Of a DNA stretch of 32,591 bases, positions 1 to 32,591 are shown piece after piece. The notes below the pieces were generated by a model, which was not told the origin of the DNA, searched no databases, and was given only the letters and a program-made list of their open reading frames with translations. The stretch comes from Archaeoglobi archaeon (GTDB taxonomy: Archaea; Halobacteriota; Archaeoglobi; Archaeoglobales; Archaeoglobaceae). A program made the translations under genes and the position numbers. Positions within the stretch are counted from its first letter, which is position 1; the number at the start of each line of letters is the position of its first letter. The DNA lies in assembly GCA_029259415.1 (NCBI GenBank), contig JAPDIW010000050.1:1-32591 (forward strand). The letters run 5' to 3'.

Positions 1-2
1 GC

Positions 3-290
3 TACTGGAGGGTTTCTAAGTTCTTCAAAAGGCATATGAAGAGTATTCTTTTGTTTGCCTACAGGAGGCTTGAAGGGATAAGCATTCCCTGGCACAACAA
101 CTGGATGGAGAGGTTAATGGGCGAGATCAGCAAGCGAATGAAGAATAAATGGATGTCCTGGAGTGCTAGAGGGGCCAGAAATCTGCTGAATTTGCTGCTG
201 AGAAGGTATGCTGAAAGGGAGAGGTATGAGTCGTTTATTGGGAAGTTGGTTGGTAAGGGTTATATGGTGGAGGTGAAATTCCAAGTATGA
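3..290 (+). pseudogene. Transposase C-terminal fragment (cut by window edge)
   Basis: The frame is open from the first bases of the window and ends with TGA at 288-290, so only the C-terminal ~95 residues are visible. The stretch W-H-N-N-W-M-E-R-L-M-G-E-I followed by K-R and W-S-A-R-G-A resembles the end of DDE transposases, where an N-x-E pair carries the last catalytic acid and is followed by basic helices. Position in IS debris supports a transposase. I cannot tell whether the full gene is intact outside the window, and I do not assign an IS family. It is unrelated in sequence to the two transposases at 27339-28687. Confidence 0.6.
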
Positions 291-434
291 TGAAACAGGG
301 CCGAAATTTTAAGATTTTGTAATCAAAAGACTATAACTCTCAAGTGAAGATTGCTCCGTGATACACACTGATAGAAAATTCGCCAACTTTGAGAGGATGT
401 TCTAAATTCGAGCCGAGGGAGGGTACTTGGAAAG
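291..434. other. Intergenic stretch, no gene recognised
   Basis: AT-rich sequence between the transposase fragment and the decayed transposase copy. No open frame, RNA gene or clear promoter is seen. It probably contains the terminus of one or both insertion sequences, but I could not pair inverted repeats here. Confidence 0.5.
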
Positions 435-775
435 TTGGATACAAATTCTTGTAGCGTAAAGGCCTCTGTCCATGATTACAGCATCTCCAAACCTGATTGC
501 CCTCTTCCTCTTGAGCATTTCCAGAATTAGAGGATATATCTTGCTTTCGTGAATGTTTGCTAGATATACGTGGAGAACGAGGGCGTTAAAGTTCCGTATT
601 CAATCAGAATCATCATCTTCATTCCTAAAAATCTTCTCTTTCTGAAAGGGTTTGGGTCAAGTGGTATATCAGTCAGATCCAATATTAAAGAGGATGGATT
701 ATTTGGTCTCTTCTTTGAGTTAGAGTTAAGAATTGAGAAAATGAAGTTTACAAATTGGTCTGACTTGATATTAAG
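435..775 (-). pseudogene. Decayed internal piece of the 27647-28687 transposase (IS 'A')
   Basis: The DNA matches 28015-28390 closely, for example the segment around 498-530 with 28062-28095 and the segment around 690-745 with 28310-28365, on the same strand. It is therefore a fragment of the middle of the same DDE transposase, read on the minus strand. It has lost about 45 bp near 635 (full copy 28211-28255) and carries many substitutions. Both transposase ends are missing. Forward-strand open frames across it, such as one at 570-875, are antisense noise. Homology fades at about 435 on the left and 775 on the right; these limits are approximate. Confidence 0.8.
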
Positions 776-842
776 TTGGTTATTGGAACATATAATTTAC
801 ATTAAGTTGCTCATAATAATTACAATTATTTCATTAAAAAAA

Positions 843-850
843 TTTATATT
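843..850 (+). promoter_or_regulatory. TATA-like box for the 872 gene
   Basis: The AT run TTTATATT preceded by an A-rich stretch lies about 25 bp before the ATG at 872. In archaea transcription starts about 25 bp after the TATA centre, so the mRNA would be leaderless or nearly so. This is a position and composition call only. Confidence 0.5.
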
Positions 851-871
851 GTTTAATATCTTTAAGCATTC

Positions 872-2659
872 ATGAAGGCGTACATACTTGCCGCCTTGCT
901 TCTATGCCTAGCAGTTGGCACTGCCAGTGGATATGAAGTTGTAAAAAGCTGTGGTAAAGGATACATCGCAGATTTAGGAAACGGCAAATACCTGATGCAC
1001 CTCGAAGGCACCCCATACGAAATGGGCTACCAGCACGGCTGCCTTGCCGGAGAACAGGTTGAAAGAATGACTAAAGAATTCGTTAAGTCCGTTCTTGAAG
1101 GTTACGACATTCCGGAAGACCTGATTCCGGGCCTTTTGGAGTTGGGAAAGGAGGTTGCAAAGAAGAACGAGAAGTATGTCCCTTCAGAGTTCATTGAGGA
1201 GATGAAAGGTATTGCGGACGGTGCAAGAGATGCTGGTTATGATGTCAGCTACGAAGATGTTTTACTCCTGAATATGGGGTTCGACGTCATACTGAGTATA
1301 GCATATCCAATAGCAACGCCGATTGTCGCGTGGCAGGACAAAGAAGGAATTGCATGTGACGGCTTCGTAGCCATGGACGATGCCACTTCTGACGGGAGAG
1401 TTCTGATGGGAAGGAGCTTCATGTTCAATCCGGAAGTCTTCCATGAGGTTGCTATGCTTATAGAGCAGTATCCTGAAAAGGGGCACAGATTCGTGAGCGT
1501 CTCAGCACCAGGATTCGTGGGAGTGACAGCTGCGATGAGCTCTGCAGGGATCGCCATAGGGATGGACATGGTTCCGGCTATGGATACTAAGCCATTTGTT
1601 TCGGGAACGGGATGCTTGTTAACTGCAAGACAGGTTGTTCAGTACGCGGACGAGCTGAGTGATGCTGTCAACATGGTCAAAAGCTCCAAGAGAGGAGTTC
1701 CATGGCTCTACGTAGTCGGAGATGGACAGGGAAGGGAGAAGGGTGGAGCGGTGCTTGAAGTTTCGGCAGATAAGTTTGCTGTCAGGTACATGGACTACGA
1801 GTATCCTGAATGGGCCATGTCCTACGACTTACCGAGGCAGATTGAGGACAAGGATGACTTAGTTGTTCTGGCGAACCACTACATCGTTCCTGAGATGTAC
1901 TCTACTATAAGCTACGCCGTTAATGACTCGCTATGGAGGTACGAGACTCTCACGAGCCTGATTTTGGAGAACTACGGAAATATTGATGTTGAGAAGGGAA
2001 AGGAGCTTGTAGATTATCTCCATCCACCAAATTACGGGTATTACGGCTATGATGAAAATATACCGGTGGCTGCAACAAGAACGCTGTTCGACTTGACCAA
2101 TCTGGAACTGTGGAGCCTTTACGGAATGTACACCGACCCGTGGGCTCACTGGAAGATTGAAGCTGAAAGCCAAACAGTCGGGCTGGACAAGGCATGGAAA
2201 GACACTGAGGGAGATGTTGCCGGGCCTTCCTGGAAGCCAATAAACTACGGGGCACCGATTATCGACAAGGAAAGAATGTTGGATGCTGAAGAAATGCAGA
2301 AGCTTTCAAGCGCTGATGGAAGCTACATTAGCCAGTGCGTCAAGGCATATGCAGGAAATCCAAAGTATGCCACAATCCATCTAAGGTTTAACGTGCAAAA
2401 TTCTGCAAACATCAGACTTACGGTTGCTGATCAAAACGATGGGCTCGAAATCTACGCGTGGAATTACGATATCAATGACTGGCAGAAAGTTTACGGCAGA
2501 GTTTATCCTTCCGGGTTCACCACAGTGACCCTTTCTCTTGGTGATGAATTCGTAAACAATGGCAAAGTGGACTTGGTCTTGATTTCAGAGGCCAAATGGA
2601 AGTTCGGCATGATTTACGACAAGGCGTGTGTGGCTGTGGATGCTGCGGCGGTAACTTGA
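872..2659 (+). CDS. Secreted C45 / phospholipase B-like Ntn hydrolase
   Basis: This 595-residue protein begins with a signal peptide (hydrophobic residues 3-18, small residues, cleavage near A18-S-G). Residues 40-60 hold Y-L-M-H-L-E-G-T-P-Y-E-M-G-Y-Q-H-G, the entry motif of the C45 acyltransferase/amidohydrolase and phospholipase B-like families. C162 in A-C-D-G-F-V-A sits before D-A-T-S-D-G-R-V-L-M-G-R, the place where these proteins cleave themselves to expose an N-terminal cysteine nucleophile. Residues from about 440 form an extra domain, probably beta-rich. It likely hydrolyses an amide or ester bond outside the membrane; the substrate is unknown. It stands alone, with IS debris upstream and a T-rich tail downstream. 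Family call is good, specific function open. Confidence 0.75.
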   Translation: MKAYILAALLLCLAVGTASGYEVVKSCGKGYIADLGNGKYLMHLEGTPYEMGYQHGCLAGEQVERMTKEFVKSVLEGYDIPEDLIPGLLELGKEVAKKNEKYVPSEFIEEMKGIADGARDAGYDVSYEDVLLLNMGFDVILSIAYPIATPIVAWQDKEGIACDGFVAMDDATSDGRVLMGRSFMFNPEVFHEVAMLIEQYPEKGHRFVSVSAPGFVGVTAAMSSAGIAIGMDMVPAMDTKPFVSGTGCLLTARQVVQYADELSDAVNMVKSSKRGVPWLYVVGDGQGREKGGAVLEVSADKFAVRYMDYEYPEWAMSYDLPRQIEDKDDLVVLANHYIVPEMYSTISYAVNDSLWRYETLTSLILENYGNIDVEKGKELVDYLHPPNYGYYGYDENIPVAATRTLFDLTNLELWSLYGMYTDPWAHWKIEAESQTVGLDKAWKDTEGDVAGPSWKPINYGAPIIDKERMLDAEEMQKLSSADGSYISQCVKAYAGNPKYATIHLRFNVQNSANIRLTVADQNDGLEIYAWNYDINDWQKVYGRVYPSGFTTVTLSLGDEFVNNGKVDLVLISEAKWKFGMIYDKACVAVDAAAVT

Positions 2660-2690
2660 TTTTTAACTATTTTTTTATTTTTCTCTAAAT
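2660..2690 (+). terminator. T-rich probable terminator
   Basis: Directly after the TGA of the hydrolase the sense strand carries several T runs, including seven T at about 2670-2677. Archaeal RNA polymerase stops at oligo-T tracts without needing a hairpin. No stem is visible. Confidence 0.45.
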
Positions 2691-2761
2691 CTTCTTAATG
2701 AAGATGAAGACTTTCGTCAATCCACTGAAAAGCTCATTAACCTCTCCCTCGCTTAAAGACC

Positions 2762-3592
2762 ATGAAAAAATGGATCATCCTAACTTCAACCATAATCTTC
2801 TGGGGACTGGCCTTTACGGCCATAAAGTACTCTGTAAAATACCTTTCACCAATTTCAGTCGCATCCCTAAGATTTGCCATTGCAAATGTCCTGTTTGCTT
2901 TACTCGTCATCAAAGGAAAAAGGATTAGGTGGGATGATCTGTCAAAGGTATTTGCTCTCGGAATCTTTGGTGTTTCCGTTTACCACATCTTCCTCAATCT
3001 CGGAGAGGTTTACATCTCATCAGGAGTAGCGAGCGTTGTAATCGCTCTCGCTCCTATTTTCGTTCTATTTCTTTCTGCAATTTTTCTGAAGGAAAAGATA
3101 ACCTACGGTAAGATTTTCGGAACCATACTTGCTTTTGCCGGAGTTGCTGTAATATCTGACCCATCATACGATAACATTTACGGAATAGCGCTTGTTATGG
3201 TGAGCACAATAGCTGCAGCAATCTACACAACCTTCGGGAAAAGTTTGCTTTCAAAGTATGACCCCGTAACTCTGACCAGCAACGCGATGATTCTCGGCTC
3301 GATTCCACTCTACCCATTTCTTTATGAATCAATTCTTTCCTTGCAGAATGATCCGAATCTTATAGCCTCAATAGTTTTCCTTGGGATATTCTCGACTTTT
3401 CTTGGATATCTCGGCTGGTATTACTTTCTTGAAAAAGAGGAGGCGTCGAGAGCATCGGTATTCCTGCTCACCATCCCAGTAGTGTCTTTGCTTGCAGGCG
3501 GCGTTTTGCTTTCAGAACCCCTAACTATCAAAACCCTTGCCGGTTCCGGGTTGGTGCTTTTGGGAATATACATAGTGCTGAGAAAGAGATAA
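2762..3592 (+). CDS. EamA/DMT-family membrane transporter
   Basis: The 276-residue protein has about ten hydrophobic segments arranged as two EamA repeats, the usual drug/metabolite transporter layout. Family signatures include W-G-L-A-F-T-A-I-K-Y-S near residue 15, the alanine-rich L-R-F-A-I-A-N in the second helix, and in the second half E-A-S-R-A-S-V-F-L-L-T-I-P-V followed by a terminal G-L-V-L-L-G-I-Y. It exports or imports a small metabolite that cannot be named. The ATG at 2762 gives the typical short charged N-terminus (M-K-K-W). Cytoplasmic membrane location. A zinc-ribbon gene follows 23 bp later on the same strand. Confidence 0.88.
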   Translation: MKKWIILTSTIIFWGLAFTAIKYSVKYLSPISVASLRFAIANVLFALLVIKGKRIRWDDLSKVFALGIFGVSVYHIFLNLGEVYISSGVASVVIALAPIFVLFLSAIFLKEKITYGKIFGTILAFAGVAVISDPSYDNIYGIALVMVSTIAAAIYTTFGKSLLSKYDPVTLTSNAMILGSIPLYPFLYESILSLQNDPNLIASIVFLGIFSTFLGYLGWYYFLEKEEASRASVFLLTIPVVSLLAGGVLLSEPLTIKTLAGSGLVLLGIYIVLRKR

Positions 3593-3615
3593 ATCCAGTC
3601 GTGAGAAATAGCAGT

Positions 3616-3789
3616 ATGACCAAGCTTGAGAATATCTACTGCGCGAGGTGCGGTTCAGAGTTTGACCTCAATGTGAGGAGAACAACGAGCTACTCAGGCC
3701 CGCTCCACATCCCAAACCTCTACTGTCCCTTCTGCGGTTCGAGAAGGTTGATGAAGAAAAAAGGGATTTTCTTCAACTCATCCCCTTAG
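3616..3789 (+). CDS. Small zinc-ribbon protein
   Basis: A 57-residue protein with two C-x2-C knuckles (Y-C-A-R-C-G and Y-C-P-F-C-G) about 30 residues apart, the pattern of a single zinc ribbon. The frame can be read from a GTG at 3601, but the ATG at 3616 puts the first knuckle near the N-terminus as usual and is preferred. Function unknown; such proteins bind nucleic acid or serve as subunits. Its last 17 bp overlap the end of the convergent moaB gene. It may be co-transcribed with the transporter upstream. Confidence 0.65.
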   Translation: MTKLENIYCARCGSEFDLNVRRTTSYSGPLHIPNLYCPFCGSRRLMKKKGIFFNSSP

Positions 3790-4276
3790 CGTGACTTAAA
3801 ATGTGCTTCAACGAGCCTTTGATGATCTCAATCCCTAGCCTGACAGCCTTGCTCGAACCAGGAAGGCAGAAGATGACTTTATCTTCCACAATACCTGCGG
3901 TTGCCCTTGAGAGGATTGCAGAGTATCCAACTTCCTGATAGCTCAGCATTCTGAAAATCTCCCCGAAACCATCAATTTTTTTCGTAAAAAGCGGCTCCAC
4001 AGCCTCAACTGTAACGTCTTTCGGATTTAACCCAGTGCCACCAGTAATCATGCAAACGTCAGCCTCTTCAAGAGCCTCAAAGACAGCCTTTCTTATCAGC
4101 ATAACGTCGTCAGGAACGAGGAAGTAGTATGAAGCATCAAAGCTTTCCACAAGCAGCTTCCCGGAAACATCGTCTTCAGGAATTTTCTCCACGCCTTTAA
4201 CACCACCATACTTCTCGTATCTGCTTGTGGAGACAGTTATTACAGCAACCTTGTAATCCACATCTTTTTCGTGCAT
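3773..4276 (-). CDS. moaB: Molybdopterin adenylyltransferase-type MoaB/MogA protein
   Basis: The protein of 167 residues adenylylates molybdopterin ahead of metal insertion; in Archaeoglobus the cofactor would normally carry tungsten or molybdenum. The MoCF-binding fold is marked by A-V-I-T-V-S-T-S-R near residue 11, the M-I-T-G-G-T-G-L loop (about 77-83), and the C-terminal I-F-C-L-P-G-S-S-K-A-V motif. I take the ATG at 4276, which shares its A with the TGA of fen1 (TGATG, coupled translation); a GTG at 4285 would add three residues. It is the second gene of a fen1-moaB unit. The family is sure; MoaB versus MogA naming is conventional. Confidence 0.88.
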   Translation of the reverse strand: MHEKDVDYKVAVITVSTSRYEKYGGVKGVEKIPEDDVSGKLLVESFDASYYFLVPDDVMLIRKAVFEALEEADVCMITGGTGLNPKDVTVEAVEPLFTKKIDGFGEIFRMLSYQEVGYSAILSRATAGIVEDKVIFCLPGSSKAVRLGIEIIKGSLKHILSHAKGMS

Positions 4277-5286
4277 CAGAACCACCTTTCAAGAGTTGCC
4301 TGAGTTGACTTCAACGCCTTCAGCTTTTCCAGAGCTTTTTCAACCCTCTCCCTGCTGAAGTCGTGCTCCTCACAGAGGAACTCAATAGCTTTCTCAAAAT
4401 CGGGCTCCCTGAACTCGATTTTGTAGTCATCGGTAACGGGTGGGTTGAGGAAGAAGTTCCTTATCTCCTCAACGTATGGTATGCTCACCTTCAGTGCTTT
4501 GATCGCTCTGAAAATGTCTCCGTAAGTCCTGATGTGGTTCAAAGCCTTCTTCACACCGATACCTTTCACACCCTCGTTGTAGTCCGTGCCAACGAGAATT
4601 GCTATATCCACAAGCTGCTCCCTCGTCAAACCGAGTCTTCTGAGATTTTCTTCAAGAACTATTACCTCAGGCTTCACGTCAACATACACATTTTTGCCGG
4701 GTAGCTTTCTCTTTCCAGTTATGGCAAGATTTCTTGCCAGCCTTGGACTTCCAAAAAGGAGAGAGTCGTAATCCTGACTTCCAGTGAACTCCACATCGCC
4801 TTTTGCTGCCATGTACGCTGCCTGAGCCTCTCCCTCTGAGGGTGCATCGAGATATGGGATGCCCATGTAGCTCAAAAGCGTCTTTGCTGATTCCACAATA
4901 TACTCGTCAACCCTTCCTGCAGCCTGTGCGTACTTCTTCGCATCCCTGTCTCCCGCCTGCAACGCTGCAATCCACATCTCCTCTGCCTCAGCTCTCCTTT
5001 TCTTCCTCTCCTCAATTTCGGCTTTCTTGAAATCCGGAGGTTCTCCATCAAACACGAATACCGGCCTTATTCCAATCTCAACCATGTTTGAAACCCTGTA
5101 TAGGATTCCAGAAAGGTGAGATGTAATCCTGCCCTGCGAGTCCTTTAATGGTGTACCGTCAGGCTGCCTTATAATTGAGATGAACTGGTAAAGCGTGTTA
5201 AACGCATCGACCGCAATCTTCTTTCCGGAAAAGTACTCAAGTTCGACCTCTTCCCTCTCAAAGAGGTCGCCAATATCCGCACCCAT
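4276..5286 (-). CDS. fen: Flap endonuclease 1
   Basis: This 336-residue structure-specific nuclease removes 5' flaps during Okazaki-fragment maturation and base-excision repair. The catalytic acids of the family are all visible: D27 (I-A-V-D-A-F-N), the D in V-F-D-G-E-P-P, the acids of [14 protein letters not shown] and V-G-T-D-Y-N-E-G. The C-terminus Q-A-T-L-E-R-W-F is a PCNA-interacting (PIP) box. From memory the sequence differs from A. fulgidus FEN-1 at scattered positions, so this is a close relative, not the type strain. A helix-hairpin-helix follows [10 protein letters not shown]. It is divergent from IPCT-DIPPS and overlaps moaB. Confidence 0.97.
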
Positions 5287-5306
5287 GATAAATCTTGATA
5301 AGAATG

Positions 5307-5316
5307 CTTAAAAATC
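5307..5316. promoter_or_regulatory. Shared TATA-like box between fen1 and IPCT-DIPPS
   Basis: The only AT-rich box in the 50 bp between the two divergent start codons. Its centre is about 26 bp from the fen1 ATG (5286) and 25 bp from the ATG at 5337, so it fits as the TATA element for both directions, each giving a leaderless transcript. Computed from positions only. Confidence 0.45.
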
Positions 5317-5336
5317 TTTACTGAGAGATGAAATTG

Positions 5337-6599
5337 ATGAAGGCGGTTATACTTGCCGCTGGATTGGGCACGAGGCTTGGCGGAGTTCCAAAACCCCTTC
5401 TGAAAGTTGGTGGGTGTGAGATAATTCTGAGGACGATGAAGCTCCTTTCCCCACACGTTTCCGAGTTCGTTATCGTGGCAAGCCGTTATGCTGACCAGCT
5501 TGACAACTTCCTTAAGGACAAGGGCTTCAAGTACAGAATAGTCAAACACAACCACCCTGAGAGAGGAAACGGCTACTCTCTGCTTGTGGCCAAGGATTAT
5601 GTAAAAGGAAAGTTCATTCTGACGATGGGCGACCATGTCTACAGCGAGAACTTCGTTGAAAGGGCGGTGAGAGGGGAGGGAGTTATAGCAGACAGAGAGC
5701 CAAAATACGTAGATTTGGATGAGGCCACCAAGATAAAAGTTGCTGACGGCAGAGTTGAGGATATAGGCAAAAATCTGAAAGAGTTTGACTGCGTCGACAC
5801 CGGTTTCTTCGTTCTCGATGACACAATATTTGACTACGCTGAAAAGCTCAAAGACAGGGAGGAGATAGCGCTGAGTGAAATCGTAAAACTGGCCAGATTG
5901 CCGGTGACTTACGTTGATGGGGAATTCTGGATGGATGTTGACACGAAAGAAGATGCCAGGAGAGCAAACAAGGCTTTGGTTTTCACCGCTGTCAAAGGGT
6001 CGGGAGATGGATTCATCTCAAGAAACCTGAACAGGAAAATCTCCACAAGAATCTCAGCAGCTGTTGTCAACAGAGTTAGTCCGAGCCATATGACGTTAAT
6101 GTCCTTTCTCGTTGGCGTTTTTGCAGCACTCATTAATTTGTTTTCTATCCCACTTGCAGGATTAGTGTATCAGCTCTCCTCAATCCTCGACGGCTGTGAT
6201 GGGGAGATAGCGAGAGCATCGCTGAACACCTCAAAGAAGGGCGGTTATGTCGACTCGATTCTGGACAGATTTGTTGACTTTCTGTTTCTCGCGGTAATAG
6301 CTCTTCTTTACCCGAATACAGCAATCATTGCTATTTTTGCCGTTTTCGGAAGTGTTATGGTCAGCTACACCTCTGAGAAGTACAAGGCGGAGTTCGGGGA
6401 GAGCATATTTGGCAAGTTTCGCATATTAAACTACATACCCGGGAAGAGGGACGAGAGAATTTTTCTGATAATGGTCTTCTGCCTGCTCTCTGCAATAAGC
6501 ACGGAATGGCTGTACTGGATGTTTGCAGTAATTGCTGCTATTAGTCTTTTCAGGGTGATGGCGACTCTATTTGCCGTTATTCTGTCAAACAAAGGTTGA
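5337..6599 (+). CDS. Bifunctional inositol-1-P cytidylyltransferase / di-inositol-phosphate-phosphate synthase
   Basis: A two-domain fusion of 420 residues. The N-terminal half is a nucleotidyltransferase (L-A-A-G-L-G-T-R-L-G-G-V-P-K-P-L-L) making CDP-inositol from CTP and inositol-1-phosphate. The C-terminal half is a membrane CDP-alcohol phosphatidyltransferase with D-G-C-D-G-E-I-A-R, then G-G-Y-V-D-S-I-L-D-R-F-V-D, the metal-binding D-G-x2-A-R...G-x3-D-x3-D signature, and several hydrophobic helices. It joins CDP-inositol to a second inositol-1-phosphate, the key step to di-myo-inositol phosphate, a solute of hyperthermophiles under heat stress. I prefer the ATG at 5337 over 5328 because it lies 25 bp from the TATA box and starts the Rossmann-like strand directly. 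A phosphatase for the last step is not in the window. Confidence 0.93.
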   Translation: MKAVILAAGLGTRLGGVPKPLLKVGGCEIILRTMKLLSPHVSEFVIVASRYADQLDNFLKDKGFKYRIVKHNHPERGNGYSLLVAKDYVKGKFILTMGDHVYSENFVERAVRGEGVIADREPKYVDLDEATKIKVADGRVEDIGKNLKEFDCVDTGFFVLDDTIFDYAEKLKDREEIALSEIVKLARLPVTYVDGEFWMDVDTKEDARRANKALVFTAVKGSGDGFISRNLNRKISTRISAAVVNRVSPSHMTLMSFLVGVFAALINLFSIPLAGLVYQLSSILDGCDGEIARASLNTSKKGGYVDSILDRFVDFLFLAVIALLYPNTAIIAIFAVFGSVMVSYTSEKYKAEFGESIFGKFRILNYIPGKRDERIFLIMVFCLLSAISTEWLYWMFAVIAAISLFRVMATLFAVILSNKG

Positions 6600-6716
6600 A
6601 GTACAAAACTACATCCAAACTGCCAGGAATCAAAGTTAAAAATGTTATCCAACTTGAAGCAATGAAAACTTTTTGCAACTGTTTGTAGAAATTTAACAAG
6701 CTATTATGCAGAATAC

Positions 6717-6726
6717 TTTTTTAATT
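6717..6726 (+). promoter_or_regulatory. TATA-like box for ccmE-ccmF
   Basis: An A/T block centred about 24 bp before the ccmE ATG, in an otherwise featureless 146-bp gap. It implies a nearly leaderless ccmEF transcript. Confidence 0.45.
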
Positions 6727-6745
6727 CATAATCCCACCCCCATAC

Positions 6746-7075
6746 ATGGTAGAGAAAAAGTTCAGCATCATAGCACTCATCGTTTTCACAGGATTGGCGA
6801 TTATTGCTCTATATCATAACATCTCTCCCTATCTGACACCCTCTGAACTGATTGGTAAAGACGAGGCCGAAAACGTTCAGGTTGTCGGGAAAATTGTTTC
6901 AGTTAATGGCAACACATTCCAGCTATCCGATGGCGAGACCAGCATAACAGTCATTTACAATGGCTCTATCCAACAATACGACACGGAAGTTGTTGTAGTG
7001 GGCAACTGGGACGGAAAAGTATTGCAGGCCACAGAAGTGTTACAGAAGTGCCATACAGAATACAAGGGTGGTTAG
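6746..7075 (+). CDS. ccmE: Cytochrome c maturation haem chaperone CcmE, cysteine type
   Basis: A 109-residue protein with one N-terminal membrane anchor (residues 7-24) and a small OB-like beta domain exposed outside the membrane. CcmE holds haem covalently and passes it to CcmF. Bacterial CcmE binds haem through a histidine in H-x3-Y; here the site near the C-terminus reads K-C-H-T-E-Y, so C102 and Y106 form the C-x3-Y version known from archaea and some Desulfovibrio. It is shorter than bacterial CcmE (about 160 residues). Its TAG is followed with no gap by the start of ccmF, so the two form one unit. Confidence 0.85.
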   Translation: MVEKKFSIIALIVFTGLAIIALYHNISPYLTPSELIGKDEAENVQVVGKIVSVNGNTFQLSDGETSITVIYNGSIQQYDTEVVVVGNWDGKVLQATEVLQKCHTEYKGG

Positions 7076-8584
7076 TTGGAACCGGGATTTCTGCTCTTAG
7101 TCGCTTCTCTGATAACTTCTTTCTCAGCTTTTGCGCTTTTTGTTGCGAAAAAGTGGGAGTTGGGTGAGATTTTCCTTTACATTTCAACCTCTACCGCATT
7201 TGCCGCTCTCTTACTGCTAATAAACTACTTCGTAACCGATACATTTTCGATATGGTACGTTTATGCAAACTCGAATGTCGAGATGCCACTCATTTACAAA
7301 ATAAGTGCAGTATGGGCTGGAAAAGAGGGGACTCTCCTTCTATGGGTTGTGTTCAATCTGCTGGTGACATCTTTCTATATAAACTGGGGAAAGAAAGGCG
7401 AGAAGAAGGCGAAGGTGGCTGCAATAATGACCCTCTTCACGACATACCTTACTGTCAACATCCTGCTGTTCTCTAACCCCTTTGTAGTTCTGCCTTACAC
7501 ACCTCCTAACGGAGCAGGGCTAAACCCACTGCTGAGAACTGTAGAGATGGTCTTTCACCCTCCAGTGGTCTTTCTTGCTTACTCCCTCTCTGCACTGCTC
7601 TTTTCCATAACACTTGCAAATTCTGACGGTGAAAGAACAGTTGCACGGCTTACCTGGATTTTTCTAACTCTGGGTATAGTAATCGGAAGCTGGTGGGCAT
7701 ACAGAACCCTCAACTGGGGTGGATTCTGGGGGTGGGATCCTGTAGAGAACGCATCACTCCTCCCGTGGCTAACTCTGACAGCATACTTCCACCTCACGAG
7801 GGGAAGAGAGTACTTTGTCTATCTGAGTTTCTCACTTGTCCTTTTTGCAACCCTTGTTACCAGAAGTGGTATTATAAGCTCTGTTCACAGTTTTGGTGGA
7901 GAAGCAAGTGATTACAGCTACATCGTTCCAATTTTGCTTTCGCTAGCACCATTGATTTCAAAAATAAGAAATTTGTCCGTTTCGAGTCTATGCAACCAAA
8001 ACTTGCCCGTCATCTTTTTGTCGGCAGCAGTCGTTGTTTTTCTAGGCACAGTGGCTGGCGTCTCCGTGACAGTTGAGAAAGAGTATTACCTGATCACATT
8101 CCTGCCAGTCTTTGCCTTAATCACATTTCTCATAGCGTTGAATATAAGGAGAATCTCCATGCCCACCACACTGCTCCATGTTGGTGTCATTCTGCTTTTC
8201 ATAGGAGCGACTTCTGTGTGGCTCTTTGAGGATGCCGAGACCATTGCAGTAACCAAAAACTCGACAGGGGACTTCTCACTTCTCGATTTGAGGATCAGTG
8301 AGGATGCAGAAAAATATATACTAACAGCATTTATCCAAACTCCTGATGGACTAATATCACCAGAAGTATATGCATACAAGGTTGCTGGCAATCAGAGAGT
8401 TTCGTCGGTTGAGATAATTCCAGCCCTTTTATGGGATAACTATTACTCAATAAAAGACCTAGATTGGGAAAAAGGTACTATAACACTTGAATACTACCGT
8501 GTTCCCCTCATAAACGCCGTGTGGATTGGTTCAACCCTTATGGTCTTGGGTGTTTTGTTCAGATTCTCAGGTAAAAGTTTTTAA
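7076..8584 (+). CDS. ccmF: Cytochrome c haem lyase CcmF
   Basis: A polytopic membrane protein of 502 residues with a TTG start placed immediately after the ccmE stop. It carries the haem-handling WWD domain at about residues 213-232 (N-W-G-G-F-W-G-W-D-P-V-E-N, then L-P-W), with a preceding conserved P-P-N-G-x-G-L-N-P-L-L region and histidines in hydrophobic segments. It takes haem from CcmE and attaches it to C-x2-C-H cytochromes. It is shorter than the bacterial protein (about 650) and has a soluble C-terminal loop domain before the last helix. CcmA, B and C are not in the window and should be elsewhere. Substrates would be multihaem cytochromes. Confidence 0.92.
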   Translation: MEPGFLLLVASLITSFSAFALFVAKKWELGEIFLYISTSTAFAALLLLINYFVTDTFSIWYVYANSNVEMPLIYKISAVWAGKEGTLLLWVVFNLLVTSFYINWGKKGEKKAKVAAIMTLFTTYLTVNILLFSNPFVVLPYTPPNGAGLNPLLRTVEMVFHPPVVFLAYSLSALLFSITLANSDGERTVARLTWIFLTLGIVIGSWWAYRTLNWGGFWGWDPVENASLLPWLTLTAYFHLTRGREYFVYLSFSLVLFATLVTRSGIISSVHSFGGEASDYSYIVPILLSLAPLISKIRNLSVSSLCNQNLPVIFLSAAVVVFLGTVAGVSVTVEKEYYLITFLPVFALITFLIALNIRRISMPTTLLHVGVILLFIGATSVWLFEDAETIAVTKNSTGDFSLLDLRISEDAEKYILTAFIQTPDGLISPEVYAYKVAGNQRVSSVEIIPALLWDNYYSIKDLDWEKGTITLEYYRVPLINAVWIGSTLMVLGVLFRFSGKSF

Positions 8585-8587
8585 ATT
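8577..8587 (+). promoter_or_regulatory. TATA-like box for the DUF5350 gene
   Basis: The AT block overlapping the ccmF stop codon is centred about 25 bp before the ATG at 8607, so the small gene can be transcribed separately and leaderless. Confidence 0.45.
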
Positions 8588-8606
8588 GGGAGGTTTAGGG
8601 AGAGGC

Positions 8607-8792
8607 ATGGGGAAAACAGGAAGTGTAACGTGGGTGAAGATCAAGAAAAGGAACAGCAACGAGTATAGACTTGTACCTACCAAGTGGCAGGACTACAAAA
8701 AGCCAGGGCCGAACCAGAAGTACACATCGGACGGCAAGAAGAGAAGAAGAATAAGAAGGTCGCAGAAGTCGATTCTCGGAGTTAGGAGCTAA
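8607..8792 (+). CDS. DUF5350-like small basic protein
   Basis: A 61-residue, strongly basic protein starting M-G-K-T-G-S-V-T-W-V and ending in a lysine/arginine-rich tail (K-K-R-R-R-I-R-R-S-Q-K-S-I-L-G-V-R-S). I recognise it as the small family DUF5350 of methanogens and Archaeoglobales; function is unknown. The basic tail suggests RNA or ribosome binding, which is inference. The frame is open upstream into ccmF from 8526, but the ATG at 8607 fits both the family start and the TATA spacing. It ends 4 bp before the convergent methyltransferase gene. Confidence 0.7.
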   Translation: MGKTGSVTWVKIKKRNSNEYRLVPTKWQDYKKPGPNQKYTSDGKKRRRIRRSQKSILGVRS

Positions 8793-8796
8793 AACA

Positions 8797-9357
8797 TTAA
8801 ACCTTTTTAAAAGCTGCCAGATAGTGGAATCCTAGCTCTTCGCTTTTTACAAGTTTTAGTTTGCTTAATTTCTCGATCTCCTCCAAGCTCAGCCTTTCTT
8901 CCACTGGTGGGCCGAATTCCATCTCGTCCTTTTTCCACTCCGCAACTACAACGTAATCTGCCCTTGATGCCCATTCCAGATACTCCTCAGGATTGTCCAT
9001 CTCGTGAAGCACATTGGAGAACAGCACAACGTCGATTTTGAAGTCCACATTAGGTGGTGTGTCTGAGAGTATTATCCCCACATTCAGCAATCCCTCCTCT
9101 TCAACTCTTTTTCTCAAAATCTTTGCCATCTCCTCGCTAATCTCCACTGCATAGACTTTTTTGAAAATCCTGGCGAGAGGGATTGTCAGATAACCGCTCC
9201 CGGCTACAATATCGAAGACAACATTCTTCTTCGGCCTGAGACTTTCGATGAATTCAATTACCTTCTCAGGTGGAAAAATCTTCCTTCTCCACTCAGACTC
9301 GAGAATGTAGGCTTTTTTTGGGTCAAACTTGTGTTTCTTGTTCATCTTGTGTTTCAT
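8797..9357 (-). CDS. Class I SAM-dependent methyltransferase
   Basis: A soluble methyltransferase of about 186 residues. Motif I reads V-F-D-I-V-A-G-S-G-Y-L-T, followed by acidic motif II V-Y-A-V-E-I-S and motif IV V-V-L-F-S-N-V-L-H-E-M. The substrate cannot be told; the V-L-H-E-M motif occurs in small-molecule methylases of the UbiE/arsenite type. The frame extends to 9435, overlapping deoxyhypusine synthase, but a TATA-like box at 9376-9385 lies 24 bp before an ATG at 9357, with a further ATG at 9345 preceded by GGAGG. I take 9357. Confidence 0.78.
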   Translation of the reverse strand: MKHKMNKKHKFDPKKAYILESEWRRKIFPPEKVIEFIESLRPKKNVVFDIVAGSGYLTIPLARIFKKVYAVEISEEMAKILRKRVEEEGLLNVGIILSDTPPNVDFKIDVVLFSNVLHEMDNPEEYLEWASRADYVVVAEWKKDEMEFGPPVEERLSLEEIEKLSKLKLVKSEELGFHYLAAFKKV

Positions 9358-9409
9358 CCTCCAAATTTCAACTTTAATATTTATTGACCCTTCCGGTATC
9401 GCTTCTCGT

Positions 9410-10306
9410 TCAAAGCCTGTCGAGTAGGTAGGCATACAGCAGTGGAAGGGCTATAGTGGCATCGCAGTAAACCGTCACAGCCTTAGCATCTGGCTTCAGC
9501 TTGCACCAGCTCTTTGCCTCTTCTAGAGTTGCTCCGCTCAGTCCTCCCCACTGCGGGGAGTCGGTTGTGATTTGCACCGCATAGTCAAATCCCTCAGCTA
9601 GGAGCATCGCCTGAAGGGTGAAGTTCTTCGGCACACCCCCTCCGACAACAATCACCCCCATCTTCCTTTTCTGGAAGCAGAGATCTATCATTTTGCTCAC
9701 ATCTCTGAAAAAGTCAATCTGGAGGTTTTTGCGATAGATCATAACGTGAAGTCCAGCAATTGAATCGTGGAGGGTTGGACAGAATACCGGAATCTCCTTT
9801 TCAGCGGCAATTCTAAGAAAAGAGCTCTCATCCTCTATTCTCTTTCCAACCTCCCACAGAAACTCGTAGCTTGCGTAAACGCCTTCAAACTCCGAAATAA
9901 CACCTGAAAGAAACTCTTCAACTTTTTCAAATGCTTCCTGCGATATGAACACATCATATATCCTGTTTACATTTTCCTCAGCAAGTGCCGTGTCGTCGAC
10001 GTAGCAGCTACCTATTTCGTGGCCCACACCAAGCGATTCAACAATTTCGTGGACAACATTTGCCCCTGTGGTTACCAGACTTCCTATAAAGCCGTTCTGC
10101 ATCATTCCGGCAACTATTTTCCTCATTCCTGCTGGAATCATTGCTCCGGCAAGAGTAAGAAAAACGAATGAGTCGTTTTTTACCATCTCCTCACAGATTT
10201 TTGCAGCTTCTCCAAGCCTTCGAGCGTTGAAGGCGGTTTTTCCAAGCATCTCTACCAGCTCTGAAACTTTAATCCCCTCATGGATTTCTGGGCTTACCAC
10301 TCTCAT
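9410..10306 (-). CDS. dys: Deoxyhypusine synthase
   Basis: This 298-residue NAD-dependent enzyme moves the aminobutyl group of spermidine to a lysine of aIF5A, the first step of hypusine formation. Family signatures are T-L-A-G-A-M-I-P-A-G-M near residue 51, S-L-V-T-T-G-A-N, H-D-S in the central part, and near the C-terminus T-D-S-P-Q-W-G-G-L-S-G-A followed by S-W-C-K. The lysine of that motif (about K269) aligns with the intermediate-forming lysine of the human enzyme. It overlaps nothing at its start and is divergent from mfnB over 71 bp. Its own TATA-like box lies at about 10328-10335. Confidence 0.93.
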   Translation of the reverse strand: MRVVSPEIHEGIKVSELVEMLGKTAFNARRLGEAAKICEEMVKNDSFVFLTLAGAMIPAGMRKIVAGMMQNGFIGSLVTTGANVVHEIVESLGVGHEIGSCYVDDTALAEENVNRIYDVFISQEAFEKVEEFLSGVISEFEGVYASYEFLWEVGKRIEDESSFLRIAAEKEIPVFCPTLHDSIAGLHVMIYRKNLQIDFFRDVSKMIDLCFQKRKMGVIVVGGGVPKNFTLQAMLLAEGFDYAVQITTDSPQWGGLSGATLEEAKSWCKLKPDAKAVTVYCDATIALPLLYAYLLDRL

Positions 10307-10348
10307 GAATCCGCATCGCCGTGAATGTTTAAATCTCTTTCAAAAGGC

Positions 10349-10356
10349 ATATATAT
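10349..10356 (+). promoter_or_regulatory. TATA box for mfnB
   Basis: ATATATAT centred about 25 bp before the mfnB ATG, giving a leaderless transcript. Confidence 0.55.
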
Positions 10357-10377
10357 CACCTCACAGTCCGACCTTTT

Positions 10378-11085
10378 ATGAAGGTACTTGTGAGCCCCAT
10401 GAGTGTTGCGGAAGCTCTGGAGGCAATTGAGGGAGGGGCTGACATCATCGATGTAAAGAATCCCGCTGAAGGTTCTCTTGGTGCCAACTTTCCGTGGGTA
10501 ATCAGAGAGATTTCAGAGATAGCCAAAAAGAATGGCAAGGAAATCAGCGCCACTACTGGTGATATGCCATTCAAACCGGGAACTGCAAGCCTCGCTGCTC
10601 TTGGAGCGGCTGTCGCGGGGGCTGACTACATAAAAGTCGGTCTTTATGGAGCAAGAAATGCTGAAGAAGCTTATGAGATGATGTCTGGAGTAGTAAAGGC
10701 AGTCAAAGATTACGATCCTTCCAAGAAGGTTGTGGCTGCTGGTTATGGAGATTACTACAGAATATCCTCGGTCTCACCTCTCGACTTGCCGGAAGTGGTT
10801 GCAAAGGCAGGAGCCGACATAGTGATGGTCGACACCGCAATAAAGGACGGCACATCTCTGTTTGACCACATGAAGGTTGACGACATCAAAAAGTTCGTAA
10901 CCTTGGCGAAGGATAACGGGCTGATGGTTGCGCTTGCAGGCAACATCGGCTGGAGCCATATAGAAATGCTGAAAACTCTCTCACCCGACATAATTGGTGT
11001 GAGGTCAATAGTCTGCGAGGGTGACAGAAGTTCGATGATAAAAAGAGAACTTGTAGTGAAGCTTATGGAAGCAGTGCACGGGTAG
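10378..11085 (+). CDS. mfnB: (5-formylfuran-3-yl)methyl phosphate synthase MfnB
   Basis: The 235-residue aldolase-like TIM barrel condenses two glyceraldehyde-3-phosphates into the furan precursor of methanofuran, the C1 carrier that Archaeoglobus uses in its reverse methanogenesis pathway. The start M-K-V-L-V-S-P-M-S-V and I-I-D-V-K-N-P-A-E-G-S-L-G are diagnostic. K27 in D-V-K and K156 in D-T-A-I-K-D correspond to the two active-site lysines known from the methanogen enzyme (K27, K155). Other methanofuran genes are not present. The last 23 bp overlap the end of the convergent gene. Confidence 0.94.
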   Translation: MKVLVSPMSVAEALEAIEGGADIIDVKNPAEGSLGANFPWVIREISEIAKKNGKEISATTGDMPFKPGTASLAALGAAVAGADYIKVGLYGARNAEEAYEMMSGVVKAVKDYDPSKKVVAAGYGDYYRISSVSPLDLPEVVAKAGADIVMVDTAIKDGTSLFDHMKVDDIKKFVTLAKDNGLMVALAGNIGWSHIEMLKTLSPDIIGVRSIVCEGDRSSMIKRELVVKLMEAVHG

Positions 11086-12250
11086 AGCAGAGTTTCAGAA
11101 GCTCGCTCTCACCCTCCCTTGTTCCTTTTGCAATCAGAACGTCCCCGCTGAAAATTCTCGTGTTTGCAGTGGGCTTTGTTATCCACTCGTTCTTTCTTTT
11201 GATGGCTATTACATGCATTCCCGTGTTGCTCTCAACTCTCGCCTCTCCGAGAGTCTTTCCGTTGAGCGGGGATTCTTCAGATACTGTTATGAGCGTTAGC
11301 ACCTCATCGGTCTCCCTCATCGCCTCCTTGAATATTGGAGGTATCTCCATCTTGTCAAGAAGAACCTGTGCGATATCTCTGGCGGCATCTGCTATTAACT
11401 CGGAGCAGTAAGCTATCTCCACAATCGCCATGAGAGGCATGAGTTGCTCGTCGTTGAAGTGCCGGCTGCATTTAAGCACGTTCTTCTCAATCTCGAACTT
11501 GTTGTTGTCAATAATCTCTTCAAGGTAGACAACTTCCAGAGCTATTTCGTCGTTTCCGTATATCAGAGAGGAGTAGGCAAGGTCAACTGAAAGCTCTGAA
11601 AGGTTTTTCATCTCAATGAGCAGGTCAACTGCTCTGTCAAGCTCCTCTATCTTTATGTCGGGAGGTTCTGGGGGAGGAGGTATCTGCTTGCCGGCTACAA
11701 CCTCATAAAATCTCGGCAAGGCTGTTGGATCTCCCTTTGCGAACAGCAGATCTCCCTTGTATATCATGGTGTCCCTATCAGGACTGAAAATCCAGCTAAA
11801 ACCGCGCTTGATGGCGATAACTCTCATTCCCGTTCTCGTATGCAGCCTTGCCTCTCCGAGAGTTTTTCCAGAAATTTCAGAGTTTTCCGGAACCTCGAGT
11901 TTCACAACGGTTTCTTCTGAATGATAGAGCATCAGTTTCACCATTTCATCCGAGAGCCTGATGTTTCTGAGAACGAGAGACGAGATGTCGGCAGCGGCGC
12001 TGCTTATCTTCTGCCCCGCATTGGCAATCTGCAAAATCGACGAAACTTTCTCAGCCTCCTCTACTCTTCTCGCAGCGAGGATTGAAACGACTCTGATCTG
12101 CTTCAGCAGGTCAAGAACTCTGCCCTCAAGTTCGAGAACTTCTTCAGCAATGTCCTCATTGTTGTAAAGAATCGCTGAATACGCAAGATCAACCATCAGC
12201 TCGGTCGTATCTTTAATTTCAACGAGCAGATCCTTTACAGTACGAGGCAT
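11063..12250 (-). CDS. Duplicated PhoU / TrkA-C (RCK_C) domain protein
   Basis: A soluble 395-residue protein made of two similar halves joined by the proline-rich linker P-P-P-P-E-P-P-D near residue 191. Each half has a PhoU-like helical bundle (about 5-110 and 203-315) and then a TrkA-C/RCK_C ligand domain (about 117-175 and 319-378). The second domains repeat G-K-T-L-G-E-A-R, T-G-M, V-I-A-I-K-R and G-D-x-L-x-A-K-G. RCK_C domains sense nucleotides or ions for transport proteins. With no membrane segment, it is probably a regulator of a potassium or phosphate transporter encoded elsewhere. Convergent with mfnB. Confidence 0.82.
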   Translation of the reverse strand: MPRTVKDLLVEIKDTTELMVDLAYSAILYNNEDIAEEVLELEGRVLDLLKQIRVVSILAARRVEEAEKVSSILQIANAGQKISSAAADISSLVLRNIRLSDEMVKLMLYHSEETVVKLEVPENSEISGKTLGEARLHTRTGMRVIAIKRGFSWIFSPDRDTMIYKGDLLFAKGDPTALPRFYEVVAGKQIPPPPEPPDIKIEELDRAVDLLIEMKNLSELSVDLAYSSLIYGNDEIALEVVYLEEIIDNNKFEIEKNVLKCSRHFNDEQLMPLMAIVEIAYCSELIADAARDIAQVLLDKMEIPPIFKEAMRETDEVLTLITVSEESPLNGKTLGEARVESNTGMHVIAIKRKNEWITKPTANTRIFSGDVLIAKGTREGESELLKLCSTRALLP

Positions 12251-12278
12251 TTCAAATCTCTTTATTTCTCATCATATA

Positions 12279-12644
12279 TTAATCTTTTTCAACCACTTCG
12301 AGCTCCACTTCCTCTCCGTTTCTGTTGTAGCACTTCCAGCTCTTCTCGTCGTAAGGATAGCACACAATGATGTGATACTTCCCGAAGCGTGTGAATAAGG
12401 CCATATCTTCCTCTGAAGGTCTGCAGCTTGGTGATGGATGGCTGTGAACTGTTCCGAAAACCTTCATGCCGATCGGCAGCATGTCAAGGTGGATAACTGC
12501 TGAGACGGAGCCTGAAACAAATGGAAGAAAAATAAGCTCGTCCATCACATCCTTGCTCCCACTGAGCAGTGCTATGAACTCATCGGGGTGAGCACTTTTT
12601 GCAGCCTCCAGGATAGTTTTAAGCAATTCTTTTGATATCTTCAC
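12279..12644 (-). CDS. JAMM/MPN+ metalloprotease (AfJAMM-like)
   Basis: A 121-residue minimal JAMM domain. The zinc site is complete: E22, then H67-S-H69-P, and D80 after S-C-R-P-S-E-E. The sequence is nearly identical, from memory, to AfJAMM of A. fulgidus, whose crystal structure defined the JAMM fold of proteasome lid subunit Rpn11 and of Csn5. In archaea such proteins can cleave ubiquitin-like SAMP modifiers, but for this protein the activity is inference. Its ATG overlaps the leuC stop by 4 bp (ATGA), so the two are translated together. Confidence 0.93.
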   Translation of the reverse strand: MKISKELLKTILEAAKSAHPDEFIALLSGSKDVMDELIFLPFVSGSVSAVIHLDMLPIGMKVFGTVHSHPSPSCRPSEEDMALFTRFGKYHIIVCYPYDEKSWKCYNRNGEEVELEVVEKD

Positions 12645-13891
12645 AGGAACTCCCTCGGATCTGTAATGTAACCTTTTACAGCAGTTGCAGCAGCGGTTGC
12701 AGGGGAGGAGAGGTAGATCTCCGCGTTTGGATTCCCCATCCTTCCCTTAAAGTTTCTGTTCTGTGTGGACAAGCAAACTTCACCATCAGCAAGCACGCCC
12801 TGATGAATTCCCACACATGGCCCACAACCGGGGTTGAGAACCATTCCGCCAGCTTCAACAAAAGTCCTTATCAGGCCTTTATCGAGAGCCTGCAGATAAA
12901 CCCTCCTGCTTGCAGGAACGACGATCAGCCTCACTCCTTCCTTTACCTTCCTTCCTTTCAGTATTTTTGCGGCAATCTCCAGATCTGACAGTCTGCCGTT
13001 GGTGCAGGTGCCAATGTAAACCTGGTTAACCTCCGTTCCCTCAACCTCCTCCACTTCAGCAACATTGTCCACGTTGTGAGGCTTGGAAACCATTGGCACG
13101 AGAGATGAGACGTCCATGTAGATCTCCTTCTCATATTCCGAATCCTCATCGGCCTTAACCTCTCTGAAATCACTTTCCCTGCCAAGCTCGGCGAGGAATT
13201 TTCTTGTGTTTTCGTCGCTCTCGAAAATTCCGGCCTTCGCACCGCACTCGACAGCCATGTTGGAGATCGTAAGCCTCTCTTCCACGCTCATTCTTCTGGC
13301 ACACTTACCGTGAAACTCCAATGCTTTGTAGGTTGCGCCATCAACGCCAAGGTCACCTATTAGCTTCAGAATGACATCCTTCGCGAAAACCCCTTTTGGC
13401 AGAGAACCGTCAAGCTCAACCCTGAAGCTTTCGGGAACTCTGAACCAGTTCTTGCCAAGGGCTATGGCAACCGCCACATCAGTCGAGCCCATTCCCGTTG
13501 AGAATGCCCCAATGCCACCGTAGGTGCATGTGTGGCTGTCAGCTCCCACAGCCAGGTCTCCGGGCTTGACGTAGCGTTCCACCATTATCTGGTGGATTAT
13601 GCCCTCTCCCGGAGGGTTGAAGTCCGCACCAATTTTCTTTGCAAATTCGTAGATGAACTTCTGGTCGTTGCTCAGCTCTTTTCTTGGCGAAGGAGCGGCG
13701 TGGTCGACAAAGAAATGCGTTCTGTCTGCAGCTTTAACCTCAACCCCAAGCTCCATCAACTGCCTTATAGCCAAAGGAGCGGTGCCGTCCTGCAAGGCTA
13801 TCTGGTCAATTTCTGCAACAACAATGTCACCGGCATAAGCATCACTTTTTGATTTTTCACTGAGTATTTTTTCAGCTATTGTTTTACCCAT
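12641..13891 (-). CDS. leuC: 3-isopropylmalate dehydratase (aconitase family) large subunit
   Basis: The 416-residue large subunit of a two-part isopropylmalate or homoaconitate-type isomerase. The [4Fe-4S] ligands are the C of G-T-C-T-N-G-R and the two C of G-C-G-P-C; S-H-T-C-T-Y-G-G-I-G-A-F and D-H-A-A-P are further family marks. The frame runs to 13951, but the ATG at 13891 gives the typical start M-G-K-T-I-A-E-K-I-L and lies 25 bp from a TATA-like box at about 13912-13920. The small subunit is not adjacent, since JAMM follows instead. Leucine synthesis is likely; citramalate or homocitrate substrates remain possible. Confidence 0.9.
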   Translation of the reverse strand: MGKTIAEKILSEKSKSDAYAGDIVVAEIDQIALQDGTAPLAIRQLMELGVEVKAADRTHFFVDHAAPSPRKELSNDQKFIYEFAKKIGADFNPPGEGIIHQIMVERYVKPGDLAVGADSHTCTYGGIGAFSTGMGSTDVAVAIALGKNWFRVPESFRVELDGSLPKGVFAKDVILKLIGDLGVDGATYKALEFHGKCARRMSVEERLTISNMAVECGAKAGIFESDENTRKFLAELGRESDFREVKADEDSEYEKEIYMDVSSLVPMVSKPHNVDNVAEVEEVEGTEVNQVYIGTCTNGRLSDLEIAAKILKGRKVKEGVRLIVVPASRRVYLQALDKGLIRTFVEAGGMVLNPGCGPCVGIHQGVLADGEVCLSTQNRNFKGRMGNPNAEIYLSSPATAAATAVKGYITDPREFL

Positions 13892-13935
13892 ACTGCAAGT
13901 TAATTCGGTGCTTTTTAAGTTAACTGTAAAGCAAA

Positions 13936-13943
13936 CTTTATAG
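13936..13943 (+). promoter_or_regulatory. TATA-like box for the MEMO gene
   Basis: CTTTATAG centred 26 bp before the ATG at 13966. It settles the start there instead of the TTG at 13960. Confidence 0.5.
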
Positions 13944-13965
13944 GGTTTCATGAGAATATTTGCTC

Positions 13966-14751
13966 ATGAGACACCCAAGAGTGGCTGGAAGTTTTTACCC
14001 TGCAAATCCTGAATCACTGCTCGCCATGCTTAGAGAATACACCCATCCTTCTAAGGATGATAGCGTTGTAGCATGCGTCTCTCCACACGCCGGTTACGTT
14101 TACTCTGGAAGAACCGCAGGCAGGGTTCACTCTCTGCTTCCCGATGCAGAGACTTTCGTCATAGTAGGGCCAAACCATACGGGCTATGGCTTACCTGTTG
14201 CTGTCTCAACCGACACTTGGCTCACACCTCTTGGCGAGGTTGAGGTTGACACAGAATTCGTTGATGCAATGCCGAAAACAATAGTTGCAACGGATGAGAT
14301 AGCGCATAGATACGAGCACTCACTCGAAGTTCAGGTTCCGTTTCTTCAATACTTGCACGACGATTTCAAAATCGTACCGATATGTCTCGGAATGCAGGAT
14401 GAGGAGACTGCGAGAGAAGTGGCAGAAGAGATTCTCGTAGCTGAGAAAGATACCGGAAGAAGGATTGTTGTGATAGCTTCTTCAGACATGCACCACTACC
14501 TGCCCGATGAAGAGTGCAGAAGACTTGACAGCATAGTCATCGATGCTATCCTCTCAATGGACGTGAAAAGATACTACGAAACGATTTACAAGCTACAGGC
14601 AAGCGTTTGCGGTTACGGATGTATAGCTGTTGCGATGTACTATTCAAAGGCAAAGGGAGCAAGAGCGGAGCTTGTTGACTACTCGACAAGCGGGGATGTT
14701 GGAGATAGAAGCCAGGTTGTGGGGTACGCGGGAATAGTTTTTAGGGTTTGA
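13966..14751 (+). CDS. MEMO family protein (AmmeMemoRadiSam protein B)
   Basis: A 261-residue protein of the MEMO family, with a fold like extradiol dioxygenases. The N-terminal R-H-P-R-V-A-G-S-F-Y-P-A is diagnostic. Metal-site residues are H in V-S-P-H-A-G-Y, H in V-G-P-N-H-T-G-Y-G, and the S-S-D-M-H-H-Y motif; a cysteine in G-Y-G-C is also conserved. Human MEMO binds copper or iron and affects cell motility, while the archaeal role is unknown; it often accompanies an AMMECR1 protein and a radical SAM enzyme, neither adjacent here. It shares no overlap with neighbours. Confidence 0.92.
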   Translation: MRHPRVAGSFYPANPESLLAMLREYTHPSKDDSVVACVSPHAGYVYSGRTAGRVHSLLPDAETFVIVGPNHTGYGLPVAVSTDTWLTPLGEVEVDTEFVDAMPKTIVATDEIAHRYEHSLEVQVPFLQYLHDDFKIVPICLGMQDEETAREVAEEILVAEKDTGRRIVVIASSDMHHYLPDEECRRLDSIVIDAILSMDVKRYYETIYKLQASVCGYGCIAVAMYYSKAKGARAELVDYSTSGDVGDRSQVVGYAGIVFRV

Positions 14752-14785
14752 TTAAGTTGTTACTTATCAAACTATCAAATTTTTT

Positions 14786-14798
14786 TTCGAATATCGAA
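14786..14798. promoter_or_regulatory. Perfect 5-3-5 inverted repeat, possible operator
   Basis: TTCGA-ATA-TCGAA reads the same on both strands apart from the central base. It lies 27 bp before the HTH gene, just upstream of a TATA-like AT block at 14800-14808. That is a place where a repressor would block TFB/TBP binding. Autoregulation by the adjacent HTH protein is inference. Confidence 0.4.
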
Positions 14799-14825
14799 CC
14801 AATTTTAGGAAGAATATTTAACCTT

Positions 14826-15002
14826 ATGAGCGATACAAAAAAGCTTGTACTGGAAGCTATGAAAAAAGCCGGAAAGCCTGTTAGGCCAGGAGATATCGCA
14901 AAGGAAACGGGATTGGATAGTAGTAAGGAAGTTTTAAAAATAATAAAAGAGTTAAAGAATGAGGGCTCGTGCATTCTCCTAAGAGATGCTATTACGCTCT
15001 GA
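14826..15002 (+). CDS. Small winged-helix/HTH protein next to rubrerythrin
   Basis: A 58-residue protein: K-K-L-V-L-E-A-M-K-K-A-G-K-P-V-R-P-G-D-I then a helix-turn-helix pattern A-K-E-T-G-L-D-S-S-K-E-V-L-K-I-I-K-E-L-K and a short wing ending G-S-C-I-L-L-R-D-A. It is little more than one DNA-binding domain. The frame is open from 14748, but the ATG at 14826 begins the domain and is chosen. It lies 18 bp before rubrerythrin, so an oxidative-stress operon with its own regulator is likely. Confidence 0.7.
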   Translation: MSDTKKLVLEAMKKAGKPVRPGDIAKETGLDSSKEVLKIIKELKNEGSCILLRDAITL

Positions 15003-15020
15003 AGGGGGTGAGGTGGTTTT

Positions 15021-15508
15021 ATGGGAACAGAGGAGAATTTGAGGAATGCCTACGCCGGAGAAAGTCAGGCAATGGTCAGATACAAGATTTTTGCCGAAAT
15101 AGCAAGAAGGAAGGGGTTAGAAGGAATTGCGAGGGGTTTTTGAAGCTGTATCATTTTCAGAATTCATTCATGCAAAGAACCACCTAAAAGTTCTTGAAGA
15201 CATTAACGACGTCAAGAAAAATCTTGAAACAGCTTACAAGGGAGAGATATACGAGATTGAGGAGATGTATCCCAAGTTCTATGAAGAAGCTGAGAAGGAG
15301 GGAAACAAGAGGGCGATGAACAAGCATTAAATGGGCGCTTGAAACTGAAAAAGTTCATGCTGAGTTGTTCAAGAAATTGATTGAAAGCGGAGAGGATTTT
15401 AAGGGCAAAATCTACATCTGTCCTGTTTGCGGGTACGCAATGGAGGGAGAAGCTCCTGACAGATGTCCACTTTGCAACACACCAAAGGAAAAGTTTGTTG
15501 AGTTTTGA
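15021..15508 (+). pseudogene. Rubrerythrin with two frameshifts
   Basis: The reading starts M-G-T-E-E-N-L-R-N-A-Y-A-G-E-S-Q-A-M, the diiron-binding ferritin-like start of rubrerythrin. It is interrupted by an extra G in the run at about 15133-15136. The second frame carries E-A-V-S-F-S-E-F-I-H-A-K-N-H and continues until an extra A at about 15324-15325. The third frame ends with W-A-L-E-T-E-K-V-H-A-E-L and a rubredoxin-like iron site C-P-V-C-G...C-P-L-C. Removing the two bases restores a complete protein of about 161 residues. Rubrerythrin reduces peroxide in anaerobes. The breaks are either recent mutations or sequencing errors. Confidence 0.88.
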
Positions 15509-15523
15509 TTTATTGAAGGAAAA

Positions 15524-15534
15524 TTTTTAATAAT
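15524..15534 (+). promoter_or_regulatory. TATA-like box for the MaoC gene
   Basis: A/T block centred about 25 bp before the ATG at 15553, again a leaderless arrangement. The T-rich sequence also may end the rubrerythrin transcript. Confidence 0.45.
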
Positions 15535-15552
15535 TTTTTACCAATTATCTGC

Positions 15553-16008
15553 ATGAAGAACCTGTATTTTGAGGACTTCGACGTCGGTATGAAAGTGGAG
15601 AGTGCGGCGAGGACAATAACTGAATCAGATATCGTGATGTTCGCCGCCTTAACTGGGGACTGGAATCCCATCCATACGGATGCAGAATTTGCCAAAAAGA
15701 CTATTTTTGGACAGAGGATTGCTCACGGCCTTTTGACTTTGTCAGTTGTTGCGGGGCTTCTCGTGAGGCTGGGTTTAACGGAGAGGACGATAGTTGCCTT
15801 CTACGGGATTGACAAGCTACGCTTTACTAAACCCGTTTTCATTGGAGATACAATAAAGGCTGTTCTCGAAGTTGTCGGGAAGGAGGAGAAAGAAGGTAAG
15901 CCTTATGGAGTGGTTGTGTACGACATTAAGGGCGTGAATCAGAAGGGAGAAACTGTTATTACGTACACCTCAAAGGTTGCAGTGCTCAAAAAACACCCTC
16001 AAGCCTGA
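15553..16008 (+). CDS. MaoC-like (R)-enoyl-CoA hydratase
   Basis: A 151-residue single hot-dog domain. The catalytic hydratase-2 motif is present: T-G-D-W-N-P-I-H-T-D, with D and H as the general acid/base pair, followed by I-A-H-G-L-L-T-L-S. Members hydrate trans-2-enoyl-CoA to (R)-3-hydroxyacyl-CoA in fatty or branched acid metabolism, or dehydrate related substrates. Archaeoglobus degrades long-chain acids, but no other beta-oxidation gene is near. Its end overlaps the convergent ogt by 23 bp. Confidence 0.85.
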   Translation: MKNLYFEDFDVGMKVESAARTITESDIVMFAALTGDWNPIHTDAEFAKKTIFGQRIAHGLLTLSVVAGLLVRLGLTERTIVAFYGIDKLRFTKPVFIGDTIKAVLEVVGKEEKEGKPYGVVVYDIKGVNQKGETVITYTSKVAVLKKHPQA

Positions 16009-16438
16009 GCAGCTTTTCCTTTAAGCTTTTCCCGTCAATTTTTTGGCTTAAGGCATGTGGTACGGTATAGCCTCCAATACAATTTTTCCCCACAACTCTG
16101 TGGCATGGAATAATGACGGGTAAAGGGTTTCTCTTAACCGCCTGTCCTACTGCTCTGGGTGAGGTTTTGAGAGTTCTGGCTATCTCCAAATAAGTCTTTG
16201 TTTTACCGTAGGGAATCTTGCTGACTTCTTCAAGTACTCGTTTGGTGAATTCGCTGACCTCAAGCCTGTAAGGAATCATAATTTCAACCTTTTCTCCTGA
16301 AAAATACCTGAGGAGCTGCCTTGAATACTCACAGTCGGAGAAGGGAAAGGAGGGTGTGGTTGAAAAATAGGCCTTAACAGCCTTTCCTCCCTCAAAAACG
16401 ACATTGAAGTAAAGCTCCCCCCACCTTACAGAAAACAT
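15986..16438 (-). CDS. ogt: Methylated-DNA-protein cysteine methyltransferase
   Basis: The 150-residue suicide protein moves methyl groups from O6-methylguanine to its own cysteine. The active site I-I-P-C-H-R-V (C112) is intact, and the DNA-binding helix I-P-Y-G-K-T-K-T-Y...S-P-R-A-V-G with arginine finger precedes it, as does N-P-L-P. The N-terminal domain is short. It starts with an ATG sharing one base with the nadM stop (TGATG), so it is the last gene of a Tes-nadM-ogt unit. Confidence 0.93.
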   Translation of the reverse strand: MFSVRWGELYFNVVFEGGKAVKAYFSTTPSFPFSDCEYSRQLLRYFSGEKVEIMIPYRLEVSEFTKRVLEEVSKIPYGKTKTYLEIARTLKTSPRAVGQAVKRNPLPVIIPCHRVVGKNCIGGYTVPHALSQKIDGKSLKEKLLRLEGVF

Positions 16439-16962
16439 CAGAAGTCCCTGCCGGAGATGACCCTCAACCTCTCTATCCCCTTTATCTCCTTTATTATCTC
16501 CGCTACAGACTTGGGAACATACTTCTCCCAGTCCTCTCCTTCAAGCATCTTCCTCCTGATTTCAGTGCCGTGGTACTCGTTCCGGTTGTACATTTTGGTG
16601 TGCATAACATTGAAGCCAGCCTCTTTAAAAAGCCGGTAAACGAGGGGATTGTTTGTGTAAACAACGTCGAATGGCGGAACCATGGAGCAAACGTGTGCAA
16701 CCCAGAGGCTGTTTCTGTAGATGTCTTCGAGAGGGATAATGTAAACCTTCTTGTCGACCCCAAGTTCTCTCTTTATCTCCTCGACAGCCCTGTCTATCAT
16801 CAGAACTCTCTCTCCTGCTGTGAATGGGTTTTCGAAAGAGTGACTTTCCTGTGCACTGCCTATTCCTATTATAAGCTCATCAACTTTCTTAAGGACATTT
16901 CTGACTACTTCGTGGTGTCCCAAATGGTACGGCTGGAATCTTCCTACGAAAAACGCTCTCAT
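16438..16962 (-). CDS. nadM: Nicotinamide-nucleotide adenylyltransferase, archaeal type
   Basis: A 174-residue enzyme making NAD from NMN and ATP. The nucleotidyltransferase motif F-V-G-R-F-Q-P-Y-H-L-G-H (H13-x2-H16) is at the N-terminus, followed by G-S-A-Q-E-S-H and the archaeal N-P-F-T-A-G-E-R. The second nucleotide loop lies in Y-H-G-T-E-I-R-R-K-M. Soluble, usually hexameric. Its ATG overlaps the stop of the radical SAM gene by 4 bp. Confidence 0.95.
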   Translation of the reverse strand: MRAFFVGRFQPYHLGHHEVVRNVLKKVDELIIGIGSAQESHSFENPFTAGERVLMIDRAVEEIKRELGVDKKVYIIPLEDIYRNSLWVAHVCSMVPPFDVVYTNNPLVYRLFKEAGFNVMHTKMYNRNEYHGTEIRRKMLEGEDWEKYVPKSVAEIIKEIKGIERLRVISGRDF

Positions 16963-18515
16963 CTCGGTCTCGGCACTGCCCTCTTTATGTCATCCTTCAG
17001 TTTTCTTCCCGTCCTTCTCTCCCACTCCTCAATGGGGATTCCGTACTTCTCGTGTATGGCATCTCTGTATCTTTCAGGAATGACGTTGAACGTGCAGAAG
17101 GGGATGATTCTACCATCTGGACTGCCGTAGTGTATCTCACATCTCTCAACTCTCGCAATATCGTAGTTGTACAAGTCCTGGAAGTGCATCATTCCGATGA
17201 AAAGGGATTTCATGTGAAACTCTCCGAGAGTGGAGTAATCATGCTTAACCAGCACATCGTACAGAATTTTGGCGATGTTGAATCCCTTGGGTGCTTTTGA
17301 TGAATCAATGAACTTTCTGAGGTCAAGGATGTCCTTGATTGCTCTTATGGTTTTCACCCTGCTTCTTGCGATCTCCTCAGCCTTCTCAGTTAAAAACTCA
17401 AAAAGCCCCTCGACATCAACGAACCTTGTTATCGGGATGAGCTTTCCATCCTCTTTGAAGATGTAGGTCGCCATACCACAGGCAAAGTGTGTTGTGAGTT
17501 CATACTGCGGCCGGCCTGTCAAAGCCTCAACAAACCTTGAAATGGGAACAACACTCGGAACGGGGTAGAAGTCGTCCCTGTTGATCTCTCCTCCAGTCTG
17601 CTCCTCTATAGCCTTTATGCAGTCGGGGATTGTAATGCGGAACTGCTCTCTCTCCCTTCTTGACATTCTACCCACCAGACTCACTGGCTGCAAGTTCACA
17701 CCTCTGACAATGTCGATGTTGTCTGCAGCGAAGCGGATTATATCTCCAAGCTGGTGATCGTTCACGCCTTTTATCACAGTCGGAACCAAAACTAGACCGA
17801 GCTGAGCTCTTCTGCAGTTCTCAAGAATCTTTGGAATTTCGTGGTGGTTCTTCGGGTTTGTTTTTTCATCAACACCATCAAAAGAGAGGTACACGGTGTT
17901 AACACCTGCTACTCTGACTCTTAGAGCAAAATCCTTGTCCTCGGCAAGCCTTATTCCGTTCGTGTTCAGCTGGATATGGTCGTAGCCTTCCTCCTTTATC
18001 ATTCTGATTATGTCTATCAGGTCGTCCCTAAGTGTAGGCTCACCGCCAGTGAGTTGAACAGCATTGCAGCCAATGGGTTTCAGATTCTTCGCTGTTCTCA
18101 CCATTTTCCTTATCTGCTCCAAAGTTGGTTCGTAAACGTATCCTGCTCTTTTAGCGTAGAAGAAGCAGTACCAGCATGCCAGATCGCATCTATTGGTCAA
18201 AACGATGTTTAGCAAGGCTGTGTGACTTTTGTGTTTGTTGCACAGCCCGCAGCTAAAAGGACATGTAGTGTTTTGGGTAATTGGGTTAGAAATGCCACGA
18301 CCGTCAGCAGCAAATCTTGCGGCTTTCTTGAACATTTCGGCATCTCCCCAGTAAACGTCAACAAACTCTCCGTGTTCATCGCAAACCTTTCTTATCATGA
18401 CTTTTCCGTTTTCTTCGTAAACTTCTGCTTCCAGAATTTTCAGGCACTCTGGACAGAGGGATTTTGTTTTGTAGGGAGGCCTAATACCCTTTAATTCAGA
18501 TTCAATATGCTGCAT
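16959..18515 (-). CDS. Radical SAM protein, tetraether lipid synthase (Tes)-like
   Basis: This protein has 518 residues. An N-terminal cysteine cluster (C21-P-E-C24, C45) precedes a second iron-sulfur motif C85-P-F-S-C89-G-L-C92 and the radical SAM triad C110-x3-C114-x2-C117 in T-N-R-C-D-L-A-C-W-Y-C. The G-G-E-P motif follows in L-T-G-G-E-P-T-L. The C-terminal part has F-A-C-G-M-A and P-F-C-T-F-N-V. This multi-cluster layout matches the Tes family (MJ0619, MA_1486), which couples two archaeol tails into tetraether membrane lipids. Archaeoglobus makes such lipids, so the role fits, but paralogues exist. Possible own promoter at about 18535-18545. Confidence 0.75.
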   Translation of the reverse strand: MQHIESELKGIRPPYKTKSLCPECLKILEAEVYEENGKVMIRKVCDEHGEFVDVYWGDAEMFKKAARFAADGRGISNPITQNTTCPFSCGLCNKHKSHTALLNIVLTNRCDLACWYCFFYAKRAGYVYEPTLEQIRKMVRTAKNLKPIGCNAVQLTGGEPTLRDDLIDIIRMIKEEGYDHIQLNTNGIRLAEDKDFALRVRVAGVNTVYLSFDGVDEKTNPKNHHEIPKILENCRRAQLGLVLVPTVIKGVNDHQLGDIIRFAADNIDIVRGVNLQPVSLVGRMSRREREQFRITIPDCIKAIEEQTGGEINRDDFYPVPSVVPISRFVEALTGRPQYELTTHFACGMATYIFKEDGKLIPITRFVDVEGLFEFLTEKAEEIARSRVKTIRAIKDILDLRKFIDSSKAPKGFNIAKILYDVLVKHDYSTLGEFHMKSLFIGMMHFQDLYNYDIARVERCEIHYGSPDGRIIPFCTFNVIPERYRDAIHEKYGIPIEEWERRTGRKLKDDIKRAVPRPR

Positions 18516-18556
18516 TATGATTAAAACTGCTTCAAGAGTTTATCAAGTTTTCTATT

Positions 18557-18577
18557 GGGGATTGAGCTTTAATCCCC
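18557..18577. terminator. GC-rich hairpin between rpp30 and the Tes-like gene
   Basis: GGGGATT and AATCCCC form a perfect 7-bp stem around a 7-nt loop, in the 85 bp after rpp30 and before the radical SAM gene. It could end or attenuate the ribosomal-protein transcript, or be a processing site. No T tract follows on the minus strand, so its role is open. Confidence 0.4.
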
Positions 18578-18600
18578 TCCCTCAGTTAATATCCACTGAA

Positions 18601-19185
18601 TTAGGAAAAAGATTCAATCTCAAATCCATCCATAATGTACCTATCGTCAAAGTACCTTCTCACCAGCCTCTCAGCGTAGTGTCTCGCCTTTGGTATTTCA
18701 GCACCAAAGAATTTGAAGAAGTTTTCAACCTGCTTTCTGGTTCTCAGCTCCCACTGGTTTTCTGCAGCCGATGTAACAATAAACGGGACGTCAAACTTTT
18801 TGATGACCATAATCTCCTGTCTAAGCTTTTCAAAGAGAAGCATTCTTTTATAACCCTCAGTTCTGAGAAACTTTGAAAGTCCGAGCTCAATCGCCACATC
18901 TTTCTCAGCGGCAAGCTTAAACGTTGCATAATCCAGTTCCCTGTCTTCCCAGTCCAGAATTACGTCAACCCTTCTCCTCATCACGGCTTCCCTGCAAACC
19001 GCTTCCTTCCCAATAACGCCAACGATGGTTCTCCTTTTTACACCTCGAAGCTTTTTTCTCAACTCTCGCGGGGAGTCTGCTTTTATGACAGTTCCACAAC
19101 CTCCAGGCTTTTCAAGCATGAAAACACAGCTCTTAAAGCCCAGGTCAGGAAGATGTTCAGGGAGGAACCTCAGGAAGTCGTACAT
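18601..19185 (-). CDS. rnp3: RNase P protein component 3 (Rpp30)
   Basis: This 194-residue TIM-barrel protein subunit of archaeal RNase P helps the catalytic RNA trim 5' leaders from pre-tRNA. Marks are V-D-V-I-L-D-W-E-D-R-E-L-D, A-I-E-L-G-L-S-K-F, and V-T-S-A-A-E-N-Q-W-E-L-R-T, followed by the basic C-terminus A-R-H-Y-A-E-R. In partner terms it pairs with Pop5. It overlaps the COG1325 gene by 16 bp, as part of the eS1-eL15-COG1325-Rpp30 unit. Confidence 0.92.
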   Translation of the reverse strand: MYDFLRFLPEHLPDLGFKSCVFMLEKPGGCGTVIKADSPRELRKKLRGVKRRTIVGVIGKEAVCREAVMRRRVDVILDWEDRELDYATFKLAAEKDVAIELGLSKFLRTEGYKRMLLFEKLRQEIMVIKKFDVPFIVTSAAENQWELRTRKQVENFFKFFGAEIPKARHYAERLVRRYFDDRYIMDGFEIESFS

Positions 19186-19607
19186 AGCTCCTTGGCAAAC
19201 TCTATTATCTTTTCCCGCTTTGAGGGGAATGTTACCAGTCTTAGCTTAACAGCAATTGGATCTCCCCCGCTCGTCAGCTCAACCTCCCCAAGATATGCTT
19301 TCTGCTTGTCAATTCTTATGTGCAAAACGTTCTGTTCGTCTATTCTTTCATCAATCGTTTTCAAAATCTCGTCAACCTGCTCTCCGAGAAGCTCAAGGAA
19401 GTAAGCCCAAAATTTCTTTATTTCGGAGCTTTTTGTCAGCTCCACCTCAAGATATTCCATCGGGTTTCCATAATGGCCTTTGGCCTTACTTACAGCAATC
19501 TCAAATTCAAAAGGAAAAAGAGTTGAAATTGCTTCGCCGACCTTTTCTCTATCTTCGGTTGAGTGGACGACTGCAGATACTCTAATCCACTCAATCTTTC
19601 CTTTCAT
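19170..19607 (-). CDS. COG1325-type RNA-binding protein (predicted exosome-associated)
   Basis: A 145-residue archaeal protein, [15 protein letters not shown] at the start and [12 protein letters not shown] in the middle, with L-R-I-D-K-Q-x-A-Y-L-G-E later. These are the conserved features of COG1325, described as an RNA-binding domain family often coded beside RNase P and ribosomal genes. Biochemical function is not established. It overlaps both neighbours by a few bases, consistent with coupled translation and a role in RNA maturation. Confidence 0.8.
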
Positions 19608-20188
19608 CTGCGCTTCTTCCTGAAGTTGGCTCTGAGGCTAGGTCTTACCTTCTCTGCTCCTCTGCCCTTCCTTCTAAGTCCCCTTGCCTTCCTTCCTGCT
19701 GAAGTTAAGCCGCGGTAAACCCTTCCTCTCTTCCTGCTCACCCACGAAAGCTGGCTGTCCGTCTTAATGGCCGGATGATCTCTGTCAACCAGAATGACCT
19801 CGAACCACTTGTATCTTCCATCTTCGCCAACCCAGTAGGAGTTCAGAACTTCCATGTTGGGGTACTTCCTGTTCGCCCTCTCCTCTGCGATCCACTGCAG
19901 GTTCTTCTTTGGCGTTCTCCTGTTCACCATCAGCCCCTTGCTCTTTCTACCCTTGTTTGGCCTTGTCGCCCTTCTTCCGCCTCTCCTTATTCTAACTCTT
20001 ACAACGATGATTCCCTTTTTGGCCTTGTAGCCCAATGCCCTCGCCCTGTCAAGCCTCGTTGGGCGTGGAATTCTAACTACCGCAGGCTCCCTTCTCCACT
20101 TCTGCAACCTGTGCCACATCAGCTCCCCAACGTAGCCCTCGTAAGGTTTCTTCCAAGCTTCCCTGATGTAAGCATACATCGACTTCAT
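19604..20188 (-). CDS. rpl15e: Large ribosomal subunit protein eL15
   Basis: A 194-residue, very basic ribosomal protein. It begins [13 protein letters not shown] and includes the family's [12 protein letters not shown] and R-G-G-R-R stretches, with [10 protein letters not shown]. The ATG at 20188, preceded by GGTGGTGA, gives the usual length; GTG codons up to 20200 would add four residues. It lies 17 bp after eS1. Confidence 0.95.
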
Positions 20189-20205
20189 CTTCACCACCAC
20201 GCAAC

Positions 20206-20841
20206 TTAAGCAACTGCTTCAACAACAGCAGGCTGAGTTTCAGCTTCGGCAGGCTCTGCAAGGAGCTCGATTTTCCTTACCTCCACCCTCCTGATGGGGT
20301 AGATTTTCTTTGCGTTCTTGTAAATCTCAGCCGGAACCTTGCCCAATACACACTCCTGTATGAACTGTACGAAGTTAAGCGAGCTTGCTTTCTCGACCAC
20401 AATCTGCCTCATTATGGCCCTTATTGCCCTCTTCTGGCTCGTCTTGCATCTTCTGACCGTGAAAACTACAGATTTAACTCTCAGCTTGTAGCCGTCGGCA
20501 GTAGTTACATCAACAATGTCCTCAATCTTGCTCGTCCTCCTTCTGGTGAGGCTGTTGAGGTACTCTCTCGTCAGCTCGAACCTCCAGAACTTGGTGTAAG
20601 CGTTATCTCCAGCAACCCTGTAAACCTTGAAGATGAGCTTCTTGTAGGTGTTCTGGTTCGAATAGTCGTTTGTAAGTTCTGCCAGCGTTGTTTCAACCGT
20701 TCTACCAATGACCTTACTCGCATCATCCGCAGGAGTCTCTCCAAGCTCTGCCATTCCAAAGTACTCAGGAGCAATGAGCGTGAACCACTTTTTCATCGTC
20801 CATTTATCCTTAACTCTTGCAGCTCTTCTCTTTCTCGCCAT
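20206..20841 (-). CDS. rps3ae: Small ribosomal subunit protein eS1
   Basis: A 211-residue protein of the 30S subunit platform, start [14 protein letters not shown]. Typical marks are [22 protein letters not shown], and [11 protein letters not shown] near the end. The last 15 residues are alanine-, glutamate- and proline-rich and variable. The frame opens at a TTG (20865), but the ATG at 20841 is the family start. First gene of the RNA-processing unit, 52 bp from the divergent cobY. Confidence 0.95.
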
Positions 20842-20865
20842 GCTTTCAGCCTTTCGAGGGGACAA

Positions 20866-20874
20866 TTAATAAAA
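20866..20874. promoter_or_regulatory. Shared TATA-like box between eS1 and cobY
   Basis: The only AT-rich block in the 52 bp between the eS1 and cobY start codons. It is about 24-30 bp from each, so it could drive both directions. Position-based inference. Confidence 0.4.
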
Positions 20875-20893
20875 CTTTTGGAGACGATAGTTC

Positions 20894-21436
20894 ATGCTAA
20901 CTCTCCTGATGTGTGGAGGAAAGGGAACGAGACTTGGGAGGGGAGAAAAGCCTCTGTTTGAGGTTTGCGGAATGAAGCTCGTCGACCACTCCTTACTGCA
21001 GTACAAGGACTTTGACGTTATTGGCGTAACATCTCCATACACACCGGAGACGGAAAAGTATCTTGCAGAGAGAGGTGTGGAAATTTACAGGTCGGCGGGA
21101 AGAGGTTACATCGAGGATTACAGTGAAGCATGCGATGAGCTTTCTATCGACGAGCCGGTTGTAGTTGCCTCAGCAGACATAGTTTATATCAGGGACATTG
21201 CCTTTGATGTTGTTGAGGCATACATGAAAACCGTAAAACCCGCCCTTACTGTGGTTATGGAGGGTGAGCCGGTGGGTGTGAACATCATAGACCCGCTTTT
21301 TAGTGGTTGGCAGGAAGAAGAGATATATAGTATCGAGAAAGACAGTATTGTGAACGTAAACACAATTGACGATGTTAAGAGGGCTGAGAGGTTATGGACT
21401 ACGATGAGAAAAGAGAAAGGCTTGCAGAAAGATTGA
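20894..21436 (+). CDS. cobY: Adenosylcobinamide-phosphate guanylyltransferase CobY
   Basis: A 180-residue archaeal nucleotidyltransferase that activates adenosylcobinamide phosphate with GTP, replacing bacterial Cob[19 protein letters not shown] is the GTP-binding signature; P-V-G-V-N-I-I-D and the C-terminal V-N-V-N-T-I-D-D are family marks. The product is the substrate of CobS, coded 0.6 kb downstream, so the pair completes the cobamide nucleotide loop. Its last 43 bp overlap pcm in another frame. Confidence 0.9.
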
Positions 21437-22053
21437 GGTATGAGCTTAACCTGAGCAAGAAAGTTTACGAGGCAATAAAGAAGGTACCCCGACACCTTTT
21501 CGTCCCAGAAAGGTACAAGGAAGAGGCCTACGTGGATACCCCACTGCCCATAGGCTACGGGCAGACTATAAGCGCGCCGCACATGGTGGCGATAATGTGC
21601 GAACTTCTGGATTTGAAAGAAGGGGACAAAGTTCTTGAGGTCGGTACAGGATGCGGATATCACGCTGCGGTTGTGGCGGAAATTGTCGGGAAGAAGGGGA
21701 AGGTAATCTCCATCGAATACATCCCGGAACTGGCTGAGAAGGCAAGAACAATTCTACAGGCTCTTGGATACAACAACGTTGAGGTTATAGTTGGAGACGG
21801 AAGCAAGGGGTACGAAAAGGAGGCTCCTTACGATAAAATCTATGTAACCGCAGCAGCTCCTGACATACCCAAGCCGCTTGTGGATCAGCTGAAACCCGGA
21901 GGGAAGATTGTCATTCCTATCGGTGATTCCGTACAGTGGCTGATTGTTGTGGAGAAGGACGAAGAAGGCAATGTGAGAAAGAGAAACTGGGGATCTGTGA
22001 GATTTGTGCCGCTGAGAGGCGAGTACGGATTCAAAAGTGTAAGGTATGATTGA
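21394..22053 (+). CDS. pcm: Protein-L-isoaspartate O-methyltransferase
   Basis: The 219-residue repair enzyme methylates isoaspartyl residues of aged proteins, a need at high temperature. Core motifs are [36 protein letters not shown] (SAM motif I), I-V-G-D-G-S-K-G, and I-Y-V-T-A-A-A. The start lies inside cobY; the ATG at 21394 begins M-D-Y-D-E-K-R. It overlaps cobS by 8 bp, so translation of all three genes is coupled. Confidence 0.96.
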
Positions 22054-22738
22054 AGCCGTCAGAGCGTCGATTTCCTTTCTTACAACAATTCCCTTAGGTG
22101 GGGACATTGAAGAACTGAGAAAGAACCTGTGGCTTTTTCCATACACAGCCATTGTGATTTCCCTGATTGTCTCCATTCCCTATCTAATCAGGGACTTTGT
22201 GGATGTGAGGTTTCTGGCTGTTGGGCTGTATTTGGCAGTTGAGGGGATAAATCACGTTGATGGGCTGGCAGATTTTGGAGATGCGCTTTTTGCTCCTGAA
22301 AGCAAAAAGAGGGATGCAATTAAAGACCTCAACACGGGAACAGGCGGTGTTGCGGTTGTGGTGATTTACTTTGTAATGCTTTACAGCCTGCTCTTGCAAT
22401 CCGGACTCTGGGAAATTCTGCTCTCGCAGGTTTTAGCCAAATACTCGATGCTACTTCTGATGTTTCTGTCTAAACCAAGCTGGGAAGGAATGGGCTCGTA
22501 TTTTATGGAAAAGATTTCTTTCAGAGACGTTTTGGTTGGTGCTTTGCCGGTAGTGTTGGTCTGCTATAAAATTGGTGCTGAGTCTGCTGTTGCAGTGGCT
22601 TTTGCGCTTGCAGTAGTGGTCTTTCTGAAGAGATACTCCGAAAAGCATTTTGGAGGGATAAATGGAGACGTGATAGGCTCAGCCAACTGCCTTGCTTTTG
22701 TTACGTCTCTGGCAGTGTTAAAGGTTTGTCAGTTTTGA
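22046..22738 (+). CDS. cobS: Cobalamin synthase CobS (adenosylcobinamide-GDP ribazoletransferase)
   Basis: An integral membrane protein of 230 residues with about six hydrophobic segments. It joins adenosylcobinamide-GDP to alpha-ribazole (phosphate). Family marks are F-L-T-T-I-P-L-G-G near the start, the acidic [15 protein letters not shown] and D-L-N-T-G-T-G-G-V, and near the C-terminus [12 protein letters not shown]. It pairs functionally with cobY. Its end overlaps the convergent gene by 21 bp. Confidence 0.94.
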
Positions 22739-24034
22739 GATGAAGAATCCCGCCGTATTGTGCAGGTGCGGGAAGCTTCGAACAACCTTGTCCCAGTCCC
22801 TGAACTCCACGCCTTTAAACTCCCTAATCCCCCTGCCGAAAGGTGAGGATAAGGGTAGAACCTTAACTCCGACTTTCAGCAGGTTTCCCTCATTTTCCTC
22901 AAAGGTTATCGAGCAGGTCGCATAAACCACTTCTTGAGCGTTTTTTAGAGCGTTTTCTATCATCTTTCTCTGAACTTTCAGAGTCGCTCTGAACTTTCGC
23001 TCGTCAAATGTCCACTTCACATTTGGCTGGGATGCGTAGTTGCCGGTTGAGGAGCAGGGAGCATCGACAAGAGCCTTATCAGCCTCATACTCAAACTTGC
23101 ATCCGTCTCCAAGTTTTACCTCCGCAATTTTAACGCCAAGCTGCTTCAACTTGCTCTTCATCCTTCTGACCCTCTCCGGAGAGTTGTCAACTGCCACGAT
23201 TTTACCTTCATTCTGCATGAGCATCGCCATGTGGGCGGTCTTCATTCCCGGCGCTGCTGCGAGGTCGAGAACTACTTCACCGGGAGACGGGTTTAGGGCT
23301 TTAGAGACGAAGCATGAAGCGAGATCCTGTATGACGTATTTGCCTTTCGAGTGCCACTCAAGTGATGCAGGGTGTTTTTCGTAGCTTTTGACGCGAAAAA
23401 CCTCCTCAAGAAAGGTTTCCTCAAGCACGGCTCCGTTATCTTCCAGATACCTTCTGACAGCCTCAACAGAGCTTTTAAGCTCGTTCACCCTCACGTAAAC
23501 CTGAGGGTTATTCAGGTTGGCCTCCATCAGCCTTAACGCCTCATCCTCACCCAGAAGCTCGATGGAGTACTTCACAAACCACTCAGGGTGAAAGTATTTG
23601 AGAGAAAGTTCCTTTAACCTGTCTTCGACAGAGATTTCGAGTTTCTCCACATTTCTAAGGACAGCATTAACGAGCGGTGCTTTTTTCTTGTCTCTCTTCC
23701 TCGCAATTCTCACAGCGGAGTCCGTTGCCAGTGCAGGATGGACTCCTTTATACTTCATCTCGTAAACTGCAATCCTGAGAAGGTTTTTCGTGAAGAGGTC
23801 AAGTCTATCGAAGTTTTTGAGTGTCGATTTAAGGTAAAAATCTATTGCATTCAGCCTTTTGAGAGTTTCGAGGCTGTAAGCGTGCACACTTCCCCTAATC
23901 TTGTAGTTAAATCCTCCGGCAATTTTCTGAACCGCAGACTTAACCGAAATTCTGCTTCTTTCAACCTCTGCCAGAACCTTTGCCGCTATCTCCTGTGTGG
24001 GAATCAAATTACAACCATCTGAGCGTGCGGACAT
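22718..24034 (-). CDS. RsmB/NSUN-type RNA (cytosine-5) methyltransferase with NusB domain
   Basis: A protein of 438 residues: an N-terminal NusB-like helical domain (about 12-140), a PUA-like/RRM-like middle, and a methyltransferase. SAM motif I is V-L-D-L-A-A-A-P-G-M-K-T; the two catalytic cysteines are in V-D-A-P-C-S-S-T-G and Y-A-T-C-S-I-T. It methylates C5 of cytosine in rRNA or tRNA. Two starts fit: the ATG at 24034, inside the DUF424 gene, or a TTG at 24007 giving a TTGA overlap. Confidence 0.9.
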   Translation of the reverse strand: MSARSDGCNLIPTQEIAAKVLAEVERSRISVKSAVQKIAGGFNYKIRGSVHAYSLETLKRLNAIDFYLKSTLKNFDRLDLFTKNLLRIAVYEMKYKGVHPALATDSAVRIARKRDKKKAPLVNAVLRNVEKLEISVEDRLKELSLKYFHPEWFVKYSIELLGEDEALRLMEANLNNPQVYVRVNELKSSVEAVRRYLEDNGAVLEETFLEEVFRVKSYEKHPASLEWHSKGKYVIQDLASCFVSKALNPSPGEVVLDLAAAPGMKTAHMAMLMQNEGKIVAVDNSPERVRRMKSKLKQLGVKIAEVKLGDGCKFEYEADKALVDAPCSSTGNYASQPNVKWTFDERKFRATLKVQRKMIENALKNAQEVVYATCSITFEENEGNLLKVGVKVLPLSSPFGRGIREFKGVEFRDWDKVVRSFPHLHNTAGFFISKLTNL

Positions 24035-24297
24035 CCTTCAATGTAAAGGATCCTGTTTTTGTCAATAATACCAATTCTCACTGCAAGATTGACAGCCTTG
24101 TTACCAGTAATGTTTGCAATCGTCGCATTTCTCAAAGCCCTCTTGACCTCCCCCTCTCCAACTTCTTCCTCTCCGTAGAAGCTCTCCTTTACCTCCAGTT
24201 TAAGGTCTCCCTCTCTGAAGGTTCTGCCTACTATGTCTGAATCGCAGACGGCAACGAGCACTTCTCCCTTTACCCTGTAAACTCGCATTCTGAACAT
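24004..24297 (-). CDS. DUF424 family protein
   Basis: A 97-residue archaeal protein that I recognise as DUF424 from M-F-R-M-R-V-Y-R-V-K-G-E-V-L-V-A-V-C-D, G-R-T-F-R-E-G, I-A-N-I-T-G-N-K-A-V and the C-terminal I-E-G-C-P-H-A-Q. Function is unknown; it is often coded beside aIF2-beta, as here. The frame opens at 24330, but the ATG at 24297 shares its A with the aIF2-beta stop (TGATG) and is preferred. Confidence 0.82.
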   Translation of the reverse strand: MFRMRVYRVKGEVLVAVCDSDIVGRTFREGDLKLEVKESFYGEEEVGEGEVKRALRNATIANITGNKAVNLAVRIGIIDKNRILYIEGCPHAQMVVI

Positions 24298-24710
24298 CAG
24301 ATGTTTCTCACCGGGTGCTTTGCCCCGCAAGCAAGGCAGCGGAGCATGAGCACTCTCTCTTCCTTCACGAACTCTGTATCAGGAGAGTTGCACTCTTTGC
24401 AAAGGACATAAAGCTTTACGTAGTCGTCAATCTCTTTCTGCAACTCACTTTCCGTGAACTTACCCTGGAGAACCAACCTTCCGTTGTCGATGAAACCAGC
24501 AGTACCGAGTGATTTAACGAGGAACTTGTGCAAATGCTCCTCGCTCCTGTTGAGGGTTTTAGCAATCTGGGAAAAGTTCTTCAGGATCGTTCTTGCCCCT
24601 TCTCTCTGAATGCTAACCCTTGGTATCTCAAATCTTCCTCTCCTGCTAACTTCCTTATCAGCAAGCTTTTCAAAGGCTCTTTCAAGGAGTTCCTCGTAAC
24701 TTCTCATCAT
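24297..24710 (-). CDS. Translation initiation factor aIF2 subunit beta
   Basis: A 137-residue subunit of the heterotrimer that delivers initiator Met-tRNA to the ribosome. The N-terminal helix binds the gamma subunit; the central domain carries R-T-I-L-K-N-F-S-Q-I-A and F-L-V-K-S-L-G-T-A-G; the C-terminal zinc ribbon is C-K-E-C and C-L-A-C-G. The first ATG pair is M-M-R-S-Y-E-E. A TATA-like box lies about 25 bp upstream at 24731-24739. Confidence 0.95.
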   Translation of the reverse strand: MMRSYEELLERAFEKLADKEVSRRGRFEIPRVSIQREGARTILKNFSQIAKTLNRSEEHLHKFLVKSLGTAGFIDNGRLVLQGKFTESELQKEIDDYVKLYVLCKECNSPDTEFVKEERVLMLRCLACGAKHPVRNI

Positions 24711-24814
24711 CCCTACTCTGTGGCTTTGGATAAATACTTACCGCTCGGTAGTGATAATCACCCTACCCTACAAGCTTCACGAAAACCCTTTTTTACCTGA
24801 CAACTACACGCACC

Positions 24815-25624
24815 ATGCTATACATCGGCCTCATCGGCTTTCCAGTCAAACATTCCGTCTCTCCAGCGATGCATAACGCGGCTTTGAAAGATGCGGGGAT
24901 AGAGGGCATCTATCTGGCTTTTGAAGTTAAGCCCGACGAATTGAGAAATGCTGTTTTCGGTGCTAAAGCTTTGGGATTCAAGGGGTTGAACGTCACAATT
25001 CCATTTAAAGAGAGTGTTGTTGAGTTTGTTGAGCTTAAAGGAGAAGCTGCGAAAATCAGGACGGTGAACACAATCGACCTAGTAGAGATGATCGGATACA
25101 ACACTGATGTTTACGGCGTGAAGGCTGCGCTTGCCGGAAATGACCTGGAGGGTAAAACCGCCCTGGTTGTAGGAGCTGGTGGGGCAGGGAAGGCTGCAGC
25201 ATTGGCTTTGCTGGAGATGGGTTCAACCGTAATCCTTGCAAACAGGACAGAGTCGAAGGGGAGGGAGGCGGTAGAAATGCTGAGGAAGTACGGTGAATGC
25301 ATCTTCTGGCCGCTGAACAGAGTTGAAGAGCTCAAGGGGAAGATTGATGTGTTGGTTAACGCCACCCCTCTTGGAATGAGCGGTTTCAAAGCTGAACTGC
25401 CGGTGCCGCCTTCACTACTGGATGGTGTGGAGCTGGTTTTTGATACAGTCTACAACCCGATGAATACACCGCTGATTTTAGAGGCCAAAAGGAGGGGTTG
25501 CAGGGTTGTTTACGGCATAGAGATGCTCGTACATCAGGGGGCAAAGGCATTTGAAATCTGGACTGGTGTTAAGCCAGATGTCGAAATTATGAGAGAAGCT
25601 GCTCTAAAGGCTTTGAGAGGTTGA
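24815..25624 (+). CDS. aroE: Shikimate dehydrogenase
   Basis: A 269-residue NADPH-dependent enzyme reducing 3-dehydroshikimate in aromatic amino acid synthesis. The substrate site shows G-F-P-V-K-H-S-V-S-P-A-M-H-N, N-V-T-I-P-F-K-E (catalytic lysine) and Y-N-T-D-V-Y-G. The Rossmann loop is V-V-G-A-G-G-A-G-K-A-A, and N-R-T-E-S-K marks NADPH preference. The C-terminus has H-Q-G-A-K-A-F-E-I-W-T-G. No other aro gene is adjacent. gatC follows after 74 bp with its own promoter. Confidence 0.96.
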   Translation: MLYIGLIGFPVKHSVSPAMHNAALKDAGIEGIYLAFEVKPDELRNAVFGAKALGFKGLNVTIPFKESVVEFVELKGEAAKIRTVNTIDLVEMIGYNTDVYGVKAALAGNDLEGKTALVVGAGGAGKAAALALLEMGSTVILANRTESKGREAVEMLRKYGECIFWPLNRVEELKGKIDVLVNATPLGMSGFKAELPVPPSLLDGVELVFDTVYNPMNTPLILEAKRRGCRVVYGIEMLVHQGAKAFEIWTGVKPDVEIMREAALKALRG

Positions 25625-25670
25625 GTTGTTTTGGGTTGTTTTCACCACCCACCGCTTCACCTGAAAAACA

Positions 25671-25678
25671 ATTTATTA
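25671..25678 (+). promoter_or_regulatory. TATA-like box for gatC-gatA
   Basis: ATTTATTA centred 25 bp before the gatC ATG at 25699, supporting that start and a leaderless transcript. Confidence 0.5.
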
Positions 25679-25698
25679 CTCAACTTCAACTCGCACTC

Positions 25699-25980
25699 AT
25701 GGTATCCATCGAGGACGTTTACCACACGGCAGAGCTGGCCAAAATCGAGATAACTGAAGAGCAGGCTGAGAAGTTCAGAAAGGAGTTTGAAAAGATTATG
25801 GATTACTTCAACATCCTTGATGAGGTTGAGGAAGATGTAGAGCCAACATTTCATGTTCTCCCAATCACAAACGTCTTCAGAGAGGATGTGGAGGGTGAGT
25901 GTTTGTCGCAGGAAGAAGCTCTGAGCAACGCCAAGCATAAGGAAGAGGGTTACATCAAGGGGCCGAGGGTGGTCGAGTGA
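25699..25980 (+). CDS. gatC: Aspartyl/glutamyl-tRNA amidotransferase subunit C
   Basis: A 93-residue stabilising subunit of GatCAB, which converts Asp-tRNA(Asn) or Glu-tRNA(Gln) to the amide. It begins V-S-I-E-D-V-Y-H-T-A-E-L-A-K-I and has the conserved F-N-I-L-D-E-V-E...E-P-T and F-R-E-D. The frame opens at 25621, but 25699 is the family start. Its TGA overlaps the GTG of gatA (GTGA). Confidence 0.94.
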   Translation: MVSIEDVYHTAELAKIEITEEQAEKFRKEFEKIMDYFNILDEVEEDVEPTFHVLPITNVFREDVEGECLSQEEALSNAKHKEEGYIKGPRVVE

Positions 25981-27338
25981 GGATAGCGGAGTGGAAGGAA
26001 AAGGTTGAGAGTCACGGATGCTACGATGCCGTTTCCGAGATACTCGAACGCATTGAGAAGAGCAAGCTCAACGCCTACATAACCGTCTGCAAAGATGATG
26101 CTCTTAAAATGGCAGAAAAGTACGACAGAGGGGAGCTCAAAGGCAGGCTTGCCGGAATTCCGGTGGCTGTGAAGGACAACATTTCCACCAAAGGCATTCT
26201 CACGACATGTGCATCGAAAATGCTCAGCGACTACAAACCCGTCTTTGACGCACATGTAGTTGAGAGGTTAAAAGCCGAGGGAGCAATCATCATCGGAAAG
26301 GCAAACATGGACGAGTTTGCAATGGGCACCACGACGGAAACCAGCTACTACGGTGTCGTGAGAAACCCCTACGACCTTGACAGAGTTGCTGGAGGGAGCA
26401 GTGGAGGAAGTGCTGCCGTAATAGCGGCAAACGAGGCGGTGTTGTCATTGGGAAGTGACACGGGAGGGAGCATAAGGTGTCCCGCGAGCTTCTGTGGCAT
26501 ATACGGCTTAAAGCCGACATACGGCCTCGTTTCGAGGTATGGGCTTATCCCCTATGCAAACTCCTTAGAGCAGATAGGTCCGATGGCTGACAGCATTGAC
26601 GACCTCGCTCTACTGCTTGAGGTCATTGCGGGTAAAGACAGGAGAGATTCAACAAATTCCGGAAAGGAGTTCAAATTCGTCCCTAAAGACAGGAAGCTGA
26701 AGGTCGGTGTGATTGCGGAGATGGGGGGCAATGAAGATGTGATGAAGCGCTTCAGCGAGGCTGTTGAGGTCATCAGGGAGAAGCATGAGGTAAAGGAAGT
26801 GAGCATGCCGTCCTTCAAGTACGCTCTCGCAGCGTACTACATCATCGCCATGAGTGAGGCATCATCAAACCTCGCCAGATACGACGGTGTGAGGTACGGC
26901 TACGCATTAGAGAAGCTCGATTCTTGGAGGAGGTACTTCTCAAAGGTCAGAGCAGAGGGATTCGGGGATGAGGTGAAGAGGAGGATAATGCTCGGCAGCT
27001 ACGCCTTATCTGCTGGCTACTACGGCAAGTACTACCTGAAGGCACAGAAGGTCAGGACACTCGTCATCAGGGACTTCAACAAGGTCTTCGAGGAATTCGA
27101 CGTTCTAATATCACCCACCATGCCCTCCCTTCCCTTCAAAATAGGAGAACTCGCTGACCCGCTGACGATGTACAAGGCTGACGTTAATACAGTTCCGATT
27201 AACCTGGCCGGACTTCCGGCGTTGAGCGTTCCCATTGGATTCGAGAGGGGATTGCCTGTCGGACTGCAGGTGATAGGGAATTACTTCTCAGAAAACACAC
27301 TGCTCAACTTCGGGAAGTGGCTTGGCGAGAGAATGTAA
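25977..27338 (+). CDS. gatA: Glutamyl/aspartyl-tRNA amidotransferase subunit A
   Basis: The 453-residue amidase subunit releases ammonia from glutamine for GatB. The Ser-cisSer-Lys triad is K66 (A-V-K-D-N-I), S141 in G-G-S-S-G-G-S, and S165 in S-D-T-G-G-S-I-R. The GTG start overlaps gatC. GatB is not in the window. The stop codon TAA at 27336-27338 is directly followed by the end of an insertion sequence, which leaves the protein intact. Confidence 0.96.
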   Translation: MRIAEWKEKVESHGCYDAVSEILERIEKSKLNAYITVCKDDALKMAEKYDRGELKGRLAGIPVAVKDNISTKGILTTCASKMLSDYKPVFDAHVVERLKAEGAIIIGKANMDEFAMGTTTETSYYGVVRNPYDLDRVAGGSSGGSAAVIAANEAVLSLGSDTGGSIRCPASFCGIYGLKPTYGLVSRYGLIPYANSLEQIGPMADSIDDLALLLEVIAGKDRRDSTNSGKEFKFVPKDRKLKVGVIAEMGGNEDVMKRFSEAVEVIREKHEVKEVSMPSFKYALAAYYIIAMSEASSNLARYDGVRYGYALEKLDSWRRYFSKVRAEGFGDEVKRRIMLGSYALSAGYYGKYYLKAQKVRTLVIRDFNKVFEEFDVLISPTMPSLPFKIGELADPLTMYKADVNTVPINLAGLPALSVPIGFERGLPVGLQVIGNYFSENTLLNFGKWLGERM

Positions 27339-27630
27339 TTATAACTGACCATGTGAATCACGTAAGCAAATTCCGTATTATCTCAACGGAGCAAAGATTA
27401 ACCAGATCGTAGAAAGTTACACCAAGTTTATGGCTCAAATACTCGATGCAGTTTGATAATACAGCCATAAGCAGAATAAAACCGTTGTTGCTCTTCTCAC
27501 TTCTTAAATTTCCTTCAAGCTTTAAAATGGATTTATCCCTTCTGTGCTTCTCCTCAATCCAGAATCTCTTGAGATACTCTTTTATTATGTTCTCTGCTTT
27601 CTTCTTCCAGTTTGTTGAAACTAAGTAGTA
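27339..27630 (-). pseudogene. C-terminal remnant of IS 'B' transposase
   Basis: This block matches 32089-32380 nearly base for base. On the minus strand it encodes the last ~93 residues of an IS4/IS701-like transposase, Y-Y-L-V-S-T-N-W, then the catalytic-acid helix R-F-W-I-E-E-K-H-R-R-D-K and an aliphatic C-terminal helix, ending at 27358. The rest is missing, replaced at 27631 by the end of IS 'A'. An open frame starting with GTG at 27645 is a chimera and not a gene. The outer end abuts the gatA stop codon. Confidence 0.85.
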
Positions 27631-27646
27631 TAGGGTCTTCCCCACA

Positions 27647-28687
27647 TCACCACTCTGACAACCTCTGAATGAGCTTCTTTTCCCTGAAACCGAGCTTAAT
27701 TGTCATCCCCGTAAGCAGGACAGAAAGAGAACATCTCTTTCTCACCGGCTCGAGAGCATAGCAGTGCAATCGCTTCAAACTGAAAGCTTCTTTTCCCAAT
27801 TTGATTACGTCTTCTATTATGCTCCTCAATTTTTTCAGATTCATCTTCAATCCTTCAAACAACTTTTTAACGAGCTTTCTGTACCTTCTCTTCTCCTTCT
27901 CAACGTTCTTCGAGTTAAAGATAAACAGAGGATAGCTTATCATCCCCTCAAGCTTCTCTAATCTGAAATTCTTCCTCGGGATAATCAGAGGCACTATTCC
28001 GTACCTTATCCCTATCAGGTAGTTCTTGTAGGCGTAAAAGCCCCTATCCATAAGTATTGAATCTCCAAACCTGATTAACCTCTTCCTCTTGAGCATTTCC
28101 AAGATTAGGGGGTAAATCCTGCTCTCATGGACATTTGCTGGATAAACATGGAAGAACAAAGGCGTTAAAGTGCTGTAGTCAATCAGAATCATCATCTTCA
28201 TACCCAGAAAGAATCCTTTAGTTGAATATCCCCATTTATATGGCTTATCCTTCAAATCCCTCTTTCTGAAAGGATTTAGATCGAGAGATATATCAGTCCA
28301 GTCTAATATTAAAGTGGTTGGATTATTTCGCCTCTTCTTTGAGTTAGAGTTAAGAATTGAGAAGACAAAGTTTATAAACTGGTCTGCCTCGAATTCTGCC
28401 ATGAATGAGTATACTGATCTCAATTTAACCTCCTCCTCAATCTTTAAGAAATTTCTCAGGTCTAAACGCTTGTTTACCTCGCTAACAGCATAAGAGATCT
28501 CTAACTCGAAGAACATTGCCAGAATGACGACTTTAAGAATTTTTATGGCTTTGTTTACTGGCGTTATTCCATTTCTTGCCAGAGCTTTCTTGGTTTCCCT
28601 AGTTTCAAGCATATCAACGATTTTCGATAGAAGCTCCCATTTCTCATCTCCTTTTATGGGGACAATGGGTAACCTCACTCCAATCAC
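27647..28687 (-). CDS. DDE transposase of IS 'A' (IS4/IS5-like)
   Basis: A full-length protein of 346 residues from a GTG start; an in-frame TAG lies four codons upstream and no ATG is available. The first catalytic aspartate is probably in L-I-L-D-W-T-D-I-S, the second in I-L-M-D-R-G-F-Y-A-Y-K-N; the third acid lies in the basic C-terminal part, perhaps I-I-E-D-V-I. The C-terminal K-L-G-F-R-E-K-K-L-I-Q-R-L is typical of the family. The frame is unbroken, so the element may be active. Base use is more A/T-rich than in the flanking genes. Confidence 0.88.
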   Translation of the reverse strand: MIGVRLPIVPIKGDEKWELLSKIVDMLETRETKKALARNGITPVNKAIKILKVVILAMFFELEISYAVSEVNKRLDLRNFLKIEEEVKLRSVYSFMAEFEADQFINFVFSILNSNSKKRRNNPTTLILDWTDISLDLNPFRKRDLKDKPYKWGYSTKGFFLGMKMMILIDYSTLTPLFFHVYPANVHESRIYPLILEMLKRKRLIRFGDSILMDRGFYAYKNYLIGIRYGIVPLIIPRKNFRLEKLEGMISYPLFIFNSKNVEKEKRRYRKLVKKLFEGLKMNLKKLRSIIEDVIKLGKEAFSLKRLHCYALEPVRKRCSLSVLLTGMTIKLGFREKKLIQRLSEW

Positions 28688-28817
28688 CCAATAAAGCTAA
28701 AATCACCAAGATTCGTCAATTTTACGGTTTATATCGGTTTTATTTTAGATTTCGAGTTATATGGTTTTGTCCTGTTGGAACGGGAAGTGAATCAATTGTC
28801 TGTTTTTAGTATAGAGT

Positions 28818-28838
28818 CATCTGAATTGAGATCAGATG
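28818..28838. repeat. Perfect 7-bp palindrome at the right end of IS 'A'
   Basis: CATCTGA and TCAGATG flank a 7-nt spacer, 11 bp inside the presumed right terminus and upstream of the transposase gene. It may be a subterminal transposase-binding site or an mRNA hairpin. Confidence 0.45.
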
Positions 28839-28859
28839 GGGAATTAGTGGAATACCCTA

Positions 28860-29046
28860 CCATTCTTGTTATTTTATCAGTATCTCTGGAGACTGATTCT
28901 TTTATAGCCCTAAATCTTTTTACTTCTTGCATAGTTTAACTAGATACGGGAGTATATAGTTTTTCGTTAAATTATATTATTGTTGTTATGGTAATTATAA
29001 CAGTAATGTTGTGATAATGAAAAATTTTAACGTTAGTTGAATAAAA
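28860..29046. other. AT-rich intergenic stretch beyond IS 'A'
   Basis: No gene is visible between the IS end and the purL stop. An imperfect inverted repeat (around 28993-29018, ATTATAACA with TTGTGATAAT) and T-rich minus-strand sequence next to purL could terminate the purSL transcript. I found no match to the missing half of IS 'B' here. Confidence 0.4.
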
Positions 29047-31344
29047 TTATAAAAACCTCGAAAGCCCGCTTCTCCAAGCTTTGTCTGCATCATCAAGCTC
29101 TACGCTGAATGTCCCGAAGTTCAGCTTCTCTCCACCGCTGTACCCTATGATTTCCGCCTTAAGCCCTTTCTCTCTGAAAAACTGCACGTAGCTCTCCGCA
29201 TAACTTTCGGGAACTTCAACCACCCATCTTGTATTTGACTCTGAAAACAGTTCAACGAAGCTTAACTTCCGAACAGCCTCAAATCCAATGCCCCTTCCGA
29301 AGCTCATCTCCGCAATGCAGACCGCAATGCCACCCATGCTGACATCGTGGCAGGCTTTGACCTCAAACTTTCTGGAGGATTCGAGCATGGCGTCGCTGTA
29401 AGCTTTTAGCCTTTCTGGAGACGTTCTTGGGACTATATGGCATCTCTGCTGCATTACTGCAGAATACAGGCTCCCACCAAACTCCTTTTCAGTCTCACCG
29501 ACGAGCACCACCGTCCCCTTGCCTTTGAACTCGCTCGTTATTACCTTTCTGACATCCTCCACTATGCCCACTCCAAGCAGGGAAGGAGTTGGAGCCACGG
29601 AGCCATAGGGAGTTTCGTTGTAGAAGCTGACATTCCCGCTAACACATGGAATTGCTGTTCCTCTGGCCATCCACCCAATCGCCTTCACAGCCTCAACAAA
29701 CTCCCCCATTCTCTCAGGCTTCTCTGGGTTGCCGAAGTTCAGGCAGTCGTTGAACGAGTGCGGAATGGAATTTACTGCCACAAGATTTCTTACCATCTCG
29801 TCGAAGGAGCTGGCGGAGCCCCAGTAGGGATCTACCTTGCACATCCACGGATTGACGTCAGCCGTAATTGCCAGCCCCCTGAAAGACCTTGTCGGCTTTA
29901 TTACTGCCGCATCACCATGCGTTTCAAAGTTCACTCTGCCCTGTAAGGGTTTTAGAATGGTCGAGGCTCTCACTTCGTGGTCATACTGCCGGACAATCCA
30001 CTCCTTAAACGCAACATTCGGGTGGGATAGCATTTTCAGAAAGACCTTTACGTAGTCTTCAGGAGGCTTGACTTCCTCGTGAAGCTCCTTTTCCGGCTTT
30101 TTCGCAATGTAAGGGCGGCAGTATTCGGGGCCACCAGTAACGAACTCTGTGTCCATCTCGTAAATTTTGTATCCTTTGTAGTAGATTCTGGTAATCCTTT
30201 CCGGAATGACCTTTCCAACCACTGTCGCAGGAACATCCCACTTCTGGAAAATGTAGAGCACCTCATCAATATGCTCAGGCCTTACAGTGAGCATCATCCT
30301 TTCCTGGCTCTCTGAAATCCATATCTCCCAGGGTGCCATTCCCTCTTCTTTCAGCGGAACCTTGTCCAGATAAACCTCTGCTCCGTAGCCAGCAGCCAGA
30401 GCCATCTCTCCAATAACACAGCTCAACCCCCCACCGCCTAAATCCTTCATTCCCGTCAGCAATCCTTTCTCAACAACCTCAAGGCAGGCGTGGATTAGTG
30501 GTTCCTTCATTATCGGATTTCCAAGCTGAACAGCTCCCCTTGCCTCCTCTTCACTCTTCTCGTCAAGCTCGGCGGAGGCGAAAGTTACGCCATGAATACC
30601 ATCTCTTCCCGTCTTACCACCGGCAAGAACAAAGAGGTCTCCAGCCCCACCGGCACGGCTGTGAATAATTTTATCTTTTCTGACTATCCCGACGCATCCC
30701 ACATTTACGAGGCAGTTTGTGAGATAGGAATCGTCGAAGAAAACCATTCCTGCAACAGTTGGGATTCCAACTCTGTTGCCGTAGTCCCTTATGCCAGCAA
30801 CGACACCTTTAAGCAGGTAAAGGGGATGCTTCGTCCCCTTCGGAAGCTTCTCGTAAGGTGTGTCAAGATTTCCGAAAAACAGGGGGTCAATGAGCGCTAC
30901 AGGCTGCGCACCCATGCAGAGCACATCTCTAAGAATCCCTCCGATTCCCGTCGCAGCTCCACCATAGGGCTCTATTGCTGAGGGGTGGTTGTGGCTCTCA
31001 AAGGCTGTAACGTAGGCGTACTCATCATCGAACTCCACAACTCCCGCATCTTCCTCGATGGCAGAGATGACGTGGGGTGCTTTTGACGCTTCGAGAAGGT
31101 ACTGTCTCAGATAGTATTTGGAGCTCTTGTAGCAGCAGTGCTCACTCCAAGCTTGGGCAATGCTTTGAAGCTCAATATCGTATGGATTTCTGCCTTTCTG
31201 TCGGAAGTAATCCTTGATTCTCTTCATTTCATCCACATTCAAAGCCAGTCCGAGCTCCTCACTGATTTTGGCAAGCTGCTCATCGTCAGCTTCGAGGATG
31301 AGGATTTCGTAAAGCTCAAAAGGGACATCGACCTTCCTGTACAT
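29047..31344 (-). CDS. purL: Phosphoribosylformylglycinamidine synthase subunit PurL
   Basis: The 765-residue ATP-dependent FGAM synthase domain of purine synthesis. Two AIRS-type repeats are present; typical marks are [12 protein letters not shown] near the N-terminus, [12 protein letters not shown] and D-L-G-G-G-G-L-S, and in the second half the [10 protein letters not shown] motif. The substrate histidine loop S-E-H-C is intact. It starts 4 bp after purS. The glutaminase PurQ is not adjacent. Confidence 0.97.
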
Positions 31345-31348
31345 GCTC

Positions 31349-31591
31349 TCACTCTCTCCAGACTATGTTGTATTTCTGGATGACAGGATTGGCGAGTAGC
31401 TTTTCGCACATCTCCTCGATTTCTCTTTCTGCATCCTCTTTGCTCCTCGATTCGATGTCTATGCGAAAAACCTTCACGGTTGAGACCTTCTTAACCCTCT
31501 TAAAACCGAGCAGCCTGAGAGCCTTGAGCGTTGCCTCACCTTCAGGATCAGCAACACCTTCCTTCAGCTCGATGTAAACGTCGGCAATCAT
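31349..31591 (-). CDS. purS: Phosphoribosylformylglycinamidine synthase subunit PurS
   Basis: An 80-residue subunit that bridges PurL and PurQ for ammonia channelling. The signature is [15 protein letters not shown], followed by L-G-F-K-R-V and I-E, and the C-terminal L-L-A-N-P-V-I. The frame opens at 31624; the ATG at 31591 is the family start and lies 26 bp from a TATA-like box. Confidence 0.95.
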
Positions 31592-31611
31592 AGTGGTCTT
31601 TTCACACCTGA

Positions 31612-31622
31612 CTTTAAAAATC
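31612..31622 (-). promoter_or_regulatory. TATA-like box for purSL
   Basis: GATTTTTAAAG on the minus strand, centred about 26 bp before the purS ATG at 31591. Confidence 0.5.
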
Positions 31623-31774
31623 AAGCGATAGGTATTTCGCTTCCATTAATATTAGTATTTAGGTTTATCAAAAAAATCAAAATTTTATTTGAAACGAAAA
31701 AGAAAGGCAAAAAAACATATATTTTAAAGTATTATATCGAGAAATTCAGTAATTTAGTTCAAAAAATCCAAAAA

Positions 31775-32074
31775 TCAGGCCAACTCAACCCAGCTCGCTC
31801 CTGCTTCCTCTGAAAACTTAACTTTACCCTCATTAACAAGCTCGGTTATTGCATTTGAAACCACACTTCTGTCCTCTGCCAAAGCCCTCGCAATCGTCTG
31901 GATATCAGCCCTTCTGTTCTCCTTCAAGTAGTTGACAATCCTCAGCTTCAGAATTTCTTCGGGACTCATTTGAATGCAGACGTACGTATCCCCTGAAGGA
32001 GTACTCTCATACTTTACTATCCCTTCCGCCTGAAGCTGCTTTATAACCTCCGTTACCCCTTTACATTTTTCCAA
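31775..32074 (-). pseudogene. Tandem winged-helix regulator truncated by IS 'B'
   Basis: The readable part has 99 codons from a TTG. The first ~35 residues (G-V-T-E-V-I-K-Q-L-Q-A-E-G-I-V-K-Y-E-S) are the recognition helix and wing of one winged helix. Residues 38-99 are a complete second one (I-L-K-L-R-I-V-N-Y-L-K... I-Q-T-I-A-R-A-L...V-V-S-N-A-I-T-E-L). Upstream, A-E-E-L-G-K of the first domain is still readable in a different frame, needing removal of one A from a five-A run at 32066-32070. IS 'B' then begins at about 32089. The N-terminus of the original regulator is therefore lost. Confidence 0.7.
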
Positions 32075-32088
32075 GTTCCTCTGCTAAT

Positions 32089-32591
32089 TTATAACTGACC
32101 ATGTGAATCACGTAAGCAAATGCCGTATTATATCAACGGAGCAAAGATTAACCAGATCGTAGAAAGTTACACCAAGCTTGTAGCTTAAATACTCGATGCA
32201 GTTTGATAATACAGCCATAAGCAGAATAAAACCGTTGTTGCTCTTCTCACTTCTTAAATTTCCTTCAAGCTTTAAAATGGATTTATCCCTTCTTGCTTCT
32301 CCTCAATCCAGAATCTCTTGAGATACTCTTTTATTATGTTCTCTGCTTTCTTCTTCCAGTTTGTTGAAACTAAGTAGTATGGTTCTTTTTTTATCTTCCA
32401 CGATACATTTAACTATCTTAACCCTACCAACCTCAGGAATGTTAACGACTTTGGAAGCTAAATAAAAACTCCTTTCCTTCAACAGTCCTCTTGCAGAGCT
32501 TCTCTTTCTCGAATAACTCTTCTATTCTGAATTTCTTTCCAAACACTTCAACAATCCAGTTCTTCTTTACTCTCCCAATATATACAACCTT
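32089..32591 (-). mobile_element. IS 'B' copy, partial, with frameshifted transposase
   Basis: The first 292 bp repeat 27339-27630; the copy then continues past the point where that one is cut. On the minus strand it encodes K-V-V-Y-I-G-R-V-K-K-N-W-I-V-E, then V-V-N-I-P-E-V-G-R-V-K-I-V-K, then Y-Y-L-V-S-T-N-W and the C-terminus, with the stop at 32108-32110. At least three single-base shifts break it: an extra T in a five-T run on the minus strand near 32465, an extra A in a seven-A run at 32386-32392, and a missing base near 32293. The N-terminal part lies beyond the window. Confidence 0.8.

Follow-up and report, generated by a model that had tools for sequence, protein, structure and literature searches.

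A tandem winged-helix gene beside purS in an Archaeoglobi archaeon is truncated at an insertion-sequence end and broken in frame

The window analyzed here is a stretch of 32,591 bp that represents the whole of contig C17 in a 104-contig assembly of an Archaeoglobi archaeon, and its right end lies inside an insertion sequence (IS) referred to as IS-X. Next to purS, the window harbors the remnant of a gene for a small protein with two winged helices. This gene is truncated at the IS-X end and broken in frame, which confirms the initial observation of the first-pass annotation. Very probably, it is a regulator pseudogene that was broken by the IS, rearranged and decayed, and that owes its place upstream of purSL to rearrangement. 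The proposed regulation of purine genes, in contrast, is not supported.

Extent and damage of the remnant

The intact gene used as reference stems from the genome that holds Archaeoglobus sp. GB_MAG2_100 contig NZ_JACDNT010000001.1 (G002 in the following). Its protein comprises 128 residues when counted from the second ATG and 132 from the first. The features of the damaged locus are:

31775..32094, minus strand: remnant of the regulator gene, 5' end gone and frame broken, from comparison with the intact G002 gene
31775..32074, minus strand: 99-codon open frame from a TTG, covering the last part of domain 1 and domain 2 in full
32055..32072, minus strand: frame-shift zone, in which the alignment with G002 shows one base missing at each of two sites (net -2)
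32061..32102, minus strand: short frame from an ATG inside the IS end, in the original frame of the gene (MVSYKLAEELGKM), with a stop made by the shift
32095..32591, minus strand: right part of a decayed IS-X copy that runs off the contig; the transposase is broken into several frames

The remnant corresponds to residues 23-128 of the 128-residue protein and is 94% identical to the G002 orthologue over 96 aligned residues, with BLAST homology between the two genes extending over 31770-32099. Upstream of the open frame, the gene can be followed in its original frame as far as 32094 (Y-K-L-A-E-E-L-G-K); the IS terminus CTGACCATGTG adjoins at 32095. As is characteristic of an IS-disrupted pseudogene, an intact homologue exists and the remnant lacks one end at a terminus that is shared with other copies of the element. 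The earlier description that half of the first winged helix is lost is fair: residues 1-22 are gone, residues 23-31 are still in the original frame, and the break in frame falls at about residues 32-35, near 32060. This break had been ascribed to a one-base shift in a run of five A. The shift is real and the run is part of the shift zone, but relative to G002 the alignment calls for one base to be lost at each of two sites some 10 positions apart (net -2), and the exact placing of these sites within runs of A and G is ambiguous. Substitutions accompany these losses over about 20 bases, while the rest of the remnant is open again, including the second winged helix throughout. Owing to the shift, the frame that starts from the ATG within the IS end ends after 13 codons. 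The TTG at 32074 straddles two codons of the original frame, and the 99-codon open frame beginning there matches the winged-helix family PF13412 (HTH_24) with 24.2 bits (Pfam cut-off 21.9).

Intact orthologues and protein architecture

A similarity search of 60 genomes (that of the window and relatives) identified matches of 94% in G002 and 68% in G005, plus weak ones in three others. With a profile, matches at E <= 1e-6 were obtained in five of 392 genomes of the phylum, i.e. in G002, G005, G201 and G286 as well as in the genome of the window, where the remnant itself is the fifth match; the other 387 genomes gave no match at this threshold. Two of the five (G201 and G286) belong to a neighboring genus. 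The proteins of G002 and G005 are colinear (73%), and both halves are present in all four intact proteins. An orthologue beginning at the TTG, or one missing the first domain, had been named as evidence against truncation; among the 392 genomes no such short form was seen, and the four other matches are all full length. The TTG at 32074 can hence be dismissed as the native start, because the whole first domain is present in each of the four intact orthologues.

The first-pass annotation had also expected an orthologue in A. fulgidus. In the single-contig genome G004, which we take to be A. fulgidus DSM 4304, no close orthologue was found: the four matches at E up to 1 all concern other proteins, the best of which shares 38% over 47 residues; overall, the best match in G004 reaches only 38-42% over about 50 residues. 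Judged by these searches, the tandem winged-helix family appears restricted to a few Archaeoglobaceae, and we know of no function for it. By their titles, none of the publications found on insertion sequences, pseudogenes and transposases of Archaeoglobus concerns the regulator gene, and a literature search for GB_MAG2_100 retrieved none.

The tandem winged-helix description of the intact protein is sound at the level of the predicted structure. An AlphaFold2 model of the G002 protein, based on the four-sequence alignment, displays the order H-H-H-E-E twice, in residues 2-63 and 67-127 (mean pLDDT 87.3, pTM 0.65), and PF25212 matches this protein in two stretches. Both model and Pfam thus agree with the claimed tandem architecture, from which the transcription-regulating role is a further step: the 128-residue protein is most likely a small DNA-binding regulator. 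Its second half superposes on the Z-alpha domain of PKZ (5j6x; Z 13.5, rmsd 1.0 over 64 residues) and on the A. fulgidus HTH regulator 1sfx (Z 12.2, rmsd 2.8 over 65). The first six rows of a Foldseek search are long eukaryotic proteins with rmsd >10, which were taken as generic winged-helix matches.

Insertion elements and the displaced 5' end

The terminus CTGACCATGTG found at 32095 recurs at 27345 on the other side of purSL, and it is present in seven of nine IS loci scanned, the copy at 27345 being one of the seven. A fuller copy of IS-X in G005 has its transposase split over two open frames, the second of which matches DDE_Tnp_2 (24.0 bits, cut-off 20.2) and has weak IS4/IS701 similarity below the NCBIfam cut-offs. 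The IS-like unit at 27339-28760 sits between a presumed gatA and purL and is a composite of two different ISs, since many matches elsewhere start or stop at query positions 283-295; the second IS also occurs on its own elsewhere, and only 27345 to about 27629 represents the element of 32095.

27345..28760, minus strand: composite of an IS-X end (27345 to about 27629) and a second IS (about 27629 to 28760)
27647..28687: DDE_Tnp_1 transposase of the second IS (about 1.1 kb) in the composite

The purSL genes are consequently flanked by two IS-X ends of like orientation. Another IS-X end, on contig C79 of the same assembly (L076 272-850), adjoins an HsdS-like open frame of a presumed type I restriction locus, and here the outward ATG of the IS again reads into the host frame (MVSYK...).

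The contig stops 497 bp into a repeated element of a fragmented assembly (104 contigs), and the frame shift sits in runs of A and G, so that a misassembly at a repeat might be suspected behind the IS junction, or a base-calling error behind the shift. We regard such an artefact as very unlikely: the IS-X copy at 32095 matches the closest copy in the assembly at 96.4% and has frame breaks of its own, which means that it does not duplicate that contig end; two separate base losses would be required relative to G002; and the missing 5' end turns up at another place, which is what a broken gene should show.

This 5' end was located on contig C12. A piece of 66-68 bp from G002, spanning the sequence upstream of the gene and its first 14 coding bases, is found at C12:224-291 with 94% identity, where it abuts the end of a third element, IS-Z, at C12:223; this is also where sequences similar to C12:1-223 break off on C79, in G006 and in G007. 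To the right of the piece, C12 carries an amino-acid-permease gene in broken frames, followed by an adjoining FmdA/AmdA gene. In this arrangement (L045 224-621), the upstream region and first codons of the regulator gene are fused to the permease pseudogene. The next 51 coding bases of G002 (L012:1419-1469) have no match anywhere in the window's own genome. With the 5' piece beside IS-Z instead of across IS-X, a simple history of one single insertion is not supported, and the position of the 5' region between an IS-Z end and a permease pseudogene indicates that the regulator locus was also rearranged.

Hence, the following sequence of events can be proposed. An Archaeoglobus species would have carried the lineage-restricted protein of 128 residues and two winged helices, which most likely served as a small regulator that binds DNA. 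IS-X may then have inserted at about codon 22, and small deletions could subsequently have broken the remaining frame. Through further rearrangement, the start of the gene (its upstream region plus 14 coding bases) would have ended up on a different contig, adjoining the end of IS-Z and fused to the permease pseudogene, while the remnant most likely came to lie upstream of purSL through rearrangement, with purSL retaining a core promoter-like element of its own. The order of these events, the loss of function and the roles assigned to regulator and promoter are our inference.

The upstream region of purSL

Between the remnant and purL, the following features were assigned:

31632..31769: A+T-rich spacer (21% G+C) from the remnant to the purS promoter-like element
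31614..31628, minus strand: purS promoter-like element (TCGCT...TTTTTAA), conserved in the alignment
31349..31591, minus strand: purS from the conserved ATG (PF02700)
29047..31344, minus strand: presumed purL (named by its position), 765 codons

The element TCGCTTGATTTTTAA lies 23-37 bases before the purS ATG. Its TCGCT and TTTTTAA motifs are invariant in all seven aligned Archaeoglobus genomes, the window included, and may be read as BRE and TATA box. The homology of the window to six relatives around purSL stops at 31628-31631, and nothing farther upstream aligns. Because the alignments stop just above the invariant element, the core promoter of purS has probably been kept in the window. The spacer at 31632-31769 has no significant match among 11 loci (best E 0.78) and none elsewhere in its own genome. 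The comparison covered about 270 bp upstream of purS in G005, G006 and G007, and a purS match was not found in G003.

Further upstream, the neighbor of purS differs between genomes. G002 and G004 have another, divergent gene at this position (as compared by eye), G001 has mtaD divergent from purS, and the window has the remnant. The G002 neighbor has no DNA match in G000 (the genome of the window) or G001 in a search without positive control, and its first open frame gave no match to a Pfam family. In a purSL tree, the window and G002 group together (support 0.973) with G001 outside. The purSL neighborhood has thus been reshuffled around IS elements, while the conserved promoter-like element of purS stayed in place.

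The question of a purine regulator

The first-pass annotation had considered that the regulator might control purine or neighboring genes and that this control was lost. In the DNA read, however, none of the four intact orthologues adjoins purSL. The G002 gene has a divergent mtaD on one side and etf genes on the other. That of G005 is flanked by Mrp/NBP35-like ATPases and a molybdopterin oxidoreductase, and those of G201 and G286 by a radical-SAM gene and one resembling SfsA. These names are presumptive, except for Radical_SAM (Pfam, in G286) and the deaminase similarity of mtaD, whose protein has strong NCBIfam deaminase matches that nevertheless lie below the curated cut-offs. In G002 and G005, purS is on a contig other than that of the regulator; for G286, the whole 4.2-kb contig was read, and for G201 the stretch from C18:36000 to the contig end at 44138 (8.1 kb).

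It could still be argued that the protein was a purine regulator in the lineage of the window, and that an ancestral mtaD-regulator-purSL cluster was broken in different ways. The pairs mtaD-purS in G001, mtaD-regulator in G002 and regulator-purS in the window look like pieces of one cluster, and mtaD-type enzymes act on adenosine-like compounds. Yet G002, which is the nearest species according to the purSL tree, shares its purS neighbor with the outgroup G004, and the other three intact orthologues are next to neither mtaD nor purSL in the DNA read, which renders this reading very unlikely. Its fuller form, in which the regulator of the subclade once tuned purine synthesis against adenosine salvage and each living species dismantled the cluster differently, the window species by IS insertion, is a highly improbable speculation. 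Archaeal purine synthesis is the topic of PMC3261824.

Concerning mtaD, a G002-type gene was not found in the window's own assembly, where the best match reaches 42%. Neither was a G002-type threonyl-tRNA synthetase (ThrRS), for which the only match is one of 30% over 197 residues in an assembly rated 99.16% complete. ThrRS is essential, so that an assembly gap is likelier than a deletion; the missing ThrRS-mtaD block is probably such a gap, beside IS copies. Loss of mtaD as real biology was rejected on the same grounds, ThrRS being missing too.

Taken together, purine control by the regulator is not supported, and the remnant seems to reflect ordinary decay of the genome, not the loss of a purine switch. 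Adjacency in one genome is a poor ground for reading a gene as a purine regulator.

Selection and residual function

Over 96 codons, the open part of the remnant differs from G002 by eight synonymous and eight nonsynonymous changes. The nonsynonymous number is below that expected under neutrality (binomial P 0.015), and four of these eight fall into the shifted codons 1-3. For purL, the comparison with G002 gives 169 synonymous and 38 nonsynonymous differences. These counts, although small for the remnant, suggest that the regulator gene evolved under constraint during a large part of the divergence, and the break is therefore probably recent. The proportion of synonymous sites that differ from G002 is smaller in the remnant (31775-32065; 8/65 sites) and in purS (31352-31591; 5/53) than in purL (29050-31344; 169/536).

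Given the nonsynonymous deficit, the remnant may have had a recent or residual function, which runs counter to its interpretation as a pseudogene. Conceivably, it could even be a working gene for a shorter protein that consists of the second winged helix alone and uses a new start and promoter. The second domain is indeed intact and open, and an in-frame ATG exists at 31969 within the remnant. This is improbable to a high degree in view of the four full-length matches among the 392 genomes, the absence of the gene's own upstream region and start from contig C17, and the A+T-rich spacer downstream of the remnant. Moreover, the window branch from codon 4 on shows three nonsynonymous and three synonymous changes, too few to demonstrate constraint after the break. 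We prefer the interpretation as a pseudogene.

Comparison with known systems

The best structural matches of the second domain (L012 1405-1788, residues 65-128) are the Z-alpha domains of PKZ and ADAR1, to which it also has a weak sequence match (E 0.0039). Z-alpha domains use an Asn and a Tyr of helix 3 for Z-DNA. In contrast, the aligned columns hold Ser and Thr/Ser in all four family sequences, none of which has this signature of the recognition helix.

The intact proteins resemble MarR/HTH_24-type regulators and PF25212 (HVO_A0114) through Pfam matches in both halves and winged-helix structural matches. Unlike these, the family combines two winged helices within 128 residues with no other domain seen, and it was matched in only five of the 392 genomes searched, remnant included.

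The locus itself is of the same kind as IS-inactivated archaeal pseudogenes, with which it shares the cut at an IS terminus, the lost 5' end, the decay of the frame and an assembly broken at the repeat. Here, the two pieces of the gene are found on separate contigs beside different elements, and therefore later rearrangement was also involved.
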